From contig CACEXV010000003.1 in assembly GCA_902563575.1 (NCBI GenBank), positions 62,001 to 126,000 of the forward strand: a DNA stretch of 64,000 nt. The letters run 5' to 3'. The translations under genes were made by a program, and so were the position numbers. Shown here one piece after another: positions 1 through 64,000 of this stretch (positions are counted from its first letter, which is position 1; each line of letters starts with the position of its first letter). The DNA is from an uncultured Pelagibacteraceae bacterium. Lineage in GTDB: Bacteria; Pseudomonadota; Alphaproteobacteria; Pelagibacterales; Pelagibacteraceae. Under the pieces are notes generated by a model, which was not told the DNA's origin, searched no databases, and saw nothing but the letters and a program-made list of their open reading frames with translations.

Positions 1-594
1 TAAAAAAGCTCCCCCTACTCCCATCAAGGCAGCAACGAAACCAACTATTATTCCTAAAATTATTGGTGTGAAAGCACTCTCATAAAGTCTTGATTTAGGA
101 AATCTTAATTTTAAAGGTAGTCCATGAATCCAATAATGGGTATGTAATTTTTTTTTTAAAACAATTTTTTTTCTGGCTCTATCTATTTCACTGGCACCTT
201 CTAACAACATTAGAGTTCCTATAATCGCCAACAAATACATATAAGATAAAGATATTATTAAGCTTAGCTTTCCAGTTTCTTTGAAAAAAGAGAATGTTAA
301 TATTCCAAGAATTGTACCTACAATGCCACCGATAATAATCATGAAGCCCATCTTATAATCTAAAGTATTCTTGAACCAATGGGTTAAAGATCCTGAAACT
401 GACGTAGCCAAAATATTATTAACTTCATTTGGTACTGCATAAATAGGGGGTATCCCCAAAAATATTAAAAAAGGAGTCATTAAGAATCCTCCCCCAACAC
501 CAAATAAACCAGATAAAACTCCAACTGCGAAACTTAAAAATAATATAAAGAGGATATCAATTTTAACTTGAATTATTGGAAGATAGATTTCCAT
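1..594 (-). CDS. TauE/SafE family permease (C-terminus cut by window edge)
   Basis: An open frame of 198 codons runs from an ATG at 594 off the left edge with no stop, so the gene is partial. The start region shows the family's glycine-rich hairpin (GLFGVGGGFLMTP), and a second copy of the motif (ALMGVGGAFL) begins at the window edge, as expected for the internal duplication of TauE/SafE proteins. Several hydrophobic segments place it in the inner membrane. Known members export sulfite or sulfoacetate, or carry small organic anions; the substrate cannot be read here. Members are usually 250-300 residues, so about 50-100 residues are missing. Confidence 0.88.
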   Translation of the reverse strand, partial: MEIYLPIIQVKIDILFILFLSFAVGVLSGLFGVGGGFLMTPFLIFLGIPPIYAVPNEVNNILATSVSGSLTHWFKNTLDYKMGFMIIIGGIVGTILGILTFSFFKETGKLSLIISLSYMYLLAIIGTLMLLEGASEIDRARKKIVLKKKLHTHYWIHGLPLKLRFPKSRLYESAFTPIILGIIVGFVAALMGVGGAFL

Positions 595-650
595 ACGGTT
601 TAAGCATAGGTAATCCTCTTCAAGGTATTTGTCAATCTTGAGTTTAAGAT

Positions 651-1322
651 TTAAGCTGCTATGGAGTTAAGCTTGTGCTTAGTTGTCATGCCACTCAAGA
701 AATTCCATAAATATCTTGCGGTAAGGATAGAGGCATTTTCTGCTTTCTCTTGCTCATCCTTAGACAACCCATCAAGTAATTTCTCGCATTCTGCTCTGTG
801 AATTACGTCAGCAGATTTATGAGCTTCAAAAAATTCAAGACCCTCTTTCGAACTTACTCCGTAAAACTTTTTTAAGCCTTGAATTTTAGTTTCAGCTATT
901 TCGGGAATTTGTCTTTCGTAAGTATACAAAGATGCTAGACCTTCAGCGTAAGATTTTCTTGCTTGAGCGAAAAAATTCTCGATCATATCTTTAGTAAACC
1001 AATCAAGTTTTACATCTTCAATTTCTTTTTCATCTGCTCCTAAAGATTTTGCAAAATTTTTCCATAACTTTGGATGATCACCATCTTTGTTTTCTTCGTC
1101 TTGTAAGTTTTCCAAAAGTATTCTTCTTTTTTCTATATCTTCACAAATTGAATGGGTCGCGCTTATGTATCTTGGAAAAGCTTTAACGTGCTGATAATAC
1201 TGCTCTGCATAGTCTTTGATTATTTCTCTAGTTAATTTTCCCTCATTCCAATAAACTTGATAGAAAGGGTGTTTCAGTAGATGAAACTTGTCTAATTTTT
1301 TTCCAAGATTTTTTGAAAACAT
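651..1322 (-). CDS. CADD-like diiron protein, putative p-aminobenzoate synthase
   Basis: A 223-residue all-helical protein of the PqqC/TENA-like fold. It resembles Chlamydia CADD (CT610) across the N-terminal half, including HPFY near residue 18, the YYQHVKAFPRY stretch at 42-52 and DEEN at 75-78. Probable metal ligands are all present: E76, H83, E136, H168, D172 and H175. Y21, Y42/Y43 and K146 sit where CADD has the tyrosines and lysine linked to its self-sacrificing p-aminobenzoate synthesis. By family knowledge CADD replaces pabABC in folate synthesis in some bacteria. Here that role is an inference; folE lies about 15 kb away. A PqqC or heme-oxygenase-like function is less likely given the ligand pattern. 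Confidence 0.78.
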   Translation of the reverse strand: MFSKNLGKKLDKFHLLKHPFYQVYWNEGKLTREIIKDYAEQYYQHVKAFPRYISATHSICEDIEKRRILLENLQDEENKDGDHPKLWKNFAKSLGADEKEIEDVKLDWFTKDMIENFFAQARKSYAEGLASLYTYERQIPEIAETKIQGLKKFYGVSSKEGLEFFEAHKSADVIHRAECEKLLDGLSKDEQEKAENASILTARYLWNFLSGMTTKHKLNSIAA

Positions 1323-1459
1323 TTTGCTCCTTTGTTATCTCACCGTATTAAAAAAAAAGAAAAATTAAAACAAAAAATTATCCACAATTTTTAGTTGAAA
1401 CAACTTAGATGTTCTTGTTTTGATTCACTTTTGATTCCAATTCAGACTCAAAATACAAC

Positions 1460-2683
1460 CTAAGGTGTTACTGTTGCCTTTTGTATAGGCTTTTCATCAA
1501 TAGGTAGGTGTATGGCCGCAGCAATAAAAGATAATATAATTGCAAGATACCAAGCATAATCAAAACTACCAAAATTATCATAAAAATATCCTCCTAGGTA
1601 AGCACCTAAAAATGAACCAAATTGATGATTTAAGAAAACAATACCAAAAAGTAGTGTAAGGTTTTTTGTGCCAAAGATTTGTGCGACAATTCCATTGGTT
1701 GCTGGAACAGTCGCTAGCCAAAGTAGCCCGAATGAAGTTCCAAAGAGAACAGCTGATAAATTTGATGCAGGAAGAAATATAAATAAAATTAATGTAATAC
1801 CTCTTAAAAAATACAGTCCGCTTAAAAGAATTTTTTTGCTATATTTGTCACCTAGGTAACCCATGATTAAAGTTCCAATAATATTAAAAAAACCTATTAA
1901 AGCTAAAATAGCCATGCCGGTCCAATCAGCTAATCCTTTATCTTGCACATATCGAGGCACGTGAGTTGCGATTAAAGTAATTTGAAATCCACAAACAAAA
2001 AATCCTAATATTAATAATCGGAAGCCCTTGTGTGCAAAAGATTCTTTTAAAACTTCATTTAAATTTCTATTATCAATATTTGAATTCACTGTAATTGTCT
2101 GTTCTTTAGGTAGTTTGACAAAAAAACCTGGAATACACATAATAAATAATATTGCAGAAAATATAATGAAGGTGATTTGCCAAGTAGAAATATTTTCAAA
2201 TATGTTGGACATTATAGGAAAAATAAACATACCTAACCCTCCACTGGCTGTAACAATACCAGCCGCTTTACTTCTATTTTCATTAGGAAAATGTTTTGAA
2301 ATCATTGGTGTCAATATTGTTCCAGCCGCACCCGCTAAACCAAGGCCAACGAATAGACCAAGATTTATTTGCAACCACATTCCAGAAATATAATTATTTC
2401 CCATTAACAACATTGCAATTGAGTAAAAAATTAAAGCAGGTACAATTACAACATAACCTCCTAATTTGTCAGAAATCCTTCCAAATATTGGGGTAAAAAT
2501 TCCCCAAAAAATAGCATGCATTGCGATTGCAAGACCGAATTCAGTATTTGAAGTGCCACCTGATACTTCAAATTCACTTGAGTAAAGTCCAAACGTTTGT
2601 CTTACTCCCATTGTGGTGCACACAACAAAACAAGCGGCTACTAAGGCATATAAAGCAGTTTTATTTGGAAAAAAATTATTCAT
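1460..2683 (-). CDS. MFS transporter
   Basis: A 407-residue protein with about 12 hydrophobic segments and a loop between helices 2 and 3 typical of the major facilitator superfamily (GRISDKLGG at roughly 68-76). The N-terminal segment with GVRQTFGLY recalls the oxalate/formate and monocarboxylate branch, but the substrate cannot be assigned. Its ATG overlaps the stop of the upstream cystathionine beta-lyase gene by one base (TAATG), so the two are probably co-translated. Transport of a sulfur amino acid or thiol-derived acid is a guess from that coupling. Confidence 0.85.
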   Translation of the reverse strand: MNNFFPNKTALYALVAACFVVCTTMGVRQTFGLYSSEFEVSGGTSNTEFGLAIAMHAIFWGIFTPIFGRISDKLGGYVVIVPALIFYSIAMLLMGNNYISGMWLQINLGLFVGLGLAGAAGTILTPMISKHFPNENRSKAAGIVTASGGLGMFIFPIMSNIFENISTWQITFIIFSAILFIMCIPGFFVKLPKEQTITVNSNIDNRNLNEVLKESFAHKGFRLLILGFFVCGFQITLIATHVPRYVQDKGLADWTGMAILALIGFFNIIGTLIMGYLGDKYSKKILLSGLYFLRGITLILFIFLPASNLSAVLFGTSFGLLWLATVPATNGIVAQIFGTKNLTLLFGIVFLNHQFGSFLGAYLGGYFYDNFGSFDYAWYLAIILSFIAAAIHLPIDEKPIQKATVTP

Positions 2684-3879
2684 TATTTAATTTTTTTTAA
2701 ACCTTTTCTTAAGTCATTAATTAAATCTTTTGGATCTTCTAAACCTATATGCAGTCTAACGATATATTCATCTTTATCAAATCTATTAAATTGACGTCCT
2801 TTTAAATATTCGTCTTTTTTAGAACTTTTTATTTCTTGTAAAATAGCTAGACTTTCAAATCCGCCCCAACTGTAACCTATTCCAAATAGTTCAAGAGAGT
2901 TCACAAACTTAATAACTGAAGATTTTTTTTTACTTTTGATAACAACTGAAAGTAAGCCCGTCGCACCAGAATAATATTTCTTCCAAAGTTTATAATTTTT
3001 ACTAGAGGGATTATGAGGGTAAAGAATTTCTTTAATTTTTTTTTGTTTCTTAAGAAAATTAACTACTATTCTTGTATTTTCGCTATGTTGTTTTAATCTA
3101 GTATCTAAAGTTCTTAAACCTCTTATAATTAAATAGGCCTCATCAGCTGACATTCTATAACCAGATAATTTATAAAAAAACATTATCTTGTTATAAACCT
3201 TTTTATTAACAGCTAAAGAACCTCCCATTGCGTCAGAGTGTCCTGAAAAATACTTAGTAGCGGAGCAGAAAGACATGTCAAAACCTATTTTTAAGGGTTT
3301 AAGATACAAGGGTGTTCCCCAAGTATTATCTAATAAAGTATATATCTTTTTTCTTTTTGCCAGTGAAGTTATTTTAGATAAGTCTTGAAATTCAAAAGTA
3401 TTGCTACCTGGGTTTTCAACTAAAATCATTTTAGTTTTTTTTGAGACTTTTTGTTTTAAATCTTGAAATGACTCTGGGTTGTAAAATTTTGCATTAACAT
3501 CAAATTCTCGCATCAATTCCTGAGAAATTTCTTTGGTAGGACCATAAACATTGTCTGAAACCAAAATTTCATCGCCTGGTCTACATAAAGACATGAGCGC
3601 TAAAGCTATGCCGCCGAATCCAGTTCCAGTTAAAAAAACATGATAAGCTTGCTCTAACTCCTTTAACATATTTTCAAGTTCTATTGTGGTCGTGCTTCCG
3701 TATCTACCATAAGTGAAATGGCTAACTTTTTTGTGTTTTTTTACTTTTATTTCATGTTTGTACATTTCTTGCATTGAATTGAACAAAATAGTTGAGGCTC
3801 GAGTAACTGGGGGGTTAGCAGATCTATTAGTATTATCTTTTGTAGGGTGTTTTAAAAATGTATTAATAGATTTTTTCAT
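2683..3879 (-). CDS. metC: Cys/Met metabolism PLP enzyme, cystathionine beta-lyase-like
   Basis: A 398-residue type I PLP enzyme of the trans-sulfuration family. The Schiff-base lysine is K209 in SATKYFSGHSD, and the phosphate-binding YGRYGSTTT motif is at 57-65. Length matches cystathionine beta-lyases, which split cystathionine to homocysteine, pyruvate and ammonia in the cytoplasm; gamma-synthase or methionine gamma-lyase activity cannot be excluded. I chose the ATG at 3879 because an in-frame start 19 codons upstream adds a non-conserved tail running into the divergent promoter region. It overlaps the downstream MFS gene by one base. Confidence 0.84.
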   Translation of the reverse strand: MKKSINTFLKHPTKDNTNRSANPPVTRASTILFNSMQEMYKHEIKVKKHKKVSHFTYGRYGSTTTIELENMLKELEQAYHVFLTGTGFGGIALALMSLCRPGDEILVSDNVYGPTKEISQELMREFDVNAKFYNPESFQDLKQKVSKKTKMILVENPGSNTFEFQDLSKITSLAKRKKIYTLLDNTWGTPLYLKPLKIGFDMSFCSATKYFSGHSDAMGGSLAVNKKVYNKIMFFYKLSGYRMSADEAYLIIRGLRTLDTRLKQHSENTRIVVNFLKKQKKIKEILYPHNPSSKNYKLWKKYYSGATGLLSVVIKSKKKSSVIKFVNSLELFGIGYSWGGFESLAILQEIKSSKKDEYLKGRQFNRFDKDEYIVRLHIGLEDPKDLINDLRKGLKKIK

Positions 3880-3940
3880 AATATTTAATTGAACTTTATA
3901 TAACTTTGAGTAGATTGGATACCTAAAAGGAGGCAAAAGT

Positions 3941-4024
3941 ATGGGTTATCCAAAAAAACACAGAGGCCGTAGAAAAATCGGCTCTAAAAAAAGAAGAGCT
4001 AGAAAAAGAAATAAGAGAAAATAA
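3941..4024 (+). CDS. 27-residue highly basic microprotein
   Basis: The frame encodes 27 residues starting MGYPKKHRGRRKIGSKKRR, with about 17 Lys or Arg and no acidic residue. A near-consensus Shine-Dalgarno AAGGAGG lies at 3927-3933, seven bases before the ATG, stronger than most ribosome sites in this window. It sits in the divergent gap between metC and a membrane protein gene that begins 14 bases after its stop. Size and charge resemble rRNA-binding peptides such as bTHX, bL37 or mS38-like proteins, and the RGRRKIGSKK core is weakly reminiscent of bTHX, but I do not recognise it as any of them. A ribosome-associated role is inference. Confidence 0.68.
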   Translation: MGYPKKHRGRRKIGSKKRRARKRNKRK

Positions 4025-4038
4025 TCCGAAAATTATTT

Positions 4039-4737
4039 ATGAAAGATATAACTCAAATAAGAAAATTGAGTTTATGGATATTTATTGTTCCTTTTATAGG
4101 GGTAAACCTTTGTTTATTAATTTCAGTAAATTATTCGATATTTGAAAATACAATTTTTATTGTAGATCAAATAGGAAGATCTAAATTCACCATTCCTTAC
4201 ATCGATGGAAGTTTATCAATTAGTAGAGCATCTAGAACTTACCCTCAGTATTTGATTTTTAAGCCAGCAATGTTTGTTACTAGTGTTCTTTTAATTTTTT
4301 ATTGGTACAAAACCAATAGTTTAATTCAAAGATTTCAGCAAACAGAAAAGAACTTTGTGTTTAAGTATTTTGGTGTTGCCTCAGCAATTTTATTATTAAT
4401 ACACGCAATTTTTTTAGGCATTGAGTTTGATAGTAAAATAATTAAGTTTCTTAGAAGAGTAGTTTTGCTAGGCTTTATAATATCCGAAATAACAGCTCAA
4501 GCATCATTAATTTTTAATTTTTATAAAATTAAGAGGAATATTATAGATTATTATAATCATAGGATATTAATTTTAAAAACCATCTTAGTTTCTATTTTAA
4601 TTTTGGTTGCAATTCTCTCAATTCCAATCTTGAATGAAGAAAGCAATGTACACTTCAAGCACGGATTAGAATGGAATTATTTTATTGGAGTAATTCTATT
4701 TTATCTATTGACTAATTTTTTTTGGAAGAAGGAATAA
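4039..4737 (+). CDS. Frag1/DRAM/PGAP2-like multi-pass membrane protein
   Basis: A 232-residue protein with about six hydrophobic segments (near residues 10-32, 75-92, 107-126, 138-160, 175-197 and 210-227). The loop after helix 1 (IDGSLSISRASRTYPQY) and the closing EWNYFIGVILF segment recall bacterial relatives of the eukaryotic Frag1/DRAM/Sfk1 family, which act in membrane lipid handling. That assignment is pattern-based, and no bacterial function is established to my knowledge. It starts 14 bases after the basic microprotein gene, so the two probably share a transcript. Confidence 0.72.
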   Translation: MKDITQIRKLSLWIFIVPFIGVNLCLLISVNYSIFENTIFIVDQIGRSKFTIPYIDGSLSISRASRTYPQYLIFKPAMFVTSVLLIFYWYKTNSLIQRFQQTEKNFVFKYFGVASAILLLIHAIFLGIEFDSKIIKFLRRVVLLGFIISEITAQASLIFNFYKIKRNIIDYYNHRILILKTILVSILILVAILSIPILNEESNVHFKHGLEWNYFIGVILFYLLTNFFWKKE

Positions 4738-4742
4738 CTCAA

Positions 4743-4916
4743 AGATTTGGGAGCGCTGGGCTCCACAAATCTTAAGTTTTGGTTCGTCGTTTTAGGCGCT
4801 ACCGCCGAACCCCCCGATCAACTATTTTAGCGCTACTCAGTTGACCTTTCTGCCCTCTAAGCTTGGACCTCTCGGTTTTTCCTTAGTTGGCCAGTTAAGA
4901 GTTGCCTCTTAATTAA
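4743..4916. ncRNA. G+C-rich structured RNA candidate, unidentified
   Basis: This gap between two convergent genes is close to 47 % G+C over 180 bases, far above its surroundings, and is packed with inverted repeats. One is a long arm at 4742-4774 (AAGATTTG and GGAGC pairing with GCTCC and CAAATCTT). Others are GGTTC/GAACC enclosing GGCG-CTAC-CGCC (about 4781-4810), TCAACT/AGTTGA (about 4818-4844), and TTAAGAG-TTGC-CTCTTAA (4896-4913). There is no good reading frame. I looked for SRP RNA, RNase P, tmRNA and 6S landmarks and found none convincingly. Strand is undecided. Confidence 0.6.
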
Positions 4917-4983
4917 GATCATTAAATCATATTGATAAAAAATATACTATCACCTAATAGGTGACACGTTTAAAGTGTGTGAG

Positions 4984-6114
4984 TTAAGTGGATAAATTTT
5001 TATTGTATGTCTTATCTATCCAGCCACCACCTAAAAGTTTATCCCCAAATGTATCCGAATTATAAAAAACACATGCCTGTCCTGGTGAAATACCCGTTTC
5101 TTCATCCATCAAAGATACCTGAGCCTTTGAATTTTGAATTGTAACTTTGGCTTTAATTAGTTTTCCTGTAGATCTAACTTTAACTTTTATTGGTTTGTTA
5201 AATTCTTGATGATCGCCAAGAATATTTACATCTCTCAAATCAATTTTATCTATGACTAAATTTTTTTTTGTTCCAACTGTGATTGAGTTGTTTTTTGTAT
5301 TAATTTTCACAACATATAAAGGTTCATTATTAGCCACTTTTATTCCTCTTCTCTGACCAATAGTAAAATTTATAATTCCTTCGTGTTCTCCGATTTTTTT
5401 ACCAGCAATATCCAATATATCACCTTTTTCAAAAGATTGAGGTCTAAATCTTTTTATTACTGAACTGTAGTCTCCATTAGGTACAAAGCAAATATCTTGG
5501 CTATCTGGTTTATCTGCTACGTTCAATCCAAGTTTAATAGCTAATGCTCTTGTCTCATTTTTTTCAATTTCACCTAAAGGAAATCTTAAAAAATCTAATT
5601 GGCTCTGCGTTGTATTAAACAAAAAATAACTTTGATCTCGGTTGTAATCTTTGGCTCGGTACATATTTGACTTATTTGCATTTTGTATCCTCGATACATA
5701 ATGTCCAGTTATTAGAGCGTCAGCTTTCAAAGCTTTTGCATACTGAAACAAATCCCTAAATTTAACTGTTTGATTACATTGTACGCAAGGTATAGGGGTT
5801 TCTCCTGATGCGTAGCTATCGATAAAAGAATCAATAACTTCTGATTTAAATTTTTTTTGATAGTATAAAATTTCATGTTTGATGCCTAATTTTTCGCTTA
5901 CTCTTTTTGCATCCAAAATATCTTGACCTGCACAACATTGTCTACCACTTTTTGATTTTTTTGCGTCATCATATAATTTTAAGGTTATTCCGGTTACGTC
6001 ATAGCCTTGATTTTTCATTAAACCAGCGACTACCGAAGAGTCTACTCCTCCTGACATTGCGACAATTACTTTAGTACTTTTTGGTCTTTTATTAATACCT
6101 AGAGAATTTTTCAT
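4984..6114 (-). CDS. mnmA: tRNA-specific 2-thiouridylase MnmA
   Basis: A 376-residue enzyme that places sulfur on U34 of Lys, Glu and Gln tRNAs, using ATP and persulfide relay. The PP-loop SGGVDSS is at 21-27. Catalytic cysteines align as C113 (in CNQTVKF) and C209 (in QDICFVPNG), and the C-terminal barrel with GQACVFY is complete. Length is normal for the family. The start at 6114 fits a short leader before VIVAMSGG. The gene is monocistronic, ends next to the structured-RNA region, and is divergent from the DUF3553 gene. Confidence 0.96.
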
Positions 6115-6151
6115 TAACTGTATATATTATAAATTATTTGAATTTTCTAGG

Positions 6152-6325
6152 ATGCAATTTGATTTGGAACCAGGCGATTATGTTATAAATCCTCAAAATA
6201 AAGATTGGGGAATTGGTCAAATTCAATCAATAGTTAAGAACAAAATTACTGTAAACTTTGAGAATTCAGGTAAACAAGTGCTCAATAGTAACATTGTTGA
6301 ATTAAAGAAGGTAAATGATAGATAA
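6152..6325 (+). CDS. DUF3553 small protein
   Basis: A 57-residue frame beginning MQFDLEPGDYVINP. The pattern of a short SH3-like beta barrel (GDYVINP, DWGIGQIQSI, KITVNFENSGKQ) matches the DUF3553 family, which in alphaproteobacteria is a small stand-alone protein or is found with UvrD/PcrA-type helicases and may contact nucleic acid. Its last codons overlap the start of cysQ by 11 bases, indicating translational coupling. No function is established. Confidence 0.8.
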   Translation: MQFDLEPGDYVINPQNKDWGIGQIQSIVKNKITVNFENSGKQVLNSNIVELKKVNDR

Positions 6326-7097
6326 GTTAAATTTGAAAGAAATAATTTTTCAATTAATTCCGGTATTTAAAGAGGCCGGTTCAATTGCATCTGAGCTACA
6401 AAAAAAAGGGCTTGAGATTAAAACAAAGGAAGATTTATCTCCAGTTACAAATGGAGATTTAAAAGTAAACGAATTAATTACTGCAGCAATTTTAAAATTA
6501 ACTCCTGGGACAAAAATAATTTCTGAGGAGACGGTAGATTTAAAGGAAAAGAATTTTGAGAAAAATTTTTGGTTAATAGATCCTATTGATGGCACTAAAG
6601 AGTATATAGCTGGAAAAGATGAATATACATTAAATGCTGCTTTAATTCTAAACAAAAAACCTGTGGCCTCGCTGGTAGGAGTTCCAAATAAAAATAGGTT
6701 GTTTTACACCTTTGGAATGAATGAGAGCTATCTAATAGAAAACGATGTTACTATTAAACTTTCGTGTTCAAAAAAAAACAAAAATAATCAAATTAAAGCT
6801 GTTTCAAGTGTTCACGTACCATCTGCTATGATACTAAACAAACTCAAGTCTTTCGGAGTTAATTCGATTGTAAAAATGTCAAGCTCATACAAATTTTGCG
6901 TCGTGGCTACTGGAGAATTCGATATCTATGCAGCCAGAGAAAGAGCAAATGAATGGGATTACGCTGCTGGACATGCTATAGCTCAAAATGCAGGAGCAAT
7001 AATCACAACATTAAATGGTGAACCAATAGTTTACGGTAAAGAAGATTATAAAAATCAGAGTTTATTATTGCTTAGATCAAAACAATTAGATGCTTAA
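6315..7097 (+). CDS. cysQ: 3'(2'),5'-bisphosphate nucleotidase CysQ
   Basis: A 260-residue inositol-monophosphatase-fold enzyme. Metal ligands are visible: E71/E72 in SEET, D89 and D92 in DPIDGTKEY, and the WDYAAGHAI motif near 217. The KEY after DPIDGT and the length point to CysQ, which hydrolyses 3'-phosphoadenosine 5'-phosphate to AMP. Since SAR11 relatives generally lack assimilatory sulfate reduction, the PAP source may be acyl-carrier-protein activation or RNA turnover (inference). The start overlaps the DUF3553 gene, and the end overlaps a 44-residue membrane peptide gene. Confidence 0.9.
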   Translation: MIDKLNLKEIIFQLIPVFKEAGSIASELQKKGLEIKTKEDLSPVTNGDLKVNELITAAILKLTPGTKIISEETVDLKEKNFEKNFWLIDPIDGTKEYIAGKDEYTLNAALILNKKPVASLVGVPNKNRLFYTFGMNESYLIENDVTIKLSCSKKNKNNQIKAVSSVHVPSAMILNKLKSFGVNSIVKMSSSYKFCVVATGEFDIYAARERANEWDYAAGHAIAQNAGAIITTLNGEPIVYGKEDYKNQSLLLLRSKQLDA

Positions 7098-7224
7098 AAC
7101 AATTTTAATAATTATAGTATCAGTTTCTATTTTTGGATTATTATTATTTGTAATAGTCAGAAATCTAATGAAAAGAAAAATAGACCAATTAGTTGAAGAT
7201 GAAAAAAAGAAAAATACTAAATAA
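7090..7224 (+). CDS. 44-residue single-pass membrane peptide
   Basis: This frame starts eight bases inside the end of cysQ and encodes 44 residues: one hydrophobic helix (about 4-24, rich in Ile, Val and Leu) followed by a charged tail of Lys, Glu and Asp. A short N-terminus, one helix and a long charged tail suggest an inner-membrane protein with a cytoplasmic tail. The tight overlap with cysQ supports translation, but I recognise no family. Its last eight bases overlap the convergent recX end. Confidence 0.6.
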   Translation: MLKTILIIIVSVSIFGLLLFVIVRNLMKRKIDQLVEDEKKKNTK

Positions 7225-7777
7225 ATTTTAATAATTTATTGAATTCTTTCTTTTCCAAGTTTAAAACTCTTTTTGAAAGATCAAAACTAAACCCTGCTCT
7301 GGCTAATATCCCCATATCTTTTTTATAATAAATCTCCCTGTTAGCATCAGGTCTTATTGGGCCAATCCTCCTCCTTTTACAAAGTTTTAAAGCAGAGTTA
7401 AAATCTGGCTCTATTTTATCATCTTTAATTTTTTCAATACTTTCTTTAATTAAATTTCTTTCAATTCCTTTGTTAGCCAATGATTGATTAATTTTGTTAA
7501 TTGAATATCCTCTTCTAAGTAATACTCTAGCTTTAGAGTCTGAATACAATGCATCATTTAAAAATTTTTTTGATTCTAAACTTTCAACTATCTCATCAAT
7601 AATTTTGCTGACATCTTTTTTGGTCTGTGATCCTCTAAATTTTGTAAGGTATTTTTTCAAAAGATATATTTTGAGCTGCTGTTTTGATGGACTATATTTT
7701 TCAATATAGCTATAAGCTAAATCCTTAAGATTAGTGCTCAAATCTTCAAAATCTTTTTTATTATATATGGGATTCAT
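7217..7777 (-). CDS. recX: Regulatory protein RecX
   Basis: A 186-residue, highly charged helical protein with three tandem three-helix repeats. Recognisable RecX pieces are the LKIYLLKKYL segment near 40, DALYSDSKARVLLRRGYS near 95-112, and the C-terminal ARAGFSFDLSKRVL. RecX modulates RecA filaments in the cytoplasm. No recA lies nearby; in many bacteria recX follows recA, so the separation is a streamlined-genome feature. Start at 7777 is the only good ATG. Confidence 0.88.
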   Translation of the reverse strand: MNPIYNKKDFEDLSTNLKDLAYSYIEKYSPSKQQLKIYLLKKYLTKFRGSQTKKDVSKIIDEIVESLESKKFLNDALYSDSKARVLLRRGYSINKINQSLANKGIERNLIKESIEKIKDDKIEPDFNSALKLCKRRRIGPIRPDANREIYYKKDMGILARAGFSFDLSKRVLNLEKKEFNKLLKFI

Positions 7778-7803
7778 TGGTTATATATACTATATTATTT
7801 TTT

Positions 7804-8274
7804 ATGCTTGATAACATGGAATTTTATTTAGATGTTGAAAATATTTATTTGATTGCTAATTGGGGTGTTGTGCCTTTTTGGCTTTTACTTATATTTGCTC
7901 CAGACAGTAAATTAACAAAATTCTTTGTCTACTCAGTTGTCACGCCATTATTGTTATCAACGGCATATATATTCATAGGATATAAGATTTATCTTGAGGG
8001 TGAAATTTTTGGAGCTTTCGGCCTTTATAACGGTTTAGAAGACCTTTATGCTGTTTTCTCTAATGAAAATTTTTTACTGATTTTTTGGCTACATTTTTTA
8101 TCAATCAGCCTATTTGTAGGATCCTGGATCGCAAGAGACTCGTTAAGATATTCCGTCCCTAAGATAATTTTAGTAATATCTTTAACAATCACTTATTTTT
8201 CTGGTCCAGTTGGAATACTAATATATTGGTTTTTTAGGATTTTCTTTGCTAAAAAAATAAGTCTTAATGAATAA
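7804..8274 (+). CDS. DUF4281 / ABA4-like membrane protein
   Basis: About 156 residues with four hydrophobic segments. The opening (YLIANWGVVPFWLLLIFAP), the central GAFGLYNGLEDLYAVF block and the WIARDSLRY loop are typical of DUF4281, the family of plant ABA4 (neoxanthin synthesis) and its cyanobacterial and marine bacterial relatives. A role with carotenoids, for instance those serving proteorhodopsin, is inference. I prefer the ATG at 7804; an upstream TTG at 7777 would add nine residues, and an ATG at 7816 is also possible. It overlaps the next gene by eight bases. Confidence 0.78.
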   Translation: MLDNMEFYLDVENIYLIANWGVVPFWLLLIFAPDSKLTKFFVYSVVTPLLLSTAYIFIGYKIYLEGEIFGAFGLYNGLEDLYAVFSNENFLLIFWLHFLSISLFVGSWIARDSLRYSVPKIILVISLTITYFSGPVGILIYWFFRIFFAKKISLNE

Positions 8275-8854
8275 ACATTTAGAATTTTATTTCGATTTTG
8301 TAAGCCCCTATTCATATATAGCTCATAAAGAAATACTTAAACTTGTTAAAAATAATTCTTTAAAAGTAGATTATAAACCGATTTTATTAGGCGGCCTTCA
8401 TAACATGCATGGAATAAAAGCTCCCGCTTTTATACCTTCAAAAGCTAGATTTATGATACGAGACTGTAAAATGATTTCTGAAAAGTACAATCAAACATTT
8501 AAATTTAATTCTTATTTTCCAATTCAAACCGTAAATTTAATGCGAGGCGTGTTTGTTGCTGAAGAAGATGATTTTAAAGGTTTTTATATTGATAGTATGT
8601 TTGATGCTATTTGGAGAGATGGTTTTAATATGAACGATCAAAATATTATCGATAAGATACTAAAGAATATTGGTGTGAACCCAAAAACTTTTTATCTTAG
8701 GTCTACAACTACAGTGATAAAAGATAAACTAAAAGATAAAACTACTCTTGCTTTCGAAAGAGGAGTTTTTGGAGCCCCAACTTTTTTAGTAAATAATAAG
8801 ATTTTTTGGGGGCAAGATAGGTTGGAGTTTGCTTTAAAGGAACTTTTAAAATAA
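8267..8854 (+). CDS. DsbA-fold 2-hydroxychromene-2-carboxylate isomerase-like protein
   Basis: A 195-residue thioredoxin-fold protein of the HCCA isomerase / kappa-class glutathione transferase group. Diagnostic pieces are EFYFDFVSPYSYIA at the N-terminus (serine in place of the DsbA cysteine motif), a central helical insertion, and ERGVFGAPTFLVN followed by FWGQDRLEF at the C-terminus. Members isomerise aromatic catabolites or use glutathione; the real substrate is unknown. It overlaps the ABA4-like gene by eight bases. Confidence 0.86.
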   Translation: MNKHLEFYFDFVSPYSYIAHKEILKLVKNNSLKVDYKPILLGGLHNMHGIKAPAFIPSKARFMIRDCKMISEKYNQTFKFNSYFPIQTVNLMRGVFVAEEDDFKGFYIDSMFDAIWRDGFNMNDQNIIDKILKNIGVNPKTFYLRSTTTVIKDKLKDKTTLAFERGVFGAPTFLVNNKIFWGQDRLEFALKELLK

Positions 8855-8855
8855 T

Positions 8856-9254
8856 TTATTTTTTCTCTTTTTTTACAACTTCTAAACCAGAGTCTTTTAA
8901 AGAGTCAAAGCCGCCATCTGCATTCATTACATTTTCAAAGCCCATATCTTGAAGGGTTTTGGTTGCCAAAGCTGATCTTAATCCTAAAGCACAAAATAAA
9001 ACTATATTTTTAAGATTACCTATTTTTTTTTCTTTATAATACGAGCTATTAGGATCTAGCCAAAATTCTAACATGCCACGTGGTATATGAATTGAGTCTT
9101 TTATAGTTCCCTCTTTCCATAATTCTCGAATATCCCTAATATCGATTAGTGTAATGTGACCTTTTTCAACCATGTTCTTAATTTCATGTGCTGATAATGA
9201 CTTTATTGATTTTTTTGCATTATCGACAAGTTCTTTAGATGACTTTATAATCAT
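8856..9254 (-). CDS. Single-domain rhodanese-like protein
   Basis: About 132 residues. The rhodanese fold is visible from LSAHEIKNM through LIDIRDIRELWKEG to the active loop CALGLRS, whose cysteine would carry the persulfide, and the family's closing DGGFDSLKDSG. There is no signal peptide, so it should be cytoplasmic and transfer sulfane sulfur to an unknown acceptor. I use the ATG at 9254; a TTG three codons earlier is less likely. It is convergent with the DsbA-fold gene, only one base apart. Confidence 0.88.
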   Translation of the reverse strand: MIIKSSKELVDNAKKSIKSLSAHEIKNMVEKGHITLIDIRDIRELWKEGTIKDSIHIPRGMLEFWLDPNSSYYKEKKIGNLKNIVLFCALGLRSALATKTLQDMGFENVMNADGGFDSLKDSGLEVVKKEKK

Positions 9255-9286
9255 ACAGTACAATACATATTATAAAGGTAAAAAAA

Positions 9287-10315
9287 ATGAAAGAAATAAA
9301 AAATTCAAATGATAAAAATTTTTTAAAGAAAGTTTTTATTAAATTATGTAGAATTTTTGGTTATGAGATAATAGATCAAAATAATTTTTCAGTTCCCTCA
9401 TTGGATAAAAATATTGGTGAAAATTTAAGTATTTTGGGTAAAAAATCCATAAATTTACCTTTGGGAGAGGTTAAAATTACAAGAAAAATTAAGTCGTTAG
9501 ATATTATTTTTAGAACTTGCATGTCTGTTAAAATGCTTACTCAAAATAAAAAAAGAGTTTTTGAGGAAAATAAAAGTGAATATACAATCCGATCAATTAA
9601 TTCTGTTATTAAATCATATTTAAATTGTGATGCTCTTAAAGAAATAGAAGTGAATTTTAAGATAATAGATCACAATTCAGGAAGTGATAATTTAGATAAA
9701 ATTAAAAACCTCTTTAAAAAAAATAATTTAAAAATGGAACTTTTAGATTTAGATGTAAACAAATTTAAAGAAAAAATTCATAAAACTAATGAAGAACAAA
9801 AACAGGTTACTTTGAACCAAATGTCCAATATGTCGAATATTCATCAATCTTTGTTAGAGTCAAAAAATTCTAAAGATTTGATATATTTTATTGAAGATGA
9901 TTATTTGCATAACCTAAATAGCTTAGAGGAAATGATATTTACTTACGAAAGAATAGCCTCTCAAATAAATGGTGAATTGTTTATATGCTCTACTGATTAT
10001 CCTTATCTTTATAACAAATTAGATAGTACAAATATTTTTCTAGGTAATAATTATCACTGGCGAAGAGTTGACGAAACGTTATGTTCATTTTTAACTAGTA
10101 AAAAAATGATAGACAAATATTGGGGTGAGCTTGTAAGTATGTGCGAATATGAGCATTATCCATTTGAAAAACCATTACATAATATTTTTAAAAAAGAATT
10201 ATGTATATCTCCTATTCCTACTTTATCTATTCACTGTACAAATATTAATTCAATTTATGGTTTGTCACCAAATATAAATTGGAAAAAAATTTGGGATGAA
10301 AATAAAATTGATTAA
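9287..10315 (+). CDS. Glycosyltransferase-like protein (GT-A type)
   Basis: A 342-residue protein, very Lys/Asn/Ile-rich. The centre carries IYFIEDDYLH (about 200), like the acidic sugar-nucleotide and metal motif of GT-A glycosyltransferases, followed by a YHWRRVDET stretch and a C-terminal half resembling capsule or LPS-modifying transferases. There are no membrane helices. A monocistronic unit with an intrinsic terminator follows. Acceptor and sugar are unknown, and no surface-sugar genes surround it. Confidence 0.62.
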   Translation: MKEIKNSNDKNFLKKVFIKLCRIFGYEIIDQNNFSVPSLDKNIGENLSILGKKSINLPLGEVKITRKIKSLDIIFRTCMSVKMLTQNKKRVFEENKSEYTIRSINSVIKSYLNCDALKEIEVNFKIIDHNSGSDNLDKIKNLFKKNNLKMELLDLDVNKFKEKIHKTNEEQKQVTLNQMSNMSNIHQSLLESKNSKDLIYFIEDDYLHNLNSLEEMIFTYERIASQINGELFICSTDYPYLYNKLDSTNIFLGNNYHWRRVDETLCSFLTSKKMIDKYWGELVSMCEYEHYPFEKPLHNIFKKELCISPIPTLSIHCTNINSIYGLSPNINWKKIWDENKID

Positions 10316-10318
10316 GTT

Positions 10319-10343
10319 AAAGGCTCGTTTTAAACGAGCCTTT
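10319..10343. terminator. Bidirectional intrinsic terminator
   Basis: AAAGGCTCG at 10319-10327 pairs with CGAGCCTTT at 10335-10343 around a TTTTAAA loop. T-rich sequence follows on the plus side and A-rich sequence lies on the other. It sits between the convergent glycosyltransferase-like and amt genes and can serve both. Confidence 0.85.
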
Positions 10344-10356
10344 ATATCTTTTTAAA

Positions 10357-11646
10357 TTAGTCCCTAATTGAATAAGCTGTGACTCCTACTTCAGCTTTAT
10401 CTGTACCAAGTTTTTCAGCGGCTTTACTTATTCTTAATCCAATAGTTGATTTGAGGATAGTAAATGTAATCCAAGACAATCCAAAACTGAACAAACAAAC
10501 AGAGGCTGTGCCGATAAATTGAGTGCCAAAAGTTGTATCCGAATTTGTTAAAGGGACAACTAATGTACCAAAAATTCCAGCAAACATATGAACTGGGATA
10601 GCTCCAACTACATCATCCAAACCATAGCTTTCAAGCATTTTTGTACCAAAATACATTATTACTGCTCCAATCGATCCAATAAACATTGCTGTAATTGGTC
10701 CTGGAGTTAAAGGTTCTGCGGTAATAGCTACTAATCCAGCTAAGGCTCCATTAAGCATCATAACAATATCAGTTTTACCACCAATTAACCTTGTAATCGC
10801 TGCGCCAGTAAATGTGCCTGCTGCGCCAGCTAAATGAGTATTCACAGCAATTTTAGAAATTGCATTCACGTCATCAAATGTACCCATTGCTAATTGACTA
10901 AATCCATTAAATCCAAACCATCCAAACCAGAGTAGGAAGGTTCCAAGCGTAACTAATGGGATACTTGACGCTGCAAAAGGCTGCATAGATTTCTTCTCTC
11001 CTTTTCTTCCAAATCTTCCTTCTCTAGCGCCTAATACTATTACGCCAGCGAGTGCTGCTGCTCCTCCACATCCATGAACAAGAGTTGATCCTGCAAAATC
11101 AGAAAAGCCTCCGCTAGACAACCATCCGCCTCCCCATTGCCAACCCATTGAAATAGGATAAATGATACCTGCCATTATTGCTGCGAAAATGAAGAACGGC
11201 CAAATTTTAATTCTTTCAGCTACTGCTCCTGAAACTATCGAGGCCGTTGCACAAACAAACATTGTTTGAAAGAACCAGTCTGAATATCCAGAATATCCAG
11301 TTTCAGCATTAGAAGAATCCGTCCATATTGTAAATGAACCAACATATCCACCCTCTGGGACACCATAAGCTAAATTGTAACCTACCAAGAAAAAAACTAG
11401 CGAACATATAGCAAATTTACCTATATTTTTGGCTGCGATCGTTGATACACTTTTAGTCGTAACTAATCCACTTTCGAGCATGCAAAATCCTGCTGCCATA
11501 AACGCCACGAGTACGCCACCAATGTAAAATCCTAACGAATTGAAAATGTACTGTCCCTCTTGAGACATTGTAGTTTCTGCAAAACTATTAGAGTTATACA
11601 AAAATGCAGAAACAATTATTAAAAAAAATAAATTGAACTTATTCAT
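10357..11646 (-). CDS. amt: Ammonium transporter (Amt), copy 1
   Basis: A 429-residue Amt/Mep/Rh channel with a signal peptide (about 1-23) and eleven predicted membrane helices. The twin-histidine pair is visible in DFAGSTLVHGCGG and in IPVHMFAGIFG, and the conserved GWQWGGGWL block is present. It takes up ammonium across the inner membrane. It ends in the same VGVTAYSIRD-type tail as its upstream neighbour, with which it is clearly paralogous (about 60-70 % alike by eye). A strong purine-rich ribosome site (AAAAGGGGGA) precedes the start. An independent terminator separates it from copy 2. Confidence 0.96.
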   Translation of the reverse strand: MNKFNLFFLIIVSAFLYNSNSFAETTMSQEGQYIFNSLGFYIGGVLVAFMAAGFCMLESGLVTTKSVSTIAAKNIGKFAICSLVFFLVGYNLAYGVPEGGYVGSFTIWTDSSNAETGYSGYSDWFFQTMFVCATASIVSGAVAERIKIWPFFIFAAIMAGIIYPISMGWQWGGGWLSSGGFSDFAGSTLVHGCGGAAALAGVIVLGAREGRFGRKGEKKSMQPFAASSIPLVTLGTFLLWFGWFGFNGFSQLAMGTFDDVNAISKIAVNTHLAGAAGTFTGAAITRLIGGKTDIVMMLNGALAGLVAITAEPLTPGPITAMFIGSIGAVIMYFGTKMLESYGLDDVVGAIPVHMFAGIFGTLVVPLTNSDTTFGTQFIGTASVCLFSFGLSWITFTILKSTIGLRISKAAEKLGTDKAEVGVTAYSIRD

Positions 11647-11723
11647 TATTCCCCCTTTTTCACTGTGGTTATCAAATTTTATAAAATATACTTATGATTT
11701 ATGCGCATATTAGACATGTAAAA

Positions 11724-11749
11724 AAGGCCCGGAGGGGGCTCCGGGCCTT
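11724..11749 (-). terminator. Intrinsic terminator of amt copy 2
   Basis: AAGGCCCGGAG and CTCCGGGCCTT form an 11-bp perfect stem around a four-base loop. Reading the minus strand, the stem is followed by TTTTACATG. It lies about 45 bases after the stop of the upstream amt gene, so the tandem amt genes are separate transcription units. Confidence 0.92.
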
Positions 11750-11793
11750 AATTTTTCTCCAACTTACGAGGGAGGGAGATAAGCTAAAATTAT

Positions 11794-13086
11794 TTAGTCT
11801 CTAATACCGTAAGCTATTACACCAACTTCTGCTTTGTCAGTTCCTAACCTTTCAGCTTCTTTACTAATCCTTAATCCAACTGTATTTTTGATTATTTGGA
11901 AAACAATTAGTGAGACTATAAACACAAATACCACAACTGAAGTTGTTCCTAAGAATTGTGCTCCAAAAGAAACATCTCCATTTGTAAGTGGCACTGCTAA
12001 CGTACCCCATACGCCGGCTACTAAGTGTGCCGGTATGGCTCCAACTACATCGTCAATTTTCAATTTGAACAACAATTTAGTTGAGAAGTACATTAACATT
12101 CCCGCTATTGCTCCAATAAATATTGCTGCTAATGGACTTGGTGTTAATGGTTCAGCTGTTATACCTACTAATCCAGCTATAGCTCCATTTAACATCATCA
12201 CAACATCAGTTTTACCACCAATTAGTCTAGACACAGTCGCAGCAGCTAATACACCACCACCTGCAGCTAAATTAGTATTGATATAAATTGTTGCAACTGA
12301 AGACACATCTTCAAGTGTTCCAGCGGCTAATTGCGATCCACCATTAAATCCAAACCAACCTAACCAAAGTATAAATACTCCTAAAGTTGCTAGTGGAATT
12401 GATGATGCTGCGAAAGGCGCCATTGGTTTTGCCTCACCTCTAGCTCCAAATCTTCCAGTTCTGGCACCTAATACTATTGCTCCTGCAAGAGCGGCAGCTC
12501 CCCCAGCAGCGTGTACTAATGTAGAACCAGCAAAATCCGAGAAGCCGGCAGTTGCTAACCAACCACCGCCCCATTGCCAGCCCATTGATATTGGATAAAT
12601 TATTCCAGTAAGAATTGCGGCAAATAAGAAGAATGGCCAGATTTTAATTCTTTCAGCTAAAGTTCCAGAAACAATTGACATAGTTGTTGCGCAAAACACC
12701 ATTTGGAAGAACCAATCTGATCCATCGGAATAACCTGTATCAATACTTGATGCATCACTCCATGGCGTGAACGAACCTATGTAACCACCTTCTGGGATAC
12801 CGTAAGCTAAATTATATCCAACCAGCCAGAACATAACTCCAGCAATTGAATATAAACCTATATTTTTTGCACATATTGCAGATACACTTTTAGATGTAAC
12901 TAGTCCAGACTCGAGCATGGCAAAACCTGCTGCCATCCACATAACTAAAAATCCAGACATTAAAAATAATAGGGTGTTAAAAATATATTGTACTTCAGCA
13001 GATACAGTTGTTTCAGCGTAACCGATACCGGCGAAACTGAAAAATAATGCTGCACCTCCTAAAAAATAAGCTATAATTTTTTTCAT
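11794..13086 (-). CDS. amt: Ammonium transporter (Amt), copy 2
   Basis: A 430-residue ammonium channel with signal peptide (about 1-24) and eleven membrane helices. The histidine pair is in DFAGSTLVHAAGG and IPAHLVAGVWG. Ribosome site GAAGGGAG precedes the ATG. The 95-base leader between the HU terminator and this start has TATAAG-like -10 material but no recognisable sigma-54 site. No glnK follows either amt gene, unlike the usual glnK-amtB pair, so nitrogen control must act otherwise (inference). Confidence 0.96.
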   Translation of the reverse strand: MKKIIAYFLGGAALFFSFAGIGYAETTVSAEVQYIFNTLLFLMSGFLVMWMAAGFAMLESGLVTSKSVSAICAKNIGLYSIAGVMFWLVGYNLAYGIPEGGYIGSFTPWSDASSIDTGYSDGSDWFFQMVFCATTMSIVSGTLAERIKIWPFFLFAAILTGIIYPISMGWQWGGGWLATAGFSDFAGSTLVHAAGGAAALAGAIVLGARTGRFGARGEAKPMAPFAASSIPLATLGVFILWLGWFGFNGGSQLAAGTLEDVSSVATIYINTNLAAGGGVLAAATVSRLIGGKTDVVMMLNGAIAGLVGITAEPLTPSPLAAIFIGAIAGMLMYFSTKLLFKLKIDDVVGAIPAHLVAGVWGTLAVPLTNGDVSFGAQFLGTTSVVVFVFIVSLIVFQIIKNTVGLRISKEAERLGTDKAEVGVIAYGIRD

Positions 13087-13181
13087 AAAACTCCCTTCAG
13101 TTTTTTTTATGGCTTATATCCGATTAAAATTTTATTAGTAATGAAATGACTAAATTTGAGCTATGCAGTTTTTGCAAGTAG

Positions 13182-13218
13182 TTTAGCCCTTATTTGAAAA
13201 TATCAAATAAGGGCTAAA
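13182..13218 (-). terminator. Intrinsic terminator after HU gene
   Basis: TTTAGCCCTTATTTGA at 13182-13197 pairs perfectly with TCAAATAAGGGCTAAA at 13203-13218 around a five-base loop, nine bases downstream of the HU stop. The T-tract after it on the minus strand is weak. Confidence 0.75.
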
Positions 13219-13226
13219 AATGTTGT

Positions 13227-13502
13227 TTATCTGTTGAACATTTCTTTTAAGCTTTTAGCTGGTAAAAACTTAACTTTTTGGGAAGCTGCTATTTGTATAG
13301 ATTCTCCTGTTCTTGGGTTCCTACCAACTCTGGCCTTTCTTTTAGCCACTTTATAAGTACCAAAACCCGCTATTTTAACAGTGTCATCATTTTTTAGCGC
13401 GTCCAAAATTATCGTTGTTATTGAGTCAAAGGTTCTTTCAGCATCGGCTTTACTCTGGCCCAATGTGGACGATATTTTTGCTACTAATTGTTTTTTATTC
13501 AT
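13227..13502 (-). CDS. hup: HU-family DNA-binding protein
   Basis: A 91-residue nucleoid protein. The order is MNKKQLVAKIS helix, KIAGFGTYKVAKRKARVGRNP beta-arm with the intercalating proline in RNPRTGE, and a C-terminal KSLKEMFN helix, matching HU rather than IHF in length. It bends and compacts DNA as a dimer. The ATG at 13502 is preceded by AAAAGGGGC; an upstream in-frame start 28 codons earlier gives an unlikely extension. The gene is monocistronic. Confidence 0.95.
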   Translation of the reverse strand: MNKKQLVAKISSTLGQSKADAERTFDSITTIILDALKNDDTVKIAGFGTYKVAKRKARVGRNPRTGESIQIAASQKVKFLPAKSLKEMFNR

Positions 13503-13644
13503 TTTGCCCCTTTTGGTTAATTCTAATCTCAACAAAAACTGAGGAAAATCAACATTTTTTTTAGTTATCAAATTAAATATTAACACTAAATATAGTATTA
13601 AATAATTGTTGATTTTATTGACTTTTTTAACGTAAAAAACTGGC

Positions 13645-14760
13645 TTAAAATAAGCCTAAATCCCTCAAATCATTGACGGTCGTAAAAAACATCAGAGAAA
13701 ACAACAAAAATAGCCCGATTCGAAAAAATCCTTCTTGTGTTTTTTGTGATAAAGGTCGACCCATTATTTTTTCGATAGCGTAAAACATTAAATGTCCTCC
13801 ATCTAATAAAGGTATTGGAAATAAATTTATTAAACCTAAGCTAATAGAAATATAAGCCATGATACTTAAGAAGGCTACGAAACCATATTGTGAAACTTGA
13901 CCAGTGATTTTAGCTATTCTTATTGGCCCACCCAATTGTGAGCTATCCCCTTTACCTTTAAACATTGATCCTACAAATTCTAAAGTTGCTCTAGTAACAA
14001 ACCAAGTTTCTTTGGTTGCGTAGAGTATTGCGGTTGCAGGTCCTAGTTTTTTTTTATTAATATCCTCACTAGGTGGAGCGATCTTAATTCCTATAATCTT
14101 TTTGTTAATTTGGTTACCAAAATTATCCTGTGTTTTTACAGTTTTTGGCTTAACTACAAATTCTATTTCTGAGGAATTTCTTGAAATTAGTATGTCTATA
14201 GTTTCTTTAGTTGAGGTATTTATGGTTGGTGAAACTTCCATAACGCTTTCGATTTTTTTACCATTTATTGCTATTATGATATCGTTGCTTTTAATCCCAG
14301 ATACGTATGCAGGGCTATCTACTTGCACATCAGATATCTTAGCGGGGGTGAAGTCTTTTCCGATGAACATATATATAAATGAGAAAATTAAAATTGCTAA
14401 TATAAAATTGGCTAACGGACCTCCAAAAACAATTAGTGATCTTTGGTAAAGGGGCTTAGTTGTGAAAAGTTTATTTTTATCAGTTTGATGGTATTTTTTT
14501 AAAATTTCTTGTTGTTCTTGTTGGCTAAAAACATTTCTATCACCAAAAAATTTTACATACCCGCCCAGCGGTATAATACAAAATTTCCATCTTGTGCCAT
14601 TTTTATCGTTTATCCCAAATATCTCTCTTCCAAACCCTATAGAAAAATCTGTGACTCCGACACCATATTTTTTTGCAAAATAATAATGCCCATATTCATG
14701 GACAAATACAACAACGGTTAATAGAACTATAAATGGAATTATGAAATTTAAAATTTCCAT
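13645..14760 (-). CDS. rseP: RIP site-2 metalloprotease RseP
   Basis: A 371-residue membrane protease. The zinc motif HEYGH is in the first helix (about 22-26), one PDZ domain lies near residues 125-205 (NDIIIAINGKKIE), and the third ligand motif LFPIPLLDGGH is near 318. It cleaves transmembrane anti-sigma factors or remnant signal peptides inside the membrane. The usual dxr-rseP-bamA context is missing: here it follows a lysR gene it overlaps by 13 bases. No anti-sigma substrate is visible in the window. Confidence 0.94.
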   Translation of the reverse strand: MEILNFIIPFIVLLTVVVFVHEYGHYYFAKKYGVGVTDFSIGFGREIFGINDKNGTRWKFCIIPLGGYVKFFGDRNVFSQQEQQEILKKYHQTDKNKLFTTKPLYQRSLIVFGGPLANFILAILIFSFIYMFIGKDFTPAKISDVQVDSPAYVSGIKSNDIIIAINGKKIESVMEVSPTINTSTKETIDILISRNSSEIEFVVKPKTVKTQDNFGNQINKKIIGIKIAPPSEDINKKKLGPATAILYATKETWFVTRATLEFVGSMFKGKGDSSQLGGPIRIAKITGQVSQYGFVAFLSIMAYISISLGLINLFPIPLLDGGHLMFYAIEKIMGRPLSQKTQEGFFRIGLFLLFSLMFFTTVNDLRDLGLF

Positions 14761-15638
14761 TCGTTTACCTTACTAAATAAAAAATTTCTAAAAGCGATTA
14801 ATCGAGCGTTATTTTTTAAAGAAGCCGGATAAACAAAATGAGTCTCAGTTGGCTTACCAGGTTCATTAGGTAAAACTTTAGAGATTCCATTTATATTATG
14901 GGTAATATAATCCGGTAAAGCTGCTAAACCAACTCCACTTTGAACCGCAAGCAATAAGCCATAAACACTGTTAACTTTCATCAAAGACTTTCTTTTTTTT
15001 CCATCTTTAATGCCAACTTTCAAAACCCAATCCGGGTTATATACAGGGGAAGGAGCTCCTTTTCCGTATGTTATAAATTTATGTTTGTCTAAATCTTTAA
15101 GGGTTTTTGGGTATCCAGTTTTTTCTAAATATTCATTTGAGCCATAAATATGGTAATTAAAATCTACGAACTTTTTTTGAATTAAATTTAATTGTTTTGG
15201 ACGTCGCATTCTAATAGCTACATCAGCCTCACGTGTAGATAAATCAAGTTCTCTATCATCAAATATTAATTCTATCTCTATTCCCGGGTGAAGGTCCATA
15301 AACTCTTTTATTCTGGGTGTCAGCCACGTTGTGCCAAAACTTACCACTGTAGTGACAGTTAACTTTCCATTTAAATTATCTTTCTGACCACTTAGGTTGG
15401 ACTCCACATCTTTCAACTTAGAAATTACTTCGTGTGCTGATTTATAAAGATATTCTCCATTTTCAGTTAAAACTAAGCCCCGTGCATGTCTTTCAAAAAG
15501 CTTTATTTTAAGATCATTTTCTAAAGATTGAATTTGTCTACTTATTGCAGATTGACTTAAGTTTAAAATTGTTGAAGCTTTCGTGAAACTGCTTGCCTCA
15601 GCCACTGTATGAAATATTTTTAATTTGTCCCAATCCAT
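14748..15638 (-). CDS. LysR-family transcriptional regulator
   Basis: A 296-residue regulator. The N-terminal winged helix-turn-helix is clear (LKIFHTVAEASSFTKAS through LNLSQSAISRQIQSLE, about 6-43), followed by a linker helix and a two-lobed effector domain. It lies between acuI-like and rseP in a same-strand run, so it may control acuI-like or a distant gene; divergent targets, usual for LysR, are absent. The inducer is unknown. Confidence 0.92.
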   Translation of the reverse strand: MDWDKLKIFHTVAEASSFTKASTILNLSQSAISRQIQSLENDLKIKLFERHARGLVLTENGEYLYKSAHEVISKLKDVESNLSGQKDNLNGKLTVTTVVSFGTTWLTPRIKEFMDLHPGIEIELIFDDRELDLSTREADVAIRMRRPKQLNLIQKKFVDFNYHIYGSNEYLEKTGYPKTLKDLDKHKFITYGKGAPSPVYNPDWVLKVGIKDGKKRKSLMKVNSVYGLLLAVQSGVGLAALPDYITHNINGISKVLPNEPGKPTETHFVYPASLKNNARLIAFRNFLFSKVNEWKF

Positions 15639-15652
15639 ATAATTTTTTGTTT

Positions 15653-16654
15653 CTATTTATTTGGATTTACAATAGCTCTGCCAAAAAATTCACCTTTTAA
15701 CAATTTAGGATAAGTTTCTATCAACTCATTAAATGATAGCTCTTTAGTAAATGATTGAACTTTTGGAAAGTCTATTAAATTGACAACCTCATTCCACACA
15801 AATTGTCTTCTTTTTATCGATGAACCAGATGAGTCTATTCCCCACAATTTTACTCCTCTAATTATAAAAGGCATTACATTTGTATTTATTTTTATACCAC
15901 CTGCATTCCCACATGCAGCAACGATACCACCTGGTTTGGTCTGTGCAAATATTTTAGTAAGTGAGGCTCCACCAACCGTGTCAACAACACCGTCCCAAAC
16001 ACCTTTTTCAAGCAATTTACTTTCACCGTCGAATTCTTTTCTATCGATAATATTTTTTGCACCTAAATTTTTCAAATAATCATCTTTATCTTTTTTGCCT
16101 GTTACTGCATGCACGTCGTAACCCATTTTTGAAAGCACCATTACAGCTATACTTCCAACTCCGCCCGTGGCTCCCGTAACTAAAACATCTTTAACCTTTG
16201 ATCCTAATAATAATTCTTCTTTTGCTTTCACTGCAAATGAGCATAATAAAGCTGTAAATCCTGCAGTGCCTAACATCATTGATTTTTTGCTGTCTATATC
16301 CTTAGGCATCTTAATCAGAAAATTTGAGTCAACTTTTGCATATTGGGAGAAACCTCCAAAGTAAGCCTCTCCAACTCTAAAACCTGTGAGTATTACTGTG
16401 TCATCTTTTTTAAATTTATCATCACCACTTTCGACAACAGTTCCAGAGAAGTCTATTCCCGGCACAAATGGAAATTTTCGTACAATTTTTCCACCATTGT
16501 GTAATATTAGTGCGTCTTTATAATTAAGGCTTGAGTAATCTACTTTGACTAAGACATTACCATCTTTTAAATCGGTTGAATTAATTTCTTTTATATCTCT
16601 GGTAAATTTTTCGTTTTGATTATCAATAACTAATGCTTTAAATTTTTCAGGCAT
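15653..16654 (-). CDS. acuI: Acryloyl-CoA reductase / YhdH-family quinone oxidoreductase
   Basis: A 333-residue zinc-free medium-chain dehydrogenase. Diagnostic pieces are SSLNYKDALILHN (about 41-53), PGIDFSGTVV near 66 and the NADPH fold VTGATGGVGS near 150. AcuI in marine alphaproteobacteria reduces acryloyl-CoA, a toxic product of DMSP breakdown, to propionyl-CoA. The generic family member YhdH has the same layout, so the symbol is probable, not proven. Its start is one base from the folE stop and 14 bases separate it from lysR, suggesting one operon. No DMSP lyase or demethylase gene lies in the window. Confidence 0.8.
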   Translation of the reverse strand: MPEKFKALVIDNQNEKFTRDIKEINSTDLKDGNVLVKVDYSSLNYKDALILHNGGKIVRKFPFVPGIDFSGTVVESGDDKFKKDDTVILTGFRVGEAYFGGFSQYAKVDSNFLIKMPKDIDSKKSMMLGTAGFTALLCSFAVKAKEELLLGSKVKDVLVTGATGGVGSIAVMVLSKMGYDVHAVTGKKDKDDYLKNLGAKNIIDRKEFDGESKLLEKGVWDGVVDTVGGASLTKIFAQTKPGGIVAACGNAGGIKINTNVMPFIIRGVKLWGIDSSGSSIKRRQFVWNEVVNLIDFPKVQSFTKELSFNELIETYPKLLKGEFFGRAIVNPNK

Positions 16655-17263
16655 TTATTTTGCTATGTATCTTAAATATCTATTTTGTAATGACAAATCT
16701 TCTTTAAATGACCCTAAGTAATAATTGGTGACTGTTGTTGCTCTCTCTTTTTTTATCCCTCTCATTGTCATACATTGATGAGCAGCATCAATTGTTACTG
16801 CTACGCCTTTTGCTTCCAAACCTTTCATCAAAGTTTTGGCTATTTGCATGTTAAGTCTTTCTTGAGTTTGAAGTCTTTTAGAGAATACCTCAACGGTCCT
16901 TGCAAGTTTGCTTAAACCTACTACCTTTTTATTTGGAATATACGCTATATGCACTACACCAATTATTGGTGCCATGTGATGTTCGCAATGGCTTTCCAAC
17001 GAAATATTTTTTTCTACTACCATATCGTCGTAACCTTCTACATCTCCAAATGTTTTCTGTAACATCTGTATGGCATCTTTATCGTAACCCCCAAAATATT
17101 CTTTAAAGGCTTTTACTACCCTTTTTGGAGTATCTAACAAACCTTCTCTTTTTGGATCTTCACCAATCCATTTAAGTATTAATTTAAAGGCCTCTTCAGC
17201 TTCTTTATCTGATACTTTTTGCTTAATATTTTGATTTTTATCTATATCTTTAACTAATTTCAT
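16655..17263 (-). CDS. folE: GTP cyclohydrolase I
   Basis: A 202-residue enzyme that converts GTP to 7,8-dihydroneopterin triphosphate, opening folate synthesis. Zinc ligands are C93 and H96 (in SHCEHHM) and C164 (in AHQCMTMRG); the core sequence GLSKLARTVEVFSKRLQ is near 116-132. Length fits the short bacterial form. It is first in a run folE-acuI-like-lysR-rseP, divergent from hisI across 76 bases that probably hold both promoters. Confidence 0.96.
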   Translation of the reverse strand: MKLVKDIDKNQNIKQKVSDKEAEEAFKLILKWIGEDPKREGLLDTPKRVVKAFKEYFGGYDKDAIQMLQKTFGDVEGYDDMVVEKNISLESHCEHHMAPIIGVVHIAYIPNKKVVGLSKLARTVEVFSKRLQTQERLNMQIAKTLMKGLEAKGVAVTIDAAHQCMTMRGIKKERATTVTNYYLGSFKEDLSLQNRYLRYIAK

Positions 17264-17339
17264 AATCGATCTAACTAATATAGGACATGAACAATTATTG
17301 CAAATTGCTATTTAGCGCATTTTTCTTTATTTTAACAAT

Positions 17340-17807
17340 ATGTTTAAAAATAGAACAAGTGTATTTGAGGTAGAAGAGGGTAAAATCTTGTCTCCAAAAT
17401 TTGATCATAATGGCTTAATACCTGTTATCACAACTGATGATAAAACTGGGGAAGTTTTAATGCATGGTTACATGAATGATTTGGCTTTAAAGAAAACAAT
17501 TGAGACAAAAGAGGCGCATTACTGGAGCAGATCAAAAAATGCTCTATGGCATAAAGGTAAGAAAAGTGGATTTGTTCAGAAAGTAGTTGATTTAAGAATT
17601 GATGACGATCAAGACTCTATATGGATGAGGGTTGATATAGGTAATGGAGCTAGTTGCCACGTAGGTTATAAATCATGCTTTTACAGATCAGTGCCTTTAG
17701 GAAAAATTAAAGATGAAAAGAATATTGAAATGAAATTTGAGGAAAAAAACAAAAAGTTTGATCCTAAAAAAGTTTACAAAGATGAACCTAATCCAACTAA
17801 ATTGTAA
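17340..17807 (+). CDS. hisI: Phosphoribosyl-AMP cyclohydrolase
   Basis: A 155-residue enzyme of the third histidine step, opening the adenine ring of phosphoribosyl-AMP. Family motifs in order: LMHGYMND near 40, AHYWSRSKNALWHKG near 60-74, DDDQDSIWMRV near 90 and the zinc-site segment ASCHVGYKSCFYR near 107-119. There is no fused HisE domain; the final 25 residues are a charged tail. Other his genes are not in the window, so it is a scattered his gene. Confidence 0.95.
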   Translation: MFKNRTSVFEVEEGKILSPKFDHNGLIPVITTDDKTGEVLMHGYMNDLALKKTIETKEAHYWSRSKNALWHKGKKSGFVQKVVDLRIDDDQDSIWMRVDIGNGASCHVGYKSCFYRSVPLGKIKDEKNIEMKFEEKNKKFDPKKVYKDEPNPTKL

Positions 17808-17810
17808 GTT

Positions 17811-18413
17811 ATGAAAATTCTAGCTCCTTTTGGACCCAAAATAGCAAAATTTAAGATTTCAAAATCTATTATAAAAAGAATGAACGATGAAGTAGAAAAA
17901 ATTTCAAAAAATAAAAGGCTTGGGAAAAAATACAATTATTCAAAAAAGCTTGTAGGCCATGTAAGTAAAGAAATTGAACTCAGTAAGAATTTTATCGACA
18001 AAAATCTAAAAAAAATTATTTCCTCATCGGTTAAAAACTTTATTAAAAAAACTTGTGGAAAAAATACGAGCAAAGTAAAAATAAAAAATTTGTGGGTAGT
18101 TAGTCAGTATTCTAGTGAATTTAATCCTGTACATTATCACAACGGTCATATTTCTGGCGTAGGGTATTTAAAACTACCAAAAAATTTTTCAATTAAGAAA
18201 AACAAAGTTTATGGATCTATAGATTTTATCAATGGAAATAAAATGTTTTTAAGTGAAAGTATACATAATCATGTGCCAAAAGTAGGTGATGTTATTTTAT
18301 TTCCTAATTATTTAATGCATACTGCTTATCCGTTCTATTCTGATGGAGAAAGAAGATCTTTTTCTTTTAATATTGAAATTGACCATAAGATTGCAAATGT
18401 GTTTTCAAGATGA
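17811..18413 (+). CDS. Putative 2OG-Fe(II) oxygenase
   Basis: A 200-residue protein whose second half carries the jelly-roll signature of the small putative 2OG-Fe(II) oxygenase family. It shows NPVHYHNGHISGVGYL (iron-binding His near 104-106), then VGDVILFPNYLMHTAYPF with the distal histidine, and an arginine-containing RRSFSFNIE closing strand that would hold 2-oxoglutarate. The N-terminal 90 residues are charged and helical. The substrate is unknown; it could hydroxylate a protein or small metabolite. It follows hisI by three bases and overlaps the DUF2237 gene. Confidence 0.75.
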   Translation: MKILAPFGPKIAKFKISKSIIKRMNDEVEKISKNKRLGKKYNYSKKLVGHVSKEIELSKNFIDKNLKKIISSSVKNFIKKTCGKNTSKVKIKNLWVVSQYSSEFNPVHYHNGHISGVGYLKLPKNFSIKKNKVYGSIDFINGNKMFLSESIHNHVPKVGDVILFPNYLMHTAYPFYSDGERRSFSFNIEIDHKIANVFSR

Positions 18414-18787
18414 AAAATCCTACTCAAAAAAACGTATTTGGTGAACCTTTAGAAGATTGCTCTCACGATCCTAAGACTGGTTGGTATAGAGATGGATGTT
18501 GTAATACAGATGATCAAGATCGCGGTTATCACACTGTCTGTGCTAAAGTCACTAATGAATTTTTGTCTTGGTCTAAAGAGGTTGGGAATGATTTGATTAC
18601 TCCACATCCCGAATTTGGTTTTCCAGGACTTAAAGATGGAGATAGATGGTGTATATGTGCTACATGGTTTGCTAGGGCTATAGACGAGGGAAAAGCATGT
18701 TCTGTTTTTTTAAAAAAGACAAACGTTAAAACATTAGAGTTAATTCCACTTGAAAAATTAAAAAAATTTGCAGTGGACTTATCTTAG
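18410..18787 (+). CDS. DUF2237 family protein
   Basis: A 125-residue protein rich in Cys and Trp. The family blocks are NVFGEPLEDCSHDPKTGWYRDG near 8-29, DDQDRGYHTVCA near 37-48, LITPHPEFGFPGLKDGDRWC near 65-85 and LIPLEKLKKF at the end. The conserved cysteines could bind metal. The family is widespread in marine bacteria and eukaryotes but has no settled function. It overlaps the preceding oxygenase-like gene by four bases and the convergent TPR gene by four. Confidence 0.88.
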   Translation: MKNPTQKNVFGEPLEDCSHDPKTGWYRDGCCNTDDQDRGYHTVCAKVTNEFLSWSKEVGNDLITPHPEFGFPGLKDGDRWCICATWFARAIDEGKACSVFLKKTNVKTLELIPLEKLKKFAVDLS

Positions 18788-19263
18788 TAAACTTTTGATC
18801 CTCGAGTTTTAATTATTAACTCAAGTTCCTTGTATTCATTGCAATTACAATTTTTTAGAACTTCAAGTCTTTCATTTGCCTTGTCTATTCTATTTGTTTG
18901 CACGTAAAGTTCTCCTAGATATTCATTTATTCCGTTATGTTTTGGATTGATATCAAGTCCCTTTAAATAATACTTTTCAGCTTCAGAAAAATTTCCTACT
19001 TTTCGAGATGTGTATCCCATGTAATTTAAAATATCTGGATTTTTTTTATCTGAACCAAAAGCTTCTTCTAGCTTTTTAAAAGCTTGGCTGTAAAGCTTAC
19101 CTGCTTTTTCAGTTTTATTTTTTTTTTCGAGTTTTCCAGCTCTTTTGATTAATTTAACTGCATCATTATAAAGTGTCTCTTCAGAACCACCACTATCACT
19201 TCCAGCGGCAAATGCAAAAGTATTTAAAAGTAGAGCAGAAAATATAATTAAGATTTTTTTCAT
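18784..19263 (-). CDS. Exported TPR-repeat protein
   Basis: A 159-residue protein with a signal peptide (about 1-19, ending near AFAA) and three tetratricopeptide repeats between residues 30 and 145 (PDILNYMGYTSRKVGNFSEAE and KHNGINEYLGELYVQTNR are the clearest). Periplasmic TPR proteins act as scaffolds; no partner is visible. Cysteines in NCNCNEY near 137-140 could bind metal or a disulfide partner. Confidence 0.85.
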   Translation of the reverse strand: MKKILIIFSALLLNTFAFAAGSDSGGSEETLYNDAVKLIKRAGKLEKKNKTEKAGKLYSQAFKKLEEAFGSDKKNPDILNYMGYTSRKVGNFSEAEKYYLKGLDINPKHNGINEYLGELYVQTNRIDKANERLEVLKNCNCNEYKELELIIKTRGSKVY

Positions 19264-19294
19264 ATGATTAATTTATTCAATTTTTTTAAATTTG

Positions 19295-19999
19295 TTATGC
19301 GACAGATGATCTTCCTCCATCTACCCCAAATATTTGTCCTGTTACCCAAGAACTTTCCTCGCTCAACAAAAAACTTGCTAGTGAAGAAAAATCATCTCCT
19401 TTTCCAATTCTTTTTAATGCGTGCATTTTAGCTATACTCTCAGCCATTTTTTCATTCTTTAACATTGGAGCAGCTATTTTAGATTCTGATAAACTCGGGG
19501 CAATACAGTTTACTCTAATATTTGGCGCAAACTCGGCGGCCAATGCAACTGTCAATCCTTCAACAGCAGCTTTAGCTGAACTTATAATACTATGGTTCAG
19601 GAAACCGCGCTTGGCAGCAACAGTTGAAAAAAGAATTATTGATCCTTTATTTGATTTAAGTTTCTCGTGACAGGCTCTTATAATTTCAGTTGCTGAAATT
19701 AAATTAAGATTAAAGCTTTGCATATAATCACTCTTTTTAGAAAGTCTTATAGGTTTTAAATCAATTGACCCTACACAAAAAGCAAGACCATCAATATCAC
19801 CAGCATCACTAATAATTTGATCTGAATAATTCTCTGTAAGTACATCGGCTACTGTGAAAGTAGAATTAAGTTCTTTTGCTAAAGCGGAAGTTTCCGACTC
19901 ATTCCTGCCTACTAAATGTACTTGTTTGCCCTGGCTTACTAATTTTCTCGACAAAGCCGAGCCGATTGATCCCGTAGCGCCTATAATTAATTTTTTCAT
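19295..19999 (-). CDS. SDR-family protein lacking the catalytic tyrosine
   Basis: A 234-residue Rossmann protein. The cofactor motif GATGSIGSAL is at about 7-16, the structural motif FCVGSID near 73, and the closing GQIFGVDGGRSS is normal for short-chain dehydrogenases. The catalytic YxxxK is altered: the stretch reads NHSIISSAKAAVEGL, so Ile occupies the Tyr position before Lys. Either a neighbouring Ser or another group substitutes, or the protein binds rather than reduces a ligand. It stands alone, divergent from the photolyase gene. Confidence 0.85.
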   Translation of the reverse strand: MKKLIIGATGSIGSALSRKLVSQGKQVHLVGRNESETSALAKELNSTFTVADVLTENYSDQIISDAGDIDGLAFCVGSIDLKPIRLSKKSDYMQSFNLNLISATEIIRACHEKLKSNKGSIILFSTVAAKRGFLNHSIISSAKAAVEGLTVALAAEFAPNIRVNCIAPSLSESKIAAPMLKNEKMAESIAKMHALKRIGKGDDFSSLASFLLSEESSWVTGQIFGVDGGRSSVA

Positions 20000-20084
20000 A
20001 GTTAAAAAGTAACATTATTAGCGAAAATTAATAGTCAAATAATGACGCGTGTAATTTGTGTTTAAAATTATATAGTTTAAAGGT

Positions 20085-21566
20085 ATGAAACTATTCATTG
20101 TATTAGGAAATCAACTATTCAGCCCTCGATACTTAAACGAATTTAAGGATCATATAATTTTTATGGCTGAAGATTATGGATTATGCACTTTTGAAAAACA
20201 TCATAAATTAAAAATCTTACTATTTTTGTCTTCAATGAGGTCCTACCGTGATGAGTTAAAATCAAAAAATTTTAATTTAATATACAAAGATATTAATAAA
20301 GATTTCAAACTTTCTTATGAAAAAAAAATTGAAAAAGTAATTAAAGAGAAAAAAATTAAGGAGATAGCCTTCTTTGAAATAGAAGATAAATTTTTTGAGA
20401 AAAGAATGCTAAATTTGTGTAAAAAAAATTCTATTAAAATTAATCAGATAAAATCTCCAATGTTTTTAATGGATAGACAGGAATTTAAAAACTATCTCGC
20501 TAAGAACAAACGTCCTTTCATGGCTAATTTTTATAAAATTGTGCGAACAAAAATGAATTTGTTAATGAATAAAAATGGTTCTCCAAAAGGAAATAAATGG
20601 AGTTTTGATGAAGATAATAGAAAAAAACTTCCTAATAGTATTAAGATTCCTAAAATTTCAAAAATAAAAGAGACGAAAGATACTATTGCCTTAAAAAAAT
20701 TTATTAATTCAAATTTTAAAGACAATCCAGGGAATGTAGATAAATTCTGGTTTCCTACAACAAGGAAAGACGCAAATAAATGGTTAGACGATTTTTTTAA
20801 AGAGAGAATAAAACTATTTGGAGACTATGAAGATGCAGTGACAGATAAATCAAATACTGTTTTTCATAGCGCGCTTAGTCCGTTAATTAATTTAGGATTA
20901 ATTACACCGGAAGAAATAATAGAAAAATTAAAAAAAATTGAAAGTAAAGTGCCAATTAATTCCTATGAAGGCTATATTAGACAAATTATAGGTTGGAGAG
21001 AGTTTATGAGAGGAATTTATCAAAACTATGATCAACGTCTAGATAAAACTAATTTTTTTAATCACAAAAGAAAGATGAAAAAATCATGGTATGATGGAAA
21101 TACTGGATTAGTTCCTCTTGATCACGCAATTAACAATGCTAAAAATTTCGGTTGGTCTCATCATATTGAAAGATTAATGATATTGGCAAATATAATGAAC
21201 TTGTGTGAGATAAACCCAAAACAAGTTTACAAGTGGTTTATGGAAATGTTTGTTGACTCATCTGATTGGGTTATGGCACCAAATGTTTATGGAATGGGAT
21301 TATTCAGTGATGGAGGAATTTTTGCTACCAAACCTTATATCTGTGGATCAAGTTATTTTTTGAAAATGATGCATTTTAAAAAAGGTCCTTGGTGTGATGT
21401 AATGGATGGATTATATTGGAAATTTATAGATAGACATAAAAAATTCTTTCTGAAAAATCCAAGACTTTCAATGATGGTAAGAATTTCTGAAAAAATGAAT
21501 AAGGAGAGAAAAACAAGAATCTTCAAAGCTGCTAATAATTTCATAAAAGAAAATACAAATGGTTAA
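20085..21566 (+). CDS. Cryptochrome/photolyase-related protein (FeS-BCP lineage, cluster ligands missing)
   Basis: A 493-residue flavoprotein of the prokaryotic (6-4) photolyase/cryptochrome lineage. It has an N-terminal alpha/beta domain (FIVLGNQLFSP), then a helical FAD domain with YEGYIRQIIGWREFMRG, SHHIERLMILANIMNL, MAPNVYGMGLFSDGG and LYWKFIDRH. Relatives hold a 4Fe-4S cluster with four cysteines; here the first position reads TGLVPL instead of a Cys-containing segment, the YCxxC pair is absent, and only C437 aligns. It is followed by DCC and DUF2256 genes, and DUF2256 commonly accompanies this lineage. Repair of UV lesions or light sensing is likely. Confidence 0.88.
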   Translation: MKLFIVLGNQLFSPRYLNEFKDHIIFMAEDYGLCTFEKHHKLKILLFLSSMRSYRDELKSKNFNLIYKDINKDFKLSYEKKIEKVIKEKKIKEIAFFEIEDKFFEKRMLNLCKKNSIKINQIKSPMFLMDRQEFKNYLAKNKRPFMANFYKIVRTKMNLLMNKNGSPKGNKWSFDEDNRKKLPNSIKIPKISKIKETKDTIALKKFINSNFKDNPGNVDKFWFPTTRKDANKWLDDFFKERIKLFGDYEDAVTDKSNTVFHSALSPLINLGLITPEEIIEKLKKIESKVPINSYEGYIRQIIGWREFMRGIYQNYDQRLDKTNFFNHKRKMKKSWYDGNTGLVPLDHAINNAKNFGWSHHIERLMILANIMNLCEINPKQVYKWFMEMFVDSSDWVMAPNVYGMGLFSDGGIFATKPYICGSSYFLKMMHFKKGPWCDVMDGLYWKFIDRHKKFFLKNPRLSMMVRISEKMNKERKTRIFKAANNFIKENTNG

Positions 21567-21918
21567 AGTTTTTTTTAATAATTCTTGTAATATTTGTAGA
21601 GCTGAAATTAATCATTATAAAAAACATAGTGACGGTAGCGTTGAATGGATAGATGTTACCAATAACGAAGATGCTCAAAAAATTACATCAAAGTCTTACA
21701 AAGAGCTTTTAAGAAGGATGCATGTTATTCATGACGGGAAAATAATTGATGGAGCTGAGTCTTTTTTAATAATTTGGAAAAATGTTCCTAAATATAACTT
21801 TTTATATAGAATATTTAAAATTAAACCTCTTTTTTTCTTATTAAATATCTTCTATGAGATTGCAGCTTATTTTCTTTTCATAAAAAACAAACATCTTTTA
21901 AATGACGAAAAAAGCTAA
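21559..21918 (+). CDS. DCC-family (DUF393) thiol protein
   Basis: A 119-residue thioredoxin-like protein. The family's N-terminal D-x-x-C-x-x-C motif appears here as NNSCNICRAEI (C10 and C13), with the usual Asp replaced by Asn. RMHVIHDGKIIDGAESFL in the middle is typical. It may act in thiol-disulfide exchange. The start overlaps the photolyase-related gene by eight bases and its end overlaps the DUF2256 gene, so the three form a coupled operon. Confidence 0.85.
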   Translation: MVKVFFNNSCNICRAEINHYKKHSDGSVEWIDVTNNEDAQKITSKSYKELLRRMHVIHDGKIIDGAESFLIIWKNVPKYNFLYRIFKIKPLFFLLNIFYEIAAYFLFIKNKHLLNDEKS

Positions 21919-22030
21919 TTTACCAAAAAAAACTTGCCTGGTTTGCAACAGGCCCTTTGCTTGGAGAAAAAAATGGAGATTAAATTGGGAAAAAGTTAAA
22001 TACTGTTCCAAAAAATGTGCATCAAAATAA
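21902..22030 (+). CDS. DUF2256 zinc-ribbon mini-protein
   Basis: Forty-two residues with four cysteines, C12, C15, C35 and C39, spaced CxxC and CxxxC, and the family core NRPFAWRKKWR. The Cys pattern suggests one zinc. DUF2256 proteins are recurrently encoded beside or fused to photolyase/cryptochrome genes, as here; the function is unknown. It overlaps the DCC gene by 17 bases and ends one base before the stop of the convergent photolyase-like gene. Confidence 0.86.
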   Translation: MTKKANLPKKTCLVCNRPFAWRKKWRLNWEKVKYCSKKCASK

Positions 22031-22031
22031 T

Positions 22032-23168
22032 TTACTGTAAGTTAAAACTCGATAAGATCTTGGGAATGTTATTTTTGAAATTAAAATAACCTTTATTTGA
22101 GAATTGCCAAGAAAACTTATCTTCATCTCTTAAAATAAAATTTAATTTTAGATGATGCTTTTTCCTCATATTATTTAAATATGAATGATTTTCTCCAATC
22201 GATGGATGGAGAACGTCAAAGGAATTAATTTTTTCCATTAAAGATTGGAGTTTATTCTCGTCAACAATTTCTATCAGTTGTAATCTCTTTTTTTGATCAT
22301 TAATCACCTTAGATTTAAAATCTAAAACTTTTTGATTTAATTTCAATTTTCTAGCTTCATTGCTTAGTAGAGCTAGGTAAATATTTTTATAGTTTTTTAA
22401 TTTTTGATTTTCTAGACTTAATTCATTTTCAAAAACTAAAAGATTCTCATTTGAGACCTCATCATAAATGAAGTTAAGCGGCTTTCGTTTATACTCTCTT
22501 TTATCTAATAATGGAAAAGCGTTTTCATTTAATTTAATATTATTGTATTTATTATTCGTGAACTTACTAATATTCCAAGCTTGAGCAACATAATGCTTAC
22601 CTTTAGTTTGGAGACCAGCAACCCATCTCCAGCTTAGTGTATTTGAAGCAGCGTCACCATCGTATAAATGCTTCATAAAAAACTCTGCTCCTTTTTGCCA
22701 AGGTAGGTTCAAAGTAAATATCCAAATACTGGCGAACCACATTCTTGTGTGGTTATGCAAGTAATTGTTTTCCCTAAGTTCTTTTACCCAATCATTGAAA
22801 CATTGTATTTCGGTCTCCCCGTTAATTGCTTTTAAATATTTGTCATCTTCTTTTATATCTTTTAAATCTTCGATGAAATCTGACCAAACCTGTGGTCTCA
22901 GTTCCAACCACCCTTTCCAATAAACTCTCCAAAAAATTTCCTGAATAAATTTATCAACATTCTGGTATGAAAATTTCGATAATACAGTCTTGGCAACCTC
23001 ATATTCAGTTATTAATCTATGAGAAATATATGGAGATAAACAAGAAACATTTGATTTATTTTTAGGTCCTAAATCAAAATTTCTTTTGAAGCTATAATCT
23101 TTTAAATTACTATTTATGAATTCATCTAACTTTTTTAAAGCTGCCTCTCTTGAACTTTCGAAATTCAT
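22032..23168 (-). CDS. Photolyase FAD-domain protein with apparent domain permutation
   Basis: A 378-residue protein starting directly with the photolyase helical FAD domain (ALKKLDEFI through SCLSPYISHRLIT near 42-54; FAD loop DGDAASNTLSWRW at 170-182). The usual N-terminal antenna domain is absent from the front. Residues 242-256, NLLVFENELSLENQK, match the opening strand of that domain (the LVWFRxDLRLxDN pattern), and the C-terminus ends in KGYFNFKNNIPKIL. This suggests the alpha/beta domain moved behind the FAD domain. Repair or blue-light signalling is plausible. It overlaps the upstream membrane-peptide gene by four bases. Confidence 0.8.
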   Translation of the reverse strand: MNFESSREAALKKLDEFINSNLKDYSFKRNFDLGPKNKSNVSCLSPYISHRLITEYEVAKTVLSKFSYQNVDKFIQEIFWRVYWKGWLELRPQVWSDFIEDLKDIKEDDKYLKAINGETEIQCFNDWVKELRENNYLHNHTRMWFASIWIFTLNLPWQKGAEFFMKHLYDGDAASNTLSWRWVAGLQTKGKHYVAQAWNISKFTNNKYNNIKLNENAFPLLDKREYKRKPLNFIYDEVSNENLLVFENELSLENQKLKNYKNIYLALLSNEARKLKLNQKVLDFKSKVINDQKKRLQLIEIVDENKLQSLMEKINSFDVLHPSIGENHSYLNNMRKKHHLKLNFILRDEDKFSWQFSNKGYFNFKNNIPKILSSFNLQ

Positions 23169-23368
23169 TCTTCGTCTTCTTCTCTCCAGCCATCAATGAA
23201 TAATTTCCAGCAAGCCCATGTAACACAAGGTATTCCAACACAAAACCCCAGCAATACACCATTTTCTTTTCCTAAATAGTATGAACCAAGTTGTGTTGCT
23301 CCTATGGGCGGGACGCATAAAACAAGTGCGACTAATAATAGTCGCAAAAAATATTTAGAGTTTTTCAA
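23165..23368 (-). CDS. Small two-helix membrane protein
   Basis: Sixty-seven residues with two hydrophobic segments (about 8-24 and 37-58) separated by a short GKENG turn, ending in an acidic WREEDEE tail. I recognise no family. It overlaps both neighbours by four bases (ATGA-type junctions), placing it inside the msrA-to-photolyase-like operon. Confidence 0.68.
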   Translation of the reverse strand: MKNSKYFLRLLLVALVLCVPPIGATQLGSYYLGKENGVLLGFCVGIPCVTWACWKLFIDGWREEDEE

Positions 23369-23826
23369 ATTGTACTACCTTGATCTATAGGGTTTGATAC
23401 TACTGAAGTATACCAACAGCTCTTACAATCTTTTTCATCACCTTTTTCTAAGTGCCATTCATAAAAAAAGATTTGCTTTTTTGATGTTAAAATTTTAACA
23501 CCGTAAACATACTTATTTAAATTATTTGAAATCAATTGAATTTCATGCGAGTGGTGGTCTAATAATATTCTATAACTTTCACTATAAAGCATTATTTTAA
23601 ATCTAGCTAGCGGACCAGTCGCAACTTTATTATTAGGATGGGCAAACAACCACGTCTGCTCTATTCCAAAATCTGTTGATGGTATATCATTGTTTTTTAG
23701 AGCCTCCAATTGTATTTTTAGTACATCATTAGGTCCTAATTTTTTGTCGGGTAATATAAATTCAGAATGTGCATTTGAAAAATAAAACAAAATTGATATG
23801 AAATAAATTATTTTTCTTATCGCCAT
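23365..23826 (-). CDS. Exported DUF4864-like protein
   Basis: A 153-residue protein with a signal peptide (about 1-21, ending near NAHSE). The body has LKIQLEALKNND, GIEQTWLFAHPNNKVATGPLARF and a Tyr-rich segment, a layout shared with DUF4864-type SnoaL-like proteins common in cyanobacteria and plastids (remembered resemblance, not searched). CKSC near 135 could form a disulfide. It overlaps the end of msrA by ten bases. Confidence 0.65.
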   Translation of the reverse strand: MAIRKIIYFISILFYFSNAHSEFILPDKKLGPNDVLKIQLEALKNNDIPSTDFGIEQTWLFAHPNNKVATGPLARFKIMLYSESYRILLDHHSHEIQLISNNLNKYVYGVKILTSKKQIFFYEWHLEKGDEKDCKSCWYTSVVSNPIDQGSTI

Positions 23827-24392
23827 ATCTCTCTAAGCCTTTCTTCCCTACCGCATCCCGATTTATATAACAAATAGTTTATAAAGTTTTTTTCGTAATA
23901 ATCTTGATGGTAAGCTTCGGCCTTATAAAATTTTTCAAATTTCCATTGTAAAACAAAAATTTTTGTCTTAAATTTTTCTTCTAACTTCTTCAGTTGTTTT
24001 GATATTATTTTTTTTTCATTCTCACTTTGATAAAAAATAACTGATCTATAGCTTTTGCCTTTATCGCAAAATTGACCTGTGTCATCAAATAAATCTATGT
24101 TGGATAAATGTAAATTCATCAATTCCTCATAATTTACTCGTGTTGAGTCGTAAGTTACCTCAACAGTTTCGACATGACCAGTGTCTTCGAATGTAACCTG
24201 TTTGTAAGTTGGATTCTTTGTACGGCCTCCTGAGTATCCAGAGATTGTAGATATTACACCTAATTGATCATCAAAATACTCTTCCACACACCAAAAGCAA
24301 CCTCCGGCAAAATAAGCTTTGGAATACTCTTGAGCTAAAGCAGAATTTAAATTTACAACTAGTGCGACAATAATAAGTAAAAATTTTTTCAT
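23817..24392 (-). CDS. msrA: Peptide methionine (S)-S-oxide reductase, exported
   Basis: A 191-residue enzyme reducing methionine S-sulfoxide in proteins. The catalytic GCFWC is at 31-35, with EDTGHVETVEV near 68-78 and YRSVIFY near 115. An N-terminal signal sequence (about 1-20, ending ALAQ) implies periplasmic repair, where photo-oxidised proteins would accumulate. It leads a four-gene overlapping operon ending in the photolyase-like gene. Its reductant is not encoded nearby. Confidence 0.94.
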   Translation of the reverse strand: MKKFLLIIVALVVNLNSALAQEYSKAYFAGGCFWCVEEYFDDQLGVISTISGYSGGRTKNPTYKQVTFEDTGHVETVEVTYDSTRVNYEELMNLHLSNIDLFDDTGQFCDKGKSYRSVIFYQSENEKKIISKQLKKLEEKFKTKIFVLQWKFEKFYKAEAYHQDYYEKNFINYLLYKSGCGREERLREIWR

Positions 24393-24412
24393 TATGGTAT
24401 TAAATATACATT

Positions 24413-24727
24413 ATGAACGAAGTTACATATATGGTCATTGAGGGCACACATAAAAATCCTAATGATAAATCAACTATTATTAAAAAAACAAAAAAAATTT
24501 ATGGTCCTTTTAATAAAAAAAAGGCTGAAGATTTTGCGGCGGGATTGATACAAAAAAATGTGGACAATTATTACCATAGAGCATGGGTTGTGAAAGGCCA
24601 GATGAATTTAAATGATATTTGTGAAGAATGTAATAATGATAGTCCTACAGTAATCCAAAATTTAATGATGCATAGTTATAAAATTTGCGATAGCTGTAAG
24701 TTGTCAAAAACGATTTTTCCTATTTAA
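24413..24727 (+). CDS. Conserved-looking hypothetical with two CxxC pairs
   Basis: A 104-residue protein. The first 65 residues are a mixed alpha/beta domain with basic stretches (KKTKKIYGPFNKKKAEDFA). The last part carries ICEEC and KICDSC, two CxxC pairs 23 residues apart, able to bind one zinc. I do not recognise the family. It stands alone between the divergent msrA operon and the convergent Yip1-like gene, which it overlaps by four bases. Confidence 0.62.
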   Translation: MNEVTYMVIEGTHKNPNDKSTIIKKTKKIYGPFNKKKAEDFAAGLIQKNVDNYYHRAWVVKGQMNLNDICEECNNDSPTVIQNLMMHSYKICDSCKLSKTIFPI

Positions 24728-25245
24728 AAACTTTTCATTAAAGTCAAAATTATTAATAGTAGTATTGCTTGAAATATCCAAGAGACTATTACAACTCCTA
24801 AAGCACGCCATAGTGATGTATAATCTAATGCTGCTCTTACCCCAACGACCATACAAGCTAGCATCCAAAAAGCTGAACCTATGAAAGTAACCGTCATTAA
24901 ATCAGGTGTTATACCAAATATTCTTATCAAGCCTGGTGCGCTAGAAAAACCAATAGTTCTTAAAAGCTCACCGTGATCACTTTTTGTATTTTTATCGGGA
25001 AATAATTTAACACCTACAAAATAAATTATGTAAGCCCAGACATACCAGCTTATCAAAGATAAAACTGGAGCTATTAGAAAATTAGATGCACCAAGTTGTA
25101 AAGCTCCTACTCCTGCAGCCATACTTGACAGAACAACTACCAAACCTGCTTGAAACGTTGCACTTTTATCTCGTTCGACTTCTTCGTAAAGATCTACGTC
25201 AATCTTTATAGCCCTAAATACTCTATTAAAAAAATTGTTCATCAT
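24724..25245 (-). CDS. Yip1-domain membrane protein
   Basis: A 173-residue protein with about five hydrophobic segments after a short charged N-terminus (VDLYEEVERDKSAT). The GFSSAPGLIRIFG turn in the middle is the hallmark of bacterial Yip1-family proteins. Their function is unknown; membrane organisation has been suggested for eukaryotic members. The start overlaps the stop of the HisN-like gene by one base. Confidence 0.82.
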   Translation of the reverse strand: MMNNFFNRVFRAIKIDVDLYEEVERDKSATFQAGLVVVLSSMAAGVGALQLGASNFLIAPVLSLISWYVWAYIIYFVGVKLFPDKNTKSDHGELLRTIGFSSAPGLIRIFGITPDLMTVTFIGSAFWMLACMVVGVRAALDYTSLWRALGVVIVSWIFQAILLLIILTLMKSF

Positions 25246-26054
25246 TATGCGAAAGGCTTTAATATATTTAAAATTTTATTATGCAAGTTTTTATTTGAGG
25301 TAGCTATTATTTTTCCCCCTTTTTCGGCAGGTTCATTACGCCAATTTGTTATTACTCCCCCTGAATTTTTGATTATTGGTATTAATGGTAAAATATCATA
25401 AGGTTTAAGGTTTGCTTCTATAACACCATCGACTTTACCCTCAGCCAATAAACAATAACTCAAAGCATCAAGACTAGCTAGTCTAAAAGACCAACCAAAT
25501 TTTTTTATAATCTTGTTTTGATTGTTCTCACTTAATTTGTGATGAAAATTTCCAATTATTTTGATTTTCTTTAAATTAATATTATTTGAACTTTTTATCT
25601 TTTTCTTTTTTCCATTAAAAAATACGTAAGAATTTTTTTTATCATTAATATAAAATTTATTCAGTGCTGGAAAATTTGCTAAGCCAAGTAAAGATTTATT
25701 TCTATATGACAATCCTATAAGATTAGACCATGTCGGTGCACCAATCAAAAATGCTTTGGTTCCATCAATTGGATCTATTGACCAGGTAAAATCGCTGGAC
25801 GTTTTTTTATTTTTATATTCTTCACCAACAATAGAGTCATTAGGAAAAGATTTGTTTATAATTTTTCTAATATACTTCTCAAATAATTTATCAAAATTAG
25901 TTACTGGATCAAAATTCTCTTTGTTTTTAAATTTATTGAACACTCTTAAATTGTTTTGAGCTCTTTTATTGTAGAAAATATTTAATTTTTTTGGTAGATT
26001 TTTTAAAAATAAATCTACTCTTTTGTGTTCTAAAATATTTTTTGACTTATTCAT
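25245..26054 (-). CDS. hisN: Inositol-monophosphatase-family enzyme, probable histidinol-phosphatase
   Basis: About 269 residues. Metal-site motifs are GEEYKN near 76 and DPIDGTKAFLIGAPTW near 92-107, with a C-terminal KPYDILPLIPIIKNSGG replacing the usual WDxAAG. The GTKAF...P-W pattern and the LKPYD variant fit the histidinol-phosphatase (HisN) branch better than the CysQ-type protein at 6315. It would dephosphorylate histidinol phosphate. The ATG at 26054 is preferred; an earlier start adds residues overlapping tspO. It is two bases from tspO and one base inside the Yip1-like gene. Confidence 0.75.
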   Translation of the reverse strand: MNKSKNILEHKRVDLFLKNLPKKLNIFYNKRAQNNLRVFNKFKNKENFDPVTNFDKLFEKYIRKIINKSFPNDSIVGEEYKNKKTSSDFTWSIDPIDGTKAFLIGAPTWSNLIGLSYRNKSLLGLANFPALNKFYINDKKNSYVFFNGKKKKIKSSNNINLKKIKIIGNFHHKLSENNQNKIIKKFGWSFRLASLDALSYCLLAEGKVDGVIEANLKPYDILPLIPIIKNSGGVITNWRNEPAEKGGKIIATSNKNLHNKILNILKPFA

Positions 26055-26056
26055 AT

Positions 26057-26518
26057 TTAATTTAATATTAAAATTGATGCATTTAGGAAGAGAGCATAGC
26101 TTGACCAAAGCAAGTATGGCACCATCAATAAAAATGATAAATTATCACGTGATTTAAAAATAATAGTTAAATAAATTACCATTGCCAAAATTATAATAAG
26201 ATTTATCAAAGATAATAAAATTTCGTGAAATCCAAAAAAAACTACACTCCAGCTAGCATTGAAAAGTATATGTATAAAATAAATTATAAGAATTTTAGTT
26301 TCATAAAATTTAGTCCACACTTTCCAAATTGCTACAGACATAAAAACATATAGGGTTGTCCAAACTGGACCAAATACCCAAGATGGAGGATTATATGGGG
26401 ATAACGTAAGACTTGAATACCATGGTTCCTTGAACTGAGATGTCGTAAATCCTCCAATTGCAGAGGCTACAAACGTTATGATTAATATTATGAATAATGA
26501 TAAATACTTATTTCTCAT
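26057..26518 (-). CDS. tspO: TspO/MBR family protein
   Basis: About 153 residues with five membrane helices. Typical pieces are PWYSSLTLSPYNPPSWVFGPVWT near 37-59 and the tryptophan-rich WKVWTKF and NASWSVVFFG segments. TspO binds porphyrins and heme and in alphaproteobacteria tunes pigment genes and oxidative-stress responses. Its place between photolyase genes and a heme-degrading-type monooxygenase fits tetrapyrrole photodamage (inference). The ATG at 26518 is chosen because upstream starts run into the divergent SDR gene. Confidence 0.93.
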   Translation of the reverse strand: MRNKYLSLFIILIITFVASAIGGFTTSQFKEPWYSSLTLSPYNPPSWVFGPVWTTLYVFMSVAIWKVWTKFYETKILIIYFIHILFNASWSVVFFGFHEILLSLINLIIILAMVIYLTIIFKSRDNLSFLLMVPYLLWSSYALFLNASILILN

Positions 26519-26539
26519 AATTTGTTGTATAAACAATTT

Positions 26540-27295
26540 ATGTCAAAAAATCAGAAAAAAATTTGGGTTACTGGTGCCAGCAGTGGTATTGGCAGAGCTG
26601 TTGCGGAAAAATTTGCAATGGAAGGTTGGAAAGTTGCTGTTTCCGCTAGACGAAAGGAAAAACTAGATGAGATGGCATCATCAAACAGCAATATAGTTTC
26701 CTATCCCTTAGATGTCGTTAATAAAGAAAACTGTCAAACAACATTCAACAAAATTACCGAAGAGTTCGGAGATATTGACATATGTTTTTTTTGTAGTGGT
26801 ACTTACGATCCAAAAAAAGAAAAAGAAATTGATTTAGATCAAAATAAGTTTGTTATGGATGTAAATTATTTTGGTGTTTTAAATTGTGTTAAATCAGTAG
26901 AAAAATATTTTAAAAATAAAAAGAACGGCCAAATCTCAATAGTCTCATCTATAGCAGGTTATAGAGGGCTTCCCAACTCAAGCGGATATGGACCATCCAA
27001 AGCGGCTTTAACAAACTTTGCTGAAAGTATATATTTCGACTTTAAGAAGTTTAATGTAAGGGTCTCTGTAGTATCTCCTGGCTTTATTAAAACTGACTTA
27101 ACAGACAAAAATGAATTTGAAATGCCATTTTTAAGATCTACAGAATACGCTGCGGAAAAAGTTTTTAAGGGGCTTACAAGCACCAACTCTTTTGAGATTC
27201 ACTTTCCAAAACAATTAACCTTAATATTGAAATTTTTACGTGTATTACCATATAAAATTTACCTGTTTCTAGTTGATAAATTGGTGAAAAGATAA
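26540..27295 (+). CDS. Short-chain dehydrogenase/reductase
   Basis: About 251 residues, a classical SDR. Cofactor motif TGASSGIGRAVAEK is near 12-25, NNAG-equivalent FCSGTYD near 83, catalytic serine in SSIAGY, and YxxxK as GYGPSKAALT near 152. A C-terminal hydrophobic tail (LRVLPYKIYLFLVDK) suggests membrane contact. A SDR of this type accompanies the FAD oxidoreductase/DUF1365/CFA set in ChrR-type photo-oxidative gene clusters (family knowledge). The ATG at 26540 is preferred over an earlier TTG. Confidence 0.9.
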   Translation: MSKNQKKIWVTGASSGIGRAVAEKFAMEGWKVAVSARRKEKLDEMASSNSNIVSYPLDVVNKENCQTTFNKITEEFGDIDICFFCSGTYDPKKEKEIDLDQNKFVMDVNYFGVLNCVKSVEKYFKNKKNGQISIVSSIAGYRGLPNSSGYGPSKAALTNFAESIYFDFKKFNVRVSVVSPGFIKTDLTDKNEFEMPFLRSTEYAAEKVFKGLTSTNSFEIHFPKQLTLILKFLRVLPYKIYLFLVDKLVKR

Positions 27296-27355
27296 ATGAT
27301 AAGTTGTGATATCTAGTCCTATCCTAAAATTAATACAAATATGCAACATACAATT

Positions 27356-27475
27356 ATGAAAAAAAAAATATCTAAATTTTTAATATTTGGAAGTTTTTAC
27401 TTTTTTCTTATTAAAGGTATAGTTTGGTTATTAGTGATATTAGGGGCATATCTCGGTTTAGATAAATTTTTCTAA
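27356..27475 (+). CDS. 39-residue membrane peptide
   Basis: A 39-residue frame with a KKKISK positive start and one or two hydrophobic stretches (about 8-33). Positive-inside charge and the absence of anything else in the gap support it, but the ribosome site is weak. It lies 60 bases after the SDR gene and two bases before the monooxygenase gene, so it may be the first gene of a two-gene unit. Confidence 0.5.
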   Translation: MKKKISKFLIFGSFYFFLIKGIVWLLVILGAYLGLDKFF

Positions 27476-27477
27476 TT

Positions 27478-27780
27478 ATGTACATCGCTATGAATAGATT
27501 TAAAATTGTATTGGGCAAAGAAAACGATTTTGAAAATGTCTGGAAAAATCGAGAAACACATTTAGACAAAGTCCCGGGTTTTAAAAAATTCAATTTAATT
27601 AAAGGTGAGAAAAAAGAGAATTATACTTTATACGCCTCTCATAGCGTATGGAACTCTAAAGAGGATTTTATTAATTGGACAAAATCTGAAGCATTTAGAA
27701 AAGCTCATCAAGGTGCTGGTCAACATGGAAATCTATATTTGGGACACCCTGAATTTGAAGGTTTTGAAAAGGTAATTTAG
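27478..27780 (+). CDS. Antibiotic-biosynthesis-monooxygenase fold, heme-degrading type
   Basis: A 100-residue ferredoxin-like protein. N6 in MNRF, the Trp in HSVWNSKEDFINW near 55-67 and the FRKAH histidine near 76 match the Asn-Trp-His pattern of IsdG/HmoB-type heme oxygenases. It probably opens the heme ring to release iron; a quinol monooxygenase is the alternative. It is placed next to sodB (convergent, one base apart) and near tspO. Confidence 0.8.
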   Translation: MYIAMNRFKIVLGKENDFENVWKNRETHLDKVPGFKKFNLIKGEKKENYTLYASHSVWNSKEDFINWTKSEAFRKAHQGAGQHGNLYLGHPEFEGFEKVI

Positions 27781-27781
27781 T

Positions 27782-28369
27782 TTAGATATTAGATTCTACA
27801 AATTCCCAGTTTATTAATTTATCAAAAAATTTTTCTAAATATTCTGGTCTTTTGTTTTTATAATCTAAATAATATGAATGTTCCCAAACATCACAGCCAA
27901 GTATAGGTTTTATGTTGTTCATGACAGGACTTTCAGCGTTTGGAGTTTTGGATATTTCTAATTCGCCATTATTAATTGATAGCCAGCACCAACCCGATCC
28001 AAATTGTGTGATACCTGCATTGATGAATTCCTGTCTGAATTTCTCAACGTTACCAAATTTATTTTTTATAAGACCCTCAAGTTTTGGAGGTAATTTTCCC
28101 CCTCCATTTGGTTTCATACATTTCCAAAAAAGGATATGATTCCAATGCTGGCTTGCATTATTAAAAATTGCTGCCTGGGACTTATCTTTAGAAGTTTTTT
28201 TTATAATTTCTTCTAAGGTCATCTTTTCTAAATCTTTTCCTTTTATTAAATTATTTAAATTCGTAATATAAGTTTGATGATGTTTGCCGTGATGTAAATC
28301 GAGTGTTTGCTCAGACATAATCGGAGCTAAAGCAGTTTTCTGATAATCTAATTTTGGTAGTTCAAACAT
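27782..28369 (-). CDS. sodB: Iron/manganese superoxide dismutase
   Basis: A 195-residue cytoplasmic enzyme. Metal ligands align as H26, H78, D160 and H164 (in DVWEHSYYLDY). The WNHILFW and FGSGWCWL segments are typical of the Fe form. It dismutates superoxide to peroxide and oxygen. One base separates it from the DUF3833 gene upstream, and the run continues back to gcvT without an obvious terminator. Confidence 0.95.
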   Translation of the reverse strand: MFELPKLDYQKTALAPIMSEQTLDLHHGKHHQTYITNLNNLIKGKDLEKMTLEEIIKKTSKDKSQAAIFNNASQHWNHILFWKCMKPNGGGKLPPKLEGLIKNKFGNVEKFRQEFINAGITQFGSGWCWLSINNGELEISKTPNAESPVMNNIKPILGCDVWEHSYYLDYKNKRPEYLEKFFDKLINWEFVESNI

Positions 28370-28894
28370 TTATTTTTTAAAAAACATTACTGTTAATTCG
28401 GCTACTTTAAATCCAAATTTAGTCATTGTCGCTCTATTTATTGCCACACTCTCATCTTGTTTAAATATCCAGTCATCAAAAGTAATCTTAATATTTTTAC
28501 CTTTAACAGGAACTAACAGAACATATTCAAATTTAAAAGCTGGCCCGTATGAGTAACCTTTGGCTATTCCGACCACATCCGAAGCAGTTCCCTCATAATT
28601 ATGATCATCAATCTTATTTATTTTCCACTGTCTTGTTTGTCTTTCACCATCATTCCAGTCAAAAACTTCGTCTAAAATTAAAGTTTTTCCATCCCATTTT
28701 CCCTCTAAATCTGCCTTAAATTGTCGAGTAACTTTACCTGATCTATTTTGCAAAACACCCCATGCTTCGACTTTCCCAGATAAATACTCCTCAATTATTA
28801 ATCTTGGTTTTTGGTCCTTAAAGTCTGTTGGGTTCATATTATTTACGCATCCAGTTAAAATTAATAATAAAAAAACTCCTATAATATTTTTCAT
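28370..28894 (-). CDS. DUF3833 lipoprotein
   Basis: A 174-residue protein with a lipobox at about 13-16 (LTGC). The body matches DUF3833 in pattern: YLSGKVEAWGVLQNRSGKVTRQF, DWNDGERQTRQWKI and a GIAKGYSYGPAFKFEY stretch, an all-beta lipocalin-like domain. DUF3833 genes recurrently sit with CFA synthase, DUF1365 and COG2907-type oxidoreductase genes, as here. A lipid-binding role at the membrane is inference. Confidence 0.85.
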   Translation of the reverse strand: MKNIIGVFLLLILTGCVNNMNPTDFKDQKPRLIIEEYLSGKVEAWGVLQNRSGKVTRQFKADLEGKWDGKTLILDEVFDWNDGERQTRQWKINKIDDHNYEGTASDVVGIAKGYSYGPAFKFEYVLLVPVKGKNIKITFDDWIFKQDESVAINRATMTKFGFKVAELTVMFFKK

Positions 28895-30076
28895 TTACTT
28901 ATTGGACATTGAAAATTGAATTAAGTCAATATTTTTCGATTTAAAACCACCTTCACAATAAGAAAGGTAAAATTCCCACATACGCTTAAAATAATCATCA
29001 AATCCAAGTGGACTAATTTTTTCCCATACACCTAAAAAGTTCTCTCTCCATGTAGCTAATGTTCTAGCATAATCAGTGGAATAGGAATTAATTTTTTCAA
29101 GTTTAAGGTTATTCTTTTTAATCAAATTTTCCATAAAACTGATTGATGGCAAAAATCCACCAGGAAAAATATATTTTTGTATAAAATCTTCGTTGGCACG
29201 ATATCTATCAAATAAATCATTTTTTATTACTATCCCTTGAATAGCAGCTGATCCGTTATCATTTAAAACTTTTTTTATAGTCCCGAAATATTGATCCATA
29301 TATTGTTCTCCAACTGCCTCGATCATTTCTATCGAAGCAACATGATCATATTTTTCGTTTAAATCTCTGTAATCTAAAAACTTTACGTTAACTTTGTTGT
29401 TCAGCCCTGACTCAAATATTTTCTTTTTCGTATAATTATATTGATTTTTTGAAATTGTAATACAATCAACGCTTACGTCATATTTTTTTGCTAAATATTC
29501 TGTAAAACCTCCCCAGCCACATCCAATTTCTAAAATTTTATTTCCGTCTTTTATTTTTAACAAATTAATAAGTTCTTGAAATTTATTCTTTTGTGCGCTT
29601 TCTAAATTGTCACTTTCATTTTTATAAACTGCGCTAGAGTAAGTAAGAGTTTTATCAAGCCAAAGAGAGAAAAACTCATTTCCTAAATCGTAATGTTTTG
29701 AGATATATTTTTTACTTTTCGATTTTGTGTTTGATGCAAAAATTTTTTTAAGAACGTTTTTAATTTTTTGCAACTTAAGACTTCCGGAGAAAGAGTATAT
29801 TATATTTATATTTCTGGCAGTCAATTCAACTAAATTAGTTAAATTTGACGAGTAAAAATCTTTTTTCATATGTCCTTCACCTAAAGCCGAGCTTCCACCA
29901 AGTATTACATTAAGATAAAATTGCGGATTATTAATTTTGATATCAGCAATTAGCTTGCTCTCTAAGTCACCAAAATGAAAAACTTTTCCATCATAATTAA
30001 TTAATTTCAGATTTCCCTGTGAAATATTTTTCAATTTATTTAAAACAAATTTTTCTGAAATTTTACTTAAACTCAT
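28895..30076 (-). CDS. cfa: Cyclopropane-fatty-acyl-phospholipid synthase family methyltransferase
   Basis: A 393-residue SAM-dependent enzyme. After an N-terminal lipid-binding region (about 1-110), the catalytic core has YDLGNEFFSLWLDKTLTYSS near 127-146 and the SAM loop EIGCGWGGFTEY near 182-193. It methylates unsaturated acyl chains in phospholipids; members of this neighbourhood can make cyclopropane or methylated/furan-type fatty acids. It overlaps DUF1365 by one base, so it is translated with it. Confidence 0.92.
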   Translation of the reverse strand: MSLSKISEKFVLNKLKNISQGNLKLINYDGKVFHFGDLESKLIADIKINNPQFYLNVILGGSSALGEGHMKKDFYSSNLTNLVELTARNINIIYSFSGSLKLQKIKNVLKKIFASNTKSKSKKYISKHYDLGNEFFSLWLDKTLTYSSAVYKNESDNLESAQKNKFQELINLLKIKDGNKILEIGCGWGGFTEYLAKKYDVSVDCITISKNQYNYTKKKIFESGLNNKVNVKFLDYRDLNEKYDHVASIEMIEAVGEQYMDQYFGTIKKVLNDNGSAAIQGIVIKNDLFDRYRANEDFIQKYIFPGGFLPSISFMENLIKKNNLKLEKINSYSTDYARTLATWRENFLGVWEKISPLGFDDYFKRMWEFYLSYCEGGFKSKNIDLIQFSMSNK

Positions 30077-30834
30077 TAATACTCCTCATAACTTAAATTA
30101 TTTTTCATTTTAGTATTTCTTTTTCGGTATATTGCTCCTTTTTTCCACAATAGTAATGCTTCATAATGTATCGAACTAATAATTTTTATTGTCATTAAAG
30201 GATATTTAAAAAAATTTAACATAAGTTGTTTAAAATTAAACTCCTTTTTTTTTCCCGTTTGAGTAGCGGTCAAAACTATTCCTTTGGTATCTGTTTGTTT
30301 TATAAAAACTGAAAGCTTATCTTTTGGATCAAGTAATTTAAAATTATAGTAAGTTTCCATATCCATGAATGGTGAAACATAAAATTTTTTTTTACATTTT
30401 TGAATTATTTCCTCATTATCCTTAATCTTAAAAATATAAGTATGTTGCTCATTAAATGTGTTTTTTACCTCATAGAAGATTGCTTTTAATTTTTTTGCCT
30501 CATAACAGTAAAAAATGCTTAAGGGATTAAACACATATCCAAATATTCTAGGATAACACAGTATTTTTATTTTTGATATTTTGCCTTCAATATTAAACTT
30601 GCTTAAATTAGAAAGCACCCAATCTTTTAAAGCACCTCCATCTCGATCCCCGTGATCTTTATCGTAAAAGCTAAAGACATTAAATTTGTTGTGTGAAAAA
30701 ATGCCTATCGACTTACTTAATTGAGATATTTCATCTAAATCTATTAAAAGCGAAAATGTTTTATATTTTAAGAAATGCTTTACAGGTTTAAATCTTGTGT
30801 GAGTAACCTCACCATTATAAATACATGAATTCAT
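30076..30834 (-). CDS. DUF1365 family protein
   Basis: A 252-residue protein. Key family segments are YNGEVTHTRFKPVKHFLKY near the N-terminus, DHGDRDGGALKDWV near 55-68, ILCYPRIFGYVFNPLSIFYCY near 90-110 and VSPFMDMETYYNF near 152. The function is unknown; it is consistently linked to CFA synthase and FAD oxidoreductase genes. Single-base overlaps with both neighbours indicate coupled translation. Confidence 0.92.
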   Translation of the reverse strand: MNSCIYNGEVTHTRFKPVKHFLKYKTFSLLIDLDEISQLSKSIGIFSHNKFNVFSFYDKDHGDRDGGALKDWVLSNLSKFNIEGKISKIKILCYPRIFGYVFNPLSIFYCYEAKKLKAIFYEVKNTFNEQHTYIFKIKDNEEIIQKCKKKFYVSPFMDMETYYNFKLLDPKDKLSVFIKQTDTKGIVLTATQTGKKKEFNFKQLMLNFFKYPLMTIKIISSIHYEALLLWKKGAIYRKRNTKMKNNLSYEEY

Positions 30835-32060
30835 TAAGTTTTAAATTTATCTATTAATTCCATAGATGATTTTAGTCCATCTTCGTGGAAACCGTAACCA
30901 AAATAACTGCCACAAAACCAGGTTCTTTTTTTGCCTTGAATCAACTGCAAATCCTTTTGAATCTTAGTATTCTCTGAATTTAAGTATGGATGGGTGAAAT
31001 TAACTTTTTTTATAATGAGACTATTTGTTGGGTCAAAAATTGGATTTAAAGTTAAAAAATAGTTTTTTTCGGTGTCAAGATTCTGGAGCTTATTTAGCCA
31101 GTAAGTTATACATGTCTTTTCTCCATTTGATACAGAGTTCCAACTAGACCAGGCTCTTTTTTTATTTGGCATAAGTCTTTCATCTGTATGTAAAAATGCT
31201 TCATTTTTAACATAATTAAATTTTCCCAATAGACTCATTTCATGTTCAGTTGGTTTTTCGAGCATCTTTAAACTTTCATCAGCATGTGAGGCCAAAACTA
31301 CATGATCATAATCAATATATTCATTTCCAATCACCACTCTTGTATTGTCATCGCTTCGAACAATTTTATCTACCCGATAGTTTTTAAATATCTCTCCACT
31401 AATTTTTTCTATGACTTTTTTTACGTAAGCTCTGCTTCTATTTGAAACTGTATACCATTGCGGTCTATTTTTTAATTTGAATAGACCATGATTAGTAAAA
31501 AAGTTTAGAAAAAATTTTAATGGCATCTCCTTTGCTTTATCAAACGGCATTGACCAGATAGCAGCAACCATTGGTATTAAATGATACTCAATAAAGTAGT
31601 TTGATAATTTTTTTTCGCTAAGAAAGGTTCCGAGCGTTTGATCTTTAATTTTACCTTCAAGAATTGTGGGTGCAGATTTATAAAATGAAATAATTTCTTT
31701 AATCATAATTAAAAATTTCAAATCAAATAAATTTATCTTATTAGCAAAAATACCTCCTAAACCACTGCCACTGTACTCTATATTGCTATTTTTAATTGAT
31801 ACAGAAAAGGACATGTCGCTTTTCTCATAAGGTACATTTAAATTTTTGAAAAATTTTGTTAAATTCGGGTAAGTTAGCTCATTAAATACAATAAAACCTA
31901 AATCTACTGGGACAATTTTATTTTCTTCTTTGATATCATATGTGAAAGAATGTCCTCCAAAGTGATCATCTTTTTCGTATAAATCAACTTTGTATTTTTT
32001 TGAGAGAAAGTATGCTGCGGATAATCCTGAAATCCCAGAGCCAATTACTGCAATTTTCAT
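30834..32060 (-). CDS. FAD-dependent oxidoreductase (COG2907 type)
   Basis: A 408-residue flavoprotein. The dinucleotide motif is IGSGISGLSAAYFLSKKY at 5-22, followed by GGHSFTYD, and the C-terminus has the FAD-closing motif WFCGSYFGYGFHEDGLKSS near 375-393. It belongs with amine-oxidase/desaturase-like proteins and is probably active on acyl lipids together with the downstream DUF1365 and CFA-type proteins. Its start is nine bases after the gcvP stop, with no terminator between. Confidence 0.9.
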   Translation of the reverse strand: MKIAVIGSGISGLSAAYFLSKKYKVDLYEKDDHFGGHSFTYDIKEENKIVPVDLGFIVFNELTYPNLTKFFKNLNVPYEKSDMSFSVSIKNSNIEYSGSGLGGIFANKINLFDLKFLIMIKEIISFYKSAPTILEGKIKDQTLGTFLSEKKLSNYFIEYHLIPMVAAIWSMPFDKAKEMPLKFFLNFFTNHGLFKLKNRPQWYTVSNRSRAYVKKVIEKISGEIFKNYRVDKIVRSDDNTRVVIGNEYIDYDHVVLASHADESLKMLEKPTEHEMSLLGKFNYVKNEAFLHTDERLMPNKKRAWSSWNSVSNGEKTCITYWLNKLQNLDTEKNYFLTLNPIFDPTNSLIIKKVNFTHPYLNSENTKIQKDLQLIQGKKRTWFCGSYFGYGFHEDGLKSSMELIDKFKT

Positions 32061-32069
32061 TTAAATAAA

Positions 32070-34937
32070 TTAAGCAGCTTCGTCCTTATACTCGTCCATT
32101 GATGGGCAAGAACAAACTAAATTTCTATCGCCAAAAACATTATCTACTCTGGCCACCGGAGCCCAATATTTATTATTTTTTACATACTCAGTTGGAAACG
32201 CTGCTTCTTCTCTTGTATAAACATGTTTCCAATCGTTCGATGCTAGCTCAACGTATGTATGAGGAGCATTTTTTAATGGATTGTCAATTTTATCAAATTT
32301 TGACTCTTCAACCTGATTGATTTCTTTTTTAATTTTTATTAATGCATGACAAAACTTATCAATCTCCTCCAAATTTTCACTTTCTGTAGGTTCTATCATA
32401 ATGGTACCAGCAACAGGCCACGACATAGTCGGAGCATGATAGCCAAAATCAATTAATCTTTTTGCTAAATCTTCTTCAGAAATTCCAGAACTAGCTTTAA
32501 TTGGTCGAATGTCAATTATACACTCGTGTGCAACGTTTCCATTTTTTCCAGTATATAAAACTTTGTAGTCCTTAGATAATTTCTTTGAAATGTAATTGGC
32601 ATTTAAAATTGAAACTTGTGATGCTTTTTTCAATCCTTCTGCACCCATCATCTTAATATACATCCAGGAAATAGGGAGTATACTTGAGCTTCCCCAAGGG
32701 GCAGCCGAGACAGCTCCCATTCCATTTTTGGGACCAGCTTCCTTTATTATTTCATGTGTTGGAAGAAAATCTGCTAAATGCCTCGCGCAAGCAATTGGGC
32801 CCATACCTGGTCCGCCTCCTCCATGAGGTATACAAAAAGTTTTATGTAAATTAATATGGCATACATCAGGTCCAAATTTCCCAGGTTTCGCAATACCTAC
32901 AAGTGCATTTAAATTTGCTCCATCCATATAAACTTGGCCGCCATGTTTATGAATGACATCGCAAATTTCCATTATTTTTTCTTCAAATACTCCATGAGTA
33001 GAGGGGTATGTAACCATTAAAGCTGCTAAATCTTTTGAATATTTTTCCGCTTTATTTTTTAAATCATTTATATCAACGTTTCCATCGTTATCGCAATTAA
33101 CTACTACAACTTTCATACCACACATTTGAGCACTTGCTGGATTAGTGCCATGTGCAGAGTCTGGGATTAAACACACATTTCGGTTTTCTTGTTTGTTATT
33201 TTTATGAAATTTTCTTATAGTCATTAAACCAGCGTACTCTCCCTGAGCTCCTGAGTTTGGTTGTAAGGAAACAGCATCGTATCCAGTAATCTCCTTTAAA
33301 TCATTGATTAAATCCTTAAAAAGAATTTTATAACCTTCCATCTGATTTGTTGGAACAAAAGGGTGTGGAAGTGAAAACTCTTTCCAAGTAATAGGAATTA
33401 ATTCAGCTGTTGCATTAAGCTTCATTGTACAGGATCCCAAAGCAATCATGGATCTATTTAATGCAATATCACAATCTTCGAGTTTCTTTAAATATCTTAG
33501 CATTTCAGTTTCGGAGTGATATTTATTAAAAACTGGATGAGTTAAATATTTTGATGTTCTTAAAAGACTTTTTGGCAAATTATCTAACTCGACTTTTGCA
33601 TCTTGTTTTATTTTTTTAGAAATACCAAATATATTTAATAATAAATTAACATCATTAAGTTTTTTTGCTTCATCGAACGCCACTGATAAATGCTCTTCAT
33701 CAACTTTTCTAAGATTAATATTCTCGTTTAATGCAGCTTCATAAATAGAGTTTGTTTTATCATTGGTTTTAATTGTTACAGTATCAAAGAAATGATCTGA
33801 TATAATTTTGAATCCACCTCTTTTAATCTCATCAGCAAATATTTTAGCTAATTTAGAAGTTCTATTAGCTATTTTAAGTATTCCATCAGGTCCGTGATAT
33901 ATCGCGAAAGCAGCAGAAATAATTGCTAACAAAGCTTGTGCTGTACAAATGTTACTTGTTGCCTTGTCTCTTCTAATATGTTGTTCCCTTGTTTGTAATG
34001 ATAATCTATAAGCCTTTTTTCCATGTCTATCTTTCGAGACACCTATTATTCTTCCTGGCATTGATCTTTTAAATGCTTCTTTGGTAGCAAAAAAAGCTGC
34101 GTGGGGACCACCATATCCCATTGGTATTCCAAATCTTTGAGCACTCCCTACTGCAATATCAGCGCCAAGTTCTGCTGGAGTTTTCAATTTAGCTAATGAT
34201 AATAGATCACAAACTAAGATAGCTTTTCCATTTTTTTTATGAATTTGACTTATACTTTCACTAGGGTCGATTATCTCTCCTAAAGTTCCTGGATAAGATA
34301 TTACGCCACAAATTATATCTTCATTAATTTTTGGTAGTTCCTTTTTCTCATCACCAATAATAAGTTCTAAACCAAAAGGGTCTGTTCTTGTTTTTATAAG
34401 ATCAATAGTTTGAGGGTTACAATTGCTCGAAATAAATATTTTTTTTGAATTTGTTTTATCTAATCTCTGACTTAATCCTACTGCTTCTGCAGTTGCTGTA
34501 GCCTCATCTAACAAAGAGGCGTTAGCGATATCCATACCTGTTAAATCGATAATCGATTGCTGGAAATTTAAAAGCATTTCCAAACGACCTTGGGCTACTT
34601 CGGGCTGGTAAGGTGTATACGATGTATACCACCCTGGGTTTTCTAAAATATTTCTGAGAATTACATTGGGCGTGATAGAATTATAATATCCCATTCCAAT
34701 AAAATTCCTAAAAATTTTGTTTTTTTTAGAAATAGATTTTAATTTTTTTAAAGCATCATTTTCAGACATTGGCTCATCAATTTTAAGATCGTCTTTTAAT
34801 AAGATTTTTTCTGGTACAGTATTATTCATTAAATCCTCGAGAGAATTGTATCCAACATATTGTAACATTTTAGATTGCTCTTCATCCGAAGGTCCAATGT
34901 GTCTTTTAATGAATTCTTTTGAATTATCGTCAATCAT
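32070..34937 (-). CDS. gcvP: Glycine dehydrogenase (decarboxylating), P protein
   Basis: A 955-residue single-chain P protein holding both halves: the N-terminal part begins KEFIKRHIGPSDEEQ and includes YTPYQPEVAQGRLE near 115; the C-terminal part has the PLP lysine in NLHKTFCIPHGGGGPG near 700. It decarboxylates glycine and passes the aminomethyl group to the lipoyl arm of GcvH. It is normal length and starts immediately after gcvH with no gap. Confidence 0.98.
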   Translation of the reverse strand: MIDDNSKEFIKRHIGPSDEEQSKMLQYVGYNSLEDLMNNTVPEKILLKDDLKIDEPMSENDALKKLKSISKKNKIFRNFIGMGYYNSITPNVILRNILENPGWYTSYTPYQPEVAQGRLEMLLNFQQSIIDLTGMDIANASLLDEATATAEAVGLSQRLDKTNSKKIFISSNCNPQTIDLIKTRTDPFGLELIIGDEKKELPKINEDIICGVISYPGTLGEIIDPSESISQIHKKNGKAILVCDLLSLAKLKTPAELGADIAVGSAQRFGIPMGYGGPHAAFFATKEAFKRSMPGRIIGVSKDRHGKKAYRLSLQTREQHIRRDKATSNICTAQALLAIISAAFAIYHGPDGILKIANRTSKLAKIFADEIKRGGFKIISDHFFDTVTIKTNDKTNSIYEAALNENINLRKVDEEHLSVAFDEAKKLNDVNLLLNIFGISKKIKQDAKVELDNLPKSLLRTSKYLTHPVFNKYHSETEMLRYLKKLEDCDIALNRSMIALGSCTMKLNATAELIPITWKEFSLPHPFVPTNQMEGYKILFKDLINDLKEITGYDAVSLQPNSGAQGEYAGLMTIRKFHKNNKQENRNVCLIPDSAHGTNPASAQMCGMKVVVVNCDNDGNVDINDLKNKAEKYSKDLAALMVTYPSTHGVFEEKIMEICDVIHKHGGQVYMDGANLNALVGIAKPGKFGPDVCHINLHKTFCIPHGGGGPGMGPIACARHLADFLPTHEIIKEAGPKNGMGAVSAAPWGSSSILPISWMYIKMMGAEGLKKASQVSILNANYISKKLSKDYKVLYTGKNGNVAHECIIDIRPIKASSGISEEDLAKRLIDFGYHAPTMSWPVAGTIMIEPTESENLEEIDKFCHALIKIKKEINQVEESKFDKIDNPLKNAPHTYVELASNDWKHVYTREEAAFPTEYVKNNKYWAPVARVDNVFGDRNLVCSCPSMDEYKDEAA

Positions 34938-35318
34938 TTAACTTGGGTTCTCCTTGCAAAATTTATCGTATTCATCTTTTGACATAAGCGAGTCAAACTC
35001 ACCTTTATTTTTAATTTTTAATTTAAAAAACCAGCTTGCACCCTCTGGGTCAGTATTTACGCTACCCGGATCATCAGCAATAGATTTATTTCCCTCAGTA
35101 ATTTCTCCAGAAATAGGAGAATATACATCACTTGCTGCTTTTGTTGACTCAACAACAGCCGCCTGCCCTTCTTTTTCTACAGCTTTTCCTGCATCAGGAA
35201 CTTCTACAAAAACGATATCTCCAAGCATCTCAGTTGCATGTTTGGTTATTCCGACTGTAGCAATATCTCCATCTAATGAAACCCACTCGTGTTTTTTAGA
35301 AAATTTTTTTTCACTCAT
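34938..35318 (-). CDS. gcvH: Glycine cleavage system H protein
   Basis: A 126-residue carrier. The lipoyl lysine is K60 in [19 protein letters not shown]. Start [16 protein letters not shown] and [12 protein letters not shown] at the C-terminal side are typical. It shuttles the aminomethyl and electron intermediates between P, T and L proteins. It lies 12 bases after gcvT and abuts gcvP. Confidence 0.98.
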
Positions 35319-35330
35319 ATTTAATTCCTC

Positions 35331-36425
35331 TTATTTAACATAACTTTTTTTATAAAATGGAAGTTCAGATATTTTACCCCCATATTTTTTTCCACGTACT
35401 TCCAACTTAATAGGCGTACCTATTTCAGAAAATTCAGACCTTACATACCCCATTGCAACCGGAGCGTTTACACTAGGACCAAAAGTTCCACTTGTTACGA
35501 ATCCTATTTCTTTATCATCTGAGGAAAATATTTTTGTCTTCTCTCTAGCTATGATTTTTCCATCAGGTTTTAATCCAACTCTAATTTTCTCACTTCCATT
35601 GGCAAGAAGGCTTTTGATTTTATCCCAACCATTAAAACCGCCTACCTCTTTTCTTTTTTTTGCTATTGCCCATCTTAAATTTGCTTCAACAGGATTTATC
35701 TGTTCATTTAAATCATGACCGTATAAACATAGACCTGCCTCTAACCTAAGTGTATCTCTAGCTCCTAACCCAACAGGTTTAACTTTATTTGAGATTAAAA
35801 AATCAATAAGTTTTTCAACTTTATTATTTGAAATAGAAATCTCAAAACCATCTTCCCCAGTGTAACCTGATCTTGTAACATAAATACTTTCACCATCGTA
35901 AATAAAATTGTTACCGGTCATAAATTTTAAGTCTTTAACACCGTGTATAAGTTTTTCCAAAATTTCTACAGACTTAGGGCCTTGCAAAGCTATTAATGAT
36001 AACTCATTATTCAAAATGTATTTGTGATTTTTTCCTAAAAATTGAGAAATTTGTTTAATATCGTTTTCCTTACATGCTGCATTTAAAATTATACAAAATC
36101 CCTTGTCGTTCTTTGTGACAATCAAATCGTCTATTATACCGCCATTATTGTTTAGTAAAAAAGAATATTTTGAATGATTAATTTTTAATGATTTTAAATC
36201 TGCAGGAATAATTTTTTCCAATGCATCTGATAAAGTATCATCTCCTTCTAAAAAAAATTGCCCCATGTGTGAAACATCAAAAAATCCAGCATGCTCTCTG
36301 GTTGATATATGTTCTTTAACAATTCCATCTTTGTATTGGATGGGCATTTCATATCCAGCAAACGGAACGAATTTCGCTCCTAGATTTTTGTGATAATTAT
36401 ATAATGCTGTTTTTTGTACATTCAT
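35331..36425 (-). CDS. gcvT: Aminomethyltransferase (T protein)
   Basis: A 364-residue folate enzyme. Landmarks are MPIQYKDGIVKEH near 27, FFDVSHMGQF near 48-57 and YTGEDGFEIS near 193-202, with GARDTLRLEAGLCLYG near 222-237. It moves the aminomethyl group to tetrahydrofolate, forming methylene-THF and ammonia. It is first in gcvTHP. Its ATG at 36423-36425 lies inside one arm of a 12-base inverted repeat with the riboswitch linker, a possible translational gate. Confidence 0.98.
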   Translation of the reverse strand: MNVQKTALYNYHKNLGAKFVPFAGYEMPIQYKDGIVKEHISTREHAGFFDVSHMGQFFLEGDDTLSDALEKIIPADLKSLKINHSKYSFLLNNNGGIIDDLIVTKNDKGFCIILNAACKENDIKQISQFLGKNHKYILNNELSLIALQGPKSVEILEKLIHGVKDLKFMTGNNFIYDGESIYVTRSGYTGEDGFEISISNNKVEKLIDFLISNKVKPVGLGARDTLRLEAGLCLYGHDLNEQINPVEANLRWAIAKKRKEVGGFNGWDKIKSLLANGSEKIRVGLKPDGKIIAREKTKIFSSDDKEIGFVTSGTFGPSVNAPVAMGYVRSEFSEIGTPIKLEVRGKKYGGKISELPFYKKSYVK

Positions 36426-36435
36426 AATAACTCTT

Positions 36436-36590
36436 ATTTACCCCATCTGTCATTGACCTGAGAGATTTGCTCCTTCGGTGAGGCCTTAGCCTGCTTTCCA
36501 GAGTTATTATGCCGACGGTCCTTTTGCCTGAGAGTTTCCGGGGTGGTTGCTCCTTCGGCGCTAATTAAATTAGTCTCTCCCGTCGAAGCG
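36436..36590 (-). promoter_or_regulatory. Tandem glycine riboswitch upstream of gcvT
   Basis: On the minus strand two glycine aptamers follow each other. The first runs from GACGGGAGAGAC (about 36587) through CCGAAGGAGCAA to ACTCTCAGGCAAAAGGACCG and closes near 36511. The second runs from CTCTGGAAAGC (about 36503) through CACCGAAGGAGCAA and ATCTCTCAGGTCAATGACAG to about 36440. The gcvT start follows about ten bases later, leaving no space for a terminator, so control is probably translational. Glycine riboswitches on gcvT in SAR11 are established knowledge. Confidence 0.96.
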
Positions 36591-36623
36591 GTAAGATGTT
36601 ATAATTTGACTGAAAAGTCAAAC

Positions 36624-37493
36624 TTAATTGTTAGTAATTATTTTTTTTCTGTCAAAATATTTTGTAATAATAGCAACGATTATTATTGCTCCTCCTAAAA
36701 TAACGCTTAAAGGGGGCACTTCATCTAAAAATATCCATACCCATAATGTGCCACAAATAGACTCTAGCAGCATTAATAATCCAACTGTAACCGCTGGTGT
36801 AGATCTAGATCCAATTGTAATACAAATAAAGCCAAAGGCCAATTGAGGGACACCAAGTAAAAAACCCATAAAAATATCATGATTAGAAAAAATTAACTCG
36901 TCTGCTAAAAAAAACCCATAAATCATACTAAATATACCAGAGTAAAATATTGCAGGAATCATATCTAAATTTGGATATTTTCTTATAATTACAACTAAAA
37001 TTGAAAAATTGATTGGTATAGCTAACGCAACTAAATTGCCAAATAATGATCCTTGATTAATGGAGTCACCAACCATAACTAAAATACCACTCATTGCTAG
37101 AAAAATTGATAAAAAACCAATTAATGAAATTTTTTCTTTCAAGAAAAAATATCCCATTATTGCTAAAAACATAGTTTGTGTACTGATTATGAATACAACA
37201 TTAGCAACTGTGGTTTCAGTCATTGAAACAACATAGGAAATAAAACTAAACGATAAAACTATTCCTCCAATTAAACCTGGTAAACCCGATTTTCTTATAA
37301 TTGTAATTGTATTTTTTTTGTATGTAAGAATTAAAAAAAATGATAAGGCCAGTAAAAAAAAGAGAGATCTCAAAAAAAGTATTTGCCATATATCCGCCTC
37401 TCTAAATGATCTAACTATGAGGCCTCCCCAACTCAAAAAAAACCCGCCAAGTAAGCATAAAATATATCCTGGAATTTTATAAATTAAGTTCAT
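36624..37493 (-). CDS. EamA/DMT family transporter
   Basis: About 289 residues with ten membrane helices in two EamA repeats (first near 10-130, second near 145-280). The YFFLKEKISLIGFLSIFLA turn ending repeat one and WIFLDEVPPLSVILGGAIII in repeat two are family features. It exports or imports small metabolites; substrate unknown. I use the ATG at 37493, which overlaps the MATE stop by one base; an upstream start would run into that gene. Its stop is about 30 bases from the riboswitch leader region. Confidence 0.88.
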   Translation of the reverse strand: MNLIYKIPGYILCLLGGFFLSWGGLIVRSFREADIWQILFLRSLFFLLALSFFLILTYKKNTITIIRKSGLPGLIGGIVLSFSFISYVVSMTETTVANVVFIISTQTMFLAIMGYFFLKEKISLIGFLSIFLAMSGILVMVGDSINQGSLFGNLVALAIPINFSILVVIIRKYPNLDMIPAIFYSGIFSMIYGFFLADELIFSNHDIFMGFLLGVPQLAFGFICITIGSRSTPAVTVGLLMLLESICGTLWVWIFLDEVPPLSVILGGAIIIVAIITKYFDRKKIITNN

Positions 37494-38821
37494 TAAAACT
37501 TTCTTATTATATTTCCAAACTGTAAGTACAAAGTAATTGATCGAAAAAACATTAAACAAACAACTGACATCCAAATACCGTGATTTCCGAAAAGATCTAC
37601 AAAGATAGTTGAAATTAATAAATAAAGAGCAACAGAGACGACAGTGCTATTTCTCATGGATTTAGTCTCTGTAGCGCCTATAAATATACCGTCAAGCTGA
37701 TAACATATAGAGGCTATTGGTGGAAGTAATACCAACCAAAATAAATATTCATACGTATGATATCTCATGATATCAAGATTTGTAATCAAATTAATTATAT
37801 CCTTAGAAAAGAAAATATAAAAAACTCCGATAATTAAACCAGTAATAAAACTTAATTGTATTGAATTAGAAACTGTCAACAAAAAACTTTTTTCAGATTT
37901 TTTTCCAACCGTATATCCAATTACACCTTCTGTTGAATAAGCATATGCATCCAAAAAAAAAGCAGCTATTGTTAGAAGGTGAAGTAGAATTGTGTTTACC
38001 GCTATGAACTCTTGATTTATTTTTGAACTTAAAAAATTTATCCATAAAAATGCAAAAGTTAAACAAACTGTTCTCAAGAATATATCAAAGTTAATCGTTA
38101 ACAATCTCAAAACCTTTTTTTTGGTAAAAATACTGAGATTAAATCGAGGAGTGATTTTAAATCGTTTTTTTATGTAGAAAAAAGTAATGACTAAAAAAAA
38201 TATTGAAACTATATATGCTGATATTAAAGTTCCATATGCTACACCTAAAATATTTAAGTTATATTTGGTGACCAATATAATACTCAAAAGAATATTCAAA
38301 ATACTGAATAGGATAGCTATAATACTTGATATGTTTGTTAATTGTAGACCAAGAAAAAATCCGATTAAGACATATAAAGTTAGCTCAGCTGGTGAAGAAA
38401 ATAATCTTATTAAAATATACTGTTCTACTAAGATTTTGACGTCATCAGATATTTGGAAAAAAAAACCAATTATATAAATTATCGGGAAAAATAACATTAA
38501 CAATATAATTGAAATACAAAGAGCAATTAATAAATTTCTTAAAACGATATAAACTATTTCTCTATAATCACCCCTGCCAAGGTTTTGTGAGACCATCCCC
38601 ACAGTTCCCATTCTAAGAAATCCAAAGCTCCAGAAAATCATTAGAATGATTGAACTGCCTAAACTAGTGGCAACTAAAAAATCCTCATTGGTTAAATGAC
38701 CCATTAGAGCAGTATCTATAATACCAACCATAGGAATGGCTAAATTTGATAAAAATATGGGCAAGGATAATTTTATTAAATAAGCTTTAGTGATGTTTGC
38801 CGGATATCTTAAAACGGTCAT
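37493..38821 (-). CDS. MATE family efflux protein
   Basis: A 442-residue protein with twelve hydrophobic helices in two six-helix halves. The opening LPIFLSNLAIPMVGIIDTALMGH (about 18-40) and RMGTVGMVSQNLGRGD near 69-84 fit the MATE/DinF group. It likely extrudes organic cations or drugs using sodium or protons. It overlaps the EamA gene by one base and is divergent from the TerC-like gene. Confidence 0.92.
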   Translation of the reverse strand: MTVLRYPANITKAYLIKLSLPIFLSNLAIPMVGIIDTALMGHLTNEDFLVATSLGSSIILMIFWSFGFLRMGTVGMVSQNLGRGDYREIVYIVLRNLLIALCISIILLMLFFPIIYIIGFFFQISDDVKILVEQYILIRLFSSPAELTLYVLIGFFLGLQLTNISSIIAILFSILNILLSIILVTKYNLNILGVAYGTLISAYIVSIFFLVITFFYIKKRFKITPRFNLSIFTKKKVLRLLTINFDIFLRTVCLTFAFLWINFLSSKINQEFIAVNTILLHLLTIAAFFLDAYAYSTEGVIGYTVGKKSEKSFLLTVSNSIQLSFITGLIIGVFYIFFSKDIINLITNLDIMRYHTYEYLFWLVLLPPIASICYQLDGIFIGATETKSMRNSTVVSVALYLLISTIFVDLFGNHGIWMSVVCLMFFRSITLYLQFGNIIRKF

Positions 38822-38881
38822 ATGGTTGAATAAAATATTCTTTATTAATAAACAATATAATTATATAAACAAATCATTAAA

Positions 38882-39502
38882 ATGTTAGAACAAGTTATCA
38901 TTTCACTACAAATTATATTGATTGATATAGTCATGGCGGCTGATAATGCGATCATTATAGGCTTGATAGCTTCAAATTTTGCGCCACAAAATAAGAAAAA
39001 AATAATTGCTTGGGGTGTAGCCGGCGCATTTGTATTCAGAATATTTTTTGCGTTTGGAACCGATTATATGCTTGAATATGCATGGATTAAGATTTTAGGA
39101 GGATTACTTTTAATTTGGATAGTAAATAATATTAGACAAGACCTTTTTGGAAAAAATAAAATTAGGTCACCCCAGGTTCAATCAAAAGAACCGGTATCAT
39201 TTAGAACTGGAGTTTATAGAATCTTAATAGCTGATATAACACTTAGTTTTGATAACGTTCTTGGAGTAGTTGGTGCTGCTAAAGATTATTATTATTTGAT
39301 GATAGTAGGTCTTCTATTCTCTGTTTTTTTAGTGGCTACACTTGCTACATATTTTGCAAACTATATAAAAGATCATAAATGGCTTGGTTATGTGGGAATA
39401 TTCGTAATTATTATTGTGGCCATTCAATTGATAGTAGGTGGTTTTGTTAATTTAGAAATTTTATCTATTCAAGAAAAATACGAGTTCCTATTTAGTATAT
39501 GA
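38882..39502 (+). CDS. TerC-family membrane protein (YjbE type)
   Basis: A 206-residue protein with about seven helices. The paired acidic motifs MAADNAIIIGLIA near 18-30 and LSFDNVLGVVGAAKD near 122-136 are the family's metal-handling signature. YjbE/TerC proteins are linked to manganese export or metalation of exported enzymes. It overlaps the renalase-like gene by four bases, so both are co-translated. Confidence 0.9.
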   Translation: MLEQVIISLQIILIDIVMAADNAIIIGLIASNFAPQNKKKIIAWGVAGAFVFRIFFAFGTDYMLEYAWIKILGGLLLIWIVNNIRQDLFGKNKIRSPQVQSKEPVSFRTGVYRILIADITLSFDNVLGVVGAAKDYYYLMIVGLLFSVFLVATLATYFANYIKDHKWLGYVGIFVIIIVAIQLIVGGFVNLEILSIQEKYEFLFSI

Positions 39503-40464
39503 TTGAATTTTGTATTTTGGGATCCGGTATGGCTGGGTCAACAATTGCAAATTTATTATCCAAAAAATCTTCAGTCGAAATCTTTGATAAAGCTAGAGGA
39601 GCGGGGGGCAGATCATCAAACAGAAGATTTAAAAACGGCGCGAGCTTTGATCATGGATTACAGTATATTTTTCCGAAAAATAAGCTCTTTAAAAGATTTT
39701 TAATAAATTTAGAAAGAAAAAAAATTATAAAAAAATGGGAGGGTAACCATTTAGATTTGACTTTGCGGGTTAAAAGACCTGGTAATAAGTATATAGGCAA
39801 AAAAAGCAATAGCGATATACAAAAGTATTTAGTAAAGAATATTTCCACAAATTACAAATCAAGTATAGACAAAATAATATACAAAAAAGATCATTGGGTC
39901 ATACTCGTTAATAATAAATTTTATAGATGCAGAAATTTAATTTTAACTTGTCCTTATCCGCAAATGCTAACCTTAGCTAGAAAATATTTAAAAAAAAATT
40001 TTTTAAAAGAAAAGATTGTTATGCAACCTAATATGACAGCAATGATAGCCATAAAGAAAGATTATAATATTCCTGTTTCAAGTATTAGATTTAAAAATAA
40101 GATCCTGGGTTGGGCGACTAACGAAAATAGTAAAAATAGATTTAAAACAAAATTTAATTTGTGGACAATACAATCAAATGAAACTTTTGCCAAAAAAATA
40201 ATTAAAAAATATAAGAAAAGAAAAAAATTTTATTTACAAGTCATTATTAAAGAATTTCTTAATATTTTAGGTCTTAAAAACTCAGACATTTTTTTTAAAG
40301 AATTACACGGTTGGAAATATTCTCATAATAATGAACCTATTAAACTTAATAGCTATTGGGATAAAAAACTCAGGCTTGGAATATGTGGAGATTGGTTTAA
40401 CGGACCTCGAGTAGAAGATGCTTGGATTAGTGCTCAAGATTTGTATAAAAAAATTAAAAAATAA
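39499..40464 (+). CDS. Renalase-like FAD-dependent oxidoreductase
   Basis: A 321-residue flavoprotein. The FAD motif [13 protein letters not shown] is at 8-20, followed by the family's [13 protein letters not shown] near 33-45 and FDHGLQYIF near 52. The C-terminal [19 protein letters not shown] block is the FAD-closing motif of the COG3380/renalase group, which oxidises misfolded dihydronicotinamide isomers. Coupled to a TerC-like gene; convergent with the MmgE/PrpD gene with an 11-base overlap. Confidence 0.86.
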
Positions 40465-41956
40465 ACTTTTTTTTGTTTTTCGAAAATTTCTTTGACTTAA
40501 TTTCGCAATTTAAATTTATTAGGTCTTTATTTTTAAGTGATTTTAAATTCTGCACTAATTTTAAAAACTTTAAACTTTCCTTTTTAGTAATTAATCCACC
40601 AGTCAAGGTTTTAAATTTTTCAATATAATTTGATCTTTTAAAAGGTCTTAATCCATTAGGGTGGGCATCCGCTACACCTTTTTCCTCTTCCAAAACACTG
40701 CCGTCTCTAAAGTATATTATCACTTTACCACCAAAACATTTCTTTCTTGGATCTGGATCATGATATCTTTTGGTCCATTCAGAATCCTCAATAGTCTTTA
40801 TTTTTTGCCAAATTCGTATCGTGCTTTTTTTATGAGCTCTTGCTGAAGTGTATGAATTTATATGATGCCAAGATCCATCTTCTAATGCAACAGCAAAAAT
40901 GTACATGATAGAATGATCAAGTGTTTCTCTACTAGCATCTGGGTCCATTTTCTGTGGGTCGTTTGCACCTGTTCCTATCACATAGTGAGTATGATGACTT
41001 GTATGTATTTCAATTTTTTCAATATCATCAAAATTTTTAATTTTTTTGTTCATGCTTTTTGCTAAGTCAATCAGTGCTTGAGACTGGTATTCAGCAGAAT
41101 GTTCTTTAGTATAAGTTTCTAAAATTGCCTTTTTTTCCTCATTAATTTCTGGGAGTGGAATTGTATAAATTTTTTTAGGTCCTGATAAAATTCTAGAGAT
41201 TACGCTATCCTCACCTTCATAAATGGGGCTAGGGGCTCCCTCACCTCTCATACATCTGTCTACAGCTTCTATTGCTAATTTTCCTGCATGCGCTGGAGCA
41301 AATGCTTTCCAGCTAGAGATTTCACCCTTTCTCGACTGTCTTGTGGAAATTGTAGTGTGTAAAGCTTGTTGAATTGATTGATAAATTGTTTCAGTATTTA
41401 ATTTTAACATTGTTCCTATGCCAGCAGCAACACTGGGGCCAAGATGTGCAATATGATCTATTTTGTGTTCATGAAGACAAATCCCCTTAACTAAATTTAC
41501 TTGAACTTCATATCCAGTTAATATGCCCCTAATCAAATCTATGCCGCTACAACCTGTTTGTTGAGCAACTGCTAAAATGGGAGGTATATTATCTCCTGGA
41601 TGACTGTAGTCGGCAGCTAAAAAAGTATCATGGTAATCAAGCTCTCTTACTGCTGTCCCATTAGCCCATGCAGCCCATTCACAATCAACTTTTACCTTTT
41701 TATCAACCCCAAATAAAGTTGCTCCATTTTTTCTTTTATGGGCTAGAGCCATTTCTCTAGCTGAAATTACAGGTTTCCTACTGAAAGATGCAATCGCTAC
41801 TGCAGCGTTATCAATAATTCTATTAATGACCATTTCAATCTGCTCCCCACCTGGCCTTGATTTATCAGAAGCAATTTCAGCTATTTTCCAAGCTAATTGA
41901 TTTTCTTTTTTTAATTTTTCAGATTCTGGATAAGTTTTAACTTCAAAATTTATCAT
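40454..41956 (-). CDS. prpD: MmgE/PrpD family protein
   Basis: A 500-residue protein of the 2-methylcitrate dehydratase family. Landmarks are [17 protein letters not shown] near 66-82, [21 protein letters not shown] near 99-118 and [17 protein letters not shown] near 118-134. PrpD dehydrates 2-methylcitrate, a propionyl-CoA product; other MmgE/PrpD members act on related hydroxyacids or cis-aconitate. It overlaps acnA by one base. Aconitase also hydrates 2-methylaconitate, which fits a methylcitrate role, but prpB and prpC are not in the window. Confidence 0.86.
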
Positions 41957-44628
41957 TAATTAAGCATATTACGTAGAACATATTGTAAAATTCCGCCATT
42001 CTTATAATATTCTATTTCATTTTCAGTATCTATTCTGCTGAGAACCTGTATTTTTTTTATCGTTCCATCTTTGTATTTTATTTCACACGTAACTTCGGCT
42101 CTTGGTTTAACTCCCTTTTCAATATCTACGACAGTAATTAATTCTGATCCAGTTATATTTAATTTTTTTCTATCAAAACCTTCTTTGAATTGAAGAGGTA
42201 AAACTCCCATACCAACCAGATTAGATCTGTGAATTCTCTCAAAACTTTCTGCTAATACAGCTTTTATGCCGATTAATTTTGTTCCTTTTGCTGCCCAATC
42301 TCTAGATGAGCCTGTTCCATATTCTTTACCTGCAACAACGACTAAATCATTCTTTCTTTTTTTATATTCCATTGCGGCCTCATAAACACTCATCACTTTA
42401 CCCTCAGGTTGAAGGGTTGTAAAACCGCCCTCTGTACCAGGTGCCATCTCATTTCTAATTTTAATATTGCCAAAAGTACCTCTCATCATTACCTCGTGGT
42501 TCCCTCTTCTTGCACCATAAGAATTAAAATCTTTTTGTTGAATTTGATGTTTCATAAAATAATCTCCTGTAGGACTATCTTTTTTAATACTTCCTGCAGG
42601 AGAGATGTGATCTGTAGTTATAGTATCTCCTAAAATTAAAAGTATTCTTGCATCTGTTATTGCTTTAAATCCCTCCGGTTTATCTGGTAAATTGTCAAAA
42701 AAAGGTGGTTTTTTAACATACGTAGAATTTTGCTCCCAGTTATATATATCGCTATCAACTGTATTAATTTCTCTCCATTCTTTTGGTCCCTTTGAAACAT
42801 TTGAATATCTTTTCTTAAACATTTCTGCATTCAATGACGTTAACATTAAATCCTCTATTTCCTTATTGCTTGGCCAAATATCTTTTAAATATACCTCTTT
42901 TCCATTTTTATCTTGACCTAAGGATGTTTTGTACAAATCAAAATTCATATTTCCTGCTAATGCATATGCAACAACTAAAGGTGGAGATGCTAAGTAATTT
43001 GCTTTGACGTCAGGATTAATTCTGCCCTCAAAATTTCTATTTCCAGATAAAACTGAAACAGCGTAGAGATTATTTTGGTTTATTGAGTCTGAAATATTTT
43101 TATTTAATGGACCTGAATTTCCAATACAAGTGGTACAGCCATATCCAACAAGGTTAAAACCTAATTTATCTAAATATTTATTTAATCCAGCCTTTTCCAA
43201 ATAATCGGTAACAACTTGAGAGCCTGGTGCTAAAGAAGTCTTAACCCATGGCTTAACTTTTAAACCTTTTTCAAAAGCTTTTTTTGCTAATAGGCCTGCT
43301 CCAATTAATACACTTGGATTTGAAGTATTAGTGCATGAAGTAATTGCGGCTATTACAATATCACCATCCTTAATATTAAAATCTTCACCTTCAACTTTAA
43401 CTTCAACAAATTTTGATCTTTTTGTATTTTCTTTATAAACTTTTGCGAAAGAGCTCGATGCCTCAGTTAATAGAACTTTGTCTTGAGGTCTTTTGGGACC
43501 AGAAATACTGGTTACTACTGAGCCAACATCAAGCATAACTTGATCAGAAAAAATCACATCGTCACTCGCCCAAAATCCTTGTTCTTTAGAATATTTTTCA
43601 ACCAAAGCAATTGTTTCCTCATCTCTTCCTGATAACTTTAAATATTTAAGTGTTTCATTATCTACTGGAAAAAAACCACATGTCGCTCCATACTCAGGAG
43701 CCATATTGGCTATTGTAGCTCTATCAGCAAGCGTTAAATTTTTTAATCCTTCCCCATAAAACTCTACAAATTTTCCTACTACTCCTTTTTTTCTTAACAT
43801 TTCAACTATTGTTAAAACTAAATCTGTAGCAGTTGTGCCCTCTTTTAATTTTCCTTTTAATTCAACTCCAACTACTTCTGGAATTAGCATTGAAATAGGT
43901 TGACCAAGCATTGCTGCCTCGGCTTCGATGCCGCCAACACCCCAACCAAGGACAGATAAACCATTAACCATTGTGGTATGACTATCAGTTCCAACTAATG
44001 TGTCTGGGTAAGCATATAAATCTTCTCCGCTCTTAGATGACCAAACTACTTTTGAGAGATATTCTAGGTTAACCTGATGACATATTCCAGTTCCAGGGGG
44101 AACAACCCGAAAATTGTTAAATGCTTTTTGCCCCCATTTTAAAAAAGAATATCTCTCACCATTTCTTGAGAATTCTCTTTCCACATTTTGGGCAAAAGAA
44201 TTACCTGATGCGTAATCATCTACCATTACTGAATGATCAATTACTAGATCAACTGTAGATAATGGATTTATTTTATCAGGATTTTTATTTTTATCTTTCA
44301 CTGCGTCTCTCATCGCTGCTAGGTCGGCCACTGCAGGTATACCTGTATAATCTTGCATCAAAACTCTTGCGGGCCTGTATGCAATTTCAGTAGTCGATGA
44401 TTTATTTTTAAGCCATTCTTTTATCGCTAAAATTTGTTTTTTATCTACCGTAATATTATCTTCAAACCTAAGAAGATTTTCTAATAATACTTTTAAAGAT
44501 TTTGGAAGTTTGGAAACACCCTCTAGCCCATTTTTTTCAGCAATATTTAAATTAAAAATTTTGTATTTTTTTCCTGAGGAATTAATTACGTCCAGAGATT
44601 TAAAAGAATTTTTGCTATTAAATTTCAT
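41956..44628 (-). CDS. acnA: Aconitate hydratase A
   Basis: An 890-residue single-chain aconitase/IRP-type enzyme. The 4Fe-4S cysteines are in [11 protein letters not shown] near 432 and [13 protein letters not shown] near 500. [17 protein letters not shown] near 207 and the swivel domain [18 protein letters not shown] near 785 are intact. It interconverts citrate and isocitrate in the TCA cycle. It is followed by prpD with a one-base overlap and preceded by a LysE-type exporter three bases upstream. Confidence 0.97.
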
Positions 44629-44631
44629 GCG

Positions 44632-45222
44632 CTATACATAAAACAAAATTACGCAAACGATAAGCAAAAAAGACATAGTATAATTAAAATTCTTGATAAA
44701 CCTGTCACTTGTGACAAATTTCCTTAGATATTTACCTAATAAACACCAAGAACTAATTGAAAAAACAGCCACAAAAAATCCAATCGTGGTCACTACAATA
44801 AAATCTCGCACATAGTTATTCTGGGCATCAATAAATGTGGAAACGACCGTCATTGAGACCACAACACTTTTTGGATTAATAAATTGAAACATAAACATAT
44901 CAAGAAATCTGATAGGTTTTTTTAAAGGATTATTTTTCTTAATATTGGAATACGCGATTTTATATGCAAGATAAATCAAAAATAAAGATCCTAAAATTTT
45001 TATAATAGTTTGTAAATAATTTATTTTTTGAAAAATTATTATTAGACCTAACTCCATCGAAACTAACAATGTCGTCCATCCAAAAATAACTCCAAGCATT
45101 AAAGGTATAGTTTTTTTAAAACCAAAATTAAAGCCAGAATAAGCCGCTGATATATTATTAGGACCAGGAGTAAATGCAGTCACAATTGCGAAAAGTATTA
45201 AAGTAAAAATTTGATTATACAT
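44632..45222 (-). CDS. LysE/RhtB family exporter
   Basis: A 196-residue protein with six hydrophobic helices. The AFTPGPNNISAAYSGFNFG stretch near 15-33 and the QFINPKSVVV turn near 113 are standard for LysE-type exporters of amino acids. The start overlaps the stop of the cytochrome c' gene by one base, and it ends three bases before acnA. Confidence 0.9.
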   Translation of the reverse strand: MYNQIFTLILFAIVTAFTPGPNNISAAYSGFNFGFKKTIPLMLGVIFGWTTLLVSMELGLIIIFQKINYLQTIIKILGSLFLIYLAYKIAYSNIKKNNPLKKPIRFLDMFMFQFINPKSVVVSMTVVSTFIDAQNNYVRDFIVVTTIGFFVAVFSISSWCLLGKYLRKFVTSDRFIKNFNYTMSFLLIVCVILFYV

Positions 45223-45671
45223 TAATGAGGAGCACGAAACCTGCTATGACAAGCTGAACAATTGCTCCACATTAATTTTTTTTGTACTGCTCTAAGATCT
45301 TCAGCAGTATCAATTGCTTCAGCTAATTTAATCATATCATCTGAAGCTTTCTTCATAAGATCATTAAATTCTTTTTTATTTTCCCAAATGCTTGGAAGTG
45401 CCTCAGTTTTGAATCCCTCTTTGGTATTTTCAGGAAAATAGTCTAATAGTTTTGTATAGTTTTTTGAAATTTTTTCCATAAGTGGTTTGGCTTCATCTAT
45501 CTTTCCTGACTTAAGTAAAATAGATATTCTTTTAGCGTTCTGATAATTTTCGCTAAACATAGCTTTTCTACCTTTAATAATTTCCTCTACAGTTTGAGCA
45601 TTGGCAGAAAAAGGAAAGGTTAAAGAAAAAATAATAATAAGTGTTTTTATTATTTTTACCTTTTGTATCAT
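45222..45671 (-). CDS. Cytochrome c' (class II c-type)
   Basis: A 149-residue exported cytochrome. A signal peptide (1-25, ending SANA-Q) is followed by a four-helix bundle, and the heme-binding CSACH lies at C138-C141-H142, near the C-terminus as in cytochromes c'. Class II members bind NO or scavenge it, or transfer electrons. The gene is one of three neighbours handling heme or metal (DUF411 and b561 are adjacent). Confidence 0.9.
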   Translation of the reverse strand: MIQKVKIIKTLIIIFSLTFPFSANAQTVEEIIKGRKAMFSENYQNAKRISILLKSGKIDEAKPLMEKISKNYTKLLDYFPENTKEGFKTEALPSIWENKKEFNDLMKKASDDMIKLAEAIDTAEDLRAVQKKLMWSNCSACHSRFRAPH

Positions 45672-45676
45672 AAAAT

Positions 45677-46159
45677 TTATATTGTCATGAATACGGATGA
45701 TTTCCCATCTTTAAGTTGATAAATAACATAAGGCTCATCTTTATCACCTGGCATTCCTGGTGTGCCAATCGGCATTCCAGGTAAAGCTATACCATCAATA
45801 TCAGGTTGATCTTTTAATAATTTATTTACCGCTTCAAACGGGACATGTCCTTCAATAAAATATTTACCCAAAATAGTAGTATGACAAGATTGCATTTCTA
45901 CCGGAATATTATATTTTTGTTTTATTGAATGAAGGCTTCTCATATCTGTTTGTTTTACTTTAAATTTTTCTTCTTCTAAAAATAAAACATAGCCATAGCA
46001 ACATCCGCATGAGGGAGTCTTAAAAACTTCAACTATTTGTTTATTGTTGATGTTAGCTAAAACGTTTTTTTTATCTGTGACAAAATTAAAGATATAAAAA
46101 ACAGAGAATAATACTACTGTAAAAATTGTTAGTTTGGTTAAAGTGTTTTTATATGGCAT
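45677..46159 (-). CDS. DUF411 metal-binding protein
   Basis: A 160-residue protein with an N-terminal membrane anchor or signal (about 8-25). The core has TPSCGCCYGYV near 48-58, MQSCHTTILGKYFIEGHVP near 92-110 and GIALPGMPIGTPGMPG near 127-142. DUF411 proteins bind copper or other soft metals in the periplasm, often with oxidase or copper genes. It lies five bases upstream of cytochrome c' and is divergent from the cytochrome b561 gene. Confidence 0.9.
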   Translation of the reverse strand: MPYKNTLTKLTIFTVVLFSVFYIFNFVTDKKNVLANINNKQIVEVFKTPSCGCCYGYVLFLEEEKFKVKQTDMRSLHSIKQKYNIPVEMQSCHTTILGKYFIEGHVPFEAVNKLLKDQPDIDGIALPGMPIGTPGMPGDKDEPYVIYQLKDGKSSVFMTI

Positions 46160-46177
46160 TATTAACTATAAATAATT

Positions 46178-46708
46178 ATGAAATTATTTAACAGTCATTT
46201 TGAGTACGGGCTATTGGCCAAATTGTTCCACTGGCTAACATTTATTGTTTTAATAGCCCAGATTCCCTTTGGGTTTTATTTAGTAGGGCTTGAATTTTCT
46301 GACGAAAGGATTGAGCTTGAAAATATTCATATTCTAGTAGGAATAACTGTTTTCTATCTAACATTGTTTAGACTAATTTGGAAATTTTTTAACCCTAGTC
46401 CATCTGAAACTAAAAGTTTATTTAAAGGACAAGTCTTTATTGGAAAGGCTAACCATTTTTTACTTTATTTAAGTATTTTTACAATAACTATTTCTGGAAT
46501 TCTCAAGAAACTTTACATGGGAGAAACGCTTAATTTTATTTTTTTTAAATATGGATTTGAAAAAGATAATTTCGTTTTAGCGGATGCTTATTACCAAGTT
46601 CACATTTATGCTAATTACTTATTATTAGCGCTTGTAAGTCTGCATATACTTGCAGTAATTGTCCATCATTTTGTTTTTAAAGATAAAATTTTAAGAAAAA
46701 TTTTATAA
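46178..46708 (+). CDS. Cytochrome b561 family protein
   Basis: A 176-residue four-helix di-heme protein. Probable heme histidines are in AKLFHWLTF near 15, ENIHILVGI near 49, NHFLLYL near 92 and QVHIYANYLLLAL with SLHILAVIVHHFV near 144-166. It moves electrons across the inner membrane, for example from ubiquinol to a periplasmic acceptor such as the adjacent cytochrome c' (inference). The start lies 18 bases from the divergent DUF411 gene. Confidence 0.9.
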   Translation: MKLFNSHFEYGLLAKLFHWLTFIVLIAQIPFGFYLVGLEFSDERIELENIHILVGITVFYLTLFRLIWKFFNPSPSETKSLFKGQVFIGKANHFLLYLSIFTITISGILKKLYMGETLNFIFFKYGFEKDNFVLADAYYQVHIYANYLLLALVSLHILAVIVHHFVFKDKILRKIL

Positions 46709-46709
46709 C

Positions 46710-47045
46710 TTAAAATAATTTTACGAAAAATTTATGTATAAAATAAGCTAGAATTAATAATAATAATCCTGAAGAATAAATAATCCAAAAATTCATATTT
46801 AATTGTTTTGCAAAGAAAAAAGGTAGAAAGAAAAAATAACTGAGCGGGACTGCAATTAATATGCTTTTAGCGTACATTATAGTTTTTTCGGTATCGTTAT
46901 GCTCATAATACGAAAATACTATTGCAATTAATGATGCGATAGGAAGAGCAATAATGAAACCTGCTAATTTTGGATATTGTCCAGCTAACCAACTTGAAAA
47001 TGCAATTATCAAGCCTGCGGCTATTGTTTTTAAAACAAAAATCAT
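46710..47045 (-). CDS. DUF3147-like small membrane protein
   Basis: About 111 residues with four hydrophobic segments. GLIIAFSSWLAGQYPKLAGFI near 12-32 resembles DUF3147. Function unknown. The ATG at 47045 lies two bases past the csaA stop; a TTG three codons earlier would overlap csaA. It is convergent with cytochrome b561. Confidence 0.75.
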   Translation of the reverse strand: MIFVLKTIAAGLIIAFSSWLAGQYPKLAGFIIALPIASLIAIVFSYYEHNDTEKTIMYAKSILIAVPLSYFFFLPFFFAKQLNMNFWIIYSSGLLLLILAYFIHKFFVKLF

Positions 47046-47046
47046 A

Positions 47047-47382
47047 TCAAGCAATATCTAAACCATTTTCTGTTTTTTGAGAAGGGTGAACCAAAACAAC
47101 TTTTCCATCTTTTTCAATCGCTCCTAGAATTAGCACTTCAGAAGTGATACCGGCAATATTTTTTGATGGAAAATTACAAACACCAATTACCTGTTTTCCA
47201 ATTAAATTAGTGGAATTGTAATAATGAGTTATTTGAGCTGAGGATTGTTTGATGCCGATTTCTCCACCAAAATCTACCTTTACGATTAGAGAGGGTTTTC
47301 TCGCTTTTTCATTCTTTTTTACTTCTAAAACAGTACCAACTTTTATTAAAACTTTTTTAAAATCATCGTATGTAATTTCCAT
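47047..47382 (-). CDS. csaA: CsaA-type tRNA-binding-domain protein
   Basis: A 111-residue OB-fold protein matching the C-terminal domain of methionyl-tRNA synthetase and CsaA (KVGTVLEVKKNEKARKPSL near 13-31, IGVCNFPSKNIAGITSEVLILG near 66-87). CsaA has chaperone or protein-export activity and binds tRNA-like substrates. It has no catalytic motif. It follows the livK terminator and precedes the DUF3147-like gene in a two-gene unit. Confidence 0.9.
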   Translation of the reverse strand: MEITYDDFKKVLIKVGTVLEVKKNEKARKPSLIVKVDFGGEIGIKQSSAQITHYYNSTNLIGKQVIGVCNFPSKNIAGITSEVLILGAIEKDGKVVLVHPSQKTENGLDIA

Positions 47383-47403
47383 AAATTTCCTTTGTAAATA
47401 AAA

Positions 47404-47425
47404 AAAGGGGGCGTAAGCCCCCTTT
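47404..47425 (-). terminator. Intrinsic terminator after livK (copy 1)
   Basis: AAAGGGGGC pairs with GCCCCCTTT around GTAA, and a run of six T follows on the minus strand. It ends the branched-chain/amide transporter operon, 22 bases past livK. Confidence 0.93.
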
Positions 47426-47446
47426 CAAATTAATTAAGATACTAAA

Positions 47447-48550
47447 TTAAAGTTGTTTATAGTTACCTTTGCTCCACTCATAAAATACGTAACCTGGCAA
47501 ACTTACATCTCCTTTTTTATCAAAACTTAAAGTACCAAGCACTGTATCGAATTTCGATTTTTGCATTACTTTTAATACTTTTTTAGGATCTGTAGACTTT
47601 GCTTTTGTTGCAGCTTGTTCAAAAACTTGTAGCGCTGCATATGAGTAAAGAACATAACCTTCTGGCTCAATACCAGCAGCTTTAAATTCTTTAACAAGTG
47701 GTCCTGCTTTTGGATTATTTCTAGGATCTGGAGAGAATGTCATAAGTGTTCCTTCGCCAGCATCCCCTGTAATATCCCAGTACTCCGCAGTTACTAATGC
47801 ATCACCGCTTATCAATTTGGTTTTCATACCTTGATCTCTCATCTGTCTAACTATTAGACCGCCCTCTGTGTGATAACCACCAAGATATACGGCATCAATA
47901 TTATTAGATTTTAATTTTGAGACTAAAGCAGAGTAATCTTTTTCACCTGCTGTGTATGCTTCATACATAGCTTCTTTAAGACCAGCTTTGTTCATATTAG
48001 ATTTTGTTGCATCGGCTAATCCTTTACCGTAAGCAGTTTTATCGTGAAGAATTGCAACTTTTTTGCCTTTATAATTTTTAGCTAAAAATTTACCAGCAAC
48101 TTCTCCTTGCTGATCATCTCTTCCGCAAACTCTAAATGAATACTTGCCACCTTTATCTGTGTATGCAGGATTTGTTGAAGCAGGAGTAACCTGAATTATT
48201 CCCTCTTCATTATAAACTGCAGACGCTGGTATAGATGAACCTGAGCAAAAATGACCTGCAACATAAGATACTCCTTGACCTGCAAATTTATTTGCTACTG
48301 CAACAGCTTGTTTTGGATCACAAGCGTCGTCACCAATTACTAATTTTACCTTCTCACCATTAATTCCACCTTTTTTATTAACGTGCTTAGTCCACATTTC
48401 AGCACCAGCTTTTAACTGAGCACCAAAAGAAGCGTACTGCCCTGACATTGGACCAGCAGATGCAACCACTATTTCAGCCTTTGCTGATACTGTTGCTAGC
48501 ATTAATAAACCAGCTGTTAATGATAGAATTTTTCTAAAAGTTCCTAACAT
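47447..48550 (-). CDS. livK: Branched-chain/amide ABC transporter substrate-binding protein, copy 1
   Basis: A 367-residue periplasmic protein with a signal peptide (about 1-25, ending AKA). LivK hallmarks are VVASAGPMSGQYASFGAQLKAG near 28-49 and FRVCGRDDQQGEVAGKFLAK near 138-157. It binds hydrophobic or amide-type amino acids for the Liv permease. A good ribosome site (AGAGAGGATAAAACATG context) precedes it. The gene has its own terminator; the permease genes follow on the other side of the livF stop, 74 bases away. Confidence 0.95.
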   Translation of the reverse strand: MLGTFRKILSLTAGLLMLATVSAKAEIVVASAGPMSGQYASFGAQLKAGAEMWTKHVNKKGGINGEKVKLVIGDDACDPKQAVAVANKFAGQGVSYVAGHFCSGSSIPASAVYNEEGIIQVTPASTNPAYTDKGGKYSFRVCGRDDQQGEVAGKFLAKNYKGKKVAILHDKTAYGKGLADATKSNMNKAGLKEAMYEAYTAGEKDYSALVSKLKSNNIDAVYLGGYHTEGGLIVRQMRDQGMKTKLISGDALVTAEYWDITGDAGEGTLMTFSPDPRNNPKAGPLVKEFKAAGIEPEGYVLYSYAALQVFEQAATKAKSTDPKKVLKVMQKSKFDTVLGTLSFDKKGDVSLPGYVFYEWSKGNYKQL

Positions 48551-48624
48551 GTTTTATCCTCTCTTGTTAATTTATTAGTTAAGCATTCAACACTTTTAAT
48601 AGGATCTTGTAAATATCTAAAAAA

Positions 48625-49344
48625 TTAATTTTTTGCCCCACCCTCAAGGTATGCAGCTTGAATATCCTTGTTTTTTAGTAGCTCTTTACCTGGCCCCCTT
48701 ATTGTAACCTTTCCATTCACTAACACATAAGCCCTATCAGCTAACTCAAGAGCTTTTTTTGCATTTTGTTCTACCAGAAAAATTGTTACATTTTTTTCTT
48801 TATTAATATTTTTAATAGACGAGAAAATTTGATTTACCAATTTAGGTGCTATTCCTAAAGACGGTTCATCTAAAAGTAAAACTTTTGGCTTACTCATTAG
48901 CGCTCTACCAATAGCAAGCATTTGCTGCTCTCCTCCAGATAATGTTCCACCTCTTTGGGTTTTTCTACTAGCTAACACAGGGAATAAATCATAAACCTCT
49001 TTTATATCTGTCTCAAAATGCTTGCCTTGTTCATTTATATAAGCGCCTAATCTTAAATTCTCTTCAACAGTTAATCTAGAAAAAATTCTTCTTCCTTCAG
49101 GCACTTGACAAATTCCAAGGTTGACAATTTTATGTGGCTCTTTTTTTTCTATTCTTTCACCATTAAAAATTATTTGTCCATTTTTAGCTTTATTAACTCC
49201 GCTAATAGTCATTAACAACGTAGACTTACCGGCGCCATTCGAGCCAATTAAAGATACTATTTCTCCATCATGAATATCTATATCAACTCCTCTAAGAGCT
49301 TGTATTTTGCCATAGAAGGTTTCTACATTTGAAATTTTAAGCAT
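48625..49344 (-). CDS. livF: Liv-type ABC transporter ATPase LivF, copy 1
   Basis: A 239-residue ATPase: Walker A GSNGAGKS near 33-40, signature LSGGEQQMLAIGRALM near 135-150 and Walker B VLLLDEPSLGIAPK near 155-168. The small size and lack of a C-terminal extension fit LivF. It powers uptake with LivG. Its start is at the stop of livG (one-base overlap). Confidence 0.95.
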   Translation of the reverse strand: MLKISNVETFYGKIQALRGVDIDIHDGEIVSLIGSNGAGKSTLLMTISGVNKAKNGQIIFNGERIEKKEPHKIVNLGICQVPEGRRIFSRLTVEENLRLGAYINEQGKHFETDIKEVYDLFPVLASRKTQRGGTLSGGEQQMLAIGRALMSKPKVLLLDEPSLGIAPKLVNQIFSSIKNINKEKNVTIFLVEQNAKKALELADRAYVLVNGKVTIRGPGKELLKNKDIQAAYLEGGAKN

Positions 49345-50135
49345 TATTCATCCACTCCCAGGTAAGCTTCTATAACTTCTTTGCTTTTTTTTGTTTGATC
49401 TGCAGTGCCTTCAAATATTTTTTTTCCATAGTTCAATACAACAACATGATCCGAGATACCCATTACTACACTCATGTCGTGCTCAATTAATAAAATACCA
49501 GTTTTTTTTTCATTTTTTATAAATTTTAAAAGCTTATTTAGATCTGCAGACTCTTTCGGGTTCAATCCAGCTGCAGGTTCATCTAGGCATAACAGTTTAG
49601 GCTCTATACACATCGCTCTTACAATTTCTAATTTTCGTTGATCTCCATAAGGCAAGTCGCCAGCATTATCGTCAGCTCTGTGCGTTAATCCTATAATATC
49701 TAACCAATACTTAGATTTATCGACTGCTTTCTGTTCTTTTTCTTTATAAGATTTTAAATTTAATAAGCCGTAGAGTGAGTATCCTGATGCGATCATTAAC
49801 TGATTATGTTGTGCAACTAATAGATTTTCTAATACCGACATTGCAGGAAACAGTCTGATATTTTGAAAAGTTCTAGCCACTTTCGCAACGTGTGCAATCT
49901 TAAAATCTGTATACTTTCTTAAAGAAACTTTATGATCAAGTTGGTGTAAATACATTTGGCCAGTAGTTGGTTTGTAAAAACCAGTCAAACAATTAAATAC
50001 GGTTGTTTTTCCCGCCCCGTTTGGACCAATGATAGAGGTTATTTGATTATTTTTTGCATGAAAACTTAAATCATCTATAGCTGTAAGACCTCCAAATTTC
50101 ATAGTTAAGTTTTCAACTGACAATAGCTCACTCAT
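49344..50135 (-). CDS. livG: Liv-type ABC transporter ATPase LivG, copy 1
   Basis: A 263-residue ATPase: Walker A GPNGAGKT near 37-44, signature region DLPYGDQRKLEIVRAM near 156-171 and Walker B LLCLDEPAAGLNPKES near 177-192. Its Q-loop and AARTFQNIRLF region are typical of LivG. It overlaps livM by four bases and livF by one. Confidence 0.95.
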   Translation of the reverse strand: MSELLSVENLTMKFGGLTAIDDLSFHAKNNQITSIIGPNGAGKTTVFNCLTGFYKPTTGQMYLHQLDHKVSLRKYTDFKIAHVAKVARTFQNIRLFPAMSVLENLLVAQHNQLMIASGYSLYGLLNLKSYKEKEQKAVDKSKYWLDIIGLTHRADDNAGDLPYGDQRKLEIVRAMCIEPKLLCLDEPAAGLNPKESADLNKLLKFIKNEKKTGILLIEHDMSVVMGISDHVVVLNYGKKIFEGTADQTKKSKEVIEAYLGVDE

Positions 50136-51403
50136 TTTTTGTCTCCATGCATTAGAATAGTCGGTTTTCTATTTGCTAGAATTCCTTTTGGTTTAAAAAC
50201 CATGATTAAAACCATTGCCCCTCCAAAAGCGATCATTCTATATTGTTCTAAGTCTCTAAAAATTTCTGTTATCCCTATTAAAAAAATTGAAGCAAGAACT
50301 ACTCCTGTTTGAGAACCCATTCCACCAAGAACAACAATTGCGACTATGATTGCTGACTCAATAAATGTAAAACTTTCTGGACTAATAAAAGCCTGTCTTG
50401 TAGCAAAAAAAGACCCAGCAAAACCACCAAACATTGCCCCAATAGCAAAAGCTGTAAGTTTTGTGTTCGTTGGATTTACCCCTAAAGACTTACATGCAAT
50501 TTCATCCTCCCTCAGAGCTTCCCATGCTCGACCAACTGGAAGTTTTCTTATTTTTAAAGTGAAGTAATTAGTGATTAACGCTAGAACTAAAATTAGATAA
50601 TATAAAAATATTATTCTATGCATAGTGGAATATTCCAATCCGAAAAAAGTATGAAAACTGAATTCCCCTTCGTCTGGTGATCTTTTAAAAGGTAGGCCAA
50701 AAAATGAGGGTCTCGGAATACCTGTAATTCCATCTGGACCATTCGTTACTTCATACCAATTAATTAAGATTATTCTTATGATTTCACCAAATCCTAATGT
50801 AACGATCGCTAGATAATCTCCTCTTAATCTCAATACTGGAAATCCAAGCAAAATTCCAAAGAACGCAGCGAATATTCCGGCTAAAGGCAAACAGATCCAA
50901 AAAGACCATCCGAAAGTAGTCGCTATAAGAGCGTATGAATAAGCTCCAACAGCGTAAAAAGCGACATATCCGAGATCAAGTAGACCTGCTAAACCAACTA
51001 CAATATTTAAGCCCCATCCTAACATAATGTAAGTTAAAATCATGATAGCTACATCCATGAAGTATCTATCAGTGAATGGCAGGAATGGAAAAACTACAGC
51101 AAATAAAATTCCGGTAATTGCAAAATGTTTAGCTTTATCCTCTGTAATACTAGAAAGTTTCGAGTTAAAAACGGATATAAATTTAAACTCGGTCCTTCTA
51201 AAAGAATTTATATTAATTAAAAACCTTCCGAAGATACACAAACCTACTAGTAAAAAAACTATACCCCATTGGGGTGTTATAAACAGTCCCTCTCCTTTTG
51301 ATGCAGTACGAAGCCCAACTATTGGTCCAAATAAAGCTAAAGCTATTAAACCTGTAAATAAACTGTCTTTAAATGATTTAATTATATCTTGTTTGTCCAT
51401 CAA
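50132..51403 (-). CDS. livM: Liv-type ABC transporter permease LivM, copy 1
   Basis: A 423-residue permease, longer than LivH as usual, with an N-terminal extra segment (about 1-95) and eight or nine helices. YIMLGWGLNIVVGLAGLLDLGYVAFYAVGAYSYAL near 126-160 contains the EAA-like coupling region, and RLRGDYLAIVTLGFGEIIR near 195-213 is conserved. It forms the membrane channel with LivH. It overlaps both neighbours by four bases. Confidence 0.94.
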   Translation of the reverse strand: MMDKQDIIKSFKDSLFTGLIALALFGPIVGLRTASKGEGLFITPQWGIVFLLVGLCIFGRFLININSFRRTEFKFISVFNSKLSSITEDKAKHFAITGILFAVVFPFLPFTDRYFMDVAIMILTYIMLGWGLNIVVGLAGLLDLGYVAFYAVGAYSYALIATTFGWSFWICLPLAGIFAAFFGILLGFPVLRLRGDYLAIVTLGFGEIIRIILINWYEVTNGPDGITGIPRPSFFGLPFKRSPDEGEFSFHTFFGLEYSTMHRIIFLYYLILVLALITNYFTLKIRKLPVGRAWEALREDEIACKSLGVNPTNTKLTAFAIGAMFGGFAGSFFATRQAFISPESFTFIESAIIVAIVVLGGMGSQTGVVLASIFLIGITEIFRDLEQYRMIAFGGAMVLIMVFKPKGILANRKPTILMHGDKK

Positions 51404-52311
51404 ACCTTCTCAATATCTGGCTTACCAAGAAAACCTGTTGGAAAAAATATTAAGACAACAATCAATACACTAAATGCTGCTACATCTTTGTATTCAATAG
51501 AGACGTACCCTGACCACATAGTTTCAATCAGTCCAATTAACAAACCACCGAGCATTGCCCCGGGTAACGAACCAATTCCACCAAGTACTGCAGCCGTAAA
51601 AGCCTTTATTCCAGCTAAGAAGCCTATATAAAAATCTATTACTCCGTAATAAAGAACAAACATCATTCCCGCAACTGATGCCAATGAAGACCCAATAATA
51701 AATGTAATTGAAATAGTTCTGTCTACATTTATTCCAAGTAATGCTGTCATTGTCCTATCTTGCTCACAGGCTCTTTGAGCTCTACCTAAATCTGTTTTAG
51801 TGATTAAATATGTGAAAATTCCCATCAAAATAATTGTTAATATAACGATAAAAATTTGAAGATAGCTAACAGTAACTATAAATTCTGAATTCTTAAAAAA
51901 CTCTAATCCACCAGAAAATAATGGCTGCATTGGTTTTACTCTGGCCCCTTGCGCAACTTGCACATAATTTTGTAAAACTATTGACATTCCCAAAGCTGAA
52001 ATTAATGGAGCTAATCTAAAAGACCCTCGTAACGGTTTATAAGCTAGTTTTTCTACTGTCCATCCATAACAAGCTGTGAAAAGCATTGCTATGAGAAGAA
52101 CCAAAAGTAGGATGATTGGTAATGCTACCCCTGTTAATCCAAAAATTATAAACGAGATTAAAGCTACAAATGCACCAATCATAAAAATATCACCATGTGC
52201 AAAGTTAATCATGCCAATAATTCCGTAAACCATAGTATAACCTATAGCTATTAATCCATAAATCGAACCGAGAGTAATGCCATTGACAAGTTGTTGTATA
52301 AAATATTCCAT
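51400..52311 (-). CDS. livH: Liv-type ABC transporter permease LivH, copy 1
   Basis: A 303-residue permease with about eight helices. GSIYGLIAIGYTMVYGIIGMINFAHGDIFMIGAFVAL near 16-52 and LGINVDRTISITFIIGSSLASVAGMM near 204-229 are diagnostic. It pairs with LivM. Its start overlaps the stop of the proC-like gene upstream by one base, an unusual operon head for a Liv system. Confidence 0.95.
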   Translation of the reverse strand: MEYFIQQLVNGITLGSIYGLIAIGYTMVYGIIGMINFAHGDIFMIGAFVALISFIIFGLTGVALPIILLLVLLIAMLFTACYGWTVEKLAYKPLRGSFRLAPLISALGMSIVLQNYVQVAQGARVKPMQPLFSGGLEFFKNSEFIVTVSYLQIFIVILTIILMGIFTYLITKTDLGRAQRACEQDRTMTALLGINVDRTISITFIIGSSLASVAGMMFVLYYGVIDFYIGFLAGIKAFTAAVLGGIGSLPGAMLGGLLIGLIETMWSGYVSIEYKDVAAFSVLIVVLIFFPTGFLGKPDIEKV

Positions 52312-53075
52312 TATTTTTTTATTCTTTTGTGAACATTTTCTAAAGATTGCTTAAATTTGTCATAAAATCTTACTTTTTTCAATTCCTTAAGAACTTGCAT
52401 GTTTAAACCTTTTGGAGTTTGAGATTCTACCACAAGTTTTTTATAGCCTATTTTTTTCTTAACAAATGCATCTTTACTTAATGCTAAAAATAATTCTGCA
52501 ACATAGTCTGTCGCTACCCTATCTTTTAATCCCTTTTGCTTTAACCAATTTTTTGTTGAGTTATATATTTCATAATAAGCCGCCATCACTGAAGAAGTTG
52601 ACCAAAAACTATAACTCATTTTTTCATCTTTTATCTCGATTACATGACCAAGTTTTGAAAAAATTCTTTTAGCAGTTTTATTTTTTGGACTAATTATAAT
52701 CGGACCGTCTAAATTTTCGATAAATGGTAAGGGAATAGCTTTACATATGTTTTTTGATTTAGTGAGCTTTTTTAATTTCTTAAGTTTTATTGTAGAAATA
52801 AGACTAATGATAATTTTCTTATTATTAAAATTTAAATCGTTTAAAATTTTATTACCCACAGTTGGTGTTACCGACAAAAAAATAACATTGGACCTATCGA
52901 TAATTTCTTGATTATTTGAAAAAACTTTAATCTTAAAGAATTTATTATTAAGTTTTTTTGCTATATTTACATTTCTTGAAGATATATAAATCTTATTAAT
53001 CTTTAACTTCGATTTAAAGATTCCATATATGATAGATGATGCAATCTTACCTGTACCTATAAAGCCTAAATTCAT
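52311..53075 (-). CDS. ProC-like pyrroline-5-carboxylate reductase family protein
   Basis: A 254-residue Rossmann protein. GFIGTGKIASSIIYGI at 4-19 binds NADP(H), VIFLSVTPTVGNKIL near 68-82 is the family strand, and a helical C-terminal dimer region follows. ProC makes proline from pyrroline-5-carboxylate. The sequence is divergent from typical ProC (the C-terminal signature is weak), so another imine reductase is possible. Its overlap with livH suggests the Liv substrate may be a related amino acid (inference). Confidence 0.75.
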   Translation of the reverse strand: MNLGFIGTGKIASSIIYGIFKSKLKINKIYISSRNVNIAKKLNNKFFKIKVFSNNQEIIDRSNVIFLSVTPTVGNKILNDLNFNNKKIIISLISTIKLKKLKKLTKSKNICKAIPLPFIENLDGPIIISPKNKTAKRIFSKLGHVIEIKDEKMSYSFWSTSSVMAAYYEIYNSTKNWLKQKGLKDRVATDYVAELFLALSKDAFVKKKIGYKKLVVESQTPKGLNMQVLKELKKVRFYDKFKQSLENVHKRIKK

Positions 53076-53077
53076 AA

Positions 53078-54151
53078 ATGATGCAGAATAACCAAGCTAT
53101 ACCTTTTAATAAAGCAAATTTTAAAGAAATATTTTCAAAAAAATTTGCGCTGGTGATATTTATTTCTTTGCCAGCTGCGTATATAGCAGATTATTTTAAA
53201 ATTCCTTTAGCGTGGTTTCTAGGTCCGATGCTTATTACTTCATTAGTCACTTTGAGTGGTATTGAAACCAAAATGCCAAAATTAGCACTAAGTTCAACCC
53301 TAGTAATTTTAGGTTTATACATAGGTAATTACATTGACAAAAGTTTATTTCAACAAATACATCAGTGGTTTTGGACATCTCTTGTTATGCTGATTTATAT
53401 TATTGCAAGTGTACTTTTAGTATCTAAATATTTAGAAAAATTTTCCGGTTACGATAAAAAAACTTCAATTTTTTCTGCCGCACCAGGTGCCCTGGGGCCA
53501 TTGATGATCTTAGCCGAAGGCGAAAAATCAGATCTAAGTAGAGTAGCTACATCACACTTAATAAGACTCATTATCATAATTACAATTTTTCCTTTTATAG
53601 TAAATAGCTTTTACAATGTGGAAACTAATATTATCAATCTTAATCCCGATCTTCCTCAAAGTAAAATTGATTTAATATATTTAATTTTACTATCAGTTGT
53701 TTTAATTATCATATTTGACAAATTTAAAGTTCCGGCTGCTTTGCTTTCAGGTACATTAGTAGCAAGTGGATTTTTGCAGATTTCTGAATTAGCCTCTTAT
53801 AAAATTTCGGATGATATTGTGAACGTATGTTTGTTAATTTTGGGATCTTCAGTTGGGTGTAGATTTGCCAACAAAAGTTTTAAAGAAATTTCTAATAATG
53901 CGTTGCACAGTTTTGTTGCAACAATAATGTTAGTAGTTTTGGGATTAGCTGCTGCATTAATCGCTGGATTATTCATAGATAAAAACTTCTTCACCCTTTT
54001 ATTATCTTACTGCCCTGGTGGAATTTATGAAGTTGCTGTGATAGCAATTTTTTTTGATTTAGACCCTGAATTTGTTTCATTTCACCATATAATAAGATTA
54101 TTATTAATCTTATTCATTGTTCCGGTGATATTGAGATTTCTTCATAAATAA
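53078..54151 (+). CDS. AbrB-type membrane protein (COG3180)
   Basis: A 357-residue protein with ten or more helices in two repeats. LAWFLGPMLITSLVTLSGIE near 45-65 and the second copy VPAALLSGTLVASGFLQISEL near 213-233 are hallmarks, and FSAAPGALGPLMILAEGEKSD near 132-152 and LLSYCPGGIYEVAVIAIFFDLDPEFV in the second half are the conserved loops. The family is annotated as ammonia monooxygenase-like or AbrB duplications without an established function. It is divergent from proC-like with two bases between starts and ends in a strong terminator. Confidence 0.88.
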   Translation: MMQNNQAIPFNKANFKEIFSKKFALVIFISLPAAYIADYFKIPLAWFLGPMLITSLVTLSGIETKMPKLALSSTLVILGLYIGNYIDKSLFQQIHQWFWTSLVMLIYIIASVLLVSKYLEKFSGYDKKTSIFSAAPGALGPLMILAEGEKSDLSRVATSHLIRLIIIITIFPFIVNSFYNVETNIINLNPDLPQSKIDLIYLILLSVVLIIIFDKFKVPAALLSGTLVASGFLQISELASYKISDDIVNVCLLILGSSVGCRFANKSFKEISNNALHSFVATIMLVVLGLAAALIAGLFIDKNFFTLLLSYCPGGIYEVAVIAIFFDLDPEFVSFHHIIRLLLILFIVPVILRFLHK

Positions 54152-54189
54152 AAAAAAACCCGCACATTATTAATGCAGCGGGTTTTTTT
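54152..54189. terminator. Bidirectional intrinsic terminator
   Basis: A-tract plus CCCGC at about 54152-54163 pairs with GCGGG plus T-tract at about 54178-54189 around a loop containing ATTATTAAT. It sits between convergent genes, directly after the AbrB-type stop and 23 bases from the outer-membrane protein stop. Confidence 0.93.
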
Positions 54190-54211
54190 TAAATTAAATT
54201 TTTATAAAAAT

Positions 54212-54853
54212 TTAAAATCCGTATGCAATTCTAAACATTAATGCATCGGCATCAGCTTCAATCTTATTACCAGTGTTTCCACCTGAAGCGCTTATGCTTA
54301 TATCTTCAAAATCAGAGTACGATAATTCATATTTTAAATTTCCGCTTCTCATTCCAAGACCAACCTGTAAACCAAATACGTCTTCGTCGCCATATTTTGA
54401 ATTAGGTAGCGTTTCATCTGTTTGAATAGTTGTCATGTGTAGTCCTAATATACCGTAGTATCCACTAGAACCGACTGGTACATTTGTGTATAGAGTAAAC
54501 AAATTCTTAATCTCAGCTGAAGCACTTCTGTCTCCAGTATCCGCTTCAGACTCAGCGTCTGCTCCAGAAGAAGAGTCAGTTCTTTTTCCGCTACCAATAT
54601 CTAAACCTATTGGAACGTAATCAAGACCAATTGCAAAACCATTATCATCACTAGCTTCGACGAATAATGATCCTCCAACGAAAGATTCTTTAAGAGATTT
54701 GCTATTTTTATCACTAGCAGAACCAGATTCTAACTCGTGACCAGATGTATCTACTTCACCAAACATTAATGAAACACCGTAATTAACATCTGCTTTAGCT
54801 ACCCCACAAATAAATAGTAAGCTGAATAAATATGTTAATAATTTTTTATTCAT
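54212..54853 (-). CDS. Outer-membrane beta-barrel protein
   Basis: A 213-residue protein with a signal peptide (about 1-21, ending AKA) and alternating hydrophobic strands ending in the C-terminal aromatic ADALMFRIAYGF, the insertion signal of outer-membrane barrels. The middle is Ser/Asp/Ala-rich and low complexity (about 70-110). Length fits an eight-strand barrel of the OmpA-N or OmpX-like type. It is monocistronic. The 145-base upstream gap toward tctA shows A+T-rich sequence only. Confidence 0.85.
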   Translation of the reverse strand: MNKKLLTYLFSLLFICGVAKADVNYGVSLMFGEVDTSGHELESGSASDKNSKSLKESFVGGSLFVEASDDNGFAIGLDYVPIGLDIGSGKRTDSSSGADAESEADTGDRSASAEIKNLFTLYTNVPVGSSGYYGILGLHMTTIQTDETLPNSKYGDEDVFGLQVGLGMRSGNLKYELSYSDFEDISISASGGNTGNKIEADADALMFRIAYGF

Positions 54854-54998
54854 TGTTTTCCTATTGTTAAATTTAACAAATATTATTTACCAGTTCTCAC
54901 TCTCTAGGTCTACATTCAAAGAATTTATTAGTGCTTTTTCAACACACTTTCAGGAAAAAAAAGGTCTATTTTATTGGATTTTTAGTATTGTAAAAATG

Positions 54999-56504
54999 TC
55001 ACACTACAGGTTTTTTTATAAATGCCTTGTAAATTTGCCATCCTACAATCGCTAAAATCGTGAGCATGATGATCAAGGTTAAAGGTCTATCCCATAAAAA
55101 ACTAAATGAGCCATCGCTTATCAATAGAGATCGTCTTAAATTTTCTTCCATTAGACCTCCCAAAACAAAAGCTAAAATTAAAGGTGGCATAGGAAAATCA
55201 TACAATCTTAAAACCGTAGCTACAACCGCGATCCCTATCATCATGTATATGTCAAAGTTATTAAAGGACATTAAATAAATACCTGTTACAGAAAAGAATA
55301 AAATTAAGGGAATAAGAAAAGTTCTCGGTGTTGCAAGGACTCTGGCTATATAAGGAATTAAAGGAAGATTTAAAATCAACAAAATAACCATTCCTATATA
55401 CATAGACATAATTACGGACCAAAATATTTCAGGGTTAGTTTGATAAAGTCTGGGCCCGGGTTGAATACCAAAACCAAGCAATGCACCTAACATAACAGCA
55501 GTGGTTCCACTTCCAGGAATACCTAAAGTTAATAATGGAACGAAAGATCCAGAGCATGCTGCATTATTAGCTGTTTCTGGAGCAGATAATCCATTAACAC
55601 TACCTTTACCAAATTTTTGCTTTTCTTCGTCATTAACAAAATTTCTTTCCATCCCATAAGCCAAGAAAGATGCAATCGTTGAACCAGCTCCAGGTAATAC
55701 ACCTATGATAAAACCCAATACCGAAGATCTAGGTATTGTAGTAATCATTTTTTTTGTCTCTGTCTTATCTAACTTAATTGAGCCAAGCTGAGACAAAGAA
55801 ATTTGCTTAGCGACTCTGGTAGGATCATTCGCTTTAAATATAATTGTTAAAGCTTCACTCATTGCAAAAGTGGCCATTACAACTAAGACGAAACTAATAC
55901 CGTCGGATAAATTCATATTTTGAAATGTAAATCTTGGTATATCTGATAGTGTATCCTGACCGACACTTGCCAACATTAAACCTAAAACAACCATCATCAT
56001 TGCTTTAAGAAAATGTCCTTTTGCTGAGAAAGCTGAAACAGCTGTAAGACCTAAAATCATTAATCCAAAATAATCAGGTGACCTAAAAGCTAAACTAACT
56101 TTTGATAAGCTTGGAGCAGCGATTAATAGAAATATTGCTGCAATTGTGCCTCCCGCAAATGAACTATAAGCAGCTATGGCTAAAGCTTTACCGGCCTTAC
56201 CTTGTTGCGCCATTGGATATCCATCAAATGATGTTGCAACAGTTCCTGGAATTCCAGGAGCATTAATCAAAATTGAAGATGTTGATCCTCCAAAAACTGC
56301 CCCATAATAAACCCCGGCCATTAAAATTAAGCCTGTTGATGGTTCAAAACCATAAGTAATTGGTATCATCAATGCTATCGCAGTCATTGGTCCAAGGCCC
56401 GGTAACATTCCAATTATAGTTCCAGCAAAACAACCTATCATAACCATCATTAAATTTTTAAATGAAAGTGCTGTTTCTAATCCTATTAATATCCCCTCGA
56501 TCAT
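54999..56504 (-). CDS. tctA: Tripartite tricarboxylate transporter large permease TctA
   Basis: A 501-residue protein with about twelve helices. Family motifs are GTIIGMLPGLGPMTAIALMIP near 28-48, GAVFGGSTSSILINAPGIPG near 68-87 and, in the second repeat, VLPGAGSTIASFLAYGMER near 268-286 with SGSFVPLLTLGIPGSGTTAVM near 320-340. It is the channel of a secondary carrier fed by TctC. It overlaps tctB by four bases. Confidence 0.96.
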   Translation of the reverse strand: MIEGILIGLETALSFKNLMMVMIGCFAGTIIGMLPGLGPMTAIALMIPITYGFEPSTGLILMAGVYYGAVFGGSTSSILINAPGIPGTVATSFDGYPMAQQGKAGKALAIAAYSSFAGGTIAAIFLLIAAPSLSKVSLAFRSPDYFGLMILGLTAVSAFSAKGHFLKAMMMVVLGLMLASVGQDTLSDIPRFTFQNMNLSDGISFVLVVMATFAMSEALTIIFKANDPTRVAKQISLSQLGSIKLDKTETKKMITTIPRSSVLGFIIGVLPGAGSTIASFLAYGMERNFVNDEEKQKFGKGSVNGLSAPETANNAACSGSFVPLLTLGIPGSGTTAVMLGALLGFGIQPGPRLYQTNPEIFWSVIMSMYIGMVILLILNLPLIPYIARVLATPRTFLIPLILFFSVTGIYLMSFNNFDIYMMIGIAVVATVLRLYDFPMPPLILAFVLGGLMEENLRRSLLISDGSFSFLWDRPLTLIIMLTILAIVGWQIYKAFIKKPVV

Positions 56505-56971
56505 CCCATTATTCCTATGTATTTTAAAAAAGGATCACGTAGATAAATATTTAAGAGTCCGTGCAAAAGATACATGAATACAGCCACGAATGGAAAAGAT
56601 AACAAAAAAATCCAAATCCATTTTCTTTCTCCTAATGCAATATAAGATAAAACCAAAAAAATTGAGGTTGATAAAAAATAACCTGCTCTTAAGATCGTAA
56701 GACCATATAAAATCATAAGAATTACTAAAGTAATTGTTTTCTTATAATCTAAAACAGTTAAATCTACATTTGATGGTTTTGTCTCTGGTAAAACTATGTA
56801 AAGGCCAGAAAAAAATAACCCAGCATATCCTAAATAAATTGGAAAAGTTTTTGCATTGAATGCTGCGTCTTCATCAAATGTAAAGACTTGAATTTGAAAA
56901 GCGTAATAAAGATAAAAACCTGAAAAAACAAAAAAGAGCAGTGAAATAATCTTTGAAGGACTAATATTCAC
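56501..56971 (-). CDS. tctB: Tripartite tricarboxylate transporter small permease TctB
   Basis: A 156-residue protein with four helices; TctB members are weakly conserved, and the AGYFLSTSIFLVLSYIALGERKW stretch near 101-123 and LHGLLNIYLRDPF near 139-151 fit. It partners TctA in the membrane. It is 18 bases downstream of tctC. Confidence 0.92.
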   Translation of the reverse strand: MNISPSKIISLLFFVFSGFYLYYAFQIQVFTFDEDAAFNAKTFPIYLGYAGLFFSGLYIVLPETKPSNVDLTVLDYKKTITLVILMILYGLTILRAGYFLSTSIFLVLSYIALGERKWIWIFLLSFPFVAVFMYLLHGLLNIYLRDPFLKYIGIMG

Positions 56972-56989
56972 TGCTCTTCCAATATTTAT

Positions 56990-57982
56990 TTATTTAATAA
57001 CTCCTAAATTTTTAAGTAAACCAGTCATTTCAACTGTTTGTTTCTCCAAAAATTTAACGAATTTTTTGTCTGGGTTATAAATATTAACCCAAGCATTTCT
57101 TTTTCTAACTGCTTCCCATTCAGGTGTTTTTTGAACAGCACCTAACATTTTAGCAATTTTTGCTCTGTCAGCATCACTCATTCCAGGAGGGCCAAAAAAT
57201 CCTCTCCAGTTTACGAAGATTGCATTAGTTCCTTGTTCTTTCAGAGTTGGAACGTCTGGGGCATCAGCAACTCTTTTAGGAGCTGTTATTCCAAGAATTT
57301 TGACCTGGTCTCTTGCACCCATTACTTCTCCCAAGCCTGTTGAAAGAATTTGTGTCTCACCAGATAAAAGTCCAGCTAATGCCTTACCACCTGCATCGTA
57401 AGGAATATAAACTACATCATTTGGATTTGCTCCTGCTTCTTTAAAAGCTAAAGCACCAATTAAATGGTCCATACTACCTCTTACAGAACCTCCTGCCATT
57501 TTAACTGACTTTGGATTAGCTTTGTAAGCTGCAACTACATCTTTCCAACTGTTGTAAGGCGAGTCTTTGGCTGCAACTATTGCACCATAGTCTCCTATCA
57601 CTCCAGCAATTGGAACAACATCTCTGTATGATGTTACTTTAGCAGCATTTTTTTTGCTGACGTAACCAGAGTGTCTAGTTATCGATCTTAAAACTAAAGG
57701 TGTAGATTGAACTAGAATTGTTTCTGACGGTTTAGTATTTATCATATATGATAAAGCTTTTCCGCCACCACCACCTGACATATTCTCAAATGATGCACTT
57801 TTTAAAAAACCAGCTTTTGTTAATGCTTCACCAGTTCCTCTAGCAGTTCCGTCCCAACCACCACCAGCGCCACCGCCAATTACAAAATGTAATTTATCAA
57901 TAGCAAAAGATGTTGTTGAAATTGAAGTTAAAAGAACGGCAGCAAATACCAAGCTAATCAATTTTTTGAATTTACTTAACAT
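56990..57982 (-). CDS. tctC: Tripartite tricarboxylate transporter binding protein TctC
   Basis: A 330-residue periplasmic protein with a signal peptide (about 1-27, ending SFA). Family landmarks are HFVIGGGAGGGWDGTARGTG near 32-51, VYIPYDAGGKALAGLLSGE near 195-213 and WRGFFGPPGMSDADRAKI near 263-280. It captures a carboxylate for TctAB. The glutarate hydroxylase gene directly upstream suggests glutarate or a related C5 acid (inference). Confidence 0.93.
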   Translation of the reverse strand: MLSKFKKLISLVFAAVLLTSISTTSFAIDKLHFVIGGGAGGGWDGTARGTGEALTKAGFLKSASFENMSGGGGGKALSYMINTKPSETILVQSTPLVLRSITRHSGYVSKKNAAKVTSYRDVVPIAGVIGDYGAIVAAKDSPYNSWKDVVAAYKANPKSVKMAGGSVRGSMDHLIGALAFKEAGANPNDVVYIPYDAGGKALAGLLSGETQILSTGLGEVMGARDQVKILGITAPKRVADAPDVPTLKEQGTNAIFVNWRGFFGPPGMSDADRAKIAKMLGAVQKTPEWEAVRKRNAWVNIYNPDKKFVKFLEKQTVEMTGLLKNLGVIK

Positions 57983-58027
57983 ATTTCCCCCGTTTGTTAA
58001 TTTTGTTAATTAAATTCAATTAAATAA

Positions 58028-58045
58028 TTAGAGTCAACACTCTAA
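58028..58045 (-). terminator. Weak hairpin after glaH-like gene
   Basis: TTAGAGT and ACTCTAA pair around CAAC, followed on the minus strand by TTATTTAATT. Low G+C makes it a weak terminator, ten bases past the glaH stop and upstream of tctC. Confidence 0.5.
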
Positions 58046-58054
58046 ATTAAAAAT

Positions 58055-58951
58055 TTAGTGAGAAAAAACGCCTCTAATTCTTAACAATTCTCTTGATAAA
58101 CCCGAGTGCTTTTTAAATGCTTTCCTGCCATGTAGCCAGAAGTAGTTGTTAGAGAAAATTGTAGAGCCGACGGTTAAAGGAAATATAACTTTATTTTTGC
58201 TTTCCTCTAATGCATCTGAGAGTTTTTGTAAATATAATCCTTGTTTCATATTTTTTGGCTCTGGAAATTGGTCAATGTAAGATATAATTGGTTTGCCATT
58301 AGTATCATCTTTAAAAACAGGATGTTCAACTTTATAATCAACATTCTTACTTTTTGGTGAGCTCCAAACGAAATTCTCTCTTCCCACAGGATCTTTACTT
58401 AATTCATCAAGATACTCCCAGTCATCTAAATGTAATATTACACTCTCACCCCCTGAGACATTGGTTTCTTCCATTTTTGTCATAATTAACCAGTCAGTTT
58501 TTTCTTTCACATATGTTCCGTCAGTATGCAAATCTAAATTAGAATATGCTTTTCTTAAGTAAGAGTCGCTACTATCTGTATGCTTAACCTCAAATCTAGC
58601 GTAATATTTGCCTGTCATTGAGTCAAAATTTGGCAGTCCAACTAAGTAAGCTAAACAAGTAGAAAGTTTTACCAAAAACTCTTTGTCAAATTTCTTATCC
58701 TTAATTTCGGGCTGAACTATAACAGTTCCTGAATTTCGGTCCTTCAAAATTTTGTTTAATTTTTTGCTTAATTCACCTTTGAAACAATCATCTAAGGTTT
58801 TGGCAATAGTAAATCTAGAGAAAGGTTTGTATTCTAATGACGTAATTGAATGTTTCTTAAAAGGAAAAATAAGTTTATCTAAATCTTGCTCTTTTAGATT
58901 TACTATCTTTACTCTTTTTGATTTTTCATGGTCTAAAATATTTATGCTCAT
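58055..58951 (-). CDS. glaH: Glutarate 2-hydroxylase (CsiD/GlaH family)
   Basis: A 298-residue Fe(II)/2-oxoglutarate oxygenase. It carries the family block SNLDLHTDGTYVKEKTDW at 138-154 with iron ligands H142 and D144, distal H274 in YFWLHGR and R287 for 2-oxoglutarate, plus the CsiD-type VILHLDDWEYLDE near 171-183 and YIDQFPEPK near 225. GlaH turns glutarate into L-2-hydroxyglutarate in lysine catabolism. No lhgO, gabD or gabT follows. The start overlaps azlD by four bases, so it is the last gene of the Liv-Azl operon. Confidence 0.9.
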   Translation of the reverse strand: MSINILDHEKSKRVKIVNLKEQDLDKLIFPFKKHSITSLEYKPFSRFTIAKTLDDCFKGELSKKLNKILKDRNSGTVIVQPEIKDKKFDKEFLVKLSTCLAYLVGLPNFDSMTGKYYARFEVKHTDSSDSYLRKAYSNLDLHTDGTYVKEKTDWLIMTKMEETNVSGGESVILHLDDWEYLDELSKDPVGRENFVWSSPKSKNVDYKVEHPVFKDDTNGKPIISYIDQFPEPKNMKQGLYLQKLSDALEESKNKVIFPLTVGSTIFSNNYFWLHGRKAFKKHSGLSRELLRIRGVFSH

Positions 58952-59286
58952 AAGCTATTTAGTGTTGAAAGAAGTATAGCAGATATTAAGGTTGGTATGA
59001 CAAGATTTTTTTTGCTTATTATAAATAAAGCGATGCAGAGAAAAAAAACAATTAGCCTAATTATTAGCTCAGATTCAGCTAATACTCCTGCTGGATAAAT
59101 GATCATCCTTCCTAATAATGCGGCTAAAGTAGAATAAGCTACGCAATTAAACCATTTGAAAATTTTCGATTTTGTGCTCACTCTCTCGGAGGTAATGACT
59201 CCCATAAATCTCGATATATAGGTTGCTGCTGAAGTTGCTACAATAGCAAGTATTATAATTTGACTACTTGCCATTATTTTCTCCAA
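58948..59286 (-). CDS. azlD: AzlD-type small transporter subunit
   Basis: A 112-residue protein with four helices. TYISRFMGVI near 22-31 and CVAYSTLAALLGRMI near 48-62 fit AzlD, the partner of AzlC in branched-chain amino acid export. It overlaps azlC by 23 bases and glaH by four. Confidence 0.9.
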   Translation of the reverse strand: MEKIMASSQIIILAIVATSAATYISRFMGVITSERVSTKSKIFKWFNCVAYSTLAALLGRMIIYPAGVLAESELIIRLIVFFLCIALFIISKKNLVIPTLISAILLSTLNSL

Positions 59287-59968
59287 TCAAAAATGCTATT
59301 GAACCTGAAATTAGACCGGCAAATAAGAGAGACCATTCAGCAGAAAATAAAAAGATAATAGGCCCCAATACTGTTCCTAATATAACTGAAATTGAAACAG
59401 ATAAATTTTTCATAGCTCCAATCATCATACAAAAAAAGTAAATAGGGTTAACAATTGCTAATCCGATCAACATATCTTTATTAAGTAAATCAGCTCCTAA
59501 AAATCCAATTAGTGTCATTAAAATTGCTGTCGACCAGGTACCAATTCCAATTCCGATCCAAAAATCTATTCGATGTTTCTTATCTATTTCTTTGTAACCA
59601 TCTTTTGCGATTAACCACGAAGTTACCGCTAAGAAATGACAAGACAAATAATATTTCCATTTTGGTTGTGACTTATGGTCAAGTAATGGAAATAGGGAGA
59701 CTGTCATAGGGTAAAGTCTAAAATTAACCAACCATACGGCTATAAAAATATTTAATATTGATGCTCCAAGTAACAATGACTCTGCCATAACAAGTTGACC
59801 CGGCAAAGCATAGGTGAAAAAACTTGAAGCTGCACTTTGTTGAATATTAAATCCAGCATCTTTCAGTAAAGCTCCTAACGCAATGAAACAAGCTGACAAA
59901 GGTATTGCCGGACTTCTAGCACCTTTTAAACATTTAAGACCTGTAAATAAAGCTTGAGAGTTAATCAT
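59264..59968 (-). CDS. azlC: AzlC-type transporter subunit
   Basis: A 234-residue protein with about five to six helices. It begins FTGLKCLKGARSPAIPLSACFIALGALLKDAGFN and includes SFFTYALPGQLVMAESLLLGA near 47-67, the AzlC hallmark. AzlCD exports branched-chain amino acids or related compounds. It overlaps livF by four bases; export genes inside an uptake operon are noteworthy. Confidence 0.92.
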   Translation of the reverse strand: MINSQALFTGLKCLKGARSPAIPLSACFIALGALLKDAGFNIQQSAASSFFTYALPGQLVMAESLLLGASILNIFIAVWLVNFRLYPMTVSLFPLLDHKSQPKWKYYLSCHFLAVTSWLIAKDGYKEIDKKHRIDFWIGIGIGTWSTAILMTLIGFLGADLLNKDMLIGLAIVNPIYFFCMMIGAMKNLSVSISVILGTVLGPIIFLFSAEWSLLFAGLISGSIAFLIGENNGK

Positions 59969-60750
59969 CCACCAAGGAATAATCTTCCTACATCTGGATT
60001 TTTTAAAAGATCATCACCTTTACCTGCGATTGCAGTTTGACCTGATACTAAAACATACCCTATATCTGCAAACTCCAGGCCTTTCTTTGCATTTTGTTCT
60101 ACAAGTATAATTGTTTTTTTTTCAGTCTTTTGAAGATCTTCTAAAATTTCAAATACCATACCAATATATTTTGGTTCTAATCCAATTGAAGGCTCATCAA
60201 CAAGTAACACTGATGGTTTCATTACTAAAGCTCTAGAAATCTCTAATAATCTTCTCTCTCCGCCCGATAAAACTTTAGCTGGTTGATTTCTTCTATTTCT
60301 TAATCTCTCATACTTTTCAAAAATTCTCTCAGCTTCTTCATAAGCCTCATCTTGTTTATCTTTAATGTATCCTCCCATTAAAAGATTTTCTTCAACTGTC
60401 ATATCAGGGAAAACAGAATTATCTTGTAAAATATATGCAATCCCCACTTTATTTAATTTTTGGGCCGGGGTTAGCTTTGTAATTTCATTACCGTCCAATT
60501 CAATTTTTCCGTCAAAAATATTTGTGAAACCATATATAGAATGTAGAATTGTAGATTTTCCTGCTCCGTTAGGTCCAATGAGGCACAGCGATTGTGCTTT
60601 GCTTACTGTTAAATCAAATTTATGTAAAATTTCCATTTTTCCATAACCCGCATTTAATCCTCTAATAGTTAAATGAACATTGTCAGGTGAGAGTTTATTT
60701 AATTCGTCTAACCCTGGTGCTTTTCCCAAAACATCGTACTGATTTGCCAT
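59965..60750 (-). CDS. livF: Liv-type ABC transporter ATPase LivF, copy 2
   Basis: A 261-residue ATPase: Walker A GPNGAGKS near 58-65, signature LSGGERRLLEISRALV near 161-176 and Walker B VLLVDEPSIGLEPK near 181-194. It has about 25 extra N-terminal residues compared with copy 1, a variant seen in some Liv-like systems. It pairs with LivG copy 2, which it overlaps by one base. Confidence 0.94.
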   Translation of the reverse strand: MANQYDVLGKAPGLDELNKLSPDNVHLTIRGLNAGYGKMEILHKFDLTVSKAQSLCLIGPNGAGKSTILHSIYGFTNIFDGKIELDGNEITKLTPAQKLNKVGIAYILQDNSVFPDMTVEENLLMGGYIKDKQDEAYEEAERIFEKYERLRNRRNQPAKVLSGGERRLLEISRALVMKPSVLLVDEPSIGLEPKYIGMVFEILEDLQKTEKKTIILVEQNAKKGLEFADIGYVLVSGQTAIAGKGDDLLKNPDVGRLFLGG

Positions 60751-61484
60751 TACTGTGCTCCTAGATAAGCGTCCACAACTCGCTTATCATTTTTAATTTG
60801 ATTTGGTGATCCTTCTGCTAGCATTTTTCCATGAGCAAGACAGAATATTTTTTGAGCTAAGCTCATTATTACTCTCATATTGTGTTCAATAACTAATAAA
60901 GTTATTCCATAATCTTTATTTATTTTAATTAATCTATCAATAATCCCGTTAATTAAAGTCGGATTTATTCCTGCAGTTGGTTCGTCTAGTAAAAGCATTT
61001 TTGGCTCATTCATGAGAGCCATGGCTAGTTCAAGTAATTTTTGTTGTCCAAATGATAAGTCTCCCGCTCTTAAATTTCTTTTCTGATAAAGCCCTACAAA
61101 GTTAAGAAGACTTTCTGCTTTTTCTGTCAATTCTGTTGGCACTTTTGCAAAAATAAATCCGGAGTCGCTAGCTTTATGACTAATAAGCATATTTTCTACG
61201 CAATTAAGTTTCGAATAAATTCGTGTTTGTTGAAAAGTTCTTAATAAGCCAAGTTTTGCTACTGCTGGTACAGGCATTTCAGAAACCTCAGTATTGTCAA
61301 AAATAATAGATCCTTGATCTATTGGGTGAGTGCCTACAATTGAGTTAAATAAAGTGGTTTTACCAGAACCGTTTGGTCCTATTAAACCAACTATTGATCC
61401 CTGCTCTACTGAAACAGATATATCTACGTTGGCTTGAACACCACCAAAAGATTTACTTACATTTTTTACTTCTAGAATACTCAT
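60750..61484 (-). CDS. livG: Liv-type ABC transporter ATPase LivG, copy 2
   Basis: A 244-residue ATPase: Walker A GPNGSGKT near 36-43, signature DLSFGQQKLLELAMALM near 141-157 and Walker B LLLDEPTAGINPTL near 162-175, with LLRTFQQTRIY near 80-90. It overlaps livM by four bases. Confidence 0.94.
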   Translation of the reverse strand: MSILEVKNVSKSFGGVQANVDISVSVEQGSIVGLIGPNGSGKTTLFNSIVGTHPIDQGSIIFDNTEVSEMPVPAVAKLGLLRTFQQTRIYSKLNCVENMLISHKASDSGFIFAKVPTELTEKAESLLNFVGLYQKRNLRAGDLSFGQQKLLELAMALMNEPKMLLLDEPTAGINPTLINGIIDRLIKINKDYGITLLVIEHNMRVIMSLAQKIFCLAHGKMLAEGSPNQIKNDKRVVDAYLGAQ

Positions 61485-62545
61485 TTTAGTTCCACCTGCG
61501 CTTTACGATCTTTTTCATCAATTACTTCACCAAATCTTTCAGGATATTTTTCTCTTAACCAACCCATTAGTCCCTCAGGGAAATAAATTACAATTACTAC
61601 AATTAAAACTCCTAAAGCAACGTATTGCCAACCTAAGATTAAAGTCCAGAAACCCTCTTTTAAAAAATGGAATAAGGTTGCACCAATAACCGGTCCCCAT
61701 AAAGTTCCTTTACCTCCTAGAATTGCCATTAAGACCATAAACACTCCCATTTCTCTTCCATCAAAAGCAACATCTGTTGAGTCTATGTAACCAATTAGTC
61801 CACCCATTATTCCTCCGGCAAGACCAGCAAAAAAAGCGGACACCATCCATCCGACAATTTTATATTTCATTGTTTGAATACCCATCGCTTCAGCCTTATC
61901 TTCATTGTCTCTTATTGCATTTAAAATTAATTTGAATCTAGATCCATAAATCCATTTGATAAAAACAAATGTGCCAATTAATAAAACAAAACTTAAAAAA
62001 TAGAAAAAATCTCCTCTAGCTCCAGGATCAACTATATCTTTAGGAAACGGAGGTGTAGTAAAGCCCTGGCCTGCTCCAATGATTTCAATACCTCCAGCAA
62101 TTTCACCTGCGGCAATACCTAAGCCTAAAGTACAAATAGCAAAATAGTGACCTCTTAATCCTAAAATTGCGTAACCAATAGCACCTGCAATAATGGTTGG
62201 GACTAAAGCTGCTACCAATAAACCAACGCCCATTCCTTGAAAATATTGAGATGTAGTATGCACAAATGTTTTTTCACCACCGCTTTCCGTCCATTCTGCT
62301 AATGGAAAAAACATACCAACTTGAACCGATGCAGTTAAATACATTCCAAGACCGTAAAAAAGAATATTTCCAAAAGTATTATAACCCATTTCTCCGCCTT
62401 GCAGATTCCATGTCATTGCTAATACAATTAAAACACAAAGTATTGTTAACTGAACTTTAAAACCTGGGAACAAAAATGGAGCGGCTAATCCTAAGATAAT
62501 TAAGCCAGAATATAATAATAGGTCTTTTTGTTTTACTTTATTCAT
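61481..62545 (-). CDS. livM: Liv-type ABC transporter permease LivM, copy 2
   Basis: A 354-residue permease with about nine helices. MTWNLQGGEMGYNTFGNILFYGLGMYLTA near 44-72 and LGLRGHYFAICTLGLGIAAGEI near 128-149 are recognisable LivM segments. It is shorter than copy 1 because it lacks the N-terminal insertion. It is one base from livH. Confidence 0.94.
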   Translation of the reverse strand: MNKVKQKDLLLYSGLIILGLAAPFLFPGFKVQLTILCVLIVLAMTWNLQGGEMGYNTFGNILFYGLGMYLTASVQVGMFFPLAEWTESGGEKTFVHTTSQYFQGMGVGLLVAALVPTIIAGAIGYAILGLRGHYFAICTLGLGIAAGEIAGGIEIIGAGQGFTTPPFPKDIVDPGARGDFFYFLSFVLLIGTFVFIKWIYGSRFKLILNAIRDNEDKAEAMGIQTMKYKIVGWMVSAFFAGLAGGIMGGLIGYIDSTDVAFDGREMGVFMVLMAILGGKGTLWGPVIGATLFHFLKEGFWTLILGWQYVALGVLIVVIVIYFPEGLMGWLREKYPERFGEVIDEKDRKAQVELK

Positions 62546-63439
62546 TTATTTTAAATACTCTCTTTTCTTTGATAATTTAAATCTTCTATATACCAAGATG
62601 AAAACTAGCAGCATAAACACTGCTCCAATTCTAAATTCTGTTCCTAAAATATAGTCTGCAAACTCTTCAAATAATCCTAATCCCATTCCAGAAATCGCTA
62701 CCGCAGGTAAATTTCCTAGACCTGCAACAATCACTATCATGAAAGATCTTACTGTATAAGGAAGACCTACATATGGGTGCAGGGTAAGTGTAATTGCAAT
62801 TAAAGCACCAGCAATTCCACACAATGCTGCGTTTATACCAAAAGTTGCCGCATAAACTTTTTCTGTATCAACACCTAAAATTTTTGCTGCTCTAGCATTT
62901 TGCGCTGTAGCTCTAATAGCTCGTCCAAGTCTAGATTTTTTCATATATATTACTAAAGCGATTGCATATAAAATACTTACTACTGCAGAGAAAATTTTTG
63001 AATTAGGTAACGTTACTGAATTATCAAATAACATTGTTGTTCCGTACTCTGATTGAGCAACAACAACATCTGCGCCAAAAATAAAATTCATTAATTGTTG
63101 AAATATTATAGCGATACCAAAAGTTGCTAAAATTGAGATAAATAAATCCCGATCTACGACTTTATTAATTACTAACTTATAAAGTGCCCATCCAACAAAA
63201 AACATTATAATTGGAGAAACAATAACGCCCCATGCTGGGTGAATTCCAGCTAAATACATCGTATAAGCGATATAACCTCCAAGAATTACAAGGTCTCCTT
63301 GAGCAATATTTATTATATTCATTACTCCCCATTGCAGAGCCATACCGTAGGCAATTAAAGCAAATAAAATACCTAGAAGAATTCCGTCCAGAGAAGCCTG
63401 AACCATAAGGATTGGAGCTTTAAAAATAAGAAAGTCCAT
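62546..63439 (-). CDS. livH: Liv-type ABC transporter permease LivH, copy 2
   Basis: A 297-residue permease with eight helices; LLGILFALIAYGMALQWGVMNIINIAQGDLVILGGYIAY near 20-58 and ILGVDTEKVYAATFGINAALCGIAGALIA near 187-215 are diagnostic. The livK gene lies 67 bases upstream with a terminator in between, a common device to make more binding protein than permease. Confidence 0.95.
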   Translation of the reverse strand: MDFLIFKAPILMVQASLDGILLGILFALIAYGMALQWGVMNIINIAQGDLVILGGYIAYTMYLAGIHPAWGVIVSPIIMFFVGWALYKLVINKVVDRDLFISILATFGIAIIFQQLMNFIFGADVVVAQSEYGTTMLFDNSVTLPNSKIFSAVVSILYAIALVIYMKKSRLGRAIRATAQNARAAKILGVDTEKVYAATFGINAALCGIAGALIAITLTLHPYVGLPYTVRSFMIVIVAGLGNLPAVAISGMGLGLFEEFADYILGTEFRIGAVFMLLVFILVYRRFKLSKKREYLK

Positions 63440-63465
63440 AAAAACTTAAAACTTATAAAAGAAAA

Positions 63466-63486
63466 GCCCCCTAAATACTAGGGGGC
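63466..63486 (-). terminator. Intrinsic terminator between livK and livH (copy 2)
   Basis: GCCCCCTA at 63466-63473 pairs with TAGGGGGC at 63479-63486 around AATAC, and TTTTCTTTT follows on the minus strand. It would stop most transcripts after livK, with partial read-through into livHMGF. Confidence 0.88.
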
Positions 63487-63506
63487 ATTTCAAATCTAAT
63501 TAGATA

Positions 63507-64000
63507 TTAACTTCTTTCAGACCACTTAGGGATTGGATGGAAGAATTTGTCTGAAGCCCATTTTGTTGGAGCAACAACTTTATTCTCACACGTATCACCT
63601 TTACATCTTACTTGGAATAAAATCATAGGCTTGGCAGTGTTTTGTCCACCAGGTCCAAATTTTATATTTCCATAGAAAGTTTGCATTTCAGTAACCTTAA
63701 GAGCATCTCTTACTTTATCTCCATCAAAAGAATTTGCTCTTTCGAACGCATCTTTAAATACTAATAAAGCAGCAGAAGACTCAGCTGATTGGTATGGTGG
63801 AGCATAACCAAATTCTTTTTTAAAGTCTCTGTCATACTTCTTACCAGTTCCAAAAAACTTATCTTTATAGCTTAAGTTTTTGTGCCACTGTGATGCACAT
63901 AATGCGTACTCTGATTTCTTTCCGTGTTGTTTAGAAAGTTTTGCAGCGTCGCAGTGTGTCATCGCTAACATAGGGACATCTACTTTCATTTCAGCTATTT
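63507..64000 (-). CDS. livK: Liv-type ABC transporter substrate-binding protein, copy 2 (N-terminus beyond edge)
   Basis: The frame stays open from 63507 to the right edge, so the N-terminus and signal peptide are missing; the first ATG in view at 63989 is internal. The C-terminal lobe shows GYAPPYQSAESSAALLVFKDAFERA and ALKVTEMQTFYGNIKFGPGGQN, typical of LivK-like binding proteins. A pair of cysteines in RCKGDTCEN may form a disulfide. The operon context suggests a C5 or lysine-related ligand, unproven. Confidence 0.88.
   Translation of the reverse strand, partial: IAEMKVDVPMLAMTHCDAAKLSKQHGKKSEYALCASQWHKNLSYKDKFFGTGKKYDRDFKKEFGYAPPYQSAESSAALLVFKDAFERANSFDGDKVRDALKVTEMQTFYGNIKFGPGGQNTAKPMILFQVRCKGDTCENKVVAPTKWASDKFFHPIPKWSERS

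Follow-up and report, generated by a model that had tools for sequence, protein, structure and literature searches.

The window (the whole 64-kb stretch of DNA that was analysed) contains a short frame that encodes a very basic microprotein of 27 residues. A Shine-Dalgarno sequence precedes it, with the ATG 7 bases further on, and this heptamer occurs once on each strand of the window (Table 1). The near-perfect ribosome binding site reported in an earlier note on this DNA was thus confirmed. That note had also counted about 17 Lys or Arg residues and no acidic residue. Acidic residues are indeed absent, and Lys plus Arg amount to 16 of 27 (8 Lys, 8 Arg; 59%), reaching 17 only when His is included. 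Among the 1093 start-to-stop frames of 20 to 60 amino acids in the window, with every in-frame start counted, no other had a Lys plus Arg content of 50% or more. The G+C content of the frame, said to exceed that of its flanks, was 0.33 against 0.27 in the 60 bp upstream and 0.23 in the 100 bp downstream. The contrast is modest, as flanks of 500 bp gave 0.32 on the upstream side, which is largely taken up by a neighbouring gene, and 0.26 on the downstream side.

Table 1. Features of the microprotein locus and RNA elements in the window, with window coordinates.
Feature	Position	Strand	Basis
Presumed promoter region; upstream intergenic, common to the divergent aminotransferase-like gene	3880..3926	+	Inferred
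Shine-Dalgarno sequence AAGGAGG	3927..3933	+	Read directly
Basic microprotein MGYPKKHRGRRKIGSKKRRARKRNKRK, 27 aa, with stop codon (ATG at 3941, stop at 4022-4024)	3941..4024	+	Sequence, conservation, codon evidence
IMES-2 RNA (RF02035)	4779..4919	-	155 bits
Glycine riboswitch aptamer (RF00504)	36506..36592	-	68 bits

The 5' neighbour is divergent, lies on the reverse strand and was named by eye as a cystathionine-lyase-like aminotransferase gene. A scan of window positions 3700-4200 for the sigma-70 consensus promoter returned no match. On the 3' side, a membrane protein gene starts 14 bases past the microprotein stop codon; its product matched Frag1 (PF10277) weakly (E 0.003, under the cut-off). 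The IMES-2 RNA lies approximately 0.75 kb downstream of the microprotein gene, between the membrane protein gene and mnmA. A glycine riboswitch aptamer was also detected in the window.

Conservation was assessed in f1, the microprotein's own family within SAR11; f2 denotes the sister SAR11 family. The comparison comprised 72 f1 loci, which were mostly best-ranked matches together with 28 chosen genomes, out of 219; one further locus (L073) was excluded as it was cut by a contig end. These loci comprised 70 distinct DNA sequences encoding 15 proteins, every one 27 residues long. Without correction, pS was 0.518 and pN 0.070, giving a pN/pS ratio of 0.135. A lower ratio of 0.052 was obtained for 45 f1 sequences of one type and is biased, as this subset was picked by protein identity; codon-position identities are likewise biased, their subset having been picked in the same way. 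Positions 1, 3-12, 14-16, 18, 19 and 25 were invariant across the 72 loci. At most of these positions the codons themselves vary, with wobble changes and AGA/CGN exchanges for Arg among the differences. Because the frame is conserved and has changed mostly synonymously in these 72 loci, it is more than a chance open reading frame, and the pattern of substitution identifies it as a genuine, conserved protein-coding gene under purifying selection. The comparison of the frame and its codons in relatives, proposed in the earlier note, therefore came out on the side of a protein. The same note had named a conserved RNA structure as the alternative. No Rfam family overlapped the frame at gathering score, and the conservation pattern is that of a coding sequence.

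Translation signals at the f1 loci were variable in strength. In the 20 nt upstream of the start, 43 of the 72 loci have AAGGAG and 55 have AGGA; the remaining copies have a weaker Shine-Dalgarno sequence or none. In 15 loci an in-frame stop codon precedes the ATG by no more than two codons, and an alternative upstream start is available in 5. Residue 2 is Gly, Ser or Ala, each of which would permit removal of the initiator Met.

In a first sample of relatives, 25 of 61 genomes contained a match, all within the genus of the window (25 of 37, its own genome counted). No copy was found in the 24 f2 genomes of this sample, nor in 7 f2 genomes searched with a wider profile. The flanks of mnmA in three f2 genomes contained few basic frames, and none with the motif. 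At order level, 219 of 297 genomes matched, covering 6 of 11 genera, in a listing that omits 58 negative genomes. Each listed genome had a single match, and all 11 single-contig f1 genomes among those listed were positive. A gene of the mnmA type, named by reading, lies within 1.5 kb of the microprotein gene in 21 of 23 f1 loci, spanning six genera. Eleven of the 20 listed f1 negatives were checked for MnmA. Ten gave no MnmA hit either (E <= 1e-20), and in the eleventh (G154) the hit runs off the contig on the flank expected to hold the microprotein gene. As a control, near full-length MnmA hits were obtained in two positive f1 genomes and in three of four f2 genomes. Since mnmA is also missing or cut in all 11, the f1 absences are best explained by missing assembly, and gene loss within f1 finds no support. 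The ten genomes lacking both the peptide and mnmA (G020, G035, G014, G212, G069, G071, G102, G158, G161 and G178) are 87-99% complete, which suggests that something at the locus repeatedly breaks assembly or binning.

Beyond SAR11, the core YPKKHRGRRKxGSxxRR was found in HIMB59-type bacteria, in MarineAlpha6 and in one further alphaproteobacterial family, as well as in 8 Gemmatimonadota genomes, one gammaproteobacterial bin and 26 viral contigs. At class level, 13 of 385 genomes matched at E <= 4.2e-10 (f1, 5; f32, 3; f25, 4; f142, 1). The tally at E <= 1 was 125 genomes, the rest starting at 0.003 with partial matches, many within longer frames; these were taken as chance matches as a group and not read singly. 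The core is kept in the profile-found f32, f25 and f142 copies, and a near-identical peptide in HIMB59 MED-G104 (L144) links f32 to the HIMB59 group. At phylum level, two of 398 genomes matched at E <= 0.01, both of them f1. An exact-motif scan of genome contigs gave 52 loci: 46 in alphaproteobacteria/Pelagibacteraceae (including HIMB59 MED-G104 and two MarineAlpha6 bins), 5 in Gemmatimonadota/Gemmatimonadales and 1 in the gammaproteobacterial bin. This was the sole scan covering other bacterial phyla, and its motif excludes Lys16, which drops most SAR11 copies.

A profile search of 249 Gemmatimonadota genomes returned 7 at E <= 0.01. Six are real (G1062, G1064 and G1066, known beforehand; G1080, G1264 and G1285, new) and the seventh match lies inside a 572-codon frame; counting G1063 and G1065, the total for the phylum is 8 genomes. 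Three Gemmatimonadota loci (L201-L203) were found by profile and missed by the exact motif, with the core retained. The G1264 copy is located in a 5.5-Mb contig and is therefore no binning stray. Among 369 gammaproteobacterial genomes, the only match was the seed genome itself. When a prophage origin was considered for the copies in Gemmatimonadota and in the gammaproteobacterial bin, their neighbours looked by eye like ordinary chromosomal genes. Neighbours outside f1, also named by eye, include an MFS transporter and an msrB-like gene (f32), a sigma-factor-like gene (f25) and tsaC- and ilvC-like genes elsewhere. Many HIMB59-type loci (among L130-L181) carry CTATTATACGCCGTC immediately 5' of the ATG, which by eye resembles a -10 element and would make the start leaderless. 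The gene is present in HIMB59-type bacteria and f1 and missing from f2, a distribution that may be relevant to the debated position of HIMB59 or may reflect transfer.

In two bacterial phyla and several viral contig groups, the first 19 residues, MGYPKKHRGRRKxGSxxRR, are near-fixed; the tail at the C-terminus differs among copies in length and in its order of Lys and Arg. An exact motif was used to retrieve the 26 viral and 52 genome-contig loci, and YPKKHRGRRK is therefore fixed in them by construction; the fairer evidence of invariance comes from f1, f32, f25, f142 and Gemmatimonadota L201-L203, where the search relied on protein or profile similarity.

The 26 viral contigs were retrieved from IMG/VR, and a second search pattern returned the same 26. 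They fall into at least three gene-content groups. Twelve carry a capsid block, with a 154-aa gene and a GroES-like gene in all 12 and a major capsid protein gene in 11. Nine have HNH/exonuclease-type surroundings with an HNH gene, five of these also encoding an endonuclease I similar to the T7-type phage enzymes. Three contain dCMP-deaminase, HD or phosphoesterase genes, and two were unplaced. The longest viral version is 40 residues. Longer tails include GLRIRKRKK in phages and a similar type, GLRLRKK, in some Gemmatimonadota. Two cultivated phages of HTCC1062, HTVC023P and HTVC027P, have the same capsid type (67-69% identity). The motif was absent from all seven related phage stretches that were read, these two included. 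Different short lysine-rich frames lie upstream of GroES in three of the seven (L183, L184 and L185) and are possibly analogous small basic proteins. A cultivated carrier phage was sought through the neighbouring genes and none was found; a direct tblastn search with the peptide gave no match, and the BLAST low-complexity filter may mask this query.

These viral settings bear on the main rival to a ribosomal or RNA role, namely that the microprotein binds DNA as a nucleoid or condensation peptide, protamine-like, neutralising DNA in tiny cells and packaged DNA in phages. A Lys/Arg content of this height with no acidic residue would suit such a peptide. The capsid-gene position in 12 of 26 viral contigs and the lysine-rich frames that precede GroES in three same-capsid relatives fit a virion or DNA role and speak against a ribosomal one. 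Non-specific condensation, however, needs no near-fixed Tyr, Pro, His, Gly, Gly and Ser, as seen in the profile-found members, and the other viral copies lie among HNH/exonuclease-type genes or dCMP-deaminase, HD or phosphoesterase genes. DNA binding was therefore considered rather unlikely.

The microprotein is, on balance, probably a ribosome- or rRNA-associated peptide that has so far gone undescribed and is sometimes phage-borne. One argument in its favour is that a purely electrostatic function would place no demand on fixed Tyr3, Pro4, His7, Gly9, Gly14 and Ser15. The combination of a fixed arm and a basic helix that drifts in sequence points to a single specific RNA contact plus a charge-driven clamp. 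The basic peptide would bind structured RNA, most probably in the ribosome, in the manner of the accessory proteins bTHX, bS22 and eL41. Its N-terminal arm, GYPKKHRGRRKxGS, would make sequence-specific contacts with one conserved RNA pocket, and the C-terminal basic helix would lie along the RNA backbone, where charge alone is needed. Phages would carry the gene to supply or replace the host copy, as has been proposed for phage-borne bS21. The 35-residue phage version was modelled with AlphaFold2, as the 27-residue window peptide is under the length limit. The prediction comprises an extended arm (residues 1-7) and a helix (residues 8-34), with a mean pLDDT of 83.7 and a pTM of 0.42. This single-helix model is weak evidence, as many Lys/Arg-rich peptides would be expected to yield the same. 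Against a ribosomal role, the gene lies outside ribosomal operons and its neighbours differ among clades. Its patchy range, absent from f2 and rare elsewhere, implies that no universal ribosomal site depends on it. An undescribed ribosome- or RNA-associated peptide of SAR11, as the earlier note had put it, is thus the most economical reading, with the correction that the peptide is not confined to SAR11. A fuller picture, which we hold to be plausible rather than probable, is that of a phage-mobile small ribosomal protein, single-copy in SAR11 and HIMB59-type bacteria and sporadic in Gemmatimonadota, with which several phage groups would fit host ribosomes to their own needs.

Binding to a non-ribosomal RNA, either a small RNA such as IMES-2 or in tRNA handling beside the tRNA thiolase gene mnmA, would be consistent with the proximity of mnmA at most f1 loci and of IMES-2 in the window. 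By eye, the neighbours outside f1 seem unrelated, though, so the link to mnmA looks like plain synteny, and such a role was judged unlikely. An antimicrobial or toxic peptide, cationic and either secreted or membrane-active, would share the high positive charge and nothing else; by eye there is no signal peptide or hydrophobic stretch, and a single match per listed genome with housekeeping-like conservation makes this function extremely improbable.

The gene was overlooked in the ocean's commonest bacteria, and its core recurs nearly unchanged in distantly related bacteria and in several kinds of phage. SAR11 are among the most abundant cells on Earth and have few genes per genome. The microprotein is probably important to them, as it is encoded once per genome, is present in all 11 listed single-contig f1 genomes and is near-fixed in sequence. 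That it recurs in phages suggests that it acts on a common molecular target, which may be the machinery of translation. Small basic proteins that came to notice through ribosome structures provide a precedent (PMC10618245), and a phage-borne bS21 that enters ribosomes provides a second (PMC6375957).

The earlier note had found no clear match to a known peptide, and no model in the libraries searched contradicted this. The window peptide gave no hit in NCBIfam, Pfam, PHROGs or the PDB (E <= 10 for the PDB), 25 family members gave none in NCBIfam or Pfam, and a 13-row profile (A2) found no match in the PDB at E <= 10. Control queries with bTHX and bS22, which are equally short and basic, do find near family members in the PDB, so the empty result carries weight. 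The query with mycobacterial bS22 missed the divergent proteins of Borrelia and Flavobacterium, and the bS22 proteins are themselves highly divergent, so the microprotein might still be a remote bS22 analogue. No publication containing the letters YPKKHRGRRK was found, and none of the titles listed on bTHX in SAR11, new small ribosomal proteins, small-protein surveys, Pelagibacter ribosomes and the spread of bTHX and bS22 concerned the microprotein. Intergenic screening of HTCC1062 yielded several misannotated coding sequences according to PMC2704228, and the microprotein gene may be among them.

A shortened relative of bL35 would account for the similar order of P-K, H-R-G, K, G-S and K-x-R-R in the two proteins, the stretch PKKHRGRRKxGSKxRR resembling the bL35 start PKMKTHRGxxKRFKxTGSGKxKR through descent or through the same 23S rRNA contact. 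With lenient gap costs the window peptide scored 47 against Bacillus bL35, compared with a shuffle mean of 36.3 (P = 0.03). At standard gap costs P was 0.65 and in other comparisons 0.06 to 0.77, all uncorrected over the 40 shuffle tests performed. There were zero Pfam hits, and bL35 is about 65 residues long, whereas the microprotein has 27 in all 72 f1 loci; the resemblance is borderline, and a relationship to bL35 was considered very unlikely.

Accessory protein bTHX is bound in the head of the 30S subunit. The microprotein belongs to the same length class (Thermus bTHX has 27 residues), has the same MG start and is similarly strongly basic, but has neither the GKGD nor the GTYGKxRP stretch of the Thermus protein. 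The earlier note had likened the charge and size of the peptide to those of bTHX, bL37 and mS38; a tie to bTHX or to mS38/bS22 is not supported. TIGR04560 (cut-off 26 bits) gave no hit for the window peptide or the 25 family members, and exceeded its cut-off in none of 41 SAR11 genomes (25 f1 and 16 f2), with sub-threshold matches in 4. Scores against Thermus bTHX were like those of shuffled sequences (P 0.46-0.99; four members, two gap settings) and show no kinship. With bS22/mS38 (PF08213) and eL41 the microprotein shares its tiny size, a Lys/Arg content of approximately 60% and a tendency to escape annotation; a single helix, as predicted for the 35-residue phage relative, is common to many basic peptides. 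PMC10618245 describes bS22 and eL41 as single basic helices, reports an unannotated bS22 with 61% Lys/Arg in Borrelia ribosomes and places bS22 in the small-subunit pocket h2/h27/h44/h45. The bS22 chains seen, however, have no counterpart of the fixed GYPKKHRGRRKxGS arm. PF08213 (COX24_C; cut-off 23 bits) gave no hits and was over its cut-off in none of the same 41 genomes, with one sub-threshold match. Scores against the mycobacterial and Cutibacterium proteins were no better than those of shuffles (P 0.23-0.87) and likewise show no kinship with bS22.

The bS21 of pelagiphage HTVC008M is unlike the microprotein in sequence. According to PMC6375957, phage-encoded bS21 enters E. coli ribosomes and, like the microprotein, is a small protein common to SAR11 hosts and aquatic phages.
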